From contig NZ_PVSS01000009.1 in the NCBI RefSeq assembly GCF_003025005.1, forward strand, positions 62,242-126,241: a stretch of 64,000 bases of DNA, read 5' to 3'. This document shows, piece after piece, positions 1 through 64,000 of this stretch. A model generated the notes under the pieces. It had not been told where the DNA came from, made no database searches, and saw nothing but the letters and a program-made list of their open reading frames with translations. The stretch comes from Brumimicrobium mesophilum (lineage in GTDB: Bacteria > Bacteroidota > Bacteroidia > Flavobacteriales_D > Crocinitomicaceae). Both the position numbers and the translations under genes were made by a program. How positions within the stretch are numbered: position 1 is the first letter of the stretch; each line of letters starts with the position of its first letter.

Positions 1-2175
1 CATAGCAGTATATGAAAAAATGCTGTTTTGAGACGCTCCTGTAGACGTAGTCACTACGTCAAGATCTCCATTAATTACATTCCCGGCACTATTATAAGCT
101 ACATGTAAATCACCTGAACCTTCACTTATTACTTTTAAATTCGCGTTCCAAGTATCAGGATTGGTATTTCCCATTATGAAAGAACCAGAGCCTGTATTAC
201 GCATAGATGAATTAGAATCAAAGACATTATTTCCTTCGCTTAAATCTGGATTTATACCCGTTTTTTCCAAATGGGTAGAATCTCCATAATGACTGTCTCT
301 TGTTGTAATTCTTGGACTAATAAAATCTCCTCCTCCTTGCCAATCACAAAATAAGATTGTTAGTTCAGTATCAGTACCTGTTGATATAACAACCTGAGGT
401 GTGGAGCCTAATTGGGTGAAATTTCTAAAATACAACTCACCAGTATCAAATCCAGCGGCCCCAATAGAAATAGATTGACCAGCTGCCAAGATTCCAAACC
501 CACCTGGAATAGGAATACCACTTCCGTTTCCAAAATAAATTCCATCGGAAGAAACACCTGTATTTGTCAATACAATAGCTCCATTATAATAATTAGTGCT
601 TCCTGGGAAGTGATTTAAATAAATACCACTTAGGGTAGCTATAGCATTATTTTCGATGATTAGGGAGTCGCCAAATGTTATATCACCACTGTATCCCATA
701 TACATCCTTCGCACATCTCCAGAACCGTTGTTTACGAACTTTGCAACGCCAGAAATACTAACTGCAGATGGTTCGGTCTCAGCAACACGAATCGTTGTAC
801 TATCCCCTGTAGCATTTTGAACTATATCTAGTCTTCCTCCAATGTTTACATCTCCCTCATTTCCAATATAAATATTACTTTTCTCTGCAGATGAAGCTGA
901 AAGTACATAGACATTCCCCAGAATACTGATAGACGAAGTACTTTCATTACTAACCGCTATATCTTTTGAAATACCTGAAGTAAAAATAAAAAGATCACCA
1001 TCAATACTATTTCCCGGGCTTGTTTCCGCTATTTCTAACGTAGCTGAACCAGAATTATTCAAAATTAAATCCTTATAGAACTCATCTGGAAAACCAGTTC
1101 CGAACCTAACATTACCGGAACCAGAATTACTAATCACTGTACTATCCTGAAAGTAATTACCACCGGATTCATTATTACCTGGACCTGTTTTTTCTATGAC
1201 TGTAACCCCTATAAAAGTTGAAGCTTTCAATTCTATCTGAGGTGCAATTACGTTTAAATCTCCTTCGAATGTTGTATTGTAGTTTGTATAGAATTTTGAT
1301 GTACCCGTTAAAATAATGTTTTGGGTTGTATTACCTGATTGAGTAAAGTTTCTCAAATTTAAATCCCCAGATGTAAAGCCATTTGAACCTACCGTAATTG
1401 TTTTTGTATTAGCCATCACTGACCCACCTAATGTTCCCCCAATTTCCACGCCAATTCCATTTGATGAGTTTACTTCAATATCCTCATTAAATTGTGTTCC
1501 TACACTACCAGCTGCCAGCCTCAAACTAGAAATTCCAGTATTGAATAATTTAACTTCTCCATTAAACTCATCAGGATTGGTAAAACCAAAATAAAAATAA
1601 CCAGACCCAGTATTTGTAAATGCAACTTCGTCATGAAAGATATTACCTCCGCTCCCAGCAGTGTTTGTACCTCCAGTTTGAGTTGCATTGATAACACTAT
1701 AGAAAGTACTATTTCCAAAACGAACTTCACTTGCCGTTATATTCAAATTAATATTTGACGCTACAGAACCTAAGGTAAACGAATTGAAACTAATCTCACC
1801 AGAAGTTACAATATTAATAGTCGAAACACCTGAAGAATTTATTATTGTTCCACCACCAAAAATACAATTCCCAGTGGCTCCTGCTACAGGTTGAAATGTA
1901 TTACCGTTTAAATCAATTGTTCCATCATAGCCAGTTGTAATAATTCCAGCTATACTTACGTTAATATCTAAATCACAATCTGCCCAAACCCCTGAAGTAA
2001 AAATTGCAATATCCGCCGAACCAGGAACAGATGCTGGGCCTCCACTACCAAATACATCTGTCCAATTATTTTGATCATTCCAATTCGTTGTTCCCATACC
2101 AATCCAAAACCTATCGGCAGATAAAGCGTATGAACTAAGTAGAATTGACAAAAGAAATAAAATTGAAACTCTCAT
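1..2175 (-). CDS. Giant repetitive secreted surface protein, N-terminal 725 residues (C-terminus outside window)
   Basis: An open frame runs from an ATG at 2175 to the window edge with no stop, so the gene is partial. Residues 1-19 form a signal peptide (MRVSILFLLSILLSSYALS) followed by a W-rich start (RFWIGMGTTNWND). The rest is Gly/Ser/Thr/Asn-rich beta-repeat sequence. A long unit recurs: 'NFTQxG.T.Q..I.TGT', then 'EKTG', then a GG/GNxF step, then 'N(T/S)GSGxxxxG' and 'PDxF/W', seen with variations near bases 1600, 1130 and 190. Architecture and lineage suggest an outer-surface adhesin exported by T9SS, but the C-terminal sorting domain that would prove it is not in view. No enzymatic domain is visible. 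The gene appears monocistronic, with a promoter-like element just upstream. Confidence 0.8.
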   Translation of the reverse strand, partial: MRVSILFLLSILLSSYALSADRFWIGMGTTNWNDQNNWTDVFGSGGPASVPGSADIAIFTSGVWADCDLDINVSIAGIITTGYDGTIDLNGNTFQPVAGATGNCIFGGGTIINSSGVSTINIVTSGEISFNSFTLGSVASNINLNITASEVRFGNSTFYSVINATQTGGTNTAGSGGNIFHDEVAFTNTGSGYFYFGFTNPDEFNGEVKLFNTGISSLRLAAGSVGTQFNEDIEVNSSNGIGVEIGGTLGGSVMANTKTITVGSNGFTSGDLNLRNFTQSGNTTQNIILTGTSKFYTNYNTTFEGDLNVIAPQIELKASTFIGVTVIEKTGPGNNESGGNYFQDSTVISNSGSGNVRFGTGFPDEFYKDLILNNSGSATLEIAETSPGNSIDGDLFIFTSGISKDIAVSNESTSSISILGNVYVLSASSAEKSNIYIGNEGDVNIGGRLDIVQNATGDSTTIRVAETEPSAVSISGVAKFVNNGSGDVRRMYMGYSGDITFGDSLIIENNAIATLSGIYLNHFPGSTNYYNGAIVLTNTGVSSDGIYFGNGSGIPIPGGFGILAAGQSISIGAAGFDTGELYFRNFTQLGSTPQVVISTGTDTELTILFCDWQGGGDFISPRITTRDSHYGDSTHLEKTGINPDLSEGNNVFDSNSSMRNTGSGSFIMGNTNPDTWNANLKVISEGSGDLHVAYNSAGNVINGDLDVVTTSTGASQNSIFSYTAM

Positions 2176-2223
2176 TTATTTGAAAATTTATATAAACAAT
2201 TGAATATTATTGATTTATGACTG

Positions 2224-2254
2224 CAAAAATACTAAAATAATGTAACTTATAGAA
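2224..2254 (-). promoter_or_regulatory. Putative Bacteroidota promoter of the giant surface protein
   Basis: On the minus strand a TATTTTTG box (2231-2224) matches the TAnnTTTG -7 consensus, with TTC (2254-2252) 20 bases upstream in the -33 position. It lies about 50 bases before the ATG at 2175. The -33 element is imperfect, so support is moderate. Confidence 0.4.
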
Positions 2255-2362
2255 ATTGAAAATTATTAGACTTGTATATTTTTATAAACACTAAATCATT
2301 AATAATTATAAAACGAGCTTTTTCCGTACTTTTCAGCTAAAAAACACAGCAATTTTAAAATT

Positions 2363-2884
2363 ATGAAATATCTACTCACTAATCAAGAAACAAAAAGGCT
2401 AAAATTTAGACTTTTAGATGAAAATGATTTTGAAATTTGGAAAGAGTTATTCACAGCAGAAAATGTAGGGAAATTTTTAGATATGGATCCAAATTTAACA
2501 CCTCGACAAATGTGTGAAATTTGGTTTAAAAAATCACTTAAAAGATACGAGGATAAAACAGGTGGAATGAATGTTATGATAGACAAACAATCGAATCAAT
2601 TAATTGGTCAATGTGGCTTACTCATCCAAAACATTGACAATGAAGAAAGACTAGAAATTGGCTATTCTGTTTTACCTAAATTCTGGAATAATGGTTACGC
2701 TTTTGAAGCAGCTTTAAAATGTAAAGAATTTGCTTTCAAAAACAATTTAGCGAACTCCCTAATATCCATGGTTCATTTTGAAAATATTGGTTCAGAAAAA
2801 GTTGCTAAAAAAAATGGAATGTCGCTTGAAAAAAGAAGTGGAGATTATAATATATTCAGCATAAAAAAGAAAGATTGGTTTTAA
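2363..2884 (+). CDS. GNAT family N-acetyltransferase (RimJ/RimL-like)
   Basis: A 173-residue single-domain protein of the GNAT fold, which transfers acetyl from acetyl-CoA to an amine. The start resembles RimJ/RimL-type enzymes (an 'RLKFRLLDENDFEIW' strand-helix). The central segment EIGYSVLPKFWNNGYAFEA gives strand beta-4 plus the pyrophosphate-binding region, here WNNGYA. Near the C-terminus 'FENIGSEKVAKKNGM' is the usual late GNAT motif. Substrate cannot be predicted; ribosomal-protein N-termini, small amines or antibiotics are all possible within this family. It stands alone between the divergent surface-protein gene and the next plus-strand gene. Confidence 0.85.
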   Translation: MKYLLTNQETKRLKFRLLDENDFEIWKELFTAENVGKFLDMDPNLTPRQMCEIWFKKSLKRYEDKTGGMNVMIDKQSNQLIGQCGLLIQNIDNEERLEIGYSVLPKFWNNGYAFEAALKCKEFAFKNNLANSLISMVHFENIGSEKVAKKNGMSLEKRSGDYNIFSIKKKDWF

Positions 2885-3018
2885 TAAATTGATACAAAAA
2901 CTCTTTCTAATTTTCTATTTAACCTTGAATAGAAGTTAATTAAACCATTATTTAAAATTGTTTTGCTAATTTTGATTTCTCGAAACATGAGCAAAAAAAT
3001 GTTTTTATAATTAGAATT

Positions 3019-3735
3019 ATGGCAGAAAAAAAAGTGTTTAAAGCAAGTGATGAAGCAAAAGGAAAAGCGAAACAATTAAGAATGTTCGCTATTTTAGCTT
3101 GGATTCTTGGAATGGGAGGTCAAATCTTTGCTATTTTTAAATTAATCAGTAACGAAACTTTAACTTGGTTAATCGTTGCGATCGTAGCTATTCTAATTTT
3201 ATCCATTACTGGATCATTACTTTGGAAAAAAGCCAACAAATTAGATCCGGCTTCAGAAAAAAACAAGACTAAATTCTTTATTCAAAATCAGTTGGGTGCG
3301 ATAATGGGTGTATTGTCCTTTCTTCCATTGGTAATCCTGATTTTCATGAATAAAAACATTGATGGAAAAACGAAAGGTATTGCTGGAACAATCGCCGCGG
3401 TCGCATTAGTTATTGCCGGAATTACAGGTGTTGATTTCAACCCACCTTCAGTTGAAAAATATACCAAAGAAATCAATGAACAAACTGAGGTAGTTAAATC
3501 ACTTAACCATGATACTGACAATGTTTACTGGACAAAAGCCGGAAATAAATACCATATTGAGGGAGATTGTCAACACATTAAAGGACGTGATGTAATCAAC
3601 AATGGAACAGTTAAAGAATCTTGGGACCAAAAAGGAATTTCTGAACTTTGTAAAACCTGTGAAAAAAGAGCATTAAAGAAGAATGAAGAAGCATTGATTA
3701 CACCAGAAGCAAATGAATTTCTACCTTCCGAATAA
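3019..3735 (+). CDS. Four-TM membrane protein with a C-terminal Cys/His metal-binding-like domain
   Basis: 238 residues. Hydrophobic segments lie at about 21-42, 49-68, 90-109 and 119-140, followed by a soluble tail. The tail reads YWTKAGNKYHIEGDC, then HIKGR, then CKTCEKRA, so it has His-x(3)-Asp-Cys-x-His and a later C-x2-C. This layout resembles short Ada-type or 'YHxxxCxxI...CxxC' modules attached to many bacterial membrane proteins, and could bind a metal such as zinc. I do not recognise a named family. The gene is monocistronic and ends in a strong intrinsic terminator. Function unknown. Confidence 0.75.
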   Translation: MAEKKVFKASDEAKGKAKQLRMFAILAWILGMGGQIFAIFKLISNETLTWLIVAIVAILILSITGSLLWKKANKLDPASEKNKTKFFIQNQLGAIMGVLSFLPLVILIFMNKNIDGKTKGIAGTIAAVALVIAGITGVDFNPPSVEKYTKEINEQTEVVKSLNHDTDNVYWTKAGNKYHIEGDCQHIKGRDVINNGTVKESWDQKGISELCKTCEKRALKKNEEALITPEANEFLPSE

Positions 3736-3752
3736 ATTTTCCTCAAACTTTT

Positions 3753-3788
3753 AAAGCTCCTTAAACATATTTTAGGAGCTTTTTTTTC
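3753..3788 (+). terminator. Intrinsic terminator after the Cys/His-tail membrane protein
   Basis: Stem AAAGCTCCT (3753-3761) pairs with AGGAGCTTT (3774-3782) across a 12-base loop and runs into T8. It sits 17 bases after the stop codon. Confidence 0.85.
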
Positions 3789-3883
3789 AAAAAACTTTTA
3801 TGTTAATTAACCCTATGGCATTCGAGAAATAGAATATTATTTCAATCACGACGAGTTTCTTTCTGAATACGACCGATATTCAT

Positions 3884-4939
3884 TTAGCTTAAATACTCTA
3901 AAAAATCTTCAGACACCCACTGTTCTTCTACATCGATTTTAGCCCAATCATTTTCTATTTCATATACATATACTTCATGATTTTTAGTTAAACTAGCTAC
4001 TTTTGGATAATTGGAACTCGGACCTGAGCGAACGTTTAATTTAGTGTTTACATTTACCCTGGCTAAACGAATTTTATTAATAAATCTACCATAAACCCAT
4101 CTTTTTTGATTTTGGGAAATCCTAAACCAGTTGTTCTTTTCTTCATAAATTCGAATTACCATACCATTTTCAACATAATCAATCTTGGAATGATAAGTTC
4201 CAGCGCCAAGTCTTACGCTTAACCGAGTATTTACATCCACAACTCCAAAATACAGCATTTTACTAGGTAATTCATCAGTTGTTTTATCAGCAAGTCCTTT
4301 CACCAAAGGTATAAAATTATTCTCTGCAGCTGCTAATGTATTTCCACCAAAAAAGTTTTCTCCAGGACAAGTCTTGTTGGTAGTTTGAGGTCCCCCGTTA
4401 TTTCTTGCACCTGTACCCAAATGAAACCAATGATGATAAACAATTCTATCTGTATTTATTGGAACATTAAATCGCTTGGCCAATGCTGCAGTCATTCTAA
4501 CAACTACATCCTTTTGAGCATCGGTCATCTGGTCTTTCCCTTGATCAAAATTTCCTATATGCTCTATGCAAATAGAACTATTATTGTTTCCATAAATACA
4601 AGCCGGATTCAACTCTAAACTTCTCCCGGTACAAATTCTACCATCAGGATATGTGGAAAAGTGCTGACCTATGTCACTCCAACCTCGCTGATTCACATGA
4701 TAATGCTTCATGTTTTTTTGCAGGGTAAAGTGATTCTCCTTGAAATGAATATATGATGGACTCCAAGTATGATGTTGTTGAATAAACAATATATTCCTGT
4801 GAATATCTAATGAATTTACCCAAGTTTCAAATTCCTGAATATCCATTAAAGTAAAGCCGTGTTTAGTTTCCAAAATCAGTGAATTTAATGGTTCATAAAA
4901 GTAACTTAGGAAAGGTACAATTTTCGTGAGACTTTTCAT
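3884..4939 (-). CDS. N-acetylmuramoyl-L-alanine amidase with two SH3b domains
   Basis: 351 residues. The catalytic domain (about 45-215) is of the amidase_2/PGRP type, which cuts the lactyl-peptide bond of peptidoglycan. Likely zinc ligands are the His in QQHHTWSP (about 56-57), the His in VYHHW (about 170) and the Cys of TCPGENFF. Two bacterial SH3 modules follow (about 233-288 and 292-350), each with the 'LxVRxGxxxxY' signature, probably binding cell wall. No clear Sec signal is seen, so export is uncertain. Possible roles are cell-wall remodelling, recycling or attack on other bacteria. No partner genes adjoin it. Confidence 0.85.
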   Translation of the reverse strand: MKSLTKIVPFLSYFYEPLNSLILETKHGFTLMDIQEFETWVNSLDIHRNILFIQQHHTWSPSYIHFKENHFTLQKNMKHYHVNQRGWSDIGQHFSTYPDGRICTGRSLELNPACIYGNNNSSICIEHIGNFDQGKDQMTDAQKDVVVRMTAALAKRFNVPINTDRIVYHHWFHLGTGARNNGGPQTTNKTCPGENFFGGNTLAAAENNFIPLVKGLADKTTDELPSKMLYFGVVDVNTRLSVRLGAGTYHSKIDYVENGMVIRIYEEKNNWFRISQNQKRWVYGRFINKIRLARVNVNTKLNVRSGPSSNYPKVASLTKNHEVYVYEIENDWAKIDVEEQWVSEDFLEYLS

Positions 4940-5140
4940 AAAGTTTTAGCTAACAATTAATTAGATAAATGATAGATATAAAAAAACTGATCAATGAAAC
5001 CATGACCCCATAATCATTTAGGGGTACTCAAGAGCGAAACCACAGAACAAACTCACTCACAACATGTTGAGAAATCAATTTTAATTTTTCATGCTATTGG
5101 AATGATTATTGACTAATTTCAAAGCAGAAAATAAAAACAC

Positions 5141-5782
5141 ATGAAAATTCAATTCAATAATGTAGTTCCCATTCCATTAAATGGAATCCAACACAGCAAC
5201 AAAAGTATTTGGGGAAATTCATTTTCTCTTCTCAAGGGTGAAAAAGTAATGTTGAATGCTTCAAGTGGAAAAGGGAAAACGACTTTCACACATACCCTTG
5301 CGGGTATACGAAAAGATTTTAATGGAAGTATTCGATTAGGAGAACGAGAAATCACTTCATTCTCTCCGGAAGAATGGGCCAACTTAAGAAGAAATCATTT
5401 GAGCTTTGTTTTTCAAGATTTACAATTGTTTCCGCAATTAACCGTTGAGGAAAACTTGAATTTAAAAAATGATTTAACCGATACATTCGCTACTGCTGAA
5501 CTAAAATCAATGCTGGAAGAACTTGAAATAATTGACAAATGGTCTGTTCCTTGTGGCATTCTATCCATGGGACAACAACAAAGAGTAGCGATAATCCGTG
5601 CTATGTGCCAACCCTTTGATTGGTTATTTATGGATGAACCCTTCAGCCATTTAGATGAAGAAAACACTCAAAAGGCTTTGGCATTAATAGCTAGAAGAAC
5701 TAAAAATATTGGTTCAGGTTTCATTTTAACCACATTGGGAGAAAATCACAATTTTAGTTTCGACAGAGAATTAAATTTATAA
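5141..5782 (+). CDS. ABC transporter ATP-binding subunit (LolD/MacB-like), atypical Walker A and H-loop
   Basis: 213 residues, first gene of a two-gene operon with an FtsX-type permease 3 bases downstream. Visible motifs: Walker A ASSGKGKTT at 40-48 with Ala replacing the first Gly, Q-loop FQD (91-93), signature LSMGQQQR (141-148), Walker B WLFMDEP (161-167). The switch (H-loop) His expected after the last strand is absent; the position reads TTLGEN. The family couples ATP hydrolysis to lipoprotein release or envelope mechanotransmission. The missing His may mean weak or altered hydrolysis. Substrate unknown. Confidence 0.85.
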   Translation: MKIQFNNVVPIPLNGIQHSNKSIWGNSFSLLKGEKVMLNASSGKGKTTFTHTLAGIRKDFNGSIRLGEREITSFSPEEWANLRRNHLSFVFQDLQLFPQLTVEENLNLKNDLTDTFATAELKSMLEELEIIDKWSVPCGILSMGQQQRVAIIRAMCQPFDWLFMDEPFSHLDEENTQKALALIARRTKNIGSGFILTTLGENHNFSFDRELNL

Positions 5783-5785
5783 TCC

Positions 5786-6961
5786 ATGATTAAGAAAATT
5801 TTATTTAATTACCAGAACAAATCTCAATTGATCATCGCTATGATTGGTTCATTTTTAGGTTTCACATTTTTGGTTACTTCAATTCACTATTTAATTCGTG
5901 TAAATGAATTTGGCGAAGGAGAAGAGATTTTAGGAAACAACACCATGATCATCCAAAAGAAAATAAACAATTTTAGTAGTTTGAAAATGACTAAAAATGA
6001 TTTTAGTGAACGCGAGATTGAAAGTATTCAAAAGGAAAATTTTGTTGAAATTTTGCAACCTATTTTAAGCAACAATTTTGATGTTGCCCTTCAAACTGAC
6101 AGTGAATTAGTTCCTTATTTACGTACTGATGTTTTTGTACAATCTGTGGACAATGAATTTACAAAAATAGATTCAGCCAAATGGAAATGGGCTCCAGGTG
6201 ACGAATTCGTACCAATTGTTTTGCCTCGAGAATTCTTGGTTATGCTAAACACTTTTGCTAGTGCTAAAGGTATCCCTCCTATCTCTGATGATTTGGCGAA
6301 ATCTGTTGGATTCAAATTCACTTTAACTAGTCCAGGTAAAAAAGAATTCGAAAAAGTAAGAATCGTGGGATTCACAAATGAAGTTTCTGCAATTTTAGTT
6401 CCTGAAACATTTATGAAATATGGGAATCTTAATTTCCCAAAAGGTGAACCTGCAATAATTACTCAACTGATGTTAACAGTAAAAGAAGGACTTTTTGGAG
6501 AATTTGAGAATTATTTAGATAAACGCAATTTAGAATCTAAAGAAAACTCAATGATTGTTGGGAAACTTAAAAGTGTTGCTGGTACTTTATTTTCAATTTT
6601 AATAGCGATTAGTGTTATCACCGTTTTCCTAGCAGGATTAGTATTGGTACAATATGCTCAGTTATTAATTTCCAGAAATGAATATGAAATAAGAACCTTG
6701 CTTAGACAAGGTTATTCTCCCAAAAAAGTGATTAATTCAATTTTACTTTACTTTATTAAGGTTTTCGCAGTAATTTCCGCGGCCAGCATCATCGCATTTG
6801 GACTACTGAAGTATTTTATAGACAAATTACTCGACAAGGGAGGAATCCAAATTGATTCAGGATTTACTTTTTTAAGTGTTCTTGCCGTCATTTTAGCCTT
6901 TGTGATTTATTCGATTGTAAATTATTTTAATGCTAAACGGGGAGTTTTAAAGACACAATAA
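5786..6961 (+). CDS. ABC transporter permease, FtsX/MacB-like
   Basis: 391 residues. One N-terminal membrane helix (about 14-36) is followed by a periplasmic domain of about 235 residues and three C-terminal helices (about 273-297, 322-345, 358-380). This 1+3 layout is typical of FtsX-domain permeases (LolC/E, MacB, FtsX). The sequence ISRNEYEIRTLLRQGYSPKKV between the second and third helices is the cytoplasmic coupling region that contacts the ATPase. It follows the ATPase gene by 3 bases, so the two are co-translated. The cargo or signal is not evident from the neighbours. Confidence 0.85.
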   Translation: MIKKILFNYQNKSQLIIAMIGSFLGFTFLVTSIHYLIRVNEFGEGEEILGNNTMIIQKKINNFSSLKMTKNDFSEREIESIQKENFVEILQPILSNNFDVALQTDSELVPYLRTDVFVQSVDNEFTKIDSAKWKWAPGDEFVPIVLPREFLVMLNTFASAKGIPPISDDLAKSVGFKFTLTSPGKKEFEKVRIVGFTNEVSAILVPETFMKYGNLNFPKGEPAIITQLMLTVKEGLFGEFENYLDKRNLESKENSMIVGKLKSVAGTLFSILIAISVITVFLAGLVLVQYAQLLISRNEYEIRTLLRQGYSPKKVINSILLYFIKVFAVISAASIIAFGLLKYFIDKLLDKGGIQIDSGFTFLSVLAVILAFVIYSIVNYFNAKRGVLKTQ

Positions 6962-7060
6962 ACTATTTCGTTAAAATACTGTTAAAAGGAAACACCTATT
7001 TAGCTATTAATCGTCTGAACAATAAATACAATTTATATTCGCACAAACAGAACAAATAAT

Positions 7061-8587
7061 ATGAAGATACTTATCACATTTATCGTCACCGCATTAATCG
7101 CTTTCAGTGGAATTACTCAAGACCTAACTTTTAAAGTTACAGGAATTAAAGACACCACTGTACATTTAGTAAAATACGTTGGAAACAAACTTTACTATAC
7201 CGATACAGCTAAGTTAGTTGACAGTAAAGTTACCTTTGACGGAAGTAAACAAGAACCAGGAATTTTAGCTGTCTTGATGCCAGGCCAACGATACTTTGAA
7301 TTTGTATACAACAATGAAAAAGTTCATATGGAAACAAAATCTCCAAACTTTGTTGACCATATGGTAATTAAAAAGTCTGTAGAAAACCAAATATTTCTGG
7401 ATTACATGAACTTCATGAAAGAAGGAAGAAGTGAAGCCAATAAAATACAAGGTCAAATTCAAGCTTTAGACGCAAATGATAAAGAAGGTAAGGCTAAATT
7501 AACCAACCGAATTAAAGAAATTGGAGATGAAATTTTGGCGTATCAGCAAAAGGTAGTAAAAGACAACCCTACAACTTTGGTTTCCAAAATCATTAAAATG
7601 TCAACGGATGTTCAAATCCCTGAAGCACCAAAAGATGAAGAAGGTAATGTTATCGATAAAGCATTTGGATATAAATATTTTAGAGATCACTTTTTTGACA
7701 ATATTGATTTAAAAGATGATCGATTGGTAAATACACCTGTTTTACAAAATAAAATAGAGTATTTCTACTCTAAAAACTTACTACCACAGCACCCCGATTC
7801 AATTATTAAATATGTATTTCCAGTTATTAATAGTATTCCAGAAGAATCCATGATGTACAGATTTTTTGTCACGAATGTAACAACTCATTTTGAGAAATCT
7901 AAATACATGGGAATGGACAAAGTTAAGATGCACATGGTAAATAGTTTTTATTGTGCTCCAGGTAAAAATGGAGAACCTAAAGCGCACTGGATGGATGAAG
8001 ATAAATTGCAAACACTTTGTGAAAACACTAAAACCCAAATTCGTTTAGTTCAGGGAGAGATGCCTCCAAATTTAATTCTGCCAGATTCGTCAAATCAAAA
8101 ATGGTATAACTTATATGAAACAGAAGCAGATTATATTGTACTTTTCTTTTGGGATCCGGGTTGTGGCCATTGCAAAAAAGTAACACCACAACTTCAAACA
8201 TTATATGAGAAGAAGTTTAAAGAAAGAAATATTGAAATTTTCTCAGTTGGAAAAGCGACAGGAGATGATTTCGAAGATTGGAAAAAATTTATAAAAGACA
8301 ATAAATTAACTTTTATAAATGTTGGTGTAACTAGAGATGTTTACGAAAAAGCCAGCGAGGATCCACGATCATTAATTCCTTCTAAAACGACTTATGAATC
8401 CATTAATTATCAAGCAACTTATGACATTTACTCAACACCTAAAGTATGGATTTTGAATAAAGACAAGCAAATTATTGGAAAGTCACTTACTATTCCACAG
8501 ATTGAAGCATTTTTAGATGACCTTCAAGGGTTTAGTGATGCTGAAAAAATATTCTTAATGGATGAAAATACTGAGGAGATCAAGTAA
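7061..8587 (+). CDS. Secreted thioredoxin-like (TlpA-type) protein with DUF4369-like N-domain
   Basis: 508 residues with a signal peptide (about 1-19). The N-terminal ~100 residues resemble the DUF4369 beta-domain often fused to TlpA-like redoxins in Bacteroidota. A helical linker follows (about 120-330), then a thioredoxin fold at about 335-490. The active site is WDPGCGHC, with Cys368 and Cys371 in a CGHC arrangement, and a cis-Pro region is seen at STPKVWIL. It probably acts in the periplasm in disulfide reduction or isomerisation. The gene ends in a very strong bidirectional terminator and has no operon partner. Confidence 0.85.
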   Translation: MKILITFIVTALIAFSGITQDLTFKVTGIKDTTVHLVKYVGNKLYYTDTAKLVDSKVTFDGSKQEPGILAVLMPGQRYFEFVYNNEKVHMETKSPNFVDHMVIKKSVENQIFLDYMNFMKEGRSEANKIQGQIQALDANDKEGKAKLTNRIKEIGDEILAYQQKVVKDNPTTLVSKIIKMSTDVQIPEAPKDEEGNVIDKAFGYKYFRDHFFDNIDLKDDRLVNTPVLQNKIEYFYSKNLLPQHPDSIIKYVFPVINSIPEESMMYRFFVTNVTTHFEKSKYMGMDKVKMHMVNSFYCAPGKNGEPKAHWMDEDKLQTLCENTKTQIRLVQGEMPPNLILPDSSNQKWYNLYETEADYIVLFFWDPGCGHCKKVTPQLQTLYEKKFKERNIEIFSVGKATGDDFEDWKKFIKDNKLTFINVGVTRDVYEKASEDPRSLIPSKTTYESINYQATYDIYSTPKVWILNKDKQIIGKSLTIPQIEAFLDDLQGFSDAEKIFLMDENTEEIK

Positions 8588-8599
8588 ATATTAAGTACA

Positions 8600-8643
8600 A
8601 AAAAAAGTGGGTTTGTAGAAATTCTACAAACCCACTTTTTTTG
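8600..8643. terminator. Bidirectional intrinsic terminator
   Basis: A near-perfect palindrome of about 19 bp: AAAAAAGTGGGTTTGTAGA, loop AAT, then its complement ending in T7. It lies between convergent genes ending at 8587 (+) and 8671 (-) and can serve both strands. Confidence 0.9.
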
Positions 8644-8670
8644 TATGGTAAAAAACCATCCTTTTAAATC

Positions 8671-8862
8671 TTATTTATCACTTAAACATTGTTCCTCAGG
8701 TTTTGCACCACACATTCCACATGCTGCACCTTCTTCTTGTAATATAGGATTGTTACTTGCGCAAGTTCCGGCAAACTCTCCGTCTTTCTTAGCCCAAATT
8801 TTTATTGCAATTCCTCCAAATGCTAAAGCCAATAATGCGATTGCTATTAATATTAAATCCAT
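8671..8862 (-). CDS. Small Cys-rich membrane-anchored protein
   Basis: 63 residues. One membrane helix (about 2-20) is followed by KIWAKKDGEFAGTCASNNP and then a Cys cluster (CGMCGAKPEEQC). Similar short 'DGEFAGTCAS...CG.CG' proteins occur in Flavobacteriia as unnamed membrane or secreted proteins; this is from memory. The four or five Cys could hold a metal or an Fe-S centre. The start gives the hydrophobic segment at the N-terminus. Function unknown. Confidence 0.7.
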   Translation of the reverse strand: MDLILIAIALLALAFGGIAIKIWAKKDGEFAGTCASNNPILQEEGAACGMCGAKPEEQCLSDK

Positions 8863-8905
8863 TTTTATATTTCTTTAAATTCGAAACAAAATTACAACAT
8901 TTCAA

Positions 8906-9649
8906 TCAATTATTCAAACTTATTACCTTTCCACTTCCTTCCAAGTGCACGGTTGAAGAAATGGGTGTTCCGACATATTCAATATTACCACTTTGCTTTA
9001 TCGTGGCCTCTAATACAGTTTCATTCGCATTAATTTTCATCACTCCTACAGTATTTGAAAAAACATTTAGCCAACCATCTACATTCAACATTCGAGCATC
9101 ACAAAAACCATTAGAATTACAATGCAAAAAGCCATAATTTGTTTTTCCTCGCAAGGTAATATCTCCAAAACCATTGGATACTATTGCGCTTGTATAGCCG
9201 TTTACAAGAGTTAAATCTGCGCTCCCTGCACCATCTCTAATAATTAGTCTAAGTTCATTTGAACGAAGTGTATCTATACTAGTCAACTTCTTACTTCCTT
9301 CGTAATAAATATAAGTAATGGAATCAACATATATCTTAGCATTAATTTTATTCTTGTAAGACCTCAAAAACTTACACTTATTATCATTCTCAATTGAAAG
9401 CCCTCCATTATTAATCCTTACATCTATATGTGAAAGCAAATTTTCTCCACCTGTCAACACAATTTTAGTTTCATTACCCTGCGCAAGTGAATAATATAAA
9501 TCATCAGACAAAAAGAGTGAATCGATATCTAAATCTGTTTCAATAATTCTTTCAGCATCCTCACCAACAAATTTTAAGCATCTTCTATCTTCTGCCTTTT
9601 TGCAAGAAAGAAATGCCAAAACTATAATTATGCCTATGTATATTTTCAT
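8906..9649 (-). CDS. Head-GIN/DUF2807-like lipoprotein
   Basis: About 247 residues with a lipoprotein signal (AFLSCKK). The mature part has the short beta-turn repeats of the head-GIN (DUF2807) 'putative auto-transporter adhesin' family, for instance runs around GAGSADL and SNGFGDITLRG. I start at 9649 because that ATG overlaps the upstream TGA as ATGA; an in-frame ATG at 9655 would add two residues. It is co-translated with the PagL-like gene, suggesting an outer-membrane or periplasmic job linked to it. Function of the family is unknown. Confidence 0.75.
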   Translation of the reverse strand: MKIYIGIIIVLAFLSCKKAEDRRCLKFVGEDAERIIETDLDIDSLFLSDDLYYSLAQGNETKIVLTGGENLLSHIDVRINNGGLSIENDNKCKFLRSYKNKINAKIYVDSITYIYYEGSKKLTSIDTLRSNELRLIIRDGAGSADLTLVNGYTSAIVSNGFGDITLRGKTNYGFLHCNSNGFCDARMLNVDGWLNVFSNTVGVMKINANETVLEATIKQSGNIEYVGTPISSTVHLEGSGKVISLNN

Positions 9650-10734
9650 TTCCATCTATAACTAATTCCATATTCAAAATAGTCTGCCTTGGCCCAATGG
9701 GATTTAATTGTAAAATTCCCCCATAGTTTATCTGTAATTTGAAATCTACCCCCAAACTTATGATAAAACTTTCCTCCAGGATTTAATGGATCAACAATAT
9801 AGCTTCCCATTGCAACCAAAAATTCAATTTTGTGAATAGGTAAAACATAAGCAGCATAGAGTCCCATCTGAAAGTTCTTCATTCTACCATGACCTTCTTT
9901 GTTGTATTTAATAACAGATTGATTATAAATTGCATCAATTCCCCCTTCAAAAATAAATTTTGGCTTAAACCTATATTGAAAATAATTGTTCAACGCAACT
10001 ATTCCAAAAGTACTACCACCTGTAGGATAAATTTGCTTAACAGAACCTACTAACTGAGTATAAAAACCCCAGTTTTTTAAAGGTAACCCGGAACTCAATT
10101 CAGAATAATTCTCCTCATATTTCAAAGCATTAAGAAAATGAGTAAAATTAAAACTTAAAAGAGGGAGATTTAACCCTAAATTAGGGAGTTTATACGCGCC
10201 ATTTGACAAATGAGTCATACCTATTTCAATTCCAATTGAATTGTTAACCCATTGCTTCTCAACTCTAACGCCTAAATTCACCATTGCATTTATATGAGAT
10301 CCTATTGCGTTATTTTTGGGATTTTCAACTTTATCATAGTGCTTTGATACCCACCCAATTCCTAGTAATTGGGTACTTCCTATACTCCAGCCACTGTAAT
10401 TAAAAAACGGTAAGTACATTCCGGAAGAAACCCCAAATGTTTGTCCCAAAACAGAACTATTTCCTAAGTCATAAAAGAAGGTATTCAATTCTATTCTTGG
10501 AAAATTAAAATCATGATGCCATTGCTTACTTCCATTTGTTTGAATTACAGTGCGCAATTGCCCACCGGTTACATGGCCTAAATTTAAATGGCCCATAGCA
10601 GCTCTGTGAGGTAACAGATATCCAACTTGAGAAGATAAAGACAGTCCTATATTCTGTTGTTGAGCAGACAATTGAGCACTTAGAAGAATAAATCCAAAAC
10701 CAATCACCAACACTATCAATTTGCTCATTTTCAA
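9646..10734 (-). CDS. Acyloxyacyl hydrolase / PagL-like lipid A 3-O-deacylase
   Basis: 362 residues with a signal peptide (about 1-24) and a beta-barrel-like remainder. The segment THLSNGAYKLPNLGLN near residue 173 matches the PagL active-site region, where His and Ser of 'HxSN' act with a downstream acid. PagL-type enzymes remove the 3-O-acyl chain from lipid A in the outer membrane. It is longer than Pseudomonas PagL (about 150 aa mature), as in the larger Bacteroidota homologues, and the C-terminal ~150 residues add further beta strands. First gene of a two-gene unit with the head-GIN lipoprotein. Confidence 0.75.
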   Translation of the reverse strand: MKMSKLIVLVIGFGFILLSAQLSAQQQNIGLSLSSQVGYLLPHRAAMGHLNLGHVTGGQLRTVIQTNGSKQWHHDFNFPRIELNTFFYDLGNSSVLGQTFGVSSGMYLPFFNYSGWSIGSTQLLGIGWVSKHYDKVENPKNNAIGSHINAMVNLGVRVEKQWVNNSIGIEIGMTHLSNGAYKLPNLGLNLPLLSFNFTHFLNALKYEENYSELSSGLPLKNWGFYTQLVGSVKQIYPTGGSTFGIVALNNYFQYRFKPKFIFEGGIDAIYNQSVIKYNKEGHGRMKNFQMGLYAAYVLPIHKIEFLVAMGSYIVDPLNPGGKFYHKFGGRFQITDKLWGNFTIKSHWAKADYFEYGISYRWK

Positions 10735-10813
10735 TACTCAAAAGAATTTACCACACGTTGTTAAATCAAATAACCGTACAAATATCGAATAAAAAATTTA
10801 AAGGCTAAAAAAT

Positions 10814-10821
10814 TATATTTG
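10814..10821 (+). promoter_or_regulatory. Putative -7 element of mazG
   Basis: TATATTTG matches the TAnnTTTG -7 consensus and lies 41 bases before the mazG ATG. No clear TTG is present at the -33 spacing, so this is a half-match. Confidence 0.3.
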
Positions 10822-10862
10822 TAAGACCAATTAAAGCGACTATTTTTGTTAAAAATTGAATT

Positions 10863-11630
10863 ATGGACAAAAGGCTAGTGGCATTTGAGCGTTTATTAAA
10901 TATAATGGATGATTTAAGAGAAAAATGCCCATGGGATAAAAAACAAACGCTTGAATCTTTAAGACACCTTACAATCGAAGAAACTTATGAATTAGCTGAT
11001 GCTATTTTAGACAATGATTTAGATGAATTGAAAGGTGAAATTGGAGATATAATGCTTCATATGGTATTTTACAGCAAAATAGCCAGTGAAAAAGGTGCTT
11101 TTGACATTTCAGATGTATTAAATGCTATTTGCGACAAATTGGTTCATCGTCATCCTCATATCTACGGTAATGTTGTTGCCGAGGATGAAGAAACAGTAAA
11201 AGCAAATTGGGAAAAACTAAAACTGAAGGAGGGTAAAAAATCCGTGCTTCAAGGCGTTCCTAAATCTTTACCTTCTCTAGTTAAAGCAGCCAGAATACAA
11301 GAAAAAGTTAAAGGAATTGGATTTGATTGGGACGATTCAAAGCAGGTATTAGCGAAGGTTTATGAAGAATTGGAAGAACTGGAAGTTGAAGTCAACAACA
11401 AGACAGATCAGGTTGAGCAAGAATTTGGGGATGTTATGTTTTCTATGATAAATTATGCCAGATTTATTGGGGTAAATCCAGAAACAGCTTTAGAACGAAC
11501 CAATAAAAAGTTTATTAAACGATTTCAATATATGGAAGAACAAATGAACATTGAGGGAAAGAAATTCGACGAAATGAATTTAACTCAAATGGATGTATTT
11601 TGGGAAAAAGCCAAACAGGTTGTAGGCTAA
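10863..11630 (+). CDS. mazG: Nucleoside triphosphate pyrophosphohydrolase MazG
   Basis: 255 residues, the usual length. MazG hydrolyses NTPs and dNTPs to the monophosphate and pyrophosphate and cleans aberrant nucleotides in the cytoplasm. The start (LRxxCPWDKKQTLESLRHL) is highly characteristic. The metal-binding EExxE motif with downstream acids is TIEETYELADAI followed by GDIMLHMVFYS. The second, degenerate MazG half (about 135-250) has EELEELEVEV and EFGDVMFSMINYAR. The function is well established for the family. Monocistronic; the next gene begins 74 bases later. Confidence 0.95.
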   Translation: MDKRLVAFERLLNIMDDLREKCPWDKKQTLESLRHLTIEETYELADAILDNDLDELKGEIGDIMLHMVFYSKIASEKGAFDISDVLNAICDKLVHRHPHIYGNVVAEDEETVKANWEKLKLKEGKKSVLQGVPKSLPSLVKAARIQEKVKGIGFDWDDSKQVLAKVYEELEELEVEVNNKTDQVEQEFGDVMFSMINYARFIGVNPETALERTNKKFIKRFQYMEEQMNIEGKKFDEMNLTQMDVFWEKAKQVVG

Positions 11631-11704
11631 AAATATGCAGTAAAATAAACAGTATCTACTTTTTAAAGTAAACCCGTTAACAAACGCTAAAAAAATGCTT
11701 ATCT

Positions 11705-14092
11705 ATGCGTGATATTTATATATTAAATCTGAAAATTTTGAAGAAATTACTTTTTTTCTTAACTCTAATAATAACCACTTCTTCCGTAATCGCTCAAGCT
11801 GATTTTACAATTCGGGGGTTTGTTTACAATGAAGACAATGGTGAAGCAGCAGCTTACATCAAGGTTTTAATTAAACCTATTATTGCAAATACGAATACTG
11901 AATTTAAAGGTGCAACCACAGATATTGATGGATATTTCCAGTTTTCTTCGTTTGAAGCAGGAAAATATGCAATTGAAGTAAGAAGTGCTGAGCATATTGA
12001 TATTCTTGACACCATAATTGTTGGCGATAAAGTTATCAAAACGCTTAGATATGAACTATCTAAAAGCGAAGCGGTGAAGGAAATGGAAGAAGTTGCCGTT
12101 TTTGGGCAAGACCAATCAAAACGTACCAATGTAGATATGTCGGTAAATAAATTAAACCAAGAGAGTTTAGAACGTTTACCAAGTTTCGGAGCTGAAAATG
12201 ATATCATCGCTGCATTCTCTATAACACCAGGAGTTGTGAGTACAGGTGACCAAGGAGGTCAATTATATGTACGTGGTGGAACTCCAATTCAGAATAAAAT
12301 ATTATTAGATGGAATGACGATTTACAATCCATTTCACTCTATTGGTTTTTTCTCCGTTTTTGAAACCGAGTTAATTAAAAGTGCAGATATATACACCGGT
12401 GGTTTCTCCTCTGAATTTGGAGGTCGAATTTCTTCTATAATGGACATAACTTACAGAGATGGAGATTTAAATAAGCATGGAGGACTGGTTTCTGTCTCTC
12501 CTTTTATGGGGAAAGCTGTTTTAGAAGGTCCTGTTTTTAGAAACAAAGAAGCTAAGGGAAGCGGTGGATCTTATATTTTCTCAGCAAAACATTCCTTATT
12601 GGATAATACTTCTGAGGTGCTTTATCCGTTCGCTAATGATGGTCAAGGGTTACCTTTTACATTTACAGATATTTATGGGAAATTCACCGTTAAGAGTCCA
12701 GAAGGTAGTAAATTCTCAGCATTCGGATTTAGTAATAACGACGCTGTTAAATACACAAACATTGCAGATCTAAATTGGAAGTCTTACGGAGGTGGATTAA
12801 ATTTCACACTTATTCCTAGCTCTAACCCTGTGATAATAAAAGGACATGTGAACGCATCCAATTACGATATTTTCTTTCAAGAAGAAAATGGTGCAGAACC
12901 ACGAACAAGTGGTATTACCGGATTTGATGTTGGATTCGATTTCTTATACTTTTTAAAGAATCAATCTGAAATCACCTATGGTTTCAACATTGGAGGATTC
13001 TCAACGAATTTCTCAACTTTCAATGAATTAGGTAGAGAAATAAAAATTGAAAACTACAATACTGAATTAAGTGGGTACGTTAACTATAGATTGGTTGCTG
13101 GTCGATGGGTATTTAACCCTGGAATGAGAGTTCAAGCCTATCCTTCAATTCCAGCAGTTGTTCCTGAACCACGTCTTGGAATTAAAGTGAATGCTACTGA
13201 AAAATTAAGATTTAAAATGTCTGGAGGTTATTATTCGCAAAACTTCACTTCTGCCGCAAATGATAGAGATATTGTAACATTATTCTATGGTTTCATTTCT
13301 GCTCCTACTGATGTTCAGCAAACATTTACCAAGCAAAATGGTGAGGAAGTAGAACCTGAAAATGGACTTCAAACCTCATGGCATGGTATAATTGGTACAG
13401 AATACGACTTCACTCGTGAATTAACCTTGAATGTTGAAGGATATTACAAATATTATCCACAATTGAGTAACATTAATGTGAATAAGTTGTATGACGATAC
13501 GCCAGAATTTAGCAAGGTCTCTGATATTTACAAAAAGGACTTCTTAATTGAATCTGGAGTTGCGTATGGAGTTGATGTATTGCTAGAATACAGTAAGAAA
13601 AGAATATTTTTATGGGCAGTTTATTCACTAGGTAAATCTGAACGATGGGACGGATTCATGAACTATGCTCCTTCTTTCGATCGTCGTCATAATATTAACC
13701 TAGTTGCAACTTACACTTTCCTAAAAGACAACAGTTTGGAATTAAGTATGCGCTGGAACTTTGGTTCAGGATTACCATTCACTCCTACTTCAGGCTATTA
13801 CCAAGGTGAGAAGTTCGGTGACGGAGTTACTACAGATTATACAACTAGTAACCCTAATGATCTAAGCATTCTTTTGGGTGGCATCAACTCTGCTAGACTA
13901 CCTACTTATCACCGTTTCGACATAACTGTCAAAAAGAAATTCAAATTCAAAAACAATACTGTTCTAGAAGCGAAAGGTGGAGTAACCAATATTTATGACA
14001 GGGAAAACATCTTTTATGTTAATCGTGTAACGAACGAGAAAATTTATCAATTGCCATTTTTACCAAGTGTTGGCTTAAGTTATGATTTCTAA
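11705..14092 (+). CDS. TonB-dependent outer-membrane receptor with carboxypeptidase-regulatory-like domain
   Basis: 795 residues. A signal peptide (to about 31) precedes a CarboxypepD_reg-like beta-sandwich (about 34-120: IRGFVYNEDNGEAAAYIKV and DGYFQFSSFEAGKY). The plug is at about 150-255 with the 'QLYVRGGTPIQNKILLDGM' type signature (QLYVRGG, LDGM). The rest is a 22-strand-type barrel ending in aromatic LSYDF. Such receptors import siderophores, glycans or peptides using TonB energy. No SusD partner is adjacent, which argues against a classic glycan-import pair, and the substrate is unknown. The gene ends in an intrinsic terminator. Confidence 0.9.
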   Translation: MRDIYILNLKILKKLLFFLTLIITTSSVIAQADFTIRGFVYNEDNGEAAAYIKVLIKPIIANTNTEFKGATTDIDGYFQFSSFEAGKYAIEVRSAEHIDILDTIIVGDKVIKTLRYELSKSEAVKEMEEVAVFGQDQSKRTNVDMSVNKLNQESLERLPSFGAENDIIAAFSITPGVVSTGDQGGQLYVRGGTPIQNKILLDGMTIYNPFHSIGFFSVFETELIKSADIYTGGFSSEFGGRISSIMDITYRDGDLNKHGGLVSVSPFMGKAVLEGPVFRNKEAKGSGGSYIFSAKHSLLDNTSEVLYPFANDGQGLPFTFTDIYGKFTVKSPEGSKFSAFGFSNNDAVKYTNIADLNWKSYGGGLNFTLIPSSNPVIIKGHVNASNYDIFFQEENGAEPRTSGITGFDVGFDFLYFLKNQSEITYGFNIGGFSTNFSTFNELGREIKIENYNTELSGYVNYRLVAGRWVFNPGMRVQAYPSIPAVVPEPRLGIKVNATEKLRFKMSGGYYSQNFTSAANDRDIVTLFYGFISAPTDVQQTFTKQNGEEVEPENGLQTSWHGIIGTEYDFTRELTLNVEGYYKYYPQLSNINVNKLYDDTPEFSKVSDIYKKDFLIESGVAYGVDVLLEYSKKRIFLWAVYSLGKSERWDGFMNYAPSFDRRHNINLVATYTFLKDNSLELSMRWNFGSGLPFTPTSGYYQGEKFGDGVTTDYTTSNPNDLSILLGGINSARLPTYHRFDITVKKKFKFKNNTVLEAKGGVTNIYDRENIFYVNRVTNEKIYQLPFLPSVGLSYDF

Positions 14093-14111
14093 ATTTTGAA
14101 AAATTAATTCA

Positions 14112-14141
14112 AAGGCAATCTAATTTAGATTGCTTTTTTTT
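14112..14141 (+). terminator. Intrinsic terminator after the TonB receptor
   Basis: GCAATCTA (14115-14122), loop ATT, TAGATTGC (14126-14133), then T8. Confidence 0.85.
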
Positions 14142-14639
14142 GTGCCATAAACCTTCAACGTTGTATTGGTCTTCATTTCGGTAATCAATAAATTCAAAGT
14201 ATAAATCAGAAAGGCCAATGACAAATTTAGGGTTGAACTATTCAATAATCTATACTGTAAACTATCGGAGTCCAGATCAAGTATTTAAAGAATATCTTAA
14301 ATACAGAATATGAAGGATATATTGAAACATAAGTTTCATCAATTTGTATTACTCAACTCTTAAATAATCATCTGAGAAAATTATTACAGATTATTTAAAG
14401 AAGGATTCTAAAAGCAATATAAATTAATATTCGACTTTATTAATTGAGCCAATGGGCAAAAGCAGAATGAAAAATAAACTAAATTAAAATTAAACGCGAT
14501 AACGAAATACTTATTACACTGACAACGTTCAACCCTTAATAATCAATCAATTGAAAGCACATGAAGAAAGTCATGTTCTCAAACAATAATAATATTACTT
14601 AAAAAAAAAGAACTTAAGGTCTTGAAAAGTTGAAGCCAC
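14142..14639. other. Intergenic region without a recognised feature
   Basis: About 500 AT-rich bases between two terminators. I find no open frame of note, no tRNA-like sequence, no strong hairpin and no promoter match. It could hold decayed sequence or an unrecognised RNA. Confidence 0.5.
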
Positions 14640-14686
14640 AAAAAAGCCTGATTCCGATTTTCTATTATAGAATCAGAATCAGGCTT
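14640..14686 (-). terminator. Intrinsic terminator of the T9SS-sorted protein
   Basis: Arms AAGCCTGATTC (14644-14654) and GAATCAGGCTT (14676-14686), with the A-run at 14640-14645 giving a U-tract on the minus strand. Confidence 0.8.
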
Positions 14687-14708
14687 AAAGTTTAAGCAAT
14701 AAGATGAG

Positions 14709-15743
14709 TTACTTAATCACAATGTTTTTAGAAACTGAAGTTTCACCATCTGTGATATTTAAAATATACATTCCTTTTTTCATTGCTGAAACATCGATTG
14801 TTTTCACATTTGAATTTAAAGATGTAGAATAAACATTACGACCTAAAACATCAGAAATTGTAACAGTTGCAGCTTCTACTGTAGAAGGCAAATGAATATT
14901 TAATTCATTGGTTGCAGGAACTGGATAAACAGATGTTTTTGATAATTCATTTATAGTTAACCCAACAGAAGTCGAAGGATCTTCTAAACTTAATACAAGG
15001 TTTGAATTCGATAACACCACACCTCCACCTGACGTAAATACAATTGAAGTATGAATAAATATAGGTAAATTACTTGCAGCTAAATCGTAATACTCGTACT
15101 GAGTGCGTACCATTTGGATAGCTCCCAGTACAGCAACCGTAGTATTTACAGTATCAGTAATTTTGTATCTTAAAACATTATTATAAGAATTATTAGCCAA
15201 AACTAAAGTTCCTTTTCCATCAACTTCTGCAGTAAGAGATCCAGTTAATGGAGATGTTTGAGGAATCCCCAAAACATACTCTAAAGTTCCAGAAAAATTA
15301 TCTGTAATTGCAGGACTATTTTCATCCATAGGATAATTGTACGTCGTTGCAGGATCTGTATCATAAATTGCAATTATCTCTCCCAAACTTGGCTCATCAA
15401 ATACAAAACCATAGCTAGTCATCTCTGTTGCTGAGGTCGTTGAATATGATTTTAAAAATCCTTCCAAATCGATAGTTTCAGTAGCGTTAGGAAAACTTGA
15501 TGCGTTTGCAGTCGTAGTTGCATCTAATCCAGTGACATTTCTCGAAACGTTATTATATCCATCTGTAGAACTGTAATCCCAATTCGCATTTGAACCTATT
15601 TCGTTAGCGTAAGCAGGTGCCATACTATCAATTACGTACAAAGTCGAACCATTTCCAATTGATGGGCTATTTGACTGTGTAAACTGTGCAAAAGTCGCTG
15701 TTCCAAAAAATAAAGCAGCTACTAAAAGTAAATTTCTCTTCAT
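14709..15743 (-). CDS. Secreted T9SS-sorted protein, function unknown
   Basis: 344 residues. A signal peptide (about 1-19) is followed by Thr/Ser/Asn-rich sequence of beta character. A T9SS type A sorting domain occupies about 267-344: VYPVPATNELNIHLP, then VTISDVLGRNVY, then KKGMYILNI and a basic end VIK. The sorting domain directs export across the outer membrane and surface attachment. The middle (about 20-260) matches no family I know. It is monocistronic with its own terminator. Confidence 0.85.
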   Translation of the reverse strand: MKRNLLLVAALFFGTATFAQFTQSNSPSIGNGSTLYVIDSMAPAYANEIGSNANWDYSSTDGYNNVSRNVTGLDATTTANASSFPNATETIDLEGFLKSYSTTSATEMTSYGFVFDEPSLGEIIAIYDTDPATTYNYPMDENSPAITDNFSGTLEYVLGIPQTSPLTGSLTAEVDGKGTLVLANNSYNNVLRYKITDTVNTTVAVLGAIQMVRTQYEYYDLAASNLPIFIHTSIVFTSGGGVVLSNSNLVLSLEDPSTSVGLTINELSKTSVYPVPATNELNIHLPSTVEAATVTISDVLGRNVYSTSLNSNVKTIDVSAMKKGMYILNITDGETSVSKNIVIK

Positions 15744-15874
15744 AATTTTTATGTTTTAAAACCAAAAATAAACAATTTTAGTTTGATTTCCATAATAAAA
15801 GTATAAGTGGTAAAACAATAGGAAGTAGATAATGGTTAACTTTACTGTCTTAAACGATAAATAAAAATTAAGCG

Positions 15875-18166
15875 TTGGAAAAAAATTTAAAACGAATATC
15901 CTATTTTGTTATTTCTATCATCCTAATAACAACTATTTTCTTTGCATTTCAATTACCAAAAACAACTCTGAATTACAATTTTGAAGAGTTTTTTCCCGCA
16001 CAAGATAAAGAAACTGATTTCTTTTTCAATCACCGTGCATTATTTGAATCAGACAACGATTTTATTCTCATTGCTATCGAAAGAGAAAAAGGAATATTTG
16101 ATAAGTTTTTTTTAAATGAAGTGAATGAATATTCGAAAGAATTGGCTGCGCTGCCTAATGTGAAATTCACAAGAGATATTACCCATGAAAAAGAAACCTT
16201 TATTTATACTGGGGGAACAAGAGGAGAAAGACCATATATTCAATTAGACTCAACCAATTTTGCACAAGACTCCATTAACATTTATAAGAACAAGGAACTC
16301 ATTAACACTTTGGTTAATTCAAAAGGTAATGCATTAACAGTATTCGTAAGGCACAATGATTTTTTGAGCAAAGCTAAAAGTGAACAGTTGGTCGCTGATG
16401 TAAAACAGGTTAGTGAAAAATTTGATTTTGAAAACGTAAGAATGGCTGGTAGGTCTGTAGGACAATTATATTATGTTGACACCATGATTACCGAAATGAC
16501 AACATACGTTGGAATGAGTATATTACTTGTTATTGTATTCTTAATTATAAGTTTCAAATCTTTATGGGGATTAATGGTTCCTCAAATTGTCATTGTGGGC
16601 TCAATGATTTGGATAGTTGGAATTATGGCATTAATTGGTAAACCCATAAACATTTTATTGATTGTTCTACCCTCTATAATGTTTGTTGTAGCCATGTCAG
16701 ATGTCATTCATTTGATGTCTAAATACCTTGAGTTACTCCGGTCGGGATCAAGTAAATTAGATGCCATAAAAACTTCATTCAAAGAAATTGGAATGGCCAC
16801 TTTTCTAACATCGTTAACTACCTCTATTGGTTTCTTTTCATTGCTCTTCGTAAATGTAATTCCTATTCAAGACTTTGGATTGTACACTGGAATTGGGGTT
16901 TTAATTGCCTTCGTAATTACTTATGGATCACTTCCATTCTTATTTTATCTGACCAAGGTTCCTGAAGTTGGAAGAAGAAATGATCGGAACTTTTGGAAAT
17001 CTATAATGCGCAAAGTGTTTCTAATCACAATGAGAAACAGAAAAATTATACCTTGGATTAGTATTGCTTTCATTGTAATTTTCGCATATGGTGCAAAATT
17101 GATTGTAGTGAACAACTTTATTATGGATGACGTAAGTCAAGAAAGCACAGTAAAACAAGACTTTGATTATTTCGATAGTAAATTTGGTGGAGTTCGTCCT
17201 TTTGAATTAGCAATCAGTTTAAAAGACAGTACAGATGATATTTGGAATGTTAATCGATTGAAAGAAATGGAGAAGATTGAGAATTATCTTTCCAATGAAT
17301 ATGAAGTCAATATTAATAATTCATTGATTCAATATTTAAGTATTTTAAATCGAGCATCCCATGCTGGAAACACTGATTACTACGGCATTCCCGATTCAAA
17401 AAATGAAATTCGGAAATTTAAAAGAATGTTGAAAATAGCAGATCAAGGAAAATTTATTGCTTCTGTATTAGATTCAACAGAAAACACCACAAGAATAAAT
17501 GGAGGAGTTCCAGACTGGGGAAATCAAAAAGCTACATTAGAAAATAAAAAATTCTTCACATTTATAAATGAAGAAGGCTTAGACAAACACCTCGACATTC
17601 ATGTTACCGGTTCGGCCCATTTGCTTGATAGAAATATGAGCTATATGTCTTCGAGTTTAGTAGAAGGACTAGCATTTGCAATTATTGTCGTTTCTATTCT
17701 AATGGCACTTTTATTTAGATCTTTTCGAATGTTGATTATCTCAATTATTCCCAATGTAATTCCATTAATTATTATTGCTGGAATTATGGGATATTTTGGA
17801 ATCAATTTAAAAATCACAACGGCTATTATTTTCACCATATCTTTTGGAATTGCAATTGATGATACCATTCATTTTTTAAGTAATTTTAAACTAGAACTTA
17901 AGAAAGGAAAATCAAAACTTTATGCCTTAAAAAGCACTTATTTAGGAACTGGAAAAGCGATTGTTTTAACTTCTGCAATTCTTGTTGGTGGTTTCAGCAT
18001 GCTGCTATTGTCTAATTTTATGGGAACCTATTACATGGGACTTATGATTTGTATCACTTTAGTTGTTGCAGTGGTTTCCGACTTGTTTATCCTTCCATTA
18101 CTACTACTATATTTCTATCCTGATCCAAACAAGAAAAAGGAAATAAATAGTAATTCCAAAAATTAA
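15875..18166 (+). CDS. MMPL/RND-superfamily exporter
   Basis: 763 residues; the only sensible start is a TTG at 15875, which puts a membrane helix (about 8-27) right at the N-terminus. Two halves each carry a large external loop (about 30-205 and 400-595) followed by five or six helices (about 210-385 and 600-750). This is the two-fold MMPL/sterol-sensing-like plan used to move lipids or hopanoids to the outer leaflet by proton exchange. Intramembrane polar residues appear in MSDVIHLMSKY and FGIAIDDTIHFLSNF, each with an Asp as expected for proton relay. Substrate unknown; monocistronic. Confidence 0.85.
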   Translation: MEKNLKRISYFVISIILITTIFFAFQLPKTTLNYNFEEFFPAQDKETDFFFNHRALFESDNDFILIAIEREKGIFDKFFLNEVNEYSKELAALPNVKFTRDITHEKETFIYTGGTRGERPYIQLDSTNFAQDSINIYKNKELINTLVNSKGNALTVFVRHNDFLSKAKSEQLVADVKQVSEKFDFENVRMAGRSVGQLYYVDTMITEMTTYVGMSILLVIVFLIISFKSLWGLMVPQIVIVGSMIWIVGIMALIGKPINILLIVLPSIMFVVAMSDVIHLMSKYLELLRSGSSKLDAIKTSFKEIGMATFLTSLTTSIGFFSLLFVNVIPIQDFGLYTGIGVLIAFVITYGSLPFLFYLTKVPEVGRRNDRNFWKSIMRKVFLITMRNRKIIPWISIAFIVIFAYGAKLIVVNNFIMDDVSQESTVKQDFDYFDSKFGGVRPFELAISLKDSTDDIWNVNRLKEMEKIENYLSNEYEVNINNSLIQYLSILNRASHAGNTDYYGIPDSKNEIRKFKRMLKIADQGKFIASVLDSTENTTRINGGVPDWGNQKATLENKKFFTFINEEGLDKHLDIHVTGSAHLLDRNMSYMSSSLVEGLAFAIIVVSILMALLFRSFRMLIISIIPNVIPLIIIAGIMGYFGINLKITTAIIFTISFGIAIDDTIHFLSNFKLELKKGKSKLYALKSTYLGTGKAIVLTSAILVGGFSMLLLSNFMGTYYMGLMICITLVVAVVSDLFILPLLLLYFYPDPNKKKEINSNSKN

Positions 18167-18198
18167 CAAACCCTTTATATCTATTAAAAAAAATACTT

Positions 18199-18226
18199 GG
18201 CTCTAGTTTAAAAATAGAGTTTTTAC
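18199..18226 (+). terminator. Weak intrinsic terminator after the MMPL exporter
   Basis: CTCTA (18201-18205) and TAGAG (18215-18219) flank a 9-base AT loop and are followed by T5. The short stem keeps confidence low. Confidence 0.35.
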
Positions 18227-18360
18227 GAACACTTAACCTGATATTTAGATGCTGGCACACCAAAATTTTTAATGGTACTTAAAAAACCAATCTCTTGTTA
18301 ATGAGAAGGAATTAGCTAATCGTATTAACCAATAAGGCAATGTTGATTTAATCTCAAGGT

Positions 18361-20106
18361 CTAATTAAAGAAATCCCAGGTAATTCCTAATCGAATTAGA
18401 AAAGGCATTATTGGATAATCAATGTCAATTCTAGTTTTAGGATCATTAATTAAAGAAGATAAGTTTTCTGCTTTTACAAAGAATCTAAATTCATCTATTG
18501 ACAATGCTAAAAATGCATTTAAACGAATTATAGCTTCTGTTTCTAATGGTGTGGTTGGAATTTGTAACAACCCTAAAACACCATTATACTCTAGATAATT
18601 ATAACCCGATTGATATCCTAAATCTACACCAAATGCTGCACCTAACTTTTGAGCTTTAAATAGCTTAGTTTGAAAAGTTATTCTATTCATAGTTTCGAAA
18701 ATAGGTTGAAAACTGAAGTTTGCAGAGTTAAATCGCAATGTTGCTGTTGGGTAAAAAGACCATTTACCCAATTTTAAACCTCCTTTCAATTGAAAAGAAC
18801 CCATAGAAATTAATTCCAAAGTATCTTGCCTCCATTCATTTCCCATAAAATAACGTCCATTATTTATACTTGTCCAAAGTACAGAAGCTTGAATAAAAGT
18901 AGAGTCTCCATATTTTAAGTCCCCTCCTATTTGCAACTTTTGCTGCATCTCCAAATCATCTATATTCCATTGGTAATAATTAGCAGTATGAAACCTTTGA
19001 TAAGGAGTTGGGTATAAATTTTCAAAGTTAAGTCGGCCTTTCAAAGTTAGGTCATTGAAAATTTCATAATTCAAAAAGGCGTAATTTTTTATTTCTCCAG
19101 TAGCGCCAATTAAATTAAGATAAAACTCATTACTCAAGTGTAAACGACTGCCCAAAGCGGCAAATAAATTTGAATGTAAATAAACTTCATTCGTATCTCT
19201 ATTAGCGCCTAAATTCTGATTTCTCCAATATTGATGATTTATTGTGGCGTCAATCTTTAGACCAGGTGAATTAAAGTAAACTCCTCCTCCATTTGAAAAT
19301 TTTGCAGTCTGATATTGATCACGGGTTTTCCCACTTGTATCAATATAAAAAGTATCAATAACTGACAAATCTGTTAATTGATCAGTATACTCTCTTCCAA
19401 CAATATTATATTGATGCTTCGTTTTAAACCCCGAACCTATTAACGAATCTCCAACCATCAATAGATAATTATCCCATTTTAAATCGAGTTTTCTTACTAC
19501 AGAGCGAGCGTTTTCTCGTTGAACAGGAGTAAATTCAATTTCAAATTCATCTAATAAACTATCCGTTGATATCCCACCATTCTGAGCAATATCATACGCT
19601 GAATAAGAGCCTTCAAAGTTTGTTGAATATCTCTCCTTAGAATGAAAGAATCTTAAATTTAAATCATTTAAACCGTAATCTCCATTTCTTAAGAAACCAT
19701 TACTAGTTCTTCTGTTATAGCGAAAATGAAGATGTGAGTTGGGTCTATAAAATTGATGATATTCTAAATTCAAATCCTGCGTTAATGATGAACCAAAAGC
19801 ATATTGAAAACCTAAATAGGGTAACCCAGAAAATTTAGGAGAAATCTTCCTTTGAGAAGATACATAAGCTAAACTTGCCGGACTTAGAAATATATTTTCA
19901 GCTAAATTCCTTTCATATAACTGCCCAAATCCTGAACCTGGGCGCAGTGTAATTTCACCAATGAAACTAGCATCGATAGAATCTAATTCAGTTCCACCGG
20001 ACCTGTAACCAATTTTAATAGAATCCATTTCTTGATAAAAGAATTCCTTTTGACCCACCAAAGTGAATGAAAAGATCAACGCAATAAAGGCAAAAGGATA
20101 TTTCAC
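18361..20106 (-). CDS. Putative outer-membrane porin (Porin_10 type)
   Basis: 581 residues with a signal peptide (about 1-18). It then shows alternating aromatic/polar beta strands throughout (for example LNLEYHQFYRPNSHLHFRY), ending in the barrel-terminal aromatic ITWDFFN. The closing section, AFLALSIDEFRFFVKAENL, is the typical end of the Bacteroidota 'putative porin' family, in which 'FRFFVKxEN' recurs. It is likely a large outer-membrane barrel. The permeant is unknown, and no co-transcribed partner is visible. Confidence 0.75.
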   Translation of the reverse strand: MKYPFAFIALIFSFTLVGQKEFFYQEMDSIKIGYRSGGTELDSIDASFIGEITLRPGSGFGQLYERNLAENIFLSPASLAYVSSQRKISPKFSGLPYLGFQYAFGSSLTQDLNLEYHQFYRPNSHLHFRYNRRTSNGFLRNGDYGLNDLNLRFFHSKERYSTNFEGSYSAYDIAQNGGISTDSLLDEFEIEFTPVQRENARSVVRKLDLKWDNYLLMVGDSLIGSGFKTKHQYNIVGREYTDQLTDLSVIDTFYIDTSGKTRDQYQTAKFSNGGGVYFNSPGLKIDATINHQYWRNQNLGANRDTNEVYLHSNLFAALGSRLHLSNEFYLNLIGATGEIKNYAFLNYEIFNDLTLKGRLNFENLYPTPYQRFHTANYYQWNIDDLEMQQKLQIGGDLKYGDSTFIQASVLWTSINNGRYFMGNEWRQDTLELISMGSFQLKGGLKLGKWSFYPTATLRFNSANFSFQPIFETMNRITFQTKLFKAQKLGAAFGVDLGYQSGYNYLEYNGVLGLLQIPTTPLETEAIIRLNAFLALSIDEFRFFVKAENLSSLINDPKTRIDIDYPIMPFLIRLGITWDFFN

Positions 20107-20635
20107 TTAGAACTATTAATTATTGGCAAAAATTCAACAAATGATAAAGAAAGCAAATTTATGATTTAAAGCTTATAATTATAGGAAATACATTGGAATT
20201 TTATTCATAAAACATATTTCACAATATAATGTTTAATGAAAGTTAGGTTACACTCGTAAAAGCACTTAGAAAACTGATCTTATTAGAAAAAAAAGTAATA
20301 AAAAAAAGGAAGACCATGAAATCCTCCTTTTTTTTATACAAAGAAACTAAAAAAAACTATTAACTTATTAATTTTCAGCTAATTTACATTTGATTTATTA
20401 GATATTTATCTATAGGTGTTAGGTAAATCTATTTAATCTCAAAAGTATGTTTAGTATAATTAATGTAAAATGAAAATTCTACTATTAAATATGACAATCG
20501 TTCTTATCTGTTGTCAAATATGATGAGAAATAATTGTTAATGTTAAATTATGTTGTGAAACACAAAAATTTGTTGCAAACTACATGAACAGGTCTAAACC
20601 GACTACAAAACACATTTATTTAACGATTAAATTAA
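20107..20635. other. Long intergenic region between porin and LytTR regulator
   Basis: About 530 AT-rich bases upstream of the porin and downstream of the regulator gene. The only structure seen is the weak hairpin at 20299-20338. A 17-codon signal-like ORF at about 20470 (MKILLLNMTIVLICCQI) ends at once and looks spurious. Confidence 0.45.
20299..20338 (-). terminator. Possible bidirectional terminator hairpin
   Basis: An A-rich arm with AAGGAAGA pairs with TCCTCCTT (one mismatch) around a short loop, flanked by A and T runs. It lies 300 bases beyond the LytTR gene, so its use is doubtful. Confidence 0.35.
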
Positions 20636-21295
20636 TCACAAGTTTAAAAAATTACGTCTGTAAGTTCTTGATAATGGAATTTCAATATCATCCAAATAAA
20701 TACTATTCCCTTTAATTCTTGAGATCTTAGAGAAGTTCACAAGATATGATTTATGACATCTTTGGAAGTTTTGAGACAATTCACTCTCCAAAACCTTGAG
20801 TTGTTTTCTTAAAATATATGTCTTATTTTTAAGATATACTTCAACATAAACATTGTCAGATTTAAAATAGAGTACATCATTTGGGTCTATCATTATTTTC
20901 TCTTTCCCTGACTCTATTGCTATTTTTACGTCTAACTTTTGAGAAGCCAATAGAACGGCAGCAACAACATCTATTTCTTTGAATGGTTTAGAGACGTAGG
21001 CAGTAGGGTTGGTAACTATTGCTTTATCAAATGTATCACTTTCAGTGTTAGCAGTAATAAAAATAAATGGAATACTTCTCTTTTTAAGCTCCAGAGCAAT
21101 ATTAACTCCATCTATATTAGTTGAAAGTTGTATATCCAGAAGAAAAATAACATCCTTTAATGAATTTATATTTGCAAGAACACTTTCACCTTCATGAAAA
21201 ATTGAAACCACATCGTACCCATTTTTTTCAAGAATTTTTTTCAAGTGGTTTGCTACAAAAAATTCATCTTCAACTATTACTGCTCTTTTATTCAT
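20636..21295 (-). CDS. LytTR-family response regulator
   Basis: 219 residues from the ATG at 21295, which gives the canonical MNKRAVIVEDE start; a longer frame opens 12 codons earlier at 21331. Numbering from 21331, the receiver domain has acidic pair E21-D22, phospho-Asp D66 (LLDIQ), T93 and K115 (SKPF). A LytTR DNA-binding domain follows (about 130-231: PNDVLYFKSDNVYVEV, then RCHKSYLVN). It should bind promoter repeats once phosphorylated by the adjacent kinase. The start overlaps the kinase stop by 8 bases, so the pair is translationally coupled, kinase first. Targets unknown. Confidence 0.9.
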   Translation of the reverse strand: MNKRAVIVEDEFFVANHLKKILEKNGYDVVSIFHEGESVLANINSLKDVIFLLDIQLSTNIDGVNIALELKKRSIPFIFITANTESDTFDKAIVTNPTAYVSKPFKEIDVVAAVLLASQKLDVKIAIESGKEKIMIDPNDVLYFKSDNVYVEVYLKNKTYILRKQLKVLESELSQNFQRCHKSYLVNFSKISRIKGNSIYLDDIEIPLSRTYRRNFLNL

Positions 21296-22952
21296 TAAAA
21301 TAGAATTTATATTCACCGTGTTGAGGTTCAAAATTCAAATCTCGACCTCCACATCTAACAATTAAATTTTCAACAAGAAAAATACCATTACTTTTAACAT
21401 AATCTTTAAAATTTGAATTATCCCTATAAATAAAGATATGCGACTTATTCGATTTCAACACTTGAATAAAGATTTCATCTTTCTCCTTCCGATGTTTTAG
21501 CGTATTTGATAGCAATTCATTCAAAATTAACCCAAAGTATACTATTCGTTCACTTTCAATTTTCGAATCTATAAAATCAATGTTAAAATTTAACTCACGT
21601 TTTGTAAGTTTTTGAAAGTTTTGGACAATCTCCATAAAGTAAGTTTGCAAATCAACCTTCTGGTTATGCACCTTAAAATCAAGAATTTTATGCAATGATG
21701 AAATGGTTAAAATCTTAGATGATATAGTTTCTAATAATTCCTGACTTTCACGACTTGTATCTTCTTTATCAAATTCTATTATCGATAAAATCATTTGAAG
21801 ATTATTTTTTATTCGATGATTACTTTCTTTAATCAATAGTTGGTAATTGAGATTCGATTTATTTAAATCAAAATTGGATTTCCTAATCCCCATTGTTAAT
21901 ACTCTTTGTCGGTATAGAAGCCAAATTAAAATTAATACCAATGAGAATAATATTACACTATAAAATCTATTTTGATCTATCCGTTTATTTTTTTCTAGAA
22001 TAACCAATTCTTTTTGAGATAAGACATTCAAATTTAAGTCTAAATCTGCTTTTAAAGAATCAAACTCATAGAGCAGTTTTAGCTTTTCAATAGTATTGTC
22101 GGCATTCTTGTTTATAGCGTCAATCATAGCGCTTTTCTCTAAGATCGTTTGGCGAAAATATCCTAAACTATCATTTTTTATACGAACATAATATTGCCCG
22201 AGTAAACTTCTCGACATTGTAAGGTTTGGGAAATAAATTGATTCATCCGCATATTTTGATACCACATTCTTAATTGAATCTACATTATTATACTCTTCAA
22301 CTATTGCAAGTCTGAAGAGTCCATTCAAAGAATTATGGTAGTTTAATGAGTCATTTATGGACATGAATAAATTCATAGCTTTTCTATAAGATTCTTCAGC
22401 AATTTCAAGGTGCTTGTTACAATCTTTTTTTAAGCTGGCACATTCATCAAAATGTATTGATGCATTCAAATTATAGAAGGAAGCCAAACTTGGTATATTA
22501 TTTAATTCTTCTGAAACTCTAATCCCATTATTAATAATAGGATAAATTATTTTTATCTGTTCCTCCATAGAATATTTTGGACTTTCTAAATACAATGCTG
22601 CTTTTCTGAAACTTACCTCTAAATGTAAATTAGGTTCATCCCCCAAGTCAGGAAGTAAATTTATTTGTTCCATAGCATCATCATGTTGATTGGATAAGCG
22701 TAAAACTCTTGCCACCATCAAACGGTAGTTCACTTCATTTTTTAATGATGACTCAATATCCTCACTGTATTTTTCCTCAACTAGATTAAGTTGACGCATT
22801 GCTTCAGAATACTGTTGTGTATCGGTAAGTAATCTTACTAAGCTTAATTTAGAGTCTAGTGTTTCTTTTTCAATTGTTTTTTTTTGAGAAAAAATGGAAT
22901 TCGAACTTAGTATAAAGCTAATAAGGATAAATATTATTTTGTATTTTTTCAA
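21288..22952 (-). CDS. TPR-type membrane sensor histidine kinase (HisKA_2/HWE-like)
   Basis: 554 residues. After a signal peptide (about 1-22) a helical, TPR-like sensor region (about 25-320) lies outside the cytoplasmic membrane. One membrane helix follows (about 328-346), then a short coiled linker. The phosphotransfer site is in LIKESNHRIKNNLQM with His379, the 'HRxKNNLQ' form of HisKA_2/HWE kinases. The ATPase domain (about 460-554) has the N-box NELLSNTLKH; the G-box region (SNGIFLVENL) is short. It pairs with the downstream LytTR regulator. The stimulus is unknown. Confidence 0.9.
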   Translation of the reverse strand: MKKYKIIFILISFILSSNSIFSQKKTIEKETLDSKLSLVRLLTDTQQYSEAMRQLNLVEEKYSEDIESSLKNEVNYRLMVARVLRLSNQHDDAMEQINLLPDLGDEPNLHLEVSFRKAALYLESPKYSMEEQIKIIYPIINNGIRVSEELNNIPSLASFYNLNASIHFDECASLKKDCNKHLEIAEESYRKAMNLFMSINDSLNYHNSLNGLFRLAIVEEYNNVDSIKNVVSKYADESIYFPNLTMSRSLLGQYYVRIKNDSLGYFRQTILEKSAMIDAINKNADNTIEKLKLLYEFDSLKADLDLNLNVLSQKELVILEKNKRIDQNRFYSVILFSLVLILIWLLYRQRVLTMGIRKSNFDLNKSNLNYQLLIKESNHRIKNNLQMILSIIEFDKEDTSRESQELLETISSKILTISSLHKILDFKVHNQKVDLQTYFMEIVQNFQKLTKRELNFNIDFIDSKIESERIVYFGLILNELLSNTLKHRKEKDEIFIQVLKSNKSHIFIYRDNSNFKDYVKSNGIFLVENLIVRCGGRDLNFEPQHGEYKFYFNE

Positions 22953-23181
22953 TTGAGATGTTTAATAAATTTAAATCGAATTTCAAATAGCTTAACATAG
23001 CATTGCAACTGATCTTGGGCGTGATAATATAATTTACCTCTCGAAAAGCCAACAGAAAACTCTTTTCCAAATTTAAGCATATGAATTTGAATTGATGGTT
23101 TCTAGGCTAGATTAAAAATTGAATTCCATTAATTGATTAGAGTCAATTATTTAAGGAGTAGGAGAAATAAAAAAGTTGTTA

Positions 23182-23220
23182 TAAAAAAAGACTGACTTCT
23201 ATTGCTAGAAGTCAGTCTAT
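23182..23220 (-). terminator. Intrinsic terminator of the giant adhesin
   Basis: AGACTGACTTCTA, loop TTGC, and its 13-base complement (23189-23218). The A7 run at 23183-23189 becomes the U-tract on the minus strand. Confidence 0.9.
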
Positions 23221-23240
23221 AAAAATTAAATTATATTAAA

Positions 23241-26200
23241 TTATTTTTTAACAACCCTGTGGATACTTTCACTTTTTCCATTTGAAATTCGGATAATGTA
23301 AACACCTCTTTCGTAAGTTGATAAATCTACTAGTGTAGAGTTATCAGTAATGTTTTGCTTAGCCAATTTACGAGCAGTTGCATCGATTACCTCTAAAGAG
23401 TATTGATTCCCTTCCATATTGTTTTCAAACAGAACAGTTACCGCTCCATCTGTTGGATTAGGATATAAGCTAACTCCTAAGGTTTGCTCAATATCTTCCA
23501 AACCTACATTATCTACCATAATACAAGTAGATGTATCAGTACAACCATTTTCAGTAACAATTACTGCATAGTTCCCATTTACCATAGCAGTGTAATCTTT
23601 ATTAGTTTCACCTGGTAATGGTGCATTTCCGTTATCACAATCAATCCACTGATACATTGCTCCAACTGCATTTGCAGATAAGTCTATACCATTCGTTTGA
23701 GTTGTTGTAACATCAACAGTATTAATTGTTAAGTCTAAGGTTACAATTGAATCACAACCGTTTGCTGCTCCACCTACAATAGTAAATGTAGCGGTGTTGT
23801 TATGCATTGTGTATTCCACACCATCAATCCAAGTAAAACTATTACAAGCCTCTTGAACGTCTGTACCAGTTACTGAATTGTTGATTGTTAAATCTAAAGT
23901 TACAATTGAATCACAACCATTAGCTGCACCACCTGTGATTGAAAATGTAGCAGTGTTGTTTGAAGCTGTATAATCATTCCCGTCAATCCAAGTGTACATT
24001 TCACAAGCAACTTGGGTATCAGTTCCTGATGCTGCATTGTTGATTGTTAAATCTAAAGTTACTATAGAATCACAACCTGTTGCTGCACCACCAATTAAGG
24101 TAAATGTTGCCGTGTTGTTTGAAGCTGTATAAGTAGTTCCATCAATCCAAGTATAGGTTTCACAAGCTACTTGAGCATCTGTTCCTGTTGTTGCGTTGTT
24201 GATAGTTAAATCTAAAGAATATAAAGAATCACATCCATTAACACTAGCCCCCACAACAGTAAATGTTGCTGTATTGTTAGAAGAAGTATAAACTAACCCA
24301 TCTCTCCAAGTATAAGTTTCACAAGCTACAATAACATCTGTCTCCATTACTGGAGCATTAAGTGTTGAGAATGTGAATGGACCAACCATAGCACTAGTAA
24401 GACCAGCGCTACAATCAGACTGAACATAATACTCATAGTCTGAACATGACGTTAAAGCATTTAAAGTGAAAGGATTTGAAACACCAGCCACAATAGTTCC
24501 TGTACCTGGTGTAAATCCAGAAATACCATATTCAACATTATAAGTAGTTGCAGTTCCATTTTCCGTCCAACTTAAATCAGCAGAAGTTCCTGTGATATTA
24601 GCTGCTGTTAAAGCAGAAGGATCTGGACAACTTGGAGTCTCCATAACGAAAAAGTCATCTATACCCAAATCATTTTGGAAATAATTTGATGAAGTAGTTC
24701 CTGTTGCTGCAATCGCTTGAATTCTGAATTTAGCGATAGTTGGAACCCCTGCTGGAAGTGGCCCTGAAACTTCAGTCCATCCTGGGAAGTTACCTGATTC
24801 AGTTGTAATATTAACCCATGCATTACCATCCCAAGCGTCTAATGATATAGTATGGTTAATTGCATTATCGACATTGTTAGAAGCAAACCAGAAACCGATT
24901 AGCGGAGTTGTCAATGCACTCATATCGATAAATGGCGTAACCATTTCATTAGCTAAAATATCAGTTGAGGCATCAATCCACATATAGTTTCCTGTACCTG
25001 TTGTGTGATCACCAATATTTGGTAAATAAGCATGACCAGTATTTACAACGTCATTTGTTACATCCCAATCATCTGCTAATGTTTGAGGCTCCCAACAATT
25101 TGGCAGATCAGTATAAGGAGAAACTAAAGCTAATCCATCGAAGTTTTCAATAAATGGAGCTAGAAAAGCATTACATGGAGTAGAAAAGGTAGTAATATTC
25201 GACCAATCACTTGTATCCCCAGGAGCACAAATTGCTCTTACATATAAGTCATAAGCTGTGTCATCATTTAAACCAGTTAGACTAGGAGTACTTGTTGTTT
25301 CAATACTATTTGTTCCTGATCCTAAAGTAAATCCAGAAACGCCATATTCAACTTCCCATTCAATTGGGGAACCAATTTGAGTCCAAGATAAATTTGCACT
25401 TGTGGCTAAAATAGAATTAACCATCAAATTTGTAGGAGCTATACAACTAGGAGAAACCTCGTAATTGAAGTCATCAATTCTAATGTACTTAAGGGTACCT
25501 CCATCTAGTTCGTGAATAAATGCGATATATTGATCTGTTCCATTGTATCCATTTGCAGCATCAAAGTAAGTAATCACTTCTTGATACGTATCATCCGCAA
25601 GGAATGTAACCGTATCAACTGGTGTAAATACAGCCGTTGGAGCTTCAGATGGAACCGTTCCTATTATTAATCGTGTAGTAACATTATCTGCATTTGCCTG
25701 AAATCTAATTCTCTTATCTCCAGCAGTTAAATCACTGAAGTTTGGAGATATGGCCTTTAATGTATCTGAACCAACTGTAAATCCTGAACCATTATATAAA
25801 TATAATGCCTGTGCTCCTGCAAATGGAGCAGCCGTTCCTGTGAAATCTTCTACTTCAACAAAACCATTATTTATAGTTACGTAAGAATCCCAACAACCTG
25901 GAGCAAGGTCCAAGTCATCATTCTCAAATCCATTATAATAAGGAGCTGTATAAGGTAAACATGTTGTAGTGAAACTAGAAATTAAAGACCAAGCACTTGT
26001 GTCGCCAGGACTACAAATTGCTCTAACATAAACGTCATAATCAGTAAAAGCTGATAAACCTGTTAAATTTGCACTTGATACAGATTCCACACTGCTTGTT
26101 CCTGTTCCCGCAGTATATCCTGACAACCCATAATCCACTTCCCAAGATGTTGCTGAACCATTTTCTGTCCATGTTAAACTTGCAGTGGTAGCTAATATCG

Positions 26201-27635
26201 AATTAGTCATTACGTTTGATGGAGAAAGACAACTAGGAATTACTTCATAATTAAAATCATCAATTCTTATATATTTTAATGTTCCACCGCCTAATTCATG
26301 ACCAAATACTATGTATTCATCTGAACCATTATAGCCATTCGCAGCATCCAAATTAACTATTACTTGCTGATAAGTATCATCTGCAAGGAAAGTTACCGTA
26401 TCAATTGGATTGAAAGTTGAAGATGGAATTGGAGCAGCAATTGTACCGACAATTAATCTAGTTGTTACATTATCAGCATTTGCTTGGAATCGAATTCTCT
26501 TATCCCCACCTATTAAGTCTGTAAATTGAGGTGTTATTGCAATTAATGTATCTGCACCAATAGTAGATGATGAACCATTATAAAGGTAGAGTGCTTGCGA
26601 TCCTGAATAAGGAGCAGCAGTACCAGTAAAGTCTTCTACTTCAACAAAACCACTAGTAGTATTATAAAATCCCCAACAGTCTGGGGCAAGATCAAGTGCG
26701 TCAAACTCGAAACCATTATAGTACGGAGCTGTTAAAGAAGAACATAAGGTTTTAAATGAGCTAGCATTGGACCAATCACTTGTATCGCCAGGTGCACAAA
26801 TTGCTCTAACATACCAGTCGTAATTAGTTATTGGGTTTAAGCCAATTAAAGTCGTAGAGTTTGATGACAAAATTGAAGAGTTTACGCTGGTTCCTGGTGT
26901 AAAACCAGTTACATCGTAAGTCACTTCAAAAGAAGTTGCTACAGTGTGACTCCATGAAATGTCAGCAGAAACAGCAGTGACATTTGTTGTTAATTCATTT
27001 GTTGTTTTAAAACATGTTGGAGCCTCCATTACGAAGAAATCATCAACTCCCAAATCATTTTGATAGTAGTTAGCTGATGTAGTCCCCGTTGCTGGTGTAG
27101 CATAAATTCTGAATTTAGTAGTTGTTGGAACCCCTGCAGGCAAAGTACCTGCAACTTCTACCCATGAGGAGAAATTACCTACCAATGAAGTAATATTTAC
27201 CCAAGCAGTTCCATCCCAAGCATCTAAATTAATGGTATGGTTGAAAGCATTATCTACATTATCTGAAGCAAACCAAAAACCAACATATGGAGTTGTTAAA
27301 CCACTCATATCTATGTCAGGTGTAACCATTTCGTTCGCAGTAATATCTGTAGAGGCATCAATCCACATAAAATTACTTGTTCCTGTGGTGTGATCTCCAA
27401 TATTAGGTAAATATTGTGGTCCATTAGTAACATCATTTGTTACATCCCAGTAATCGGGGCCTGTTTGAACCCCCCAACATGATGGCAAGGCTGTATAAGG
27501 TGAAGTTAAGGCTAATCCATCAAAATTTTCATTGAACGGAGCTAAAACCGGGGTACATTGGGCCACTGCCTTCCCATAATGAAAGAAAGTTAAAAGCCCG
27601 AGTGTAATTACCGCTAGAGTTTTTTTTGTTATCAT
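23241..27635 (-). CDS. Giant T9SS-sorted adhesin with MAM-like and fibronectin type III repeats
   Basis: 1464 residues with a signal peptide (about 1-26). Module order as I read it: MAM/jelly-roll module A1 (about 30-205), Fn3-1 (207-297), module B1 (298-464), Fn3-2 (464-556), B2 (557-728), Fn3-3 (728-818), A2 (819-998), Fn3-4 (998-1085), four 49-52-residue repeats (1095-1300: 'CxxYTWxDGxxYTxxNNTATF...GCDS...LDLTIN'), a PKD/Ig-like module, then a T9SS type A sorting domain (about 1375-1464: SLYPNPTDG...ERGVYIIRISNG). A1/A2 and B1/B2 are near-copies. It should be surface-anchored and act in adhesion or matrix building. No protease domain is seen. Monocistronic. Confidence 0.9.
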   Translation of the reverse strand: MITKKTLAVITLGLLTFFHYGKAVAQCTPVLAPFNENFDGLALTSPYTALPSCWGVQTGPDYWDVTNDVTNGPQYLPNIGDHTTGTSNFMWIDASTDITANEMVTPDIDMSGLTTPYVGFWFASDNVDNAFNHTINLDAWDGTAWVNITSLVGNFSSWVEVAGTLPAGVPTTTKFRIYATPATGTTSANYYQNDLGVDDFFVMEAPTCFKTTNELTTNVTAVSADISWSHTVATSFEVTYDVTGFTPGTSVNSSILSSNSTTLIGLNPITNYDWYVRAICAPGDTSDWSNASSFKTLCSSLTAPYYNGFEFDALDLAPDCWGFYNTTSGFVEVEDFTGTAAPYSGSQALYLYNGSSSTIGADTLIAITPQFTDLIGGDKRIRFQANADNVTTRLIVGTIAAPIPSSTFNPIDTVTFLADDTYQQVIVNLDAANGYNGSDEYIVFGHELGGGTLKYIRIDDFNYEVIPSCLSPSNVMTNSILATTASLTWTENGSATSWEVDYGLSGYTAGTGTSSVESVSSANLTGLSAFTDYDVYVRAICSPGDTSAWSLISSFTTTCLPYTAPYYNGFENDDLDLAPGCWDSYVTINNGFVEVEDFTGTAAPFAGAQALYLYNGSGFTVGSDTLKAISPNFSDLTAGDKRIRFQANADNVTTRLIIGTVPSEAPTAVFTPVDTVTFLADDTYQEVITYFDAANGYNGTDQYIAFIHELDGGTLKYIRIDDFNYEVSPSCIAPTNLMVNSILATSANLSWTQIGSPIEWEVEYGVSGFTLGSGTNSIETTSTPSLTGLNDDTAYDLYVRAICAPGDTSDWSNITTFSTPCNAFLAPFIENFDGLALVSPYTDLPNCWEPQTLADDWDVTNDVVNTGHAYLPNIGDHTTGTGNYMWIDASTDILANEMVTPFIDMSALTTPLIGFWFASNNVDNAINHTISLDAWDGNAWVNITTESGNFPGWTEVSGPLPAGVPTIAKFRIQAIAATGTTSSNYFQNDLGIDDFFVMETPSCPDPSALTAANITGTSADLSWTENGTATTYNVEYGISGFTPGTGTIVAGVSNPFTLNALTSCSDYEYYVQSDCSAGLTSAMVGPFTFSTLNAPVMETDVIVACETYTWRDGLVYTSSNNTATFTVVGASVNGCDSLYSLDLTINNATTGTDAQVACETYTWIDGTTYTASNNTATFTLIGGAATGCDSIVTLDLTINNAASGTDTQVACEMYTWIDGNDYTASNNTATFSITGGAANGCDSIVTLDLTINNSVTGTDVQEACNSFTWIDGVEYTMHNNTATFTIVGGAANGCDSIVTLDLTINTVDVTTTQTNGIDLSANAVGAMYQWIDCDNGNAPLPGETNKDYTAMVNGNYAVIVTENGCTDTSTCIMVDNVGLEDIEQTLGVSLYPNPTDGAVTVLFENNMEGNQYSLEVIDATARKLAKQNITDNSTLVDLSTYERGVYIIRISNGKSESIHRVVKK

Positions 27636-27915
27636 AAGTAAATAATTAGTTAATAAATAATATCAATCGCTCTTTTAGATTGATAATTCAATAGTAAAGT
27701 AACAACAAAAAAAACGAATTATCCTAATAAATTATTGATACTAAGAAAATTAGTTAGGTTAAGGTTATTAAAATGACATTCCGATTTCTTTGTAATTTCT
27801 CAAACTTTTGAAAAGGAAAATTAGTGAAATAGGAAAGAGTTAGTAGAGATTGGCGAAAAAAAGATTTTATAACTTTAATAATTTCCAAATTATTTTAAAC
27901 AAAGACGGTCGCCTA
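27636..27915. other. Upstream region of the giant adhesin
   Basis: 280 AT-rich bases between the adhesin start and a minus-strand terminator. It presumably holds the adhesin promoter, but I see no clear TAnnTTTG match and no ORF. Confidence 0.4.
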
Positions 27916-27946
27916 AAAAACAAAAAAACGGATGAATAATCATCCG
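27916..27946 (-). terminator. Intrinsic terminator downstream of the structured RNA
   Basis: CGGATGA (27929-27935), loop ATAA, TCATCCG (27940-27946). The A7 run at 27922-27928, with more A beyond, gives the U-tract on the minus strand. It would end transcription from the structured RNA locus. Confidence 0.85.
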
Positions 27947-27964
27947 CAATTGGTTAACTGTGAT

Positions 27965-28152
27965 AAAAAAAGAAAAAAACCCATATAGTTGAATTCTGAA
28001 AACTTCAGATTTGCATTTTTAGAACCTCCGTTTTACTTCTGTAATCCTCTGGGTTATCCTTTTCGTAAACGAATTAGGGAGGCCCGCCATAGATAAAACA
28101 AGTACAGTTCTAATTGTGATATTTTAAGTCTCAAATAACGCTATATGGGCGG
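27965..28152 (-). ncRNA. Structured non-coding RNA, rod-like; 6S RNA (ssrS) candidate
   Basis: On the minus strand about 170-190 nt are closed by a 9-bp terminal stem (28149-28141 with 27988-27980), followed at once by U7-C-U8. Inside are a large internal loop, a small local hairpin on the 3' strand (TCTGAA/TTCAGA, about 27996-28011), a 7-bp stem (28113-28107 with 28025-28019), a 5-bp CCTCC/GGAGG helix and an apical hairpin (TAATCC/GGGTTA). A single long rod with a central bubble and a small 3' hairpin is the layout of 6S RNA, which sequesters housekeeping RNA polymerase. No ORF covers it. Signatures of tmRNA, RNase P and SRP RNA are absent. Assignment to 6S is inference; that it is a structured RNA is better supported. 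Confidence 0.5.
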
Positions 28153-28285
28153 TCAAAGAATGACCTCAAACAAATCGAACACCTTTGTGTGATTGTTTGT
28201 GTTATAAATATACAGAATAATAATCTATACTACCAAATAAAAACATCAAATTAAAGAAAGATTTTCCATTTACTCTAATCATGTT

Positions 28286-28338
28286 ATAAAAAGAAACCCG
28301 CTATAACGTTGACTTCGAATCAAAATTATTGCGGGTTC
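28286..28338 (-). terminator. Intrinsic terminator of the DUF4836-like lipoprotein gene
   Basis: AACCCGC and GCGGGTT arms (28295-28301 and 28331-28337) enclose an inner GATTCGAAGTC hairpin, with a U-rich tract on the minus strand at 28286-28294. It separates the lipoprotein gene from the RNA locus. Confidence 0.75.
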
Positions 28339-28360
28339 GATAAAAAAGAAGATGAGTAAA

Positions 28361-29890
28361 CTACATCTGAATATTACCCATAGTAGATTTCAATACATCT
28401 TGATAAGCATCTATAACCTGTTTTAAAATATTATCTCCTTTGTTCTTCATAACCAATTTCATGACAATTTGTTCGTTATCCGCTGTAAGAGACATATAAT
28501 CCGCAATTGAAAGAATTACATCAAATTCACTTCTTGCTTTGTACAATTCTGAATCAGAAAGCTTTTTAAAATCAACAAATAAAGAAAAAGGGGTATTTCC
28601 AAAGTCTTTCATTGACTCTGTATACTCTATTTCACCAGTTTTAAATTGTAATCTTGAAGTGTCGTTGCTATGTAAAACAATAGATTTATCTTTCATCAAC
28701 ATTATAGACTTATCAATTTTATAAAAACCTTCTCCTAAATCAACAATTTGATTTTCTCTCGCATAGGTTTCAACGAGGTCTTTCATGTTTTGTGGATTTC
28801 TCCCTAAACCAACATACAAATGAGAGCTTGGAATTCCTGAAGTTCCCATTATTGTATCCGTTGAAACTTCACTGCTGATCATCATTCCAATATTTCCATC
28901 CAAAAGATTTGAAATATCATCCTCTGCTAAAGTAGAAAACATTTCACCCATTGGTCCAAATGAACTATACAATGACTTTTCAGAATTTGGAGAAAATTCT
29001 TTCATCATTTTTTCTAATTTCTCAATATCAAGCGACATCGCTAATGCGAAGATTGGTTGTCCAGGTCCAATATTTTTCATAACATCAGATGCTACATTTT
29101 CTTTAAAGAATGACTTTGCTTTCAATTTATCGTTAACTCGTGAAAAATCTAATTTTGCTGTTAAATCTCCATTATTGAAATCAATAGTTAGCGAAGCATG
29201 GCCATCCTTAACCATTTCCATGATTTCAGCTTTCTCTTCTGCCTTTAGGTTATTCAATGAAGTATTTGACGTTTTATATAAATTCTCTAAGTTCCCTGCA
29301 ACTAATATATCAGTCGTTTGAGCTAAGATTTCTGTAACATTGTCATTTTTTATCTGATCGCTTTTCTTTACATTAAAAGTTGAAAATGCGTTTAGCAATT
29401 TATCTTTAGGGTCATCTCCAAAGTTTCCTGAAACTAAAACGGCAGTATTTTCATTGAAGCCAACCGCCATATTCATATCATAAGATACCATTAAATCATT
29501 TTCTTTTTCAAAAAAGAACCCCATTTTCTCAAACATCTGTAAAGTACTGTCTTCATTTTCAACAGTCATAAAAATGTAAGCGAATTTTGGCAATCCATCC
29601 TTATTTAAAGGACCTTCTAAAGCATAATGAATCTTGTCTGAAAGTTTCAAACTGTTTTCAATAGATTTCATTTCATCATTTACAAACTCTCCAATTGTTG
29701 GTATTTGACTTAATTGAGCCTTACCTTTTATCGCAACTAAATTTACATATCCATAGCCAACCACATCCTCTGAGGAACTAACAAAAACGGCAACATCAGA
29801 ATTTAAATCACTTGTACTCTTAGCTCCACAACTTACTATTAGTAAAGACAATATAATTCCAGATAAAAAATAAAATAATAGCTTATTCAT
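28361..29890 (-). CDS. Lipoprotein, DUF4836-like
   Basis: 509 residues with a lipoprotein signal (LLIVSCGAKS, Cys21). The body is a mixed alpha/beta sequence with 'VSSSEDVVGYGYVNL' at the start and repeated lysine-rich helices. The pattern of modules ending in 'ALAMSLDIEKLEKMMKEF' resembles DUF4836, a Bacteroidota lipoprotein family of unknown function, but this is recognition by eye. No catalytic motif stands out. A TATTTTTG-like box about 25 bases before the ATG may be its promoter. It has its own terminator and no operon partners. Confidence 0.65.
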   Translation of the reverse strand: MNKLLFYFLSGIILSLLIVSCGAKSTSDLNSDVAVFVSSSEDVVGYGYVNLVAIKGKAQLSQIPTIGEFVNDEMKSIENSLKLSDKIHYALEGPLNKDGLPKFAYIFMTVENEDSTLQMFEKMGFFFEKENDLMVSYDMNMAVGFNENTAVLVSGNFGDDPKDKLLNAFSTFNVKKSDQIKNDNVTEILAQTTDILVAGNLENLYKTSNTSLNNLKAEEKAEIMEMVKDGHASLTIDFNNGDLTAKLDFSRVNDKLKAKSFFKENVASDVMKNIGPGQPIFALAMSLDIEKLEKMMKEFSPNSEKSLYSSFGPMGEMFSTLAEDDISNLLDGNIGMMISSEVSTDTIMGTSGIPSSHLYVGLGRNPQNMKDLVETYARENQIVDLGEGFYKIDKSIMLMKDKSIVLHSNDTSRLQFKTGEIEYTESMKDFGNTPFSLFVDFKKLSDSELYKARSEFDVILSIADYMSLTADNEQIVMKLVMKNKGDNILKQVIDAYQDVLKSTMGNIQM

Positions 29891-30069
29891 AGATTTCGTT
29901 TAGATTTGGTTCAAAAATAATTAAAACATTCTATAATGAGCTGATTAGATTAATAATGAACGTTAAATTATTAGGTGGGACAGAAAACAAATTCCCGATT
30001 GTTATGTTCTTTTAGTGAATGAAAACAGGAAATACTATTACTGTAATTTCTTATTTTTAACTTTGTCAT

Positions 30070-30636
30070 ATGCATGAATTAGAACCTTATTATAATTGGA
30101 GAGATCATTATATTTCGTCGGAAGATGAGCGTTCTCCTTTTTATGAAAAAGAATATAGTGAATTTGAATTTTCTGATCAAGTTTACAACTTCCTTTTACA
30201 CCCTCAATGGGACAACTTTGGTTCAACTACTCTATTCATTAAAATATTATACACTGATTATGATGAAGGTTTTACCGTAATAGAATTAATAGGAGAATGG
30301 AACGATGCCATTAATAATGACATTATGATGTTTAAAAGAGACATCATAGAGCACATGATGGAACAAGGTATAGATAAATTCATTCTAATTGGTGAAAACG
30401 TACTGAATTTCCACTACTCTGATGATTGCTATTATGAAGAATGGTTCGATGAATTGGAAGATGGATATATTGCAATGGTTAACTTTCATGAACATGTCGT
30501 GAGAGAATTTAATGAAATTCATCTCGATCAATATTTTGTGTTGGGTGGTGAATTAGAAGATGTTTCTTGGAGAACGTATACTCCCGATCAGTTTTATGGA
30601 AAAATAAATTCTTACGTACAAAAAAGATTGGGGTGA
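30070..30636 (+). CDS. Conserved-looking acidic cytoplasmic protein, function unknown
   Basis: 188 residues, strongly acidic (many Asp/Glu) and rich in Tyr, Phe and Trp, with no signal peptide or membrane segment. Readable stretches are an N-terminal YYNWRDHYISSEDERSPFYE, a central alpha/beta core (TTLFIKILYTDYDEGFTVIELIGEW) and a C-terminal 'SWRTYTPDQFYGKINSYVQKRL'. I do not recognise a family. Codon use matches its neighbours, so it is probably a native core gene. Start at the ATG at 30070; no shorter plausible start. Confidence 0.7.
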   Translation: MHELEPYYNWRDHYISSEDERSPFYEKEYSEFEFSDQVYNFLLHPQWDNFGSTTLFIKILYTDYDEGFTVIELIGEWNDAINNDIMMFKRDIIEHMMEQGIDKFILIGENVLNFHYSDDCYYEEWFDELEDGYIAMVNFHEHVVREFNEIHLDQYFVLGGELEDVSWRTYTPDQFYGKINSYVQKRLG

Positions 30637-30783
30637 AAAATAATGACTATTGTCTGATGATTAATTATTAACGTGTTTGGTGTAGAAGTAAACTGAGTAA
30701 TTAGGTTTAAAGGATTTTCACCGTTTGTAATTAACAGATCGATGCGTTTGTACTTAGGTCAGTAATCCAAATTATTGAATTTA

Positions 30784-31221
30784 TTATTTTTCATTCATTT
30801 TAATTATTCCCGCTACTAGCTTATCAATCGGAAATGTTAAATCTTCGTCTTTTAAATCTTCAACCCTTTTCCATCTGTGCGCTTCTATAGCATTAACTTC
30901 AAAATCGAAAGGAATTTCTTTCACTGGAATAATTCCTAGATCATGAGCTGACACGGAATAATAAACGCTAATGATTTGATCATCTTTATGAAATGCAGAT
31001 TTCTGGTAAAAATCTGTTAAATAAATTAACTCCTGCACTTCAATTTCTAAATGTAATTCTTCTTGAAACTCTCTTTTCAGACAATCTTTTAATCCCTCGC
31101 CCAATTCTAATCCCCCTCCGGGAAATTTAGTGAACTCTTTACCGAATCTTCTTTCATCAGATAGTAAAACTTCATTTTTTGAATTGATTAAAATGCCGTA
31201 GACTCTTATATTAAATGCCAT
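30784..31221 (-). CDS. NUDIX hydrolase
   Basis: 145 residues from the ATG at 31221, which gives the normal MAFNIRVYGILIN start; a longer frame from 31275 would add an unlikely hydrophobic extension. The NUDIX box (Gx5Ex7REUxEExGU) is seen as GGLELGEGLKDCLKREFQEEL. These enzymes hydrolyse nucleoside diphosphate derivatives with Mg2+ or Mn2+ at the box glutamates. Small size and no extra domain fit a housekeeping role. Substrate not predictable. Confidence 0.88.
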   Translation of the reverse strand: MAFNIRVYGILINSKNEVLLSDERRFGKEFTKFPGGGLELGEGLKDCLKREFQEELHLEIEVQELIYLTDFYQKSAFHKDDQIISVYYSVSAHDLGIIPVKEIPFDFEVNAIEAHRWKRVEDLKDEDLTFPIDKLVAGIIKMNEK

Positions 31222-31382
31222 TATAGATGTTACCGTTTTTAAAATTAAAAATAGGACTAAAATAATCAAAGCCAACCGTCTTGCTCCTGAATTGATAAAT
31301 TTGTTTTACGCGAATCTTAATCAAGTAATAAAACGAACATTGCAATTATTCAAAAAATATTAAACTTGTACAAAATTATTAA

Positions 31383-31556
31383 ATGACAACAGACCTTTAT
31401 ATCTATGCTTTTGTTGGTGGGTTAATTCTTGGAGGAATCAATAGCTGGATTGCATACAACAATGGTTTACGTGGTGGAAAGATGTTTTTCATGGGAACAA
31501 TTGCCTTTTTTGGAATTATCATGTTAATTTTGAAATTGGTCTATCAACAACAATGA
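31383..31556 (+). CDS. Small two-helix membrane protein, overlapping the EI24 gene
   Basis: 57 residues (MTTDLYIYAFVGGLILGGIN...). Two hydrophobic helices lie at about 6-24 and 35-53, joined by a Tyr-Asn-Asn-Gly-Leu-Arg-Gly-Gly loop. Its TGA (31554-31556) overlaps the ATG of the next gene (31553) as ATGA, the classic sign of translational coupling, which is the main reason to call it real. It probably works with the EI24-like protein. No family recognised. Confidence 0.7.
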   Translation: MTTDLYIYAFVGGLILGGINSWIAYNNGLRGGKMFFMGTIAFFGIIMLILKLVYQQQ

Positions 31557-32275
31557 AAGCTTTTAAAAATCATTATTTAGCCTTAAAACACGCTTTAACC
31601 TTACTATTATCAGGTCATTTCTTAATTTTCTTTATTCCTGGACTTGTCATCGCAAGTTTCTACTTAATATATATCATTATTGTCGGTTCGGTTGGAAGTC
31701 TTGTAGGATTTATTTCTTATATTCCGTGGATTGGTAGCTATATGGGACTAGCAGTTGACTCTATTTTCAATGGGGTAAACAGTGTTTCAATCTATCTCTA
31801 TCAATTCACCATTATCACTCTATTATCTCCGTTCCATACTATTTTAAGTGAACGTGTGGAGACGCATAAAAATGGAAAGACTTACAAATCTAATTTTTCT
31901 AAATTTTTCAATGATCTTTTACGAACACTTGGTATTGCAATTCTTGGAGCAATAATTTATTTATCGCTATTTCTTTTGTGGTCTTTCCTTGCTTGGATTT
32001 TTAATCTAAATTTTCTCTCGCCTTTCATATCTGCAATTCTAATTGCATTCTTCACTGGTTTCAATAGTTATGATTATTCCTTGGAAAGACACGGTATTAA
32101 AGTAAAAGACAGTTGGGTATTCGCCTTTCAAAATCCGCTTCAAATGATTTTGACTGGCCTAATCTTCACGATAATATTATATATCCCCGTTATAGGAGTT
32201 GTAATTGCACCTGTACTTTTAACAATGGTTGGAACCATTAATTATTTAAAGCTGACACAAAACCAATCGATATAA
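31553..32275 (+). CDS. EI24/CysZ-like integral membrane protein
   Basis: 240 residues with four to six membrane segments (about 19-46, 85-105, 125-150, 155-172, 195-225). The segments LLSPFHTILSERVE and TGFNSYDYSLERHG fit the EI24-domain family, which includes CysZ (sulfate permease) and unassigned bacterial proteins. A sulfate role is not supported by the neighbours, so I leave it general. It is coupled to the 57-residue membrane protein upstream. No transcription terminator is evident. Confidence 0.8.
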   Translation: MKAFKNHYLALKHALTLLLSGHFLIFFIPGLVIASFYLIYIIIVGSVGSLVGFISYIPWIGSYMGLAVDSIFNGVNSVSIYLYQFTIITLLSPFHTILSERVETHKNGKTYKSNFSKFFNDLLRTLGIAILGAIIYLSLFLLWSFLAWIFNLNFLSPFISAILIAFFTGFNSYDYSLERHGIKVKDSWVFAFQNPLQMILTGLIFTIILYIPVIGVVIAPVLLTMVGTINYLKLTQNQSI

Positions 32276-32304
32276 TTCTTCAGTTGAACTTCAAGCTTCA
32301 TTCA

Positions 32305-33258
32305 TTAACAATCCCAAAGCATATCTTCAAAAATCAACATAGCGGCAAGTGCCAATTGAGAATAATTTTGTGAAGCGTTTCTGAATCTTCCATTTGATGT
32401 TATCCACATATTTTGAATCAACTCCATCCCTCCTTCTGATGGATTAATTTTATTCACCACACCTGCAACATTATAAGCACCCGCATGATAAATATGGAGA
32501 ACAAACAAACGAAACCACAAGTCATTTTCGTTGTATTTTATTCCTTTAGCATCTAAAATCACTTTTGCCTCTGGAATACAAACTTTAGCGATTAGGCTAC
32601 TTGCTCCAATTGCAGATTTCACGAAATCTTTTCTGTCGTCTCTATACTTGTTAACAGTCAATCCTTGCGCTCTTGCTACGGAAGCCATTAACTGGAAAGA
32701 ACCATAGGCACCAACATTAGATTTAGCCAGCCTTCCCGGACTTTCAATCATTAGAATTGCTTGTGCATACCACGGGTCAACATCTTGTTGTTTGAAAACC
32801 TCAACACCTTTCGAAATTGTAGGCAATACATTGTCAAATGTATAAAAATCACTTTTACCTGTGGTCATGTAAACTTTATCTTCGCTTGTCAAGCCATTTG
32901 CAGATCTTACAGAATCTCTGTAAACATCTTTTTCGTCATCAGACCTTTTGTCCCATGATTCAACTGACATTGATTTAATAATTTGACGCGTTGCCCCAAT
33001 ATTAATCACACAAGAATCTGGTGAAAGTTTCATTATTGTGCGCCAAAACACCGGATGTGCTAAATTATTCCATTCTTCCTCAAACAATTGAACATTGTTT
33101 ACATAAAATAAACTTACTGTATCGTTAAGAATACGAGATTCAACAAAATTAACCCTTGGAACCTTTGCACTTTTAGAATTGGATAAGCTATCATTTTCAT
33201 GGGCGTGAGCAAATCCTACAATGGCACATGAAGCTGCGAGGATGAAGTTTTTGAGCAT
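32305..33258 (-). CDS. Secreted lytic transglycosylase (SLT-like)
   Basis: 317 residues from the ATG at 33258, which gives a clean signal peptide (MLKNFILAASCAIVGFAHA). A longer frame from 33312 would add 18 residues before it. The SLT/lysozyme-like fold occupies about 150-310. The catalytic Glu lies in ILMIESPGR, followed by NVGAYGSFQLM, a typical 'GaxGlxQlM' type segment, and later VLHIYHAGAYN. It would cut the MurNAc-GlcNAc bond of peptidoglycan with anhydro-product formation. It starts downstream of cmk on the same strand with about 80 bases between. Confidence 0.85.
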   Translation of the reverse strand: MLKNFILAASCAIVGFAHAHENDSLSNSKSAKVPRVNFVESRILNDTVSLFYVNNVQLFEEEWNNLAHPVFWRTIMKLSPDSCVINIGATRQIIKSMSVESWDKRSDDEKDVYRDSVRSANGLTSEDKVYMTTGKSDFYTFDNVLPTISKGVEVFKQQDVDPWYAQAILMIESPGRLAKSNVGAYGSFQLMASVARAQGLTVNKYRDDRKDFVKSAIGASSLIAKVCIPEAKVILDAKGIKYNENDLWFRLFVLHIYHAGAYNVAGVVNKINPSEGGMELIQNMWITSNGRFRNASQNYSQLALAAMLIFEDMLWDC

Positions 33259-33336
33259 AGTTTTCTTTACAAGGTTTAGTGAAAACACACAATAGCGAGT
33301 GTACACACACAATAATAACGAAATTTGAGAACTTCG

Positions 33337-34053
33337 TTACGTTTTCCTTGCTTTTTTTACTAACTCTAGAGTCTTAATTAATTGTTCTTGAGGTGTTAGG
33401 TTTGTATTATCCAACACAATGGCGTCATCAGTTTGAATCAATGGACTTTCCTCTCGTGTAGAATCCATTTCATCTCTTAATTTTAAATTTTCTTTAACTT
33501 CCTCTAAAGTTATCTCATCACCTTTGGCTTTTAATTCTTCATATCTTCGTTGGGCTCTAACATCAGGGTCTGCGGTCATAAATAGTTTCAATTCTGCCAA
33601 TGGAAAAACGATGGAACCAATATCTCTTCCATCCATCACAACACCACCATTGATTCCCATTATTCTTTGTTGCTTTACAAGGAATAAACGAACTTCTTTA
33701 ATTCTAGCAACAGAGCTCACGCTATTTGAAACTTCAATTGAACGAATTTCTTTTTCCACATTTTCCTCATTCAGGTAAAGTTCAGCTTTACCTTTAGAAT
33801 TTTGTTTAAATGTGATTTTAATATCCGCCAAAGAAGCAATAATTCTATTGATATCGACATGATTACGGGAAACTAAATTTTTTCTCATCGCGTGTAAAGC
33901 AGCTCCTCTATACATCGCTCCTGAGTCTACATAGATAAAATTTAGTTCTTTCGCCAATGCTTTGGCAAGGGTACTTTTTCCACATGATGACCAACCATCA
34001 ATTGCAATGGTTAGCTCCTTATCCCTCTCAACTCTCCTCATGTCTCTTCTCAT
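33337..34053 (-). CDS. cmk: Cytidylate kinase
   Basis: 238 residues. Cmk phosphorylates CMP/dCMP with ATP in pyrimidine salvage. The P-loop is GWSSCGKSTLA (about 20-30) and the CMP-binding region has VDSGAMYRGAAL. The conserved MDGRDIGSIVFP and the lid RAQRRYEELKAKGDEITLEEV are clear. The first residues (MRRDMRRVERDKE) are longer than usual, and the true start may be Met5. It lies 23 bases downstream of the mutS2-type gene and is likely co-transcribed with it. Confidence 0.95.
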   Translation of the reverse strand: MRRDMRRVERDKELTIAIDGWSSCGKSTLAKALAKELNFIYVDSGAMYRGAALHAMRKNLVSRNHVDINRIIASLADIKITFKQNSKGKAELYLNEENVEKEIRSIEVSNSVSSVARIKEVRLFLVKQQRIMGINGGVVMDGRDIGSIVFPLAELKLFMTADPDVRAQRRYEELKAKGDEITLEEVKENLKLRDEMDSTREESPLIQTDDAIVLDNTNLTPQEQLIKTLELVKKARKT

Positions 34054-34076
34054 AGCCGTAAATATAGGAATTCATA

Positions 34077-36200
34077 TTAATTAGACACCCATATCAATTG
34101 AGCTAATTTTACTTTCATTCGAGCAAAGCCAAGTAAAACTGTTACCTCATCATTCTTTATTTCCTCAACATCACCTATTTGCTTAGTAGCGATTAATTTA
34201 ACTTTACTCCCTACTTTTATCTTATCTTGTTGATACTCATTAACGATTTTATTTGGTTTACCTTTTTTCTTATTGGCTTGCTTCTTCAAACGAATTTCTT
34301 GCTTAGCCTCTTCAGTCTTTGCTTTTTCTTTTGCAATATATTTCTTCAAATCATGAAGTAATGCATCATTTACATTCTTCTTTTTAGAACCGACTTTAAA
34401 ATCATCAATAGATTGCTGTAATTTATTTCCAAGACTAACGAGTTTACTCGTTTCTTCTGCTTTATTTTGAAGTGAAGCTAATTTACGTTCGTACTTTTCT
34501 TTCGTCACTTCATAATATTGACGATGTTTATCCGCTGTTTCCTGAGCAAGTATATGTTCTTTAGTCAATCGACTCAAATAAGACTTCTCCTTTTGCAATT
34601 CGTGAAGTAATTGATCCATCTCCACTTTTTTACTATCGAGTTTAGATTTGGCTTTATTAATTAACTTCTTTGGAATTCCGTTAATCTGAGCAACTTCAAA
34701 TGTAAATGAACTTCCTGGTTGCCCCATCGAAAACTTAAACAACGGATTTAAAGTTTCTGTGTCAAACAACATACAGCCATTAATCGCTTCAGGTAGTTTA
34801 TCCGCTTTCAATTTAATATTGCTGTAATGTGTAGTAATTACACCATAAGATTTCCTATCATATAAAGTTTCGAAAAATACTTCTGCCAACGCACCACCTA
34901 AATCAGGATCTGAACCTGTTCCAAATTCATCCAATAAAAGCATTGAATTTTTATCGGCCACATTTAAAAAGTGTCGCATTCTTTTTAATCGGTAAGAATA
35001 AGTACTTAATTCATCAACTATAGATTGATTATCTCCAATATCAGTCAATAAAGCGTCAAAAAAGCACATTCTACTGTTCGGATGTAAAGGTACCAATAAT
35101 CCACATTGCAACATTAATTGTAAAAGTCCAACTGTTTTTAAAGTTATACTTTTCCCCCCAGCGTTAGGTCCAGAAATCACTAACATTCTAGAGTTTTCGT
35201 CCATAGAAATGCGCTGAGGAATGGTTTTCTTCCCTAAACCTTCATTGTTTAATTTCAATAAAGGATGAAAACAATCTATTAAATCAAATGCTTTGTTTTC
35301 ATTTATTGCAGGTAAGTTCGCATCCAGTAACAAAGCCAATCGGCATTTTGCATTTATGAAATCCAACTTCGTTAATACTTGCTGATAATCTTTAATCAAA
35401 GGCAAGTAAGCCAACATTTCTCTTGTCAATTGTTGAAGAATAACGAAAATTTCCTTACGCTCATCATCAACCAATTGGTCATATTCATTATTTAAAGGAA
35501 CTGTTTCACTTGGTTCAATGAAAGTAACATTCCCAGATTTTGAATTGCTAACCACTTGTCCACTCACTTCTCTTTTATAAGAAGATACAACAGCCAATAC
35601 ACGGCGGTCATCAAAAAAACCTTCTTTAGTGTCCGACAAATATCCTTTCTTTAGGTATTTGCGCATACTTCTATCGAAAGTAGAATGAATATGCCTTTTT
35701 ACAGAGGTCATTTGTTGACGTATATAAAGTAATCCTGTCGAAGCATCATCCTTTACCTTTCCATGCTTATCAAAAATAAAATCTATTTTCTCTATAATTT
35801 CTTTAGTGAATTCAACATTTGAAATTAAATCACTTAACTGTGGAAAATCTTCTTCACGCTTATTAAAAAAGAAGAGCAATGAATTTACCATAGAAGAAGC
35901 CAAACGAATTCTAGCAAAACTCTCTTGCGGCAAACTGGCATTTTGAACAGGCAGCATTCGAATTTCACTTTGAAGTTCTTCAAACTCTATTCGAGGAAAA
36001 CTTTCGCCTTCTCTTCGAATTTCTACCAATTCATTGGTCTGATTAAGAAATTTCATCAATTCCTCATTATTTTGAACAGGTTTCAATTGTTCAACAATTT
36101 TGAGCGCAGAAGGGCCAACACAGTACTCTCGTAATATATCTTGAAGCTTTCCTAGCTCCAAATCCTTATATGTTTGTGGGTCGCATTTTAACATTTGCAT
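34077..36200 (-). CDS. mutS2: MutS2-type DNA-binding ATPase lacking an Smr domain
   Basis: 707 residues. The clamp/lever helices (about 1-315) precede the MutS ATPase: P-loop SGPNAGGKSIT (about 340-350), Walker B SMLLLDEFGTGSDP and TTHYSNIK. A long coiled-coil (about 500-640) follows, then a small KOW-like beta end (VGSKVKLIATKQIGDVEEI). Standard MutS2 carries a C-terminal Smr nuclease of about 80 residues, which is absent here. MutS2 proteins suppress recombination or rescue collided ribosomes. Met3 at 36194 is an alternative start, since a TAGCTTTG box at 36209-36202 would start transcription near it. Confidence 0.85.
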   Translation of the reverse strand: MQMLKCDPQTYKDLELGKLQDILREYCVGPSALKIVEQLKPVQNNEELMKFLNQTNELVEIRREGESFPRIEFEELQSEIRMLPVQNASLPQESFARIRLASSMVNSLLFFFNKREEDFPQLSDLISNVEFTKEIIEKIDFIFDKHGKVKDDASTGLLYIRQQMTSVKRHIHSTFDRSMRKYLKKGYLSDTKEGFFDDRRVLAVVSSYKREVSGQVVSNSKSGNVTFIEPSETVPLNNEYDQLVDDERKEIFVILQQLTREMLAYLPLIKDYQQVLTKLDFINAKCRLALLLDANLPAINENKAFDLIDCFHPLLKLNNEGLGKKTIPQRISMDENSRMLVISGPNAGGKSITLKTVGLLQLMLQCGLLVPLHPNSRMCFFDALLTDIGDNQSIVDELSTYSYRLKRMRHFLNVADKNSMLLLDEFGTGSDPDLGGALAEVFFETLYDRKSYGVITTHYSNIKLKADKLPEAINGCMLFDTETLNPLFKFSMGQPGSSFTFEVAQINGIPKKLINKAKSKLDSKKVEMDQLLHELQKEKSYLSRLTKEHILAQETADKHRQYYEVTKEKYERKLASLQNKAEETSKLVSLGNKLQQSIDDFKVGSKKKNVNDALLHDLKKYIAKEKAKTEEAKQEIRLKKQANKKKGKPNKIVNEYQQDKIKVGSKVKLIATKQIGDVEEIKNDEVTVLLGFARMKVKLAQLIWVSN

Positions 36201-36226
36201 ACAAAGCTAATAAATCATTACATTTG
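36195..36226 (+). promoter_or_regulatory. Overlapping divergent promoter region of mutS2 and the next gene
   Basis: Plus strand: TACATTTG (36219-36226) with TTG (36195-36197) 21 bases upstream, 4 bases before the ATG at 36231. Minus strand: TAGCTTTG (36209-36202) at the mutS2 start. Both fit TAnnTTTG and they interleave within about 30 bases. Predicted leaders are zero or nearly zero long. Confidence 0.35.
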
Positions 36227-36230
36227 TTAA

Positions 36231-36830
36231 ATGAAAAAGTTCACTGCATTCGCATTATCCTTACTAACTATTGTTCCATTTGTGGCAATCGCGTGGTTAT
36301 TGTATTCTAATTTTCACTCAACTCCAGTAGTGATAATCAACCTATTAATTGTAATGACAGGTGTAATGCTGGCATTTATCGTGTTCAATAGAATTATTGT
36401 TGGAAATGATAAAAATGCAATTGTAATAGACACAGATCACTTTCCTTACATCGAACGCGCATTAATTTATGTTATGCCACAAGATTTCGTAGCTAAATTA
36501 GAAAAAAGTCAAGGAACCATATTCCTCGCAACGAATAGTGAAGTTGGTAAAAAAGTTTCCATTATTGAAGGAGATTTCAATAAACTAACTGATACGATTT
36601 CATTGAAATTTACAAATGGAATCAGCACAACTATTCGTGGTTCTAGAACTGTTGCTGTTGGAGATAATCAATTTCTATTTCACGGGTTTGATGAATTAAT
36701 TCATAAAGAAGGAAAAGAAGAAACTGTTTATATTTGGGAAGATGATCGTTTGGTTCTAAGAAATGGCGCCGGATTTATGCATATAAATATTCCTGATCGC
36801 TTGCCTGTTTTTATTTTTGATTGGAAGTAA
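36231..36830 (+). CDS. Two-helix membrane protein of unknown function
   Basis: 199 residues. Helices at about 6-25 and 32-51 are followed by a soluble domain (about 60-199) of beta-rich sequence (IVIDTDHFPYIERALIYVMPQDF; GISTTIRGSRTVAVGDNQFLFHG). The layout suggests a cytoplasmic-membrane anchor with a cytoplasmic or periplasmic beta domain. No family recognised. It is divergent from mutS2 and monocistronic, the next gene starting 141 bases on. Confidence 0.65.
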   Translation: MKKFTAFALSLLTIVPFVAIAWLLYSNFHSTPVVIINLLIVMTGVMLAFIVFNRIIVGNDKNAIVIDTDHFPYIERALIYVMPQDFVAKLEKSQGTIFLATNSEVGKKVSIIEGDFNKLTDTISLKFTNGISTTIRGSRTVAVGDNQFLFHGFDELIHKEGKEETVYIWEDDRLVLRNGAGFMHINIPDRLPVFIFDWK

Positions 36831-36971
36831 ATATTATTTTTTTCTAAACACTTTAATCTTGTAAAATGGGTGAAAACAACTCTTTGTTGTAAAACGGTGT
36901 TTTCTAGAATAATAAGCTTTTAATCTCATATAACTCCCTTAATTAAATTTAAGTTTACCAAAAAACAATTC

Positions 36972-37883
36972 ATGTCTTCAGCAAAACAACAGAAATCTCA
37001 ACTTCACCCTAGAAATAAAAACGTAAATCGTTACGATTTATCAGCTTTGGTAAAAGCAAAACCAGAATTGAAACAACACATCCAACCCAACAAATTTGGG
37101 GAAGATTCTATCAATTTTTCTGATGCTCGTGCAGTAAAGTTTTTGAATACAGCGATTCTTCAACATTATTATGGAATAAATAATTGGGATTTTCCTGCTC
37201 AGAATCTAACTCCTCCCATTCCAGGAAGAGCAGATTACATTCACCATATCGCTGATTTATTGGCAGAAAGTAACGGAGGAAAAGCTCCTACAGGAAACAA
37301 GGTTACATGTTTGGATATTGGAGTGGGTGCGAGTTGCATCTATCCAATTCTTGGAGTTTCAGAATATGATTGGAATTTTATTGGTGCTGATGTTGAGCCA
37401 AAGTCAATAGCTTCATCTGAAAACTTGGTAAAAAACAATCCTTCACTCAGAGGAAAGGTAGAGTTACGTTTACAACCTAATCCTTTGAATATCTTCTTTG
37501 GAATTATTGAAAAAGAGGATAAAATAGACATTACCATCTGTAACCCTCCATTTCATTCTTCAAGGGAAGAAGCACAAAAAGGAACACGGAGGAAAGTCAA
37601 AAACTTAAAAGGTAAAGACTCAAAAACTTTAGAACTTAATTTCGCAGGTAAAACAAATGAATTGATCTTTAAAGGAGGAGAATACGTTTTCATTCATACA
37701 ATGATTAAACAAAGTAAAGCTTTCGCCAAAAATGTAACTTGGTTTTCAACTTTGGTTTCTAAGCAATCCAATATGAAAGGAATTTTAAATGCCTTAGATA
37801 AAATTGGAGCAAAACAAGTAAGAGAAATCCCAATGGGTACTGGAAATAAAGTTACAAGGGTTGTGGCATGGAGCTTTAATTAA
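36972..37883 (+). CDS. rlmF: 23S rRNA (adenine-1618-N6)-methyltransferase RlmF
   Basis: 303 residues. RlmF uses SAM to methylate N6 of A1618 of 23S rRNA. The start (HPRNKNVNRYDLSALVKAKPELKQH) and the SAM-binding LDIGVGASCIYPI are typical. The catalytic tetrapeptide NPPF appears in CNPPFHSSREEAQKGTRRK, a near-diagnostic stretch for RlmF. Length is normal. Monocistronic; no clear terminator follows. Confidence 0.93.
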   Translation: MSSAKQQKSQLHPRNKNVNRYDLSALVKAKPELKQHIQPNKFGEDSINFSDARAVKFLNTAILQHYYGINNWDFPAQNLTPPIPGRADYIHHIADLLAESNGGKAPTGNKVTCLDIGVGASCIYPILGVSEYDWNFIGADVEPKSIASSENLVKNNPSLRGKVELRLQPNPLNIFFGIIEKEDKIDITICNPPFHSSREEAQKGTRRKVKNLKGKDSKTLELNFAGKTNELIFKGGEYVFIHTMIKQSKAFAKNVTWFSTLVSKQSNMKGILNALDKIGAKQVREIPMGTGNKVTRVVAWSFN

Positions 37884-38058
37884 TGATAAAAAAAGGAAAG
37901 GAAGAGGTTTCAGGGAGAGAATCTAGAAAAGAGATTTCCTTGAACCATTACCTGATAATTTTCATACAGAAAGCCTTAATTTGAATTCGGCTAAATATTC
38001 CAAACTCTCCCACTCTCGACCTATTTTAATTAGCACTCTCTCCCTGCGCTTTAGCTCA

Positions 38059-39219
38059 TCATCCTCTAAACAAGAAAAAATCATCTTTCATATTTTCTAT
38101 TAAGCTATCTTCGTTTGTTAAGATATATTCAATCGCTTTTGAAGTGAACTCCTCCCCTTTTTTAGTTAACGAAACGATGTTATCTGTAATGAGAATCATA
38201 TTGTTTTTTAAAGCCAAAGTTAACACGGTTTTACTTCGTACTTTTTGCCAATTGATGTGTTCGTTGAGGTGATTGACGTGGCGTTCTCTTTTTTCTGTAT
38301 GATTTTTTAAGTGCAACAAAAATGTAATCAATGAAACTTCTATTCTTTGTTGTTTCTCACGATACAAGACTGCGATTAAACCTTTGCTTGGAGCGAATAA
38401 GTATATGATTAAAAATACAATTCCTAACATTGTGGTAATGCTTCCTGCAATTGACGCATCTAAAAAATTTGCTATCCAATAACCGGAAATTGCACTCAAA
38501 ACACCGAAAAAACAAGCTAATCCTATCATCTTTTTTAAGTTGGTAGTTAACAAGTAGGCCGAAGCCGCAGGAGCTATCATTAATGCTACAACCAATATAG
38601 CTCCAACAGCATCAAAAGCTCCGACAGTTGTAATAGAAGCCACACTCATTAATCCGTAGTGTAAAATTACAGGGGAAAAACCCAGAGAAGTTGCTAAACC
38701 AGCATCAAAAGTACTAAGCTTCAATTCTTTAAAAAAGGCGAATAACAGTATCAAAGTGACCAACAAGATTGACCCAATTACCCAAAGCGATTTCGGTCCT
38801 AAATCTACTTCACCATAATAAACCCGATCAAAAGGAGTGAACGCCAATTCACCTAATAAAACTGCATCAACATCTAGGTGAACATCGTTTGCAAATTTGG
38901 CAATAAGAATAACACCAATACTAAAAAGTGCCGGAAACACCAATCCAATTGCAGTGTCTTCTTTTACTAATTTTGTTTGCTGAATTTTCTCGACAAAAAC
39001 AACGGTAAGCACACCTGTAATTGCTGCCAAAAGAATTAAAAGAGGGGAATTTAAGTCTTGTGTTAAGAAAAAACCAACTACAATTCCAGGCAAAATAGAA
39101 TGACTAATTGCATCACTGATCATTGCCATTTTTCGTAGTACAAGAAATGTTCCTGGAATCGCACAAGCCACAGCGACCAAACATGCGATCAATTGTATTT
39201 CGAACTGAGCGTCAGACAT
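38059..39219 (-). CDS. Metal (Zn/Mn/Fe) ABC transporter permease 2 with C-terminal winged-helix tail
   Basis: 386 residues. About eight membrane helices (about 8-280) form the ZnuB/MntB-like permease core (MSVASITTVGAFDAVGAILVVAL and MIAPAASAYLLT). Beyond residue 290 a soluble ~95-residue tail follows (FLLHLKNHTEKRERHVNHLNEHI and then VSLTKKGEEFTSKAIEYIL), with the shape of a DtxR-type winged helix-turn-helix. The start overlaps the stop of permease 1 by 8 bases. Last gene of a four-gene operon. Permease-regulator fusions of this type exist in other phyla, for example chlamydial YtgCR. Confidence 0.85.
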   Translation of the reverse strand: MSDAQFEIQLIACLVAVACAIPGTFLVLRKMAMISDAISHSILPGIVVGFFLTQDLNSPLLILLAAITGVLTVVFVEKIQQTKLVKEDTAIGLVFPALFSIGVILIAKFANDVHLDVDAVLLGELAFTPFDRVYYGEVDLGPKSLWVIGSILLVTLILLFAFFKELKLSTFDAGLATSLGFSPVILHYGLMSVASITTVGAFDAVGAILVVALMIAPAASAYLLTTNLKKMIGLACFFGVLSAISGYWIANFLDASIAGSITTMLGIVFLIIYLFAPSKGLIAVLYREKQQRIEVSLITFLLHLKNHTEKRERHVNHLNEHINWQKVRSKTVLTLALKNNMILITDNIVSLTKKGEEFTSKAIEYILTNEDSLIENMKDDFFLFRG

Positions 39220-40336
39220 TCTTTCCGTTTTGGTTATACAAATTTTCAGCGGCTTTGAACCCTTTTGATGTCATACTCCACATCCCACCTTCAACTTCCA
39301 CGTAATTTTTATCTACTAATTTTCGCAATCCTTTTCTGCTGTATCCTTGGAAATTATTCAGCATTTTTATGGTGTGTGGATGCGTTACATCATCGTGATC
39401 TTCCACAATGTGATACATAAACGCTAAGGTTTTCTGAGTTTCCAAATCATTTCGATTTTTGATTAATCGAATTCGTTTGAACAATAAACCACGTTTTGGA
39501 GAAAATATGAATGAAAACAAGACAAATATTGAAGCCACTAAGACAATTACTGGTCCCGTGGATAAGTTATTCTGAGTGGCACTAATTGCTGTACCAAAAA
39601 CCCCAGCACTAGCACCAAGAATAGCTGCAAGAAAAACCATCTTTCCTAAACTATTTGTCCATTGTCGAGCCGCTGCTGCAGGAGCTAACAGCATTGCGCT
39701 CATTAACACCACACCAACTGTTTGCAAACCTAAAACAATGGCCAAGACGATAAAGCTTGTGATTAAAATATCAATAAATTTTGTATTGAATCCTAAAGTT
39801 TGGGCGTAATCCTTATCGAAAAGTAATATTTTAAACTCCTTCCAAAAGAGCAGTAAAACGATTAAGCACAAACCTGTAATTAAGGTCATCAACCAAACAT
39901 CACTTTCAACTAATGTTGCTGCTTGACCAAAAAGGTACTTATCTAATCCTGCTTGATTGGCATTTGGTTGTTTCTGGATATAAGTCAACAATAACATTCC
40001 GAATCCGAAGAATAATGAGAGGATTAACCCCAATGCCGTATCCGATTTCAAATAAGTTTTTGAGGTTATTCCACGAATCCATAAAGTACCTATTAATCCA
40101 CTTACCAAAGCTCCAATAAGTAAAATATGACTGTCTTTAGATCCTGTAATTAAAAAAGCAATAGCGATTCCTGGCAAAGCTGCATGAGAAATAGCATCAC
40201 CTAACAAACTTTCTTTTCGCAACACAGCAAAACTACCCAACATACCGGTTACAGCTCCTAAAACAGCCGTTCCAAGTGTAATGGTTCGCAATGTGTAATC
40301 GCTAAAAGCCAATTGTACAAATTCAATTATTTCCAT
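39212..40336 (-). CDS. Metal ABC transporter permease 1 with C-terminal winged-helix tail
   Basis: 374 residues. The permease core of about eight helices (about 15-285) has GLQTVGVVLMSAMLLAPAAAARQW, the family's conserved loop. Residues about 290-370 form a soluble tail (FMYHIVEDHDDVTHPHTI...SRKGLRKLVDKNYVEV...WSMTSKGFKAAENLY) in which a helix-turn-helix and wing of DtxR/MntR type can be read. It follows the ATPase gene by 3 bases. With permease 2 it probably forms a hetero-dimeric channel for Zn or Mn. Confidence 0.87.
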   Translation of the reverse strand: MEIIEFVQLAFSDYTLRTITLGTAVLGAVTGMLGSFAVLRKESLLGDAISHAALPGIAIAFLITGSKDSHILLIGALVSGLIGTLWIRGITSKTYLKSDTALGLILSLFFGFGMLLLTYIQKQPNANQAGLDKYLFGQAATLVESDVWLMTLITGLCLIVLLLFWKEFKILLFDKDYAQTLGFNTKFIDILITSFIVLAIVLGLQTVGVVLMSAMLLAPAAAARQWTNSLGKMVFLAAILGASAGVFGTAISATQNNLSTGPVIVLVASIFVLFSFIFSPKRGLLFKRIRLIKNRNDLETQKTLAFMYHIVEDHDDVTHPHTIKMLNNFQGYSRKGLRKLVDKNYVEVEGGMWSMTSKGFKAAENLYNQNGKNV

Positions 40337-40339
40337 AAA

Positions 40340-41074
40340 CTATTTCTGAATACTCACTTTATAGTTAATTCCATAAGTTTTAGTTAAATTATCATCATTA
40401 AAAATATCTTTGACAGCTCCTGTTGCTATTTTTTTCACATTTAAGAAAGTAACCCAATCAAAGTATTCTGGAACAGTTTGTAAATCATGATGAACAACTA
40501 CAACAGTTTTTCCAGCTTTTCGCAATTCTTTTAAAATATTGATAATGGCTACTTCTGTTGTTGCATCAACACCTTGAAAAGGTTCATCCATAAAATAAAT
40601 TGAAGCATCTTGAACCAAAGCACGAGCTAAAAAAATACGCTGTTGTTGTCCTCCAGAAAGTTGACTAATTTGACGACTTTTAAACGAAAGCATACCCACT
40701 TTTTCAAGTGCTTCTAAAGCCGACTTCTTTTGTTTGATTCCAGGACGTTTTATCCATCCCAAACCTCCATAAGTTCCCATCATGACAACATCTAAAGCAG
40801 TAGTTGGAAAATCCCAATCTACACTTCCTTTTTGCGGAACATAAGCCACATGCTTACGTTGAGACTTGTAAGGTTTGTCAAAAATAGTTACACTTCCAGC
40901 AATAGGTTTCAAAATTCCTAAAATAGCTTTGATCAAAGTTGATTTCCCAGCACCATTTGGACCAACAATGGCCATCAAAACACCTTCAGGAATTTGCAAA
41001 TCGATATCCCAGAGCACAGGCTTGTAGTTGTAAGCTACAGTAAGGTCATCTACTTTTACTGCTATTTTTTCCAT
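40340..41074 (-). CDS. Metal ABC transporter ATP-binding protein
   Basis: 244 residues with a complete set of motifs: Walker [10 protein letters not shown] (about 37-45), Q-loop VPQKG, signature LSGGQQQR, Walker [13 protein letters not shown] and H-loop VVVHHD. Sequence features ([14 protein letters not shown]) and neighbours fit the ZnuC/MntA/TroB group that powers Zn/Mn/Fe uptake. It lies 12 bases after the binding-protein gene and 3 bases before permease 1. Confidence 0.93.
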
Positions 41075-41086
41075 AAATACTATCTG

Positions 41087-42004
41087 TTATTTCAGTGCGT
41101 TTACGATGGTTTTAACATTATATCTAAACATTCCAATATAAGTTCCTTCCTCAGTATTGGGATCCCCTAGTGCATCAGAATACAAAGTTCCTCCGATAGC
41201 AACTGCATGATCATTTGAATTTACCGAAGCCTGAAGTGCTTCAACTGTTCGACGAGGAACAGAACTTTCAATGAATACCGCTTTCACTTTGTGTTCTAAA
41301 ATATATTTAGCTGTTTCTTGCACATCTTGAACACCAGCCTCCGTTGCAGTAGATAAACCTTGCAGCCCCACAACATCAAAATCAAAAGCCATACCGAAAT
41401 AATTAAAAGCATCATGTGCCGTAACTAACCTTCTTTGGTCTTTCGATAGTGTTGCAATTTCAGCTTCTATTTCTTGACTTAATTCCTTTAATTGCTGTAA
41501 ATAATTTTGGGCATTATTTTGAAAATACGCTTTACTTTCAGGAAGCGCTTCTGATAATTTATCGGCAACAAAAAGTGTTATTTGTTCCCAATATCCGATA
41601 TCAAACCAAATATGTGGATCATAATTAGATGCAAAATAGGTAGAACCGATTAAATTTTCCTTTTTCAAGATATCAGTTACTGCAATTGCATTGATATTTT
41701 GCTTCTTCATACGTTCAAAAACATCTACTAACTTTCCTTCCAAATGTAATCCGTTGTAAAGAATCATATTGGCACTTGACAATTTGTTGACATCACCTTC
41801 ACTGGCTTTATACAAATGCGGGTCTACACCTGCTCCCATTAAACCTTGTACAACAACGCTGTCACCTCCAATGTTTTTCACTAAATCAGTAATCATTGAA
41901 GTTGTTGTTACAATATTAAACGTATTGTCATCTTTTTTTGATTCTGTATCGCTACAACCGATTAAAAGTACCCCAATTAGCAGTATAAATAATAATATTT
42001 TCAT
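41087..42004 (-). CDS. Metal ABC transporter substrate-binding lipoprotein (TroA/ZnuA-like)
   Basis: 305 residues with a lipoprotein signal (GVLLIGCSDTES). A periplasmic metal-binding protein of cluster A-I. Likely ligands are His in VDPHLYK, His in NYDPHIWFD, His in VTAHDAFNYFG and Asp in LYSDALG, the three-His/one-Asp set of TroA-type proteins; Mn-specific PsaA has Glu in the third place. I infer zinc or mixed Zn/Mn. There is no long His-rich loop as in ZnuA. First gene of the four-gene operon; no clear metal-regulator box is seen upstream. Confidence 0.9.
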   Translation of the reverse strand: MKILLFILLIGVLLIGCSDTESKKDDNTFNIVTTTSMITDLVKNIGGDSVVVQGLMGAGVDPHLYKASEGDVNKLSSANMILYNGLHLEGKLVDVFERMKKQNINAIAVTDILKKENLIGSTYFASNYDPHIWFDIGYWEQITLFVADKLSEALPESKAYFQNNAQNYLQQLKELSQEIEAEIATLSKDQRRLVTAHDAFNYFGMAFDFDVVGLQGLSTATEAGVQDVQETAKYILEHKVKAVFIESSVPRRTVEALQASVNSNDHAVAIGGTLYSDALGDPNTEEGTYIGMFRYNVKTIVNALK

Positions 42005-42216
42005 TAATCTAAATATTTGTTGCGAATGTACGAAAATTATCGAAAATGCGGGGTGATTAGGGTATGAATTAGTTCAACCGAAGTACATAATGATATTACC
42101 ACCATAAACTACCAAGAAATGCAATTTTGAATTGCTTAGCTTTCACTTATTGTATTTTACCTAAATGTAACCAAATAAAAATATCACATTATTATTACAT
42201 ATAAAATACTTCCTTT

Positions 42217-43386
42217 ATGAAAACTACAACTCTCTTAATTTTTGGATTCTTAACCTTTAGCATGATTGCACAAAATAATATTAGAACTGCAGACGACATC
42301 ATAGAACAGACCGAAAAAAAGGCAGGAATTTATAGAATTTCAGGAACTTATTTAAACACGGCTGTCGTGAATATGAATTATGCTCAATCAAATGTGCTTT
42401 CCGTTATGGACCAGGAATTGTTACAAAAAGCAGAAATTATTCAAATAGATTTAATTTACACTGACTACCCTAAAGGTCAAGACATTAAAAGCTTAAATAA
42501 AAAAAGAATTTTAAATATGCTTGATATTCGTTCTGATTTAGTGAAAAACGAAAGTATAAACTGGTCTGTTGTACGTCAAATGCACTGTAATAGCGAATCT
42601 GAGGCGAAAATAATGTTTCACGGTGCGGTCATCTATTATTTGTCACCTCAAAATAAGGACCTGAGTGATTATGAAATAAACCAATATGAAGGTCTACCCA
42701 AAAACGATAGTGTAGAAATCACAAAAGAAAGTTTAAAACAGTTTAAAAATGATCCAGTAATAATAAAGGCATTCGAACGAAATGAATGGAAGGAACCAAC
42801 AATCGTTGCAGATGTTACTGGCAGTATGTATCCATACATGAAACAAATGGTCTTCTGGTTTCTACTAAAAATGAATAGGAAAGAGAATGTCTATTTAACC
42901 TTATTCAATGATGGCGATGGAAAGAAAAACAGGTTTAAAGCCATTGGTTCAACAGGTGGAATTCATAATGTTAAAACAAAAGAATATGCTGTCTTCAGAG
43001 AACTCCTTCTAGAAACGGTTTCCTATGGTTGCGGAGGAGACTCTCCAGAAAATGATCTTGAAGCCATAATAAAAGCCCAAAAGGAAAATCCCAAAGCCAA
43101 AGAAATTATTTTAATAGCTGATAATTTTTCAGAGATACGAGATTATCGATTAATTGATCAAATTACAATTCCTGTTCGCGTTATTCTTTGTGGAACCAAA
43201 TATAGAATTAATCTTGACTACATAAACTTAGCAAGAAAGACTGGAGGTTCTGTTCACACTTTAAAAGAAGATTTGGAGGATTTAATTAAAAAATCAGAAG
43301 GGGAATCATTTTCATTTATGGGAAAGATGTACGAGATCATCGATGGAATGGTTATGGAAAAAGTATCGAAAATTAAAAGAATTTAG
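42217..43386 (+). CDS. Secreted protein with a VWA-like domain, function unknown
   Basis: 389 residues with a signal peptide (about 1-19). A helical/beta N-terminal half (about 20-190) shows no family. From about 193 a von Willebrand A-like fold begins: DVTGSM at D199 is a MIDAS variant (DxTGS in place of DxSGS). CGGDSPEND near 270 gives the second MIDAS loop and EIILIADNFSEIRDY follows. It is probably a periplasmic or surface divalent-cation-dependent binding protein. A Cys-rich small gene follows; a functional link is unproven. Confidence 0.75.
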   Translation: MKTTTLLIFGFLTFSMIAQNNIRTADDIIEQTEKKAGIYRISGTYLNTAVVNMNYAQSNVLSVMDQELLQKAEIIQIDLIYTDYPKGQDIKSLNKKRILNMLDIRSDLVKNESINWSVVRQMHCNSESEAKIMFHGAVIYYLSPQNKDLSDYEINQYEGLPKNDSVEITKESLKQFKNDPVIIKAFERNEWKEPTIVADVTGSMYPYMKQMVFWFLLKMNRKENVYLTLFNDGDGKKNRFKAIGSTGGIHNVKTKEYAVFRELLLETVSYGCGGDSPENDLEAIIKAQKENPKAKEIILIADNFSEIRDYRLIDQITIPVRVILCGTKYRINLDYINLARKTGGSVHTLKEDLEDLIKKSEGESFSFMGKMYEIIDGMVMEKVSKIKRI

Positions 43387-43437
43387 AATTACGGAATCAC
43401 TAATAAACATAGAATAAATTAATGTTTCATCTCGTAT

Positions 43438-43839
43438 ATTAAAATAACAGCGGATTATAACAAAAATATCAAATGCTCTTGTGGAAAAGATATATGGGTT
43501 ATTGGTTCAGCATCACTCCAAAATGGCTGCTATAATTGTTTAACTGGAGAATTATTACCAACTGACAATTACGAAATCGATAGCGTTGTTCCTCCTTTTA
43601 CCGAAGCTGATGCTTTCACTGTAGATGATTGGGGAGAATTCAGTCTTGATTTCTTGGGAGAAGGAAATTACCGCAATGATGATGGAACGCTAATCGACCC
43701 TGACACATATCCAACTCCAAAAAAGTGCTTGAATTGTAAAAACTTTATATTAAAAAGTCAAAAAGTATATTGTACTCTAAATAAAATTGATCAAGCACTA
43801 GGAAAAGAATTCAGGTGTGGAGGTTTTCAACAAGCTTAA
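43438..43839 (+). CDS. Cys-rich (zinc-ribbon-like) protein with uncertain or disrupted start
   Basis: The open frame of about 134 codons runs from a stop at 43420 to TAA at 43837-43839, with no ATG anywhere. Candidates are ATT at 43438 and TTG at 43654, the latter losing the first Cys cluster. An ATG at 43422 lies in another frame and would join after a one-base shift. The protein has two clusters: C-x-C with G then C-x2-C (IKCSCGKD, NGCYNCLTG), and CLNCKNF...VYCTLNK...FRCGGF. The second recalls short Fe-S or zinc tails, and both halves look coding. It may be a gene with a rare start or a lightly broken one. Confidence 0.5.
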   Translation: MKITADYNKNIKCSCGKDIWVIGSASLQNGCYNCLTGELLPTDNYEIDSVVPPFTEADAFTVDDWGEFSLDFLGEGNYRNDDGTLIDPDTYPTPKKCLNCKNFILKSQKVYCTLNKIDQALGKEFRCGGFQQA

Positions 43840-44027
43840 AAAAAGATATAAATTTAGTAAGTAACTATAATCCTCCATTAATAACGAGAACAAATTCTGT
43901 GACTCAAACTGAATAGTTTGGCTAAAATTTATGAAGTGAAATTTCAAAGTAATAACTGATTTCTCAACCTAAAAAATACCATTATCAGTCAAATAATTTT
44001 AAATTAGCACAACAAAATTGATAAATT

Positions 44028-44915
44028 ATGAAAGCATACGTATTTCCAGGCCAAGGAGCCCAATATATAGGAATGGGGAAAGACCTTTATGAAACGTCTC
44101 CTGTTGCTCAAGAACTTTTTAAAAAAGCCAATGACATTTTAGGGTTTGACATCACTGAAATTATGTTCAATGGAACAGATGAGCAATTGAAAGAAACCAA
44201 AGTTACACAACCGGCAATATTCTTACATTCAGTAATTTTAGCAAAGGTTTTAGGTGATGATTTTAAACCAAATATGGTTGCAGGTCACTCCTTAGGTGAA
44301 TTTTCAGCACTTGTGGCAAATGGGGTATTATCTTTTGAAGATGGACTAAAGTTAGTTTATCAACGTGCTTTAGCTATGCAAGATGCTTGCGAAGCTGAGC
44401 CTTCAACTATGGCTGCTATTTTAGGACTTGAAGATGAAAAAGTAGAAGAAATTTGTTCTGAAATTGACGAAGTTGTAGTTGCCGCAAATTATAACTGCCC
44501 TGGCCAATTAGTTATTTCTGGATCTAACAAAGGAATCGAAATCGCTTGTGAAAAGGCAAAAGAAGCAGGAGCTAAAAGAGCATTGCCTTTACCAGTTGGT
44601 GGAGCATTTCATTCACCGCTAATGGAGCCAGCTAGAGAAAAATTAGAAAAAGCAATTAAAGACACACCATTTTCTGAAGGAGTTTGTCCGATATACCAAA
44701 ATGTTACAGCTAATGCAGTGAGTAATCTTGAGGAAATTAAGAATAACTTAATCGCTCAATTAACTGCACCTGTTCGTTGGACTCAAACTATGCAACAAAT
44801 GATTGCTGATGGCTGTGATGAAGTTATTGAAGTAGGACCTGGTAAAGTTTTACAAGGTTTATTTAAGAAAGTAGATAGAAAATTCCCAACTTCGAGTGCA
44901 AGTATAGGAGAGTAA
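44028..44915 (+). CDS. fabD: Malonyl-CoA:ACP transacylase FabD
   Basis: 295 residues. FabD loads malonyl onto acyl carrier protein for fatty-acid synthesis. The N-terminal FPGQGAQYIGMGKDL and the nucleophile elbow GHSLGE (Ser88) are diagnostic, with the later His in GGAFHSPLM. Length matches the family. Fatty-acid partners (fabH, fabF, acpP) are not adjacent. It ends at a palindromic repeat that may terminate transcription. Confidence 0.95.
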   Translation: MKAYVFPGQGAQYIGMGKDLYETSPVAQELFKKANDILGFDITEIMFNGTDEQLKETKVTQPAIFLHSVILAKVLGDDFKPNMVAGHSLGEFSALVANGVLSFEDGLKLVYQRALAMQDACEAEPSTMAAILGLEDEKVEEICSEIDEVVVAANYNCPGQLVISGSNKGIEIACEKAKEAGAKRALPLPVGGAFHSPLMEPAREKLEKAIKDTPFSEGVCPIYQNVTANAVSNLEEIKNNLIAQLTAPVRWTQTMQQMIADGCDEVIEVGPGKVLQGLFKKVDRKFPTSSASIGE

Positions 44916-44917
44916 AG

Positions 44918-44957
44918 TTTGCTGTAGGGGCGGTTGGCAAACCGCCTTTACAACAAA
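44918..44957. repeat. Palindromic GTAGGGGCGG-type element
   Basis: An imperfect 18-bp palindrome (44918-44935 and 44940-44957, loop GGCA). Arms contain GTAGGGGCGG and CCGCCTTTAC; two positions pair as G-T and one is a mismatch. It lies between convergent genes and overlaps the stop codon of the cpsB-like gene. Its GC-rich core differs from the surrounding sequence. Similar GGGGCGG palindromes are dispersed in other bacterial genomes; this is from memory. Confidence 0.6.
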
Positions 44958-45694
44958 TCCTTATTTCTAAAATTCATATCCCTTAATTTCTTGAAGTATT
45001 TCTTATCTAAGTTTCTTTTAAGGATATCAAGGTGTTCAATTCTATGGCAATCCGTTGCAACATAATCAACTAGATCATTATCGACTAATAATTCGGCTTG
45101 TTTTTTAATCTCAGGACCATAATGACCTGAAAGTGAGTTAAGATTTAATTGAATCCTCACACCATGATCACGGAATTTTTTTGCAGGTTCAATCCCTTCG
45201 TTTAGGAAGAACAAGTATCTTTCATAATGAGCTAAAACAGGTTTATATCCCTTAGTTTTCATTTTAAAAATGAGCGCATCGATTTCATTGGGTTTTGCTC
45301 CAAATGAAAATTCAAATAACAATTCATTATCTCCAAAAGTAAGAAGCTTTTCATTTTCGATTAATTCTAAAAAGAATTCATCATAAAAATATTCAGCTGC
45401 AGCGTCAATCTCAATTGGAATATTTAGTCGCTCAATCTCTTCACGAACTTTTTCTAAACCACTAAGTATAATTTCAGGAGTATTCCTGTAGTAATCGTAC
45501 ATTATATGAGGAGTAGTAATCACCTTTTTGTATCCTAACTCAACAAAACGCAATAACATTCCAATTGTATGATCCAAAGATTGTGATCCGTCATCAATTC
45601 CAGGAATTAGATGACTATGCATATCAACTCCTAGAACACTTAAATCTAATGGTTCTTTGGTATTTCCTCCAAATAACGATTTAATTAGTCCCAT
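44948..45694 (-). CDS. CpsB/YwqE-type tyrosine-protein phosphatase (PHP fold)
   Basis: 248 residues. The PHP metal site is seen in VDMHSHLIPGIDDGS, then TTPHIMYDYYRN, HYERY and the closing ATDCHR. These Mn-dependent phosphatases dephosphorylate bacterial tyrosine kinases (CpsD/Wzc-like) that control polysaccharide export. The place beside a surface-sugar operon fits that role, but a terminator at 45822-45859 shows it is a separate transcription unit. The stop overlaps the palindrome described separately. Confidence 0.88.
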   Translation of the reverse strand: MGLIKSLFGGNTKEPLDLSVLGVDMHSHLIPGIDDGSQSLDHTIGMLLRFVELGYKKVITTPHIMYDYYRNTPEIILSGLEKVREEIERLNIPIEIDAAAEYFYDEFFLELIENEKLLTFGDNELLFEFSFGAKPNEIDALIFKMKTKGYKPVLAHYERYLFFLNEGIEPAKKFRDHGVRIQLNLNSLSGHYGPEIKKQAELLVDNDLVDYVATDCHRIEHLDILKRNLDKKYFKKLRDMNFRNKDLL

Positions 45695-45821
45695 ATATAA
45701 TTATTGATTTTATAAAAGGTTTACTTCAGTAGATATAGTCATTTAGCTCAAAAATACATTTTTGCTAAATATAGACATTACTAAATGCTCTTTCTTGAAA
45801 CGATGACCGCAATCATTTGTT

Positions 45822-45859
45822 ATAAAACCCCCAACCTATTTTTTATTTTAGATTGGAGG
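45822..45859 (-). terminator. Intrinsic terminator of the nucleotide-sugar operon
   Basis: Arms CCCCCAACCTA (45828-45838) and TAGATTGGAGG (45849-45859) with two G-T pairs. The A-run before 45828 gives the U-tract on the minus strand. Confidence 0.75.
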
Positions 45860-45938
45860 CATCACTTATTTTTTTTCTCTTTTTGGTCAGATTAATATTG
45901 AAATCAAATTTATTAATCTAGAGAGTTGGGTTTAATTA

Positions 45939-47243
45939 TTATAAACTCCAGTATTCTAAATCTTTGATTTCTTTTTTAAAGATACCTTTGATATCAACAA
46001 AGACACCTTTTTCATCTTTCAAATATTTTTTGAAATCATTTTCTTTTAATTCAGCATATTCTTTATGATTCACCGCTACAATCACTGCATCGTAATCATT
46101 ACCTAAATCATCAGCAAGTGGCACACCATATTCGTGTTCCATTTCTTTAGAAGATGCATGTGGATCAATTAAATCTACTTTTACTGAAAAAGATTTAAGC
46201 TCATTCACAACATCAATAACTTTTGAATTCCTGATGTCACTCACGTTTTCTTTAAAAGTTGCACCCATAATCAAAACTTTCGCCTTGTTCATGTCTTTAC
46301 CTTGTGAAATCATCATTTTAACAGCTTGTTTACCGATATAGAACCCCATTGAATCGTTTACTGAACGACCACTGTTGATTATTTCTGCATGATAACCTAC
46401 TTGTTTTGCTTTGTAAGTCAAGTAATAAGGATCTACTCCAATACAATGTCCTCCTACTAATCCCGGTTGGAATGGTAAGAAATTCCATTTTGTACCAGCC
46501 GCTTCTAAAACCTCATAGGTATTAATTCCTAATTTATTGAATATGATCGATAGTTCATTAATTAATGAAATATTCACATCACGTTGAGTGTTTTCGATAA
46601 TTTTTGCAGCTTCTGCTACTTTGATCGATGCAGCGCGGTGAACACCTGCACCAACAACTTCTTCGTATACTTTCGCTATTTCTTCTAAAGATTCGTCATC
46701 ACTTCCTGAAACAACTTTCACCACATTTTGAAGTGTGTGAACCTTATCTCCCGGATTAATTCGTTCTGGTGAATAACCTACTTTAAAATCAATTCCAAAC
46801 TTTAAACCTGATTCTTTCTCTAAAACAGGAATACAATCTTCCTCTGTACATCCAGGGTAAACTGTTGATTCAAAAACAACGTAATCCCCTTTTTTAAGTA
46901 CTTTTCCTACAGTAGAAGATGCACCTAATAGTGGACCTAAATTTGGTCTATTAGAGTCATCAATCGGAGTTGGAACTGCAACTACATAAAAAGTAGCCTC
47001 TTTTAAATCTTCAAGTTTTGCAGTAAACTCTATACTACACCCTTCAAAGTCTGAAGCTTCTAATTCTTTACTAGGGTCGATGTTATTTCTCATCATATCG
47101 ACTCTCTCTTCGTTAATGTCAAACCCTATGACATCCATTTTACGAGCAAATTCTAGTGCGATAGGTAATCCTACATATCCCAAACCAATTACGGCCAATT
47201 TCTCTTCTTTGTTAATTAACTTAGTGTGTATCAAATTGTTCAT
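45939..47243 (-). CDS. UDP-N-acetylglucosamine 6-dehydrogenase (WbpA/TviB-like)
   Basis: 434 residues. It oxidises C6 of UDP-GlcNAc to UDP-GlcNAcA with two NAD+. An NAD-binding Rossmann motif VIGLGYVGLPIA (about 18-29) leads, and the catalytic Cys is in GGHCIGVDPYYL (about residue 266). Length and the segment RDVNISLINELSIIFNKL are those of the WbpA/WbpO/TviB group rather than UDP-glucose dehydrogenases. Last gene of the five-gene operon, overlapping the WbpB-like gene by 23 bases. Confidence 0.9.
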   Translation of the reverse strand: MNNLIHTKLINKEEKLAVIGLGYVGLPIALEFARKMDVIGFDINEERVDMMRNNIDPSKELEASDFEGCSIEFTAKLEDLKEATFYVVAVPTPIDDSNRPNLGPLLGASSTVGKVLKKGDYVVFESTVYPGCTEEDCIPVLEKESGLKFGIDFKVGYSPERINPGDKVHTLQNVVKVVSGSDDESLEEIAKVYEEVVGAGVHRAASIKVAEAAKIIENTQRDVNISLINELSIIFNKLGINTYEVLEAAGTKWNFLPFQPGLVGGHCIGVDPYYLTYKAKQVGYHAEIINSGRSVNDSMGFYIGKQAVKMMISQGKDMNKAKVLIMGATFKENVSDIRNSKVIDVVNELKSFSVKVDLIDPHASSKEMEHEYGVPLADDLGNDYDAVIVAVNHKEYAELKENDFKKYLKDEKGVFVDIKGIFKKEIKDLEYWSL

Positions 47244-48252
47244 CTCTTACTTTATAAATTCGTTCTATAATTTCTACAACTTTTAATCCTTCCAACGCAT
47301 TAGTCGTTGCTATGTTCCTTCCTTTTAATGTATCCACAACGTTTTTTATTACGTAGTGGTGATTCGCTGCTGAACCTTTGTAGGCACCATAATCATTCCC
47401 TGGATTTGTCGGGGATAACTCTGGCATTTCATATCCTTCGATATTGCAAACTTCTACTTCATTCATATATTGCCCTCCAATTTTCACCGATCCATTTTCA
47501 CCTATTATTGTAATTGATGACTCTAAATTTTGACCTGCAACAGATGTCGAGTAATTTAATGAACCCATTCCGCCTTGAATAAAATCAAAACTCACAAATC
47601 CTGAGTCTTCAAAATCTGTTGAATCTTTATGCGTAAAGTCTGCAAATTTACCCTGAATATTTTTAATATCCCCAAACAACCAATACATAATATCTACAAA
47701 ATGGGAAAATTGAGTAAATAAGGTACCTCCATCAAGATCTTTGGTTCCTTTCCAACCACCATTTTTATAATAGCGTTCATCTCTATTCCAGTAGCAATTC
47801 AGTTGAACCATAAATACTTGACCTAAAATACCATTGTCTACAATTGACTTTATCCATTCAGAAGGTGGCGAATACCTATTTTGCATTACACAAAATACAT
47901 GTTTTGACATTTGTAAAGACTTAAATATAATTCGTTCACAATTATCTTTAGTCAACCCCATTGGTTTTTCACAAACTACATGTTTATTTTGTTCTAATAT
48001 TTTAATACTTTGCTCTGCGTGTAAACCATTCGGTGTGCAAATACTTGCAATATCATATTCAATTTCTGAGGCTAAAAATTCATCAATTGAATTAAAAAAA
48101 GGAGCATTAAAATCTTCAATTGCTAGCCTTTCTTTTGGCTGAATATCAATTAATGCAACAAGCTCTGCTTCTGGATTTTCTTTCACCATAGTGGCGTGAC
48201 GCTTTCCAATGTGCCCAGAACCAATTATTACAAATTTAATTTTCTCCTCCAT
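47221..48252 (-). CDS. Gfo/Idh/MocA-family dehydrogenase (WbpB-like)
   Basis: 343 residues. A Rossmann domain (IGSGHIGKRHATM at about 10-22) and the family's EKP motif (VVCEKPMGLT) are clear. In the WbpB pathway the enzyme oxidises C3 of UDP-GlcNAcA to the 3-keto sugar. The neighbours (WbpA-, WbpD- and WbpE-like) make that reaction the most likely one, though the family is broad. The end overlaps the WbpA-like start. Confidence 0.88.
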   Translation of the reverse strand: MEEKIKFVIIGSGHIGKRHATMVKENPEAELVALIDIQPKERLAIEDFNAPFFNSIDEFLASEIEYDIASICTPNGLHAEQSIKILEQNKHVVCEKPMGLTKDNCERIIFKSLQMSKHVFCVMQNRYSPPSEWIKSIVDNGILGQVFMVQLNCYWNRDERYYKNGGWKGTKDLDGGTLFTQFSHFVDIMYWLFGDIKNIQGKFADFTHKDSTDFEDSGFVSFDFIQGGMGSLNYSTSVAGQNLESSITIIGENGSVKIGGQYMNEVEVCNIEGYEMPELSPTNPGNDYGAYKGSAANHHYVIKNVVDTLKGRNIATTNALEGLKVVEIIERIYKVRDEQFDTH

Positions 48253-48260
48253 CGTTATTT

Positions 48261-48830
48261 TTAAATCTTACTTACCCTACCTTCATTAAGTTCATAGACC
48301 TCTTTACTTTCATCGCAAATAGCATGATTGTTTTCATCAAATTCTAGTCGATGACCAAACTCACTCATCCATCCAATTTGTTTTGCTGGATTTCCAACCA
48401 CCAAAGCATAAGGTAAAACTTCTTTTGTAACAACAGCTCCTGCACCAATAAAAGCAAATTCACCAATGTCATGCCCACAAACTATGGTAGCATTTGCTCC
48501 AATTGAAGCTCCCTTTTTCACTAAGGTTTTACTGTATTGGCCTCTTCTCACCACAGCACTTCTCGGATTAACAACATTGGTAAAAACCATTGAAGGGCCT
48601 AAGAAAACATCGTCTTCGCATTCTACTCCAGTGTAAATTGAAACGTTATTTTGAACTTTGACATTGTTTCCTAAAATAACTTCTGGTGAAATAACTACAT
48701 TCTGACCGATATTGCAATCATTTCCAATCGAACAATTAGACATAATATGAGAGAAATGCCAAATCTTTGTTCCTTCACCAATGGAACAATTTTGGTCTAT
48801 AATTGCAGTAGAATGTGAAAAGTAATTCAT
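48261..48830 (-). CDS. Left-handed beta-helix N-acetyltransferase (WbpD-like)
   Basis: 189 residues of hexapeptide repeats from about residue 15 ([20 protein letters not shown] and following turns). The end has [20 protein letters not shown] then [18 protein letters not shown]. WbpD acetylates the 3-amino group of UDP-2-acetamido-3-amino-glucuronate using acetyl-CoA. The sequence and neighbours fit. It lies 8 bases before the WbpB-like gene and 3 bases after the decarboxylase gene. Confidence 0.9.
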
Positions 48831-48833
48831 TAT

Positions 48834-49820
48834 TTAATTTATATAATCTTCAAAATTATTATGGTCCTTTAAGAATAATTCTTCTTTAGTGAGACTTTTA
48901 AAGTAAGCGTATGTAAGTTTCAAACCTTCTTTCCTGTCATATTCTGGAGTCCAATTCAATATTTCTTTCGCTTTCTTAATATCTGGCTGCCTTTGTTTAG
49001 GGTCATTTTCTGGTAAGTCCTGATAAACGACCTTTTGAGATGTTCCTGTTAATTTAATTATCTCTTCAGCAAAGTCACCTATAGTTATTTCATCAGGATT
49101 TCCAATATTCACCGGTAATGAATAATCAGAAAACAATAAACGAACTAAGCCCTCAATCAAATCATCAACATAACAAAATGACCTTGTTTGACTACCATCT
49201 CCAAAGATTGTTAAGTCTTCTCCTCTTAAGGACTGACCAATAAAGGCTGGCAACACTCTTCCATCATTCAAACGCATTCTTGGTCCGTAAGTGTTGAAAA
49301 TACGAGCAATTCTTGTCTCCACCCCATGATAAGTATGGTATGCCATGGTCATTGCTTCTTGGAATCGTTTTGCTTCGTCATAAACTCCCCTTGGTCCAAT
49401 AGGGTTAACATTCCCACAATAATCCTCTGTTTGTGGATGAACTTCAGGATCTCCATAAACTTCGGATGTTGAAGCGATTAAAACCCTCGCATTTTTCTCT
49501 CTAGCTAAACCCAAACAATTATGAATTCCTAAAGATCCAACCTTTAAAGTTTGAATAGGAATTTTTAAATAATCAATAGGACTTGCAGGAGAAGCGAAAT
49601 GCAATATATAATCGAGTTTTCCAGGAACATGAATAAACTTTGAAACATCTTGATGATAAAATTCAAAATTCTCTAATGGAAAAAGATGTTCTAAATTAGA
49701 AAGTCGTCCGGTAATTAGGTTATCCATGGCAATAACATGATATCCGTCTTTAACAAAGCGATCACATAAATGTGAACCCAAGAAACCAGCCGCCCCAGTA
49801 ATTAAAACTCTTTTACTCAT
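48834..49820 (-). CDS. UDP-glucuronate decarboxylase (UXS-like) of the SDR family
   Basis: 328 residues. The NAD-binding [11 protein letters not shown] motif (9-19), Tyr/Lys site in GVYDEAKRF and [20 protein letters not shown] are typical of UDP-xylose synthases, which turn UDP-glucuronate into UDP-xylose and CO2. It is embedded between the WbpE- and WbpD-like genes, so the operon may also supply xylose or a 4-keto intermediate. A different decarboxylase or epimerase role is possible. Confidence 0.85.
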
Positions 49821-49854
49821 TTTATTATTCTAATTGATTTAAGAAAGTTTGTAA

Positions 49855-50988
49855 TTACCCTAAAATAAATTCTTTAACTGACGAACAGATATATTCTAAT
49901 TGATCATACTCCAATTCAGTATGCATAGGTAAAGAAAAAACTCTGGTTGTTAGCCAATCTGTGTTTTCTAAACTTCCACTAGAAGTTTCCAATGTTGCAA
50001 ACATTTTTTGTTTATGCGCTGGAACTGGATAATAAATCATAGCCGGAATTTCTCGATCACCTAAATATGCAACCAAAGCATCACGGTCAATTCCATCATC
50101 TAATTGTAATGTATATTGATGAAAGACATGCTTAGAATTTTCAACTCTTTTTGGAGTAGTTAGCCCAGGAACATTAGCAAATGCTGCATCATAATAATCA
50201 GCTGCACTTCTTCTTGCATAAATATAGTTATCTAATTCACGTAATTTAATGCGTAAAACGGCCGCTTGAATGGTATCTAAACGAGAATTACAACCTACAA
50301 CGTCATGGTAATATCTTTTACTTTGCCCATGATTTGCAACCATTGCCAATTTCTCCGCTATATCATCATCGTCAGTACACATTGCTCCACCATCTCCATA
50401 ACAACCTAAGTTTTTTGAAGGAAAGAAACTTGTACAACCAACATCTCCAATAGTTCCAGTCTTTTTTACCGTCCCGTCAGAAAAAGTATAATCTGAACCA
50501 ATTGCTTGTGCATTATCTTCGATTACTTTTAAATCATATTTCTCTGCAATTTTCATGATTGCTTCCATATCACAAGACTGTCCATATAAATGAACAGGAA
50601 CAATAGCTTTTGTTCTAGCTGTAATTGCGGCTTCAATTGCCTTCGGAGAAATATTAAATGTATCTTTTTCACAATCTACAAACACAGGCTTTAATCTCAA
50701 CAAGCCCATCACTTCCGTTGTAGCAATATAAGTATAAGAAGGAGTAATCACCTCATCACCTGGTTTTAACCCAAGTGCCATCATTGCTATTTGTAAAGCA
50801 TCCGTTCCATTTGCACATGGAATAACGTGCTTTGCTTCTAAATAAGTCCCTAGTTCATCTTTAAAACTATGAACATCAGGCCCATTAATAAACTGAGCAT
50901 TATCTAGAATATTGTTTATAGAATATTGAACTTGTGGTTTTATTTTCTCATACTGGCTAATTAAATCAACCATTTGTATTTTTTTCAT
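49855..50988 (-). CDS. DegT/DnrJ/EryC1 aminotransferase (WbpE-like)
   Basis: 377 residues. A PLP-dependent sugar aminotransferase: the Schiff-base Lys is in FFPSKNLGCYGDGG (about residue 190), and CANGTDALQIAM and HLYGQSCDM are the cofactor-binding segments. In the WbpB-WbpE couple it converts 3-keto-UDP-GlcNAcA to the 3-amino sugar with glutamate. First gene of the operon, with 34 bases to the decarboxylase gene. Confidence 0.9.
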   Translation of the reverse strand: MKKIQMVDLISQYEKIKPQVQYSINNILDNAQFINGPDVHSFKDELGTYLEAKHVIPCANGTDALQIAMMALGLKPGDEVITPSYTYIATTEVMGLLRLKPVFVDCEKDTFNISPKAIEAAITARTKAIVPVHLYGQSCDMEAIMKIAEKYDLKVIEDNAQAIGSDYTFSDGTVKKTGTIGDVGCTSFFPSKNLGCYGDGGAMCTDDDDIAEKLAMVANHGQSKRYYHDVVGCNSRLDTIQAAVLRIKLRELDNYIYARRSAADYYDAAFANVPGLTTPKRVENSKHVFHQYTLQLDDGIDRDALVAYLGDREIPAMIYYPVPAHKQKMFATLETSSGSLENTDWLTTRVFSLPMHTELEYDQLEYICSSVKEFILG

Positions 50989-51352
50989 AAAGACGGTTTT
51001 ACTCTTTGTTATAAGTAGGCAAAAATAACAAAAAGTAATGATTAAAATTGTTGTACAAGTAAAAAGCGCAAATCTGAAAAGCTTATAACCATAGATTAAT
51101 ATTAAAAATATATGTTAAACTATTATTTCATTCGATTTTAACTCTTTTTAAAAGTGTTCACCTAAGGAATTTAATAACATTAACTTAACATGGCAACCAG
51201 AAAATATTAATCCAGATTAAGACTAACCTCCAAAATCTATTTTAACAACTTCTAGAAAATCTAAAACCACATAAAAAACAAGTGACAAAATAATTCTTGA
51301 TTAGTAGCTGCGTTTTTATTAAATTTGCGGTTCAAACTAATATTTTGTAAGC
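50989..51352. other. Divergent intergenic region between the sugar operon and ffh
   Basis: About 360 AT-rich bases. Besides the ffh promoter at 51297-51327 I see no hairpin, JUMPstart-like element or short ORF of note. The operon promoter should lie here but is not recognised. Confidence 0.45.
51297..51327 (+). promoter_or_regulatory. Bacteroidota promoter of ffh
   Basis: TTG (51297-51299), 20-base spacer, TAAATTTG (51320-51327), a full match to TTG-N19/20-TAnnTTTG. The expected start leaves a leader of about 20 bases before the ATG at 51353. Confidence 0.65.
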
Positions 51353-52693
51353 ATGTTCGAGAATTTAACAGACAAATTTGAAAAAGCATTTAAGGTTCTT
51401 AAAGGACAGGGACAAATCTCTGAAATCAATATTGCAGAAACACTTAAAGAGGTGCGTCGAGCCTTACTTGATGCCGATGTTAACTTCAACACTGCCAAAG
51501 AATTTACAAATATTGTAAAAGAAAAAGCGCTTGGTAGAGATGTTTTAAATGCAGTTTCACCTGGCCAATTAATGGTTAAAATCTGTCATGAAGAACTTGT
51601 CGAATTAATGGGAGGTGACGAGTCAGAAATTAACTACCAAGGAAATCCTGGAATCATTTTAATGTCAGGACTTCAGGGTTCTGGTAAAACTACTTTCTCT
51701 GGAAAGCTTGCAAACTTTTTAAAATCAAAGAAAGGTAAAAAACCTTTATTAGTTGCATGTGATGTATACCGTCCAGCTGCGATTGACCAATTACATGTGT
51801 TAGGTGAACAAATTGGAGTTGAAGTATATTCAAATAAGGAAGAAAAAAATCCAGTTAAAATTGCACAAGCAGCTATTCAACATGCCAAAAGCAAAGGTCA
51901 CAATGTAGTTATTATTGATACGGCAGGGCGTTTAGCGATTGATGAACAAATGATGAGTGAAATAGCAGACGTTAAAAACGCTGTTAATCCTACCGAAACA
52001 TTATTTGTTGTGGATGCAATGACAGGTCAAGATGCTGTGAACACTGCAAAAGCCTTTAATGAAAAAATTAATTTTGATGGTGTAATCCTTACCAAATTAG
52101 ATGGTGACACACGAGGAGGTGCTGCCATTTCTATTTTAGCTGTCGTAAACAAACCAATTAAGTTTGTCGGTACAGGTGAAAAAATGGATGCTTTGGACGT
52201 TTTCTATCCAAAACGTATGGCTGATCGTATCCTAGGAATGGGAGATGTTGTTTCTTTAGTTGAAAGAGCTCAAGAACAATACGACGAAAAGGAAGCTAGA
52301 AGATTACAAAAGAAAATAAAAAAGAATCAATTTGATTTCAACGATTTCTTAAGTCAGTTACAACAAGTTAAAAAAATGGGTAACGTTAAAGACTTAATGG
52401 GAATGATTCCAGGAATGGGAAAAGCCATGAAAGATGTTGAAATTGAAGATGATGCATTCAAGCACATTGAAGCGATTATTTATTCAATGAGCCCAGACGA
52501 AAGAGAACGTCCAGAAATCATTGATCAAAGTCGCAAGAAAAGAATTGCAAAAGGAAGTGGACAGGAAATAGCTGAAGTAAACAAGCTCTTGAAACAATTC
52601 GGTGATACTAAGAAAATGATGAAGATGATGAGCAATAAGAAAAACATGGCCAGCATGATGAAACAAATGAAAGGAGGAATGCCAGGGATGTAA
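51353..52693 (+). CDS. ffh: Signal recognition particle protein Ffh (SRP54)
   Basis: 446 residues, the usual length. Ffh binds SRP RNA and signal sequences and directs nascent membrane proteins to FtsY. N domain 1-90; GTPase with P-loop GLQGSGKTTFSGK (about 107-119), DTAGRLA, TKLDGDTRGG; M domain (about 300-446) with the methionine-rich end (MMKMMSNKKNMASMMKQM). Promoter and terminator flank it as a single-gene unit. Confidence 0.97.
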   Translation: MFENLTDKFEKAFKVLKGQGQISEINIAETLKEVRRALLDADVNFNTAKEFTNIVKEKALGRDVLNAVSPGQLMVKICHEELVELMGGDESEINYQGNPGIILMSGLQGSGKTTFSGKLANFLKSKKGKKPLLVACDVYRPAAIDQLHVLGEQIGVEVYSNKEEKNPVKIAQAAIQHAKSKGHNVVIIDTAGRLAIDEQMMSEIADVKNAVNPTETLFVVDAMTGQDAVNTAKAFNEKINFDGVILTKLDGDTRGGAAISILAVVNKPIKFVGTGEKMDALDVFYPKRMADRILGMGDVVSLVERAQEQYDEKEARRLQKKIKKNQFDFNDFLSQLQQVKKMGNVKDLMGMIPGMGKAMKDVEIEDDAFKHIEAIIYSMSPDERERPEIIDQSRKKRIAKGSGQEIAEVNKLLKQFGDTKKMMKMMSNKKNMASMMKQMKGGMPGM

Positions 52694-52776
52694 AAATTTT
52701 TCAAATTTTTACTGTTTCGATGGAGAGACTCGAGTAAAGAGGTGAAATCAATTCACATTTATATTATAGATATTAG

Positions 52777-52807
52777 AATCCCAAGAGCTCAAGCTTTTGG
52801 GATTTTT
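52777..52807 (+). terminator. Intrinsic terminator after ffh
   Basis: AATCCCAAGAGCT (52777-52789) pairs with AGCTTTTGGGATT (52792-52804) with one G-T pair, followed by T run. It lies 84 bases after the stop. Confidence 0.75.
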
Positions 52808-53088
52808 CAATTATGCTATTTATCTTCAAAAAAATTAATATCAACACCCAAAGAATTAGTTTTTCTTCATTTTAAAATTTGTCATCAACATAAATTTTGA
52901 TTTTACAGGAATAATAAATCTTTCAAGATCAAATCTTTATCAAATCAAGCAACCTAAATCAACCAACACCGAACACTTAACACAACAATTCAAACACAAC
53001 ACTCAAAAAAAACTAGCGTTCAAATTATAATTTTGAACTTTTAAGCAGAAATTCCTAAATTCATAACAGGAACCAACGCTTTACTCAT
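52808..53088. other. Intergenic region upstream of the beta-propeller-like protein
   Basis: 280 AT-rich bases between the ffh terminator and the next ATG. No ORF or RNA signature is seen. Confidence 0.4.
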
Positions 53089-54390
53089 ATGAAACTAAAA
53101 CACATTTTATTTCTGGTTTTACTTTCTCCAATACTTTTGAATGCACAAACTTTAAGATTAGCTATTCAAAATGAAGGGAAGTTTGTTTACTACGCTACAA
53201 TTGAGGTAAATAATAGTTTCTATTCTACTACTTCAACAAATCATGTCTTCAACATCCCTATAAAAAGTAAAGATATAATCACTATTAAACATGAAATCTA
53301 TGAAGATTATAAATTCAAAATTATAGATGGTCTAAAACCCACAGACACGATAAACAAGTTAGTTTCATTAACTCTAAAGCCAGAAAACATGAAACTTCAA
53401 ATGTTGGATGAATTCACTATTACAGATTCCAAATACAGAAATGTTTTCGACAACCAAGATGAGTTCATTATCGATTATTATCCTTTCCCTCTCAATCATT
53501 TTTTTATCATCACTAAATTCAAAAAGGAACACTTTATCAAAGTTATAAATAGAGCAGGAGATGAAATATATACAAAAATCTTAAAAATAAAACCAGAAGA
53601 AATTTTCTTGGATGCCATAGGAAACTTTCATTTGATTGAAAAAGATTCAGTGTATCAATTTTATACACAAAACAAGAACATACAACTCATGAAAGGAATT
53701 TCAAAAGAAGACTTTGAAATCAATATTAAAAACTTGGTTACTTTGGGTAATAATGGAGCATTTCACCAGAAAATCAGTATGCATAATCAAATGTATTCGC
53801 TTATTAGAATAATTGATAAGGAAGTTACTGATATTTATCAATCCCTCGATCATGAAGGTTATGAAAATGCTGCATATCATTATAATTCAGCAGTTGCATA
53901 CTACATGAGGCACCAACCAGTACATCAAAACATTATTACAATGGGACTTTGGGATGGAAAACTAATGTCTTTAAATAATTATTCATTTGAATTATTCGTT
54001 ATGACGAGTTGGAGCGATAATATTGCCTCCCAACCTCTTGACGTATTATCTTTTGGACTCAATGACAATATAGTGGTTTTGGATGGAGTAAGAGATAGCA
54101 TTTTTCAAATTGACAACGAAACCTTCTCTTTAAAGAAAAACAGTGCAAAATTCTCTTTCTCAGGTGAATATTTCAAAGATTACTTCTACGACAATATTTA
54201 TATGTACACCAAGGATAAGCAAGGAGTCATAGTTTCAAAAATCAATCTTGAAGATGGTACAATAACTAATATTGCTCAATTGTCAGATATGCGTCAACCA
54301 CGAAATATCAAAGTAATAAACGACAAGGTATATTTCACAAAATTAGATGAAAGTCAATACAATCGGATTGTGGAAGTAAAAAAACAATAA
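53089..54390 (+). CDS. Secreted protein of unknown function, possibly beta-propeller
   Basis: 433 residues with a signal peptide (about 1-19). An N-terminal beta-sandwich-like part (about 20-105, resembling a carboxypeptidase-regulatory domain: YATIEVNNSFYSTTSTN) precedes five or six irregular blocks of beta strands with 'LDAIGNFHLIEKDSVYQFYTQ' and 'GLNDNIVVLDGVRDSIFQID'. These resemble a six-bladed propeller. There is no sorting domain and no catalytic motif. Convergent, 10 bases from the next gene's end. Confidence 0.65.
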   Translation: MKLKHILFLVLLSPILLNAQTLRLAIQNEGKFVYYATIEVNNSFYSTTSTNHVFNIPIKSKDIITIKHEIYEDYKFKIIDGLKPTDTINKLVSLTLKPENMKLQMLDEFTITDSKYRNVFDNQDEFIIDYYPFPLNHFFIITKFKKEHFIKVINRAGDEIYTKILKIKPEEIFLDAIGNFHLIEKDSVYQFYTQNKNIQLMKGISKEDFEINIKNLVTLGNNGAFHQKISMHNQMYSLIRIIDKEVTDIYQSLDHEGYENAAYHYNSAVAYYMRHQPVHQNIITMGLWDGKLMSLNNYSFELFVMTSWSDNIASQPLDVLSFGLNDNIVVLDGVRDSIFQIDNETFSLKKNSAKFSFSGEYFKDYFYDNIYMYTKDKQGVIVSKINLEDGTITNIAQLSDMRQPRNIKVINDKVYFTKLDESQYNRIVEVKKQ

Positions 54391-54400
54391 CATCCAATAA

Positions 54401-55195
54401 TTAATTCACTACTACATTTTCTAAGCGAATTTCAGAAACCAACTTCATTCCATCGTTAGAAAAAACTTTATCTACGCTCATATAGTCATTCATCAAATTC
54501 TCTTTTGGTGCATAGTTCAAATAATCTCTAAATAAAATCCCATTTACTTCTTGCACTTTATCTACAGCCCTAAATCGAATCCCACCTTCTTCAGTGAAAT
54601 ATTGATACGCCATATAATCCATTGAATAATCTTCAATTCCTATCCAATATAGAAAGATATCATGAAAGTCTTCTCCCCCACCTTCTTCATTAAATGTCAC
54701 TTTAATCTTGTAATACATTTTTTCATTGATCTCAACCTCATCAACCAAATCCAAGTTTACAGCAGGATCTTTTAAAGCTTTTGGTAGGAAAGCGAAGTAA
54801 AAAACGCTATTAATTGAGTTTTTATAGGCATTTCGTTTCTTTTCAGTTAAATCAATCACCTTTCCATTCACAGTCCTAATTAAAGAATCACCTTGCCAAG
54901 TATCAACAATTACCTCTTCTTTATCATTCGTAAACTTTCGTGATTTCATAAATCCAGCATCTCCCAACATTCGCACATATTGGAACTCTCTAAAGTCAAA
55001 TGATATGTTTGATTGATCGATTAACCCAGAACCACTTTTTTGAAAAACACTATCAACGATAGCTTCTACAGACAAATCATCAAATTCATTTTCATCCAAG
55101 GTAGTTTCAACTTTTTCGTTTTCAACCTTTACTTTTTCATCATTACAAGCGGCAAATAAAAACAAACTTGTAAACGCAATAAATAATTTATTCAT
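54401..55195 (-). CDS. Lipoprotein, DUF6503-like
   Basis: 264 residues with a lipoprotein signal (FLFAACNDEK). The C-terminal half has VNGKVIDLTEK, YYKIKVTFNEEGG, FLYWIGIEDYSMDYMAYQYF, then GGIRFRAVDKVQEVNGILFRDYLNY, which recall the DUF6503 family of Bacteroidota. That family has a lipoprotein-localisation-like beta fold, so binding of a lipid or protein is possible. It follows meaB with an 8-base overlap and so belongs to the dapD-meaB operon. Confidence 0.7.
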   Translation of the reverse strand: MNKLFIAFTSLFLFAACNDEKVKVENEKVETTLDENEFDDLSVEAIVDSVFQKSGSGLIDQSNISFDFREFQYVRMLGDAGFMKSRKFTNDKEEVIVDTWQGDSLIRTVNGKVIDLTEKKRNAYKNSINSVFYFAFLPKALKDPAVNLDLVDEVEINEKMYYKIKVTFNEEGGGEDFHDIFLYWIGIEDYSMDYMAYQYFTEEGGIRFRAVDKVQEVNGILFRDYLNYAPKENLMNDYMSVDKVFSNDGMKLVSEIRLENVVVN

Positions 55196-56219
55196 GATTG
55201 TAAATTTTCATTAATTTTTCTGCTCCTTCAAAAGAAGACATTTTTCCTTCAACAACATCTTTTTCTACTTCGGCTATCACTTTAACCAAACTCTCAGATG
55301 AATAAAAACTCAACATTAAGGTTTCTGCAATTGTTTCATGCAACCAATATTTATCTTGACGCTTCCTATTAATAAGGAAAGATCCATTTATTTTTGTTTG
55401 ATTCATAAAACTCTCGATTGTGTCGAAAGTTTTAACAATATTGTAGTTTTCTACTGCAGACGCAACTAAAGCTTTAGGAATCCATTCATTTTCATTAGCA
55501 GGAAATAAATGCATTGCATTTTCATATTCTTTTTTCGCTCTTCTGGCCTTCAATAAATTATCTCCATCCGCCTTTGTGATAACTAAAGCGTCGGCCATTT
55601 CCATAATTCCACGTTTAATACCTTGCAGTTCGTCACCAGCTCCAGCTAACATCAACAACATAAAGAAATCCACCATTGAATTCACCATGGTTTCAGACTG
55701 ACCAACACCTACAGTTTCAATTAAAATAAAATCATATCCTGCAGCTTCACATAAAATAATTGATTCTCGTGTTTTTCTAGCCACACCTCCCAAAGATTTC
55801 CCTGCCGCAGAAGGCCGAATAAAAGCATTTTCCTGAACCGACAATTGATTCATTCGGGTTTTATCACCTAAAATACTACCACCACTTTTTTCTGAAGAAG
55901 GATCAATGGCCAAGACAGCAATCTTAAAACCTTTATCGATTACCACTTGACCAAAAGACTCTATAAATGTACTTTTCCCAACTCCCGGAACACCAGTAAC
56001 TCCTACACGAATTGACTTACCCGAATATTTAAGACAGCTATTAACTAATTTTTGAGCTTCTTCCTTATCTTTTTTTCGGTTACTCTCAAGCAACGTAATA
56101 CCACTACTTAAAGATTGAAGATCTCCACTTAGAATACCAGAAAGTAAACCATCACTATTAAAAGAATCTCTTCTTTTCTGACGTTTTTCTTTCCATTTTT
56201 TCAGTTGTTCTTCATTCAT
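55188..56219 (-). CDS. meaB: MeaB/ArgK-type GTPase (methylmalonyl-CoA mutase chaperone)
   Basis: 343 residues. The GTPase has P-loop GVTGVPGVGKST (about 72-83), then DPSSEKSGGSILGDKTRM, and TVGVGQSE as Walker B/switch, with KADGDN in place of NKxD. MeaB guards and reloads adenosylcobalamin in methylmalonyl-CoA mutase; mutase subunits are not in the window. It lies 30 bases downstream of dapD and overlaps the next lipoprotein gene. Confidence 0.92.
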   Translation of the reverse strand: MNEEQLKKWKEKRQKRRDSFNSDGLLSGILSGDLQSLSSGITLLESNRKKDKEEAQKLVNSCLKYSGKSIRVGVTGVPGVGKSTFIESFGQVVIDKGFKIAVLAIDPSSEKSGGSILGDKTRMNQLSVQENAFIRPSAAGKSLGGVARKTRESIILCEAAGYDFILIETVGVGQSETMVNSMVDFFMLLMLAGAGDELQGIKRGIMEMADALVITKADGDNLLKARRAKKEYENAMHLFPANENEWIPKALVASAVENYNIVKTFDTIESFMNQTKINGSFLINRKRQDKYWLHETIAETLMLSFYSSESLVKVIAEVEKDVVEGKMSSFEGAEKLMKIYNHE

Positions 56220-56249
56220 AACCTTAACTCATTTTGAAAGAATTCTAGA

Positions 56250-57056
56250 TTAAACCGCTACATTATGCTCACGTAAAGCATCATTTAAGGAAGTTTTCAA
56301 ATCTGTACTTGCTTTTCTCTTTCCAATAATCAAGGCACAAGGAACCTGAAAATCACCTGCTTTAAATGTTTTAGTGTAAGAACCAGGGATTACAACACTT
56401 CTTTCTGGAACCTCCCCTTTAATTTCGATTGGCTCATCACCTGTAACATCAATTATTTTGGTTGATTTAGTCAAAACTACATTTGCCCCTAAAACAGCTT
56501 CTTTCCTCACACGAACTCCTTCAACCACGATACAACGTGAACCAATAAAAGCTCCGTCTTCAATAATTACTGGAGCAGCTTGCAAAGGTTCTAAAACTCC
56601 ACCAATCCCAACTCCACCACTGAGGTGAACATTTTTTCCAATTTGTGCACAAGAACCAACCGTTGCCCAAGTATCCACCATAGTACCTTCATCTACGAAA
56701 GCACCAATATTAACATAGGAAGGCATTAAAATTACACCTTTTGAAATGTATGCCCCATAACGTGCAACCGCGTGAGGAACCACACGAACACCTAAATCCT
56801 TATAGTTTCTTTTCAATGCCATTTTATCGTGGAATTCGAAAGGACCAACTTCAATAGTCTCCATTTTACGAATAGGGAAATACATGACAACTGCTTTTTT
56901 AATCCACTCATTCACTTGCCAATCTCCATTCACAGGTTCTGCAACTCGTAAATCTCCTTTATCTAAGCCTTCGATAACTGCTTCAATTGCTTGTACGGTT
57001 TCATCGTTATTCAATAAAGAACGATCCTCCCATGCTTTTTCGATTATATCTTTCAT
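56250..57056 (-). CDS. dapD: 2,3,4,5-tetrahydropyridine-2,6-dicarboxylate N-succinyltransferase
   Basis: 268 residues. DapD uses succinyl-CoA in the lysine and diaminopimelate pathway. An N-terminal helical region (1-100) is followed by hexapeptide repeats (about 105-220: GAFVDEGTMVDTWATVGSCAQ and VGIGGVLEPLQ), a signature of DapD. The end VIPGSYTKTFKAGDFQVPCALIIGKRK is also typical. First gene of a unit with meaB and a lipoprotein. Confidence 0.95.
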   Translation of the reverse strand: MKDIIEKAWEDRSLLNNDETVQAIEAVIEGLDKGDLRVAEPVNGDWQVNEWIKKAVVMYFPIRKMETIEVGPFEFHDKMALKRNYKDLGVRVVPHAVARYGAYISKGVILMPSYVNIGAFVDEGTMVDTWATVGSCAQIGKNVHLSGGVGIGGVLEPLQAAPVIIEDGAFIGSRCIVVEGVRVRKEAVLGANVVLTKSTKIIDVTGDEPIEIKGEVPERSVVIPGSYTKTFKAGDFQVPCALIIGKRKASTDLKTSLNDALREHNVAV

Positions 57057-57297
57057 CTCTTATATTTCATTTTTAACAAATATAACAGACTTCTCTTGAA
57101 AGGCTGATGAAATACTTAGTAAAACAGCTTTGAATTTATCCAAATAGTCTAAAAACTGTTAAATAACGCTCCCTTTTAATAAAATTATATTTAATAACCA
57201 ACTTTTTCGGAATAAAAACGTTATATTAATGTATGATAAGTTTAAGGTGCCTTAAAAGCGCATTATAATTATCAAAATTTCAAAAAAATATAGGGAT

Positions 57298-58167
57298 ATG
57301 AGACAACTAAAAATTAGCAAACAAGTTACCAATCGAGAAACTGCATCCTTGGATAAATACTTGGTGGAAATCGGAAGAGTAGACTTAATCACCGCCCAAG
57401 AAGAAGTTGAGTTAGCCCGTCGAATTAAAGCTGGTGATCAACGTGCTTTGGATAAATTGACACGTGCCAATTTGCGTTTTGTAGTTTCTGTATCGAAACA
57501 ATATCAAAACCAAGGACTCACACTTCCTGACTTAATTAATGAAGGAAATGTTGGATTAATTAAAGCTGCCAGAAGATTTGATGAAACAAGAGGATTTAAA
57601 TTTATTTCCTACGCAGTTTGGTGGATTCGTCAATCTATTTTGCAGGCTTTAGCAGAACAAGCAAGAGTAGTTCGTTTACCTTTGAACAAAATTGGATCTA
57701 TCGGCAAAGTAAATCGAGCTTATTCCGAACTTGAACAAAAATTAGAACGCGCACCATCTGCAGAAGAATTAGCGCATCATTTAGAATTATCCGTTAAAGA
57801 TGTTAAACATGCTTTAGAATCTAATGGAAGACACCTTTCCATGGACGCCCCTTTAAAAGAAGGTGATGAATCCAGTTCGAATATGTACGACCTGCTTGAA
57901 AATGACAGTTTACAAGGACCTGAGGAAGGTTTACTTCACCAGTCTTTACAAAAAGAAATCAATCGCTCCTTGACCACTCTCACATCTAGGGAGGCTGATG
58001 TACTAAAACTGTATTTTGGACTAGACGGTAGACGTCAAATGAGTTTAGATGAAATAGGATACAGATTCGATTTAACAAGAGAGCGTGTTCGACAAATTAA
58101 AGAAAAAGCAGTGCGTCGCTTGAGACATACCTCAAGGAGCAAGATGCTTAAATCATATTTAGGATAA
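57298..58167 (+). CDS. rpoD: Primary RNA polymerase sigma factor RpoD (Bacteroidota type)
   Basis: 289 residues, short because region 1.1 and the long non-conserved region are absent, as in Bacteroidota primary sigmas. Region 2 has [21 protein letters not shown] then [15 protein letters not shown]; region 3 lies at about 130-205; region 4 ends in [19 protein letters not shown] (helix-turn-helix). It should recognise the TTG/TAnnTTTG promoters seen here. Its own promoter is not clear. It ends in a strong terminator. Confidence 0.95.
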
Positions 58168-58184
58168 AATTTAATCTAACACAG

Positions 58185-58229
58185 AAAAACCGTCATTCTT
58201 GATACAATCAGGGATGACGGTTTTTTTTG
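58185..58229 (+). terminator. Intrinsic terminator after rpoD
   Basis: AAAACCGTCAT and ATGACGGTTTT form the stem (about 58186-58196 and 58214-58224), followed by further T. Confidence 0.88.
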
Positions 58230-58351
58230 TTTAATGAACATAGTTCAACAAATACTATTGTCCTAAAAATAAACATCACCCCTTTTGAAAGTTTATAAAT
58301 TTCTAAACAAGATATGAACGAAAAGACTTTAATTTCTATTATTTTTGTAAC

Positions 58352-60087
58352 ATGAGTGATTATATTGTTTCAGCTAGAAAGTACAGACCCCAAACCTTTG
58401 ATACATTGGTTGGGCAAGGCAATATTTCTACAACTTTGAAGAATGCAATCAAAAACGATCAGTTGGCGCAAGCATTTTTATTTTGTGGTTCACGAGGAGT
58501 TGGAAAGACTTCCACCGCTCGTATTTTAGCAAAAACGATCAATTGCTCAAACAAAACTGAAAACATTGAGGCATGCGGAGAATGCCCTTCATGCAAATCA
58601 TTTGATGAAGGTCAATCTTTAAATGTATATGAATTAGATGCCGCCTCAAACAATAGTGTAGATGACATTAGAAATTTAATTGATCAAGTGCGTGTTGCAC
58701 CACAATTAGGAGATTTCAAAGTTTACATAATTGATGAGGTTCACATGCTTTCAACAGCGGCTTTTAATGCTTTTTTAAAGACATTAGAAGAACCACCAAA
58801 ACATGCGATTTTTATTCTCGCAACGACTGAAAAACATAAAATAATTCCTACCATACTTTCTCGTTGTCAAATTTTTGATTTCAATAGAATTCAAATTTCA
58901 GACATTGCTGATCACTTAAAAAAGATTTCCGTAAACGAAGGAATCGATGCGGAAAGTGAAGGCCTACATTTAATAGCTCAAAAAGCGGATGGAGCACTTC
59001 GAGATGCACTGTCTATTTTTGATCAAATTGTAAGTTTTGCTGGGAAGACCTTAACTTATAAATCAGTAATAGAAAACCTAAACGTTTTAGATTATGATTA
59101 CTTTTTTAGATTAGTTGACTATGCATTAGACGAAAACATCACCAATAGTCTTTTGTTGTACCACGAAATCGTTAATCATGGATTTGATGGTCACCAATTT
59201 CTTGTTGGTTTATCAGAACACTACCGGAATCTTTTAGTTGGTAAAAATCCAAAAACAGTTGAATTACTGGAGGTCGGAGACGCTATAAAAGAACGATATA
59301 AAGAACAGTCAGCAAACATAGATGCCAAACACATCATGCGTGCTCTAGGTGTAATTAGTAGTGCAGACACCAATTACAAGTCAGCAAAAAACCAAAGATT
59401 ATTGGTCGAACTAACTTTAATGCAATTGTGTTCGATTAAAAATGAGCTTGAAAAAAAAAAGCCTTAACTGATCCCGTTGAGATCATTCCTTTCAAAGGAC
59501 AAAAAGACAGCAAAGCCTTAAGGGATAACAAAGCCAACTCAACCTCTAATCCTAAAACAAAGGAAAAACCAAAACCTATAATTTTAAATAAGGAAGCTAA
59601 AAAGCTCACAGCTCCTACTCGAAAACTTAACAACTCTTATTTAGGCATTAACGACCTAATGTCGAAAGCAAACACTAAGAAAGTAGAAGTTGTTGAGGAA
59701 AATCACGAAAATCGTCCAACAGAATCTTTTACTATCGATGATTTAAGAATGACTTGGAGAAAGTTCGCCTTCAAAGTTAAAGAAGAAGGGATGGGAACAT
59801 TGTATACTGCCATGATAGGAAATGACCCGGAAATTGGAGAAAACTATCTAATCAAACACAGGGTTGACAATGATGTTCAAATGGGATTCATTAAAACTCA
59901 TGAAACAACACTTGTTGGGTATATGCGAAAAGAACTCAACAATTGGTCTATCCAATTAAAGATTACTGAAGAAACTGTTAAAGGAGGGAAATTCTTCTCT
60001 AGTCAAGACAAATTTAATGATATGGCAGAACGCAATCCACACTTAACAACATTGCGTCAAAAATTTAATTTAGATATTGATTTTTAA
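58352..60087 (+). CDS. dnaX: DNA polymerase III gamma/tau subunit with -1 frameshift at an A10 G run
   Basis: The zero frame reads 371 residues and stops at 59465-59467. The frame -1 to it is open from the shift site through 60087, and a -1 slip at AAA-AAG (59455-59461) gives about 578 residues. Domains: P-loop GSRGVGKTSTAR, zinc Cys CGECPSC, DEVHMLS, sensor ILSRCQ (1-240), clamp-loader domain III to about 360, a Lys/Pro-rich linker, and a C-terminal domain (about 435-575: DDLRMTWRKFAFKVKEEG) typical of tau. A heptamer A AAA AAG identical to that of E. coli dnaX is in the correct phase, and a hairpin starts 7 bases later. Here the shift makes tau and zero frame makes a gamma-like form; an assembly error in A10 remains possible. 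Confidence 0.88.
59455..59498 (+). promoter_or_regulatory. dnaX slippery site and downstream hairpins
   Basis: A10 (59451-59460) plus G forms A AAA AAG in zero-frame phase. TGATC (59469-59473) and GATCA (59481-59485) form a hairpin with a 7-base loop, and CCTT/AAGG (59488-59491 and 59495-59498) a second small one. These are the elements of a programmed -1 shift, or of transcript slippage. Confidence 0.55.
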
Positions 60088-60101
60088 TTTAAGAATTATC
60101 A

Positions 60102-60131
60102 TTGTCGGAGTTAAACGATTATGTATATTTG
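60102..60131 (+). promoter_or_regulatory. Bacteroidota promoter of rplS
   Basis: TTG (60102-60104), 19-base spacer and TATATTTG (60124-60131), a perfect consensus match. Transcription should start near 60138, giving a leader of about 110 bases. Confidence 0.7.
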
Positions 60132-60139
60132 TGCCACTA

Positions 60140-60193
60140 AATTAAACGCGAACAAATAATTTTAAAAATATTCATTATCCGACGTGTTTAATT
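60140..60193 (+). promoter_or_regulatory. Hairpin in the 5' leader of rplS
   Basis: AATTAAACGCG (60140-60150) pairs with CGTGTTTAATT (60183-60193), 11 bp with one G-T pair, closing a 32-base loop. It sits at the predicted transcript 5' end and lacks a U-tract, so it is not a terminator. It may regulate L19 synthesis or stabilise the mRNA. Confidence 0.5.
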
Positions 60194-60248
60194 CATAAAT
60201 TATATGTAATATTGCACCCCAATTTCGGAGAAGAATAAAATAATAGTC

Positions 60249-60599
60249 ATGGATTTAATAAAAGAAGTTCAAAACGAATTTTCAACAGCATACGATGCGC
60301 CAGCTTTCGGAGCAGGAGATACAGTAGCTGTTTCATATAAAATTAAAGAAGGTGAAAAAGAGCGTATCCAGATATTTACTGGTGTAGTTCTTCAACGCAG
60401 AGGTGTTGGTTCAACTGAAACATTCACTGTACGTAAAATATCAGGTGGTATCGGAGTAGAGCGTATCTTCCCATTACACTCACCTTTTATTGGAGAAATT
60501 AAAGTACTTAAGCATGGTGCTGTACGTAGAGCTCGTATCTTCTACTTCCGTGAAAGAACTGGTAAATCTGCAAGAATTAAAGAGAAAAGAAGATTCTAA
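60249..60599 (+). CDS. rplS: 50S ribosomal protein L19
   Basis: 116 residues, normal length. The start [11 protein letters not shown], then [22 protein letters not shown] and [16 protein letters not shown], then the SH3-like fold and basic end [13 protein letters not shown] identify L19, which sits at the 30S-50S interface. It is alone, without trmD or rimM, behind a strong promoter and structured leader. Confidence 0.97.
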
Positions 60600-60624
60600 A
60601 ATCTTTTTTCTTTCAACATACTTT

Positions 60625-60657
60625 AAGGACTTTCTTTTATCGGGAAGTCCTTTTTTT
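60625..60657 (+). terminator. Intrinsic terminator after rplS
   Basis: AAGGACTT (60625-60632) pairs with AAGTCCTT (60645-60652), followed by T run. It lies 25 bases past the stop codon. Confidence 0.88.
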
Positions 60658-60680
60658 GGTTATCTCTATTTAATTCGAAA

Positions 60681-61382
60681 ATGAAACGCTCTGTAATTGC
60701 TATCAATTTTGTGTTTCTTATAATTTTCAGCTTAATCCTATGGAGCTCATTGCAATTTAAAGAAAGTAGTGATTTCAACTACGCCATTCCGAAAAACTAT
60801 CAAGGATTTGGGATTGATGTTTCTCATCACCAAGGAAAAATAAATTGGGACACCTTATTTTCGAAATCCCTTACTCCAGCCATTCATTTCGTTTATGCTA
60901 AAGCAACCGAGGGAAAAAACCATACAGATAGAGAATGGGATTACAACAGAAAAGAATTAATTCGGAAAAACATTAAACACGGCGCATATCATTTTTTTCG
61001 TCCAAACACTAACCCTAGCGAACAAGCAGAACATTTCTTGAAACACTATAAAGTTCTTGAAACAGATTTAGCGCCTGTTTTAGACGTAGAAATAGAGGGC
61101 TCCTCTGATGAAATTTTATTTGAGAACATGTTGACTTTTCTGAATGAAATTGAAAAAAAAACAGGAAAAAGGCCGATTATTTATACTTCATTCCATTTCT
61201 ACAGAACAAAGTTTCAAGAAAATTTTAAAGACCATAAATTTTGGATCGCAGCCTATTCAGAACCATTCCTACTTCCTAAAGATGACAGAATACTGTATTG
61301 GCAATTTACTGACAAAGGAGATTTACCTTTTCATAGGAATGTCAAGCTGGATTTAAATGTAAGCAGAGTGAGTTTTGAATAA
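60681..61382 (+). CDS. Glycoside hydrolase family 25 lysozyme
   Basis: 233 residues. A membrane anchor or signal (about 5-24) precedes a GH25 domain (about 45-233): GIDVSHHQGKINWDTL at the start, FVYAKATEGKN, then the catalytic DVEIEG (Asp-Glu pair) and FWIAAYSE near the end. GH25 enzymes cut MurNAc-GlcNAc bonds. It could process its own cell wall or attack others. The start is at the ATG at 60681, 24 bases after the rplS terminator. Confidence 0.9.
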   Translation: MKRSVIAINFVFLIIFSLILWSSLQFKESSDFNYAIPKNYQGFGIDVSHHQGKINWDTLFSKSLTPAIHFVYAKATEGKNHTDREWDYNRKELIRKNIKHGAYHFFRPNTNPSEQAEHFLKHYKVLETDLAPVLDVEIEGSSDEILFENMLTFLNEIEKKTGKRPIIYTSFHFYRTKFQENFKDHKFWIAAYSEPFLLPKDDRILYWQFTDKGDLPFHRNVKLDLNVSRVSFE

Positions 61383-61383
61383 T

Positions 61384-62361
61384 TCAACCAAAAATCACAG
61401 ACAACAATGTCTCACTTTTATCTTCAGTTTCCTGTAATTCATTCGCAATATCTGAAGCCAAGGTAATTCCTCCGCCAAGGTACAACGCGAAATTATCTTC
61501 AAGCACTTGCATACAGCGCAAATTAACATATACTTTTAATTCATTCACACTCTTCAATCCAATTAATCCAGTATAAAACTCTCTTTTATGCGGTTCATTC
61601 GTCAGAATATAATTTTGCGCTAAATCCCTAGGTGTTCCACATACCGCTGGAGTAGGATGAAGAGACTGCATTAAATCATTCCATTTTTCTTTTGCTAAGG
61701 GGAATTCAAAATTGGTTTGCAAATGATAAACAGAACCCTTTTTTACTGTTTCAGCAGAAGAGACATACAAATCCCCCGAAAATTGAGCCTCAATCCTATT
61801 TTTTACAAAATCAACTACATATTGCTGTTCTTCCCTTTCTTTAGTTGTCCATTGAGTTTCTTCAGACCTTTTTGTTCCCGCCAATGCCATAGACTTCATT
61901 ACTTTCTCGTTCCCTGAAAGTAAGGTTTCCGGTGTTGCTCCAATCCAAGTTCCAAATTTCTCATCGCTAACCAAATATACGAGAGCTTGACTTTTATATA
62001 CCTTTGCTAGTCGTTGGAAAACTTCAATCATTCTACTGGCTTCCTCTTTTTCAACCAGCTTAATTCTTGAAAAGATAGCTTTTTCAATTCCGAACATTTC
62101 GAAGCCATCTATGAAATATTGTAAACCATTTAAATAAGCTTTTTCATTGGCAATAAAAACATCGTCTTCTTTATTAAAAAATAAATCAGCATTGGAAAAT
62201 GCACTAACCTCCTCCTCTTCTATAAAATAAAAAGATTTTTCCTTTATGAAATCAGTTATAAAAAAACAGTTTTCAGGTAAATCCTCAAAACTTTTTTCGC
62301 GCCAAGACCCTTTTAAAATCTTCACCTCTTCATTCGGAAATTGATATGTTAAATATGCCAT
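61384..62361 (-). CDS. Isochorismate synthase (chorismate-binding enzyme)
   Basis: 325 residues, the short Bacteroidota form without a long N-terminal domain. The chorismate-binding domain (about 75-325) has IGATPETLLS, MALAGTKRS, HPTPAVCGTPRDLA, REFYTGLIG and YLGGGIT, all hallmarks of MenF/EntC/PchA. It makes isochorismate from chorismate for menaquinone. The gene downstream of the thioesterase fits the Men pathway. A siderophore role is less likely, as no such genes are nearby. Confidence 0.9.
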   Translation of the reverse strand: MAYLTYQFPNEEVKILKGSWREKSFEDLPENCFFITDFIKEKSFYFIEEEEVSAFSNADLFFNKEDDVFIANEKAYLNGLQYFIDGFEMFGIEKAIFSRIKLVEKEEASRMIEVFQRLAKVYKSQALVYLVSDEKFGTWIGATPETLLSGNEKVMKSMALAGTKRSEETQWTTKEREEQQYVVDFVKNRIEAQFSGDLYVSSAETVKKGSVYHLQTNFEFPLAKEKWNDLMQSLHPTPAVCGTPRDLAQNYILTNEPHKREFYTGLIGLKSVNELKVYVNLRCMQVLEDNFALYLGGGITLASDIANELQETEDKSETLLSVIFG

Positions 62362-62365
62362 AATA

Positions 62366-62788
62366 TTATTGCTGTCTTGGAACCACCATTACTGTTAAAC
62401 GACCAGTACATACTAAACGACCAGTTTTACTATCTGTTAAGTCAACTTGCCATACATGGGTTCTCTTTCCAGCATGCACAACTTTCCCCACTGCTGTTAC
62501 CATTCCAGAAGACATTCCACCAACATGATTTGCATTAATCTCTATTCCTACAGGAACTTCCTTTTCCACATCAAGCATCAAAGTTGACCCCATAGAACCA
62601 ATGCTTTCAATCAGTGCAGCACTCGCACCACCATGTAACAACTTCATCGGCTGGTGGGTGTTTGCATTAACCGGCATCGTAGCAACGATATAATCTTTCC
62701 CAATTTCCACACATTTAATATCTAATGTTTCCATCATTGTGTCTTTATTGAAAGAATTGATATACTTTAAATCGACTTGTCTTAGCAT
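62366..62788 (-). CDS. PaaI-type hotdog thioesterase (likely DHNA-CoA thioesterase)
   Basis: 140 residues from the ATG at 62788; a longer frame from 62836 would overlap the divergent murB frame and adds an atypical N-terminus. The hotdog core has MKLLHGGASAALIESIGSMG, the catalytic region of PaaI/MenI-type thioesterases, and VGIEINANHV. It lies 4 bases before the isochorismate synthase gene, so the two are co-transcribed. Hydrolysis of DHNA-CoA in menaquinone synthesis is inferred from that. Confidence 0.85.
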   Translation of the reverse strand: MLRQVDLKYINSFNKDTMMETLDIKCVEIGKDYIVATMPVNANTHQPMKLLHGGASAALIESIGSMGSTLMLDVEKEVPVGIEINANHVGGMSSGMVTAVGKVVHAGKRTHVWQVDLTDSKTGRLVCTGRLTVMVVPRQQ

Positions 62789-62893
62789 CTTATTGATTTT
62801 TAAAAAGTTTTTAAATATTGAATAATGATAAAACAATCATTTTCTTTATTTGTGCACCCTAAAAGTAATTACATTCGTATAAAATATGACAAA

Positions 62894-63904
62894 ATGCTTC
62901 AAGAAAACGTAAATCTTAAACCATTCAACACTTTTGGAATCACAGTTCATTCGGAATTTTTCGCTCCATTTACATCAGTAAACGAACTTAAATCATTGCT
63001 TTCAGAATTGAAAACCAAACCCTTATTGATTCTAGGAGGTGGAAGTAATGTTTTATTTCAAAGTGATTACAACGGTGTGGTATTACGAAATGAAATTAAA
63101 GGAATTGAGCTGATTGAAGAATCAGATAAAGATGTCACTTTAAAAGTTGGTGCGGGGATCGTTTGGCATGACTTAGTTCTACATGCCATCAAAAACAATT
63201 GGGGAGGAATTGAAAATTTATCTCTAATTCCTGGTAGTGTTGGAGCTAGTCCGATGCAAAACATAGGTGCTTATGGAGTTGAAATTAAAGATGTTTTTGA
63301 TTCTTTAGAAGCTTTAGAAATTGCCACAAAAAAATTAAAAACTTTCACACATGAAGAATGTCAATTTGGCTATAGAGAAAGTGTATTTAAGAAGGAGCTC
63401 AAAAACAAATATGTCATTACATCAGTCACATTTAAACTTTCAAAATCTCCTGTTCTTAATACAAGTTATGGGGCGATTGAGGAGGAGTTAAAAGCAAGAG
63501 ACATTTCTCAACCAACTATTAAGGACGTGAGTGATGCGATCATTTCAATTCGTCAATCAAAATTACCCGATCCTAAAAAAATTGGGAATGCTGGAAGTTT
63601 CTTTAAAAACCCAGTAATTCCTTTGAAACAATATCTCAAACTTCAATTGCGTTATAGTGAAATCCCTGCATATAAAGTAGATGAGCAAAATGTAAAAGTT
63701 CCTGCTGGCTGGTTAATTGATCAATCTGGATGGAAAGGTAAAACTTTCGGTGATTTCGGAGTTCATAAACGTCAAGCCCTTGTACTTGTCAATTATAAAG
63801 ATGCTACAGGAAAGGAAATTTACGACTTATCTGAGAACATAATTCAAGATATTTCAGAGCGTTATGGGATAAACTTAGAACGTGAGGTGAATATTATTCA
63901 TTAA
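62894..63904 (+). CDS. murB: UDP-N-acetylenolpyruvoylglucosamine reductase
   Basis: 336 residues from the ATG at 62894 (MLQENVNLKPFNTFG), the usual MurB start; an upstream in-frame ATG at 62825 would add 23 unlike residues and overlap the divergent gene. MurB reduces UDP-GlcNAc-enolpyruvate with FAD/NADPH. Visible motifs: ILGGGSNVLFQ, GIENLSLIPGSVGASPMQNIGAYG and the substrate-site GNAGSFFKNP with its catalytic Ser. Length fits the short type I form. Confidence 0.95.
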   Translation: MLQENVNLKPFNTFGITVHSEFFAPFTSVNELKSLLSELKTKPLLILGGGSNVLFQSDYNGVVLRNEIKGIELIEESDKDVTLKVGAGIVWHDLVLHAIKNNWGGIENLSLIPGSVGASPMQNIGAYGVEIKDVFDSLEALEIATKKLKTFTHEECQFGYRESVFKKELKNKYVITSVTFKLSKSPVLNTSYGAIEEELKARDISQPTIKDVSDAIISIRQSKLPDPKKIGNAGSFFKNPVIPLKQYLKLQLRYSEIPAYKVDEQNVKVPAGWLIDQSGWKGKTFGDFGVHKRQALVLVNYKDATGKEIYDLSENIIQDISERYGINLEREVNIIH

Positions 63905-64000
63905 TATAAAGTTTTACATAAGTTCTAAACAATCTACACAACTAACTCACAACAACTTAAGCAAAGCAAGAATTAATATTTACGTAGTGAGAGTATGAAA

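Follow-up and report, generated by a model that had tools for sequence, protein, structure and literature searches.

In Escherichia coli, dnaX is one gene with two products, and the heptamer A_AAA_AAG lies at its gamma/tau junction. Ribosomes that shift there make gamma, with the help of a stem-loop and an upstream Shine-Dalgarno stimulator (PMC5009743, PMC3711429). The dnaX of Thermus thermophilus also gives two products, and combines a run of nine A's with close stops in both non-tau frames (PMC1088944, PMC5009743). Its zero frame encodes tau, with a stop close behind the run giving gamma from slipped transcripts (Baranov et al. 2005, PMC1088944). Transcriptional slippage is further described in Shigella flexneri mxiE, where it joins two ORFs into a longer protein (PMC1088944). 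Antonov et al. (2013) reported 17 dnaX genes from 12 genera in which recoding makes tau, and proposed slippage as the mechanism. Those genes consist of two adjacent ORFs related by -1 at the DNA level, and nine of the 17 have 10 A's (PMC3711429).

The locus described here is the dnaX of Brumimicrobium mesophilum, which lies in a 64,000-nucleotide stretch of contig NZ_PVSS01000009.1 (the window). It is not the first of its kind, as a recoded dnaX with ten A's and proposed slippage was published in 2013, and it shares with those genes the two adjacent ORFs, the -1 relation and the need of recoding for tau (PMC3711429). With T. thermophilus it has in common two features of the slippage type of dnaX, an A-run and close stops in both non-tau frames. 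However, the zero frame of the window encodes gamma rather than tau, and slippage is reported as shown in T. thermophilus whereas in the window we infer it (PMC1088944, PMC5009743). The E. coli heptamer is present at the junction, but a shift in the window would lead to tau instead of gamma and neither stimulator is supported (PMC5009743, PMC3711429). The mxiE case differs in being an unrelated gene with a run of U's (PMC1088944). The available portion of the Antonov account, unlike the wider set assembled here, holds no relatives that have the run with tau in frame 0 or +1, no double-stop test and no clade lacking the run (PMC3711429). Among the papers searched on dnaX recoding, neither a three-frame module across Bacteroidota that includes single-frame genes nor a run-less clade with an AUC-stop overlap was found.

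The dnaX junction in the window

The features of the locus are as follows.

58352–59467, + strand: dnaX zero-frame ORF of 371 aa, clamp-loader core, gamma-like product (ORF reading, NCBIfam, PDB chains)
59451–59460, + strand: A10 run, proposed RNA polymerase slippage site (letters; run kept across relatives)
59455–59461, + strand: A_AAA_AAG heptamer in zero-frame phase, a possible ribosomal site, not conserved (letters)
59465–59467, + strand: zero-frame stop TAA, end of the gamma-like form (letters)
59469–59471, + strand: TGA in the +1 frame, which together with the TAA gives stops in both non-tau frames (letters)
59461–60087, + strand: tau tail, open in the -1 frame, 208 codons and a stop (PRK14971 profile, alignment with a single-frame relative)
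59722–59985, + strand: predicted KH-type domain, tail residues 88–175, candidate tau domain V (AlphaFold2 model)
59469–59485, + strand: inverted repeat, TGATC at 59469–59473 and GATCA at 59481–59485 (function as a hairpin not supported)

The zero-frame codons at the junction read GAA AAA AAA AAG CCT TAA, with the stop two codons past A10. In the -1 frame the sequence is open from GCC at 59461 to a stop at 60085–60087, and core and tail together amount to 578 aa. The original prediction held that the zero frame encodes the short form, that tau requires a departure from it and that the heptamer lies in its phase; all three points stand. It missed that the third frame stops at once too; the window locus (L002) has stops 1.3, 2.7 and 208 codons past the run in its three frames. 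The core scores 439.8 bits against NCBIfam TIGR02397 (cut-off 250) and 679.6 bits against positions 1–369 of PRK14971, whose cut-off of 685 is set for the whole protein. Its residues 4–360 match solved DnaX gamma/tau chains in the PDB with an E of about 3e-69.

The identity of the tail as the C-terminal tail of DnaX, also part of the original prediction, is supported by a profile match and by an alignment through the junction. The tail matches the same NCBIfam model as the core (PRK14971 426–614, E 2.8e-21). The 578-aa fusion aligns over its whole length with the natural single-frame DnaX of a family relative, L086, at 60% identity in 583 columns. This alignment is gapless at the junction (ELEKKK-ALTDPVEIIPF in the window, ELEKKK-WLTDPVDIIPF in L086), and the A10 of the window corresponds to A11 in L086. 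The tail gave no match to tau domains in Pfam and none among PDB sequences at E ≤ 1; a further alignment (A2) holds 33 hand-picked tails.

Tail residues 88–175 are a candidate for tau domain V on the basis of a structural model. AlphaFold2 predicts a folded part of good confidence, with a pLDDT of about 90 for residues 91 to 170. Compared with the modelled fold, chains from complexes of DnaA domain I and of DciA reach Z scores of 8.3 and 8.2 and RbfA reaches 8.1, values near 8 being at the borderline of what common folds yield, so that the likeness is support rather than proof. A Foldseek search with the modelled tail found nothing at E ≤ 0.001. According to one published account, a KH fold is common to DciA, domain I of DnaA and domain V of DnaX, and the latter two are described as binding the helicase DnaB (PMC9912922).

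Long A or T runs are found elsewhere in the 3.88-Mb genome. Runs of at least ten bases occur at 24 distinct places, after merging of 30 overlapping matches. Of the 23 besides dnaX, ten fall within stop-to-stop frames of at least 60 codons and thirteen do not, the frames having been read in 1.2-kb stretches and thus possibly cut. Three are in frames longer than 107 codons, each no more than 11 bases from the frame end. Two of the 23 runs may touch a gene: on contig 89 (L368) a T10 stops one base short of the end of a frame of at least 137 codons, and on contig 45 (L364) an A10 lies inside a frame of 102 codons.

The run, the frames and the stops across Bacteroidota

Junctions were collected from the family, the order and the phylum, giving 322 loci (L002–L323), of which 318 are distinct and readable. 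Three were dropped as duplicates (L084, L189 and L304, the last being the same contig as L086) and one because no P-loop was found (L280); L054 and L055 share a core protein, differ in their DNA and were both kept. L324–L345 stand outside the 318-locus tallies. The sample is weighted to the window's family rather than random, and the loci are related, so the counts that follow are not independent.

A run of about ten A's and stops in both non-tau frames are kept whichever frame encodes tau. The junction carries 9 to 13 A's in 275 of the 318 loci, comprising 30 A9, 213 A10, 29 A11, two A12 and one A13. In all three run phases, lengths of ten outnumber any other (15/26, 171/205 and 27/44). Tau lies in frame 0 in 119 loci, in -1 in 133 and in +1 in 23, and all 275 have exactly one frame open for at least 100 codons past the run, or to the end of the sequence stretch. 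Both non-tau frames stop within ten codons of the run in 257 of the 275. This holds for each class: 106 of 119 genes in frame 0, which are single-frame genes, 21 of 23 in +1 and 130 of 133 in -1. At randomly drawn control positions the same arrangement is found in 26.4% of 5,500 draws from the cores, and in 24.2% (frame 0), 30.4% (+1) and 26.4% (-1) of draws from the tails of 271 of the 275 loci.

The cores of the 318 loci, 265,212 nt in all, contain a single A9 and no longer A-run. AAA accounts for 69% of the lysine codons in these cores, so the unbroken runs at the junction are not mere lysine coding. What is constant among the loci is the run of about ten A's with its double stops; what varies is the run phase (0, 1 or 2), the next base and the tau frame. 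On a FastTree core tree the tau frame has changed at least 37 times, or at least 27 times once 11 single-genome states are removed as possible sequencing errors. Twenty shuffles of the labels on the tree gave 98–111 changes, which indicates that tau-frame states are inherited but labile.

A comparison of run and phase in related genomes had been proposed as a check; the run proves to be kept, in the genus as in the wider sample, but its phase and the heptamer vary in the latter. Close relatives with an uninterrupted dnaX and no A-run had been named as the finding that would count against the reading. The two single-frame family relatives examined, L086 and L305, instead keep A11. A run-less family clade exists, yet its dnaX is split as well. 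No run of eight or more is found at the junction in 43 of the 318 loci, which include 14 of the 29 labelled Bacteroidales and the family members L319–L321.

A few loci are unusual in their own right. Among the Bacteroidales loci lacking an A-run, L120 has an in-frame TAG at the end of the core and a tail that stays open in that frame, and L130 is a split dnaX with its tail in +1. In genome G130 (98% complete) the core is in two pieces with internal stops (L342, L343), perhaps an assembly error. Two metagenome entries titled Chryseobacterium gleum and Chitinophaga pinensis (L085, L090) carry a dnaX 74% and 70% identical to that of the window and split in the same way; their titles look wrong.

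Probable slippage and the readings set against it

The window's dnaX probably yields two proteins by programmed transcriptional slippage at A10. RNA polymerase would add or drop A's while copying the run. Transcripts with the templated 10 A's, or with changes that miss the tau frame, would run into TAA or TGA no more than three codons on, and their product would be the short gamma-like protein. Those with 11 A's (or 8 or 14) would open the tail frame and yield the 578-aa tau, with ribosomes translating the slipped transcripts in the ordinary way. We infer RNA polymerase as the slipping machine, the making of both proteins and their ratio.

Slippage is favoured by what is kept and what is not. 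Run length is conserved, as in the 213 loci with A10, rather than codon phase or heptamer, and the direction is indifferent, tau being found in all three frames. The double stops in 257 of 275 loci, against 24–30% at control positions, reproduce the layout of T. thermophilus dnaX. Within the -1 class, an in-phase A_AAA_AAG occurs in only 62 of 133 genes, and the hairpin is unsupported. The original prediction had named slippage as in Thermus as an alternative, and it fits the data better than the ribosomal signal. Counting against slippage, the heptamer is in phase in the window itself and the base after the run is G in 36 of the 70 loci of the window's family. The 43 run-less loci, with one family clade split without any run, count against it as well.

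Programmed -1 ribosomal frameshifting at A_AAA_AAG, in which shifted ribosomes would make tau instead of the gamma of E. coli, is unlikely to be the mechanism. The heptamer is in phase in the window and in the 62 genes mentioned above, followed by a quick zero-frame stop, and in some bacteria the product of frameshifting seems to be reversed in this way (Atkins 2016, PMC5009743). However, the other 71 genes of the -1 class are without an in-phase heptamer; readings in its place include AAA AAT, AAA AAC and AAA AAA GAT. The 23 loci of the +1 class need the opposite direction, so a -1 ribosomal signal is not a general explanation; run phase and shift direction together led us to reject an E. coli-type signal in that role.

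The stimulators give this reading no more help. An inverted repeat TGATC/GATCA behind the run is indeed present, but the hairpin proposed from it does not fold better than shuffled sequences (z -0.09), and the minimum-energy fold of the region uses other pairs. Within the genus alignment (A1), which holds nine of the ten genus members (L012 has a different offset and was left out), one pair is broken in five of nine sequences and no pair is changed on both sides. The repeat was therefore rejected as a functional stem-loop, and the weight given to heptamer and hairpin as an E. coli-like signal is likewise unsupported, neither being conserved. By reading, no AGGAG-like element lies just upstream of the window's run, though AGGAG is present there in several relatives. 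Ribosomes of Bacteroidia are reported to ignore Shine-Dalgarno sequences, so an upstream stimulator of the E. coli kind is not expected to work (PMC9976891). A copy of the E. coli signal is also unlikely in view of the inefficient prfB frameshifting reported in F. johnsoniae (PMC12421855). Ribosomes can slide on A-runs (PMC4363877), and such sliding could contribute in the window alongside slippage.

Phase variation, in which the length of A10 would change in the DNA and toggle tau between cells, is very improbable. A-runs are likely to be mutable (PMC1088944), one genus member (L007) has A9 and single-frame family relatives have A11. Yet eight of the nine other sampled genomes of the genus share A10 with tau in -1, and the double stops persist in genes with tau in frame 0 as well. 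The off state would moreover be without tau. Tau is expected to be needed for replication. The ninth genome is L007 itself, with A9 at positions 2600–2608 of the locus and the tau tail in +1; this may be a recent frame change or a sequencing error.

Homopolymer error had been put forward as the main alternative, and was ruled out by the same arrangement in genus and family. All 200 genomes of the family sample have some core match at E ≤ 0.001; in seven the best match reaches just 1e-5 to 1e-11 and is probably another AAA protein, in an incomplete genome. Among the matches listed, nearly all open frames are 371–401 aa long, two are near 590 and six others span 403–486. Homopolymers are prone to errors and some of the single-genome frame states (11 of 275) may be errors, but an explanation by sequencing error or a broken gene is barely credible, because frames of 371–401 aa recur in nearly all family genomes among those matches and in the tau frame the tail still matches both the DnaX model and its relatives. 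At the level of the family this explanation is refuted; a rereading of this run as A11 would alter the genome's own state and not the pattern.

The run-less clade and the tau tail

A separate tail protein, made by re-initiation near the gamma stop rather than as a fusion, is most improbable for the window. The first ATG, GTG or TTG of its tail frame is at 59659, about 190 bases downstream and within the linker, and the conserved run would be without a role. What speaks for this reading is a family clade with overlapping stop and start-like codons at that place. The clade comprises 16 loci (L324–L338 and L340) in genera g5, g8, g11, g20 and g23. Three are from the same genomes as L319–L321, the loci are related, and two share the same core protein. 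They form one branch on the core tree (15 rows, support 99). All lack the A-run but retain the gamma stop and the -1 tail.

Tail homology in this clade starts at ATC in 14 of the 16 loci, with one ATG and one ATA, and ATC makes up 19.7% of the isoleucine codons in the clade's genes. The ATC and the gamma stop overlap in 13 loci (A TCN TAA or TAG), and the other three (L330, L335, L340) have ATGA, GTGA or TAATG there. The tail may be started in these loci as a separate, coupled protein, with AUC perhaps the start codon; a stop-dependent shift is another possibility.

Slippage at the window's A10 and the run-less clade can be joined in a single reading, to which we give even credence. Most Bacteroidota examined would carry a frame-indifferent dnaX module of about ten A's and double stops. 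As slippage would sample all frames, single-base changes would be tolerated and the tau frame could have wandered among 0, -1 and +1 at least 27 times without loss of either product. By slippage, gamma would be made in single-frame members too. In the run-less family clade, the conserved AUC next to the gamma stop or across it (in three loci ATG or GTG instead) would suggest a tail that is separately started and translationally coupled.

The long product of a replication gene hangs on an error-prone run, which is apparently kept for that purpose over much of the phylum. The same module in all three frames forms a natural series, in which comparison of relatives together with cDNA could decide between slippage and the ribosome. 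In genomes of this kind, gene finders would report the gamma part alone, or two pieces, and tau may be missing from annotations. Slippage is suggested to buffer the gene against changes of frame.
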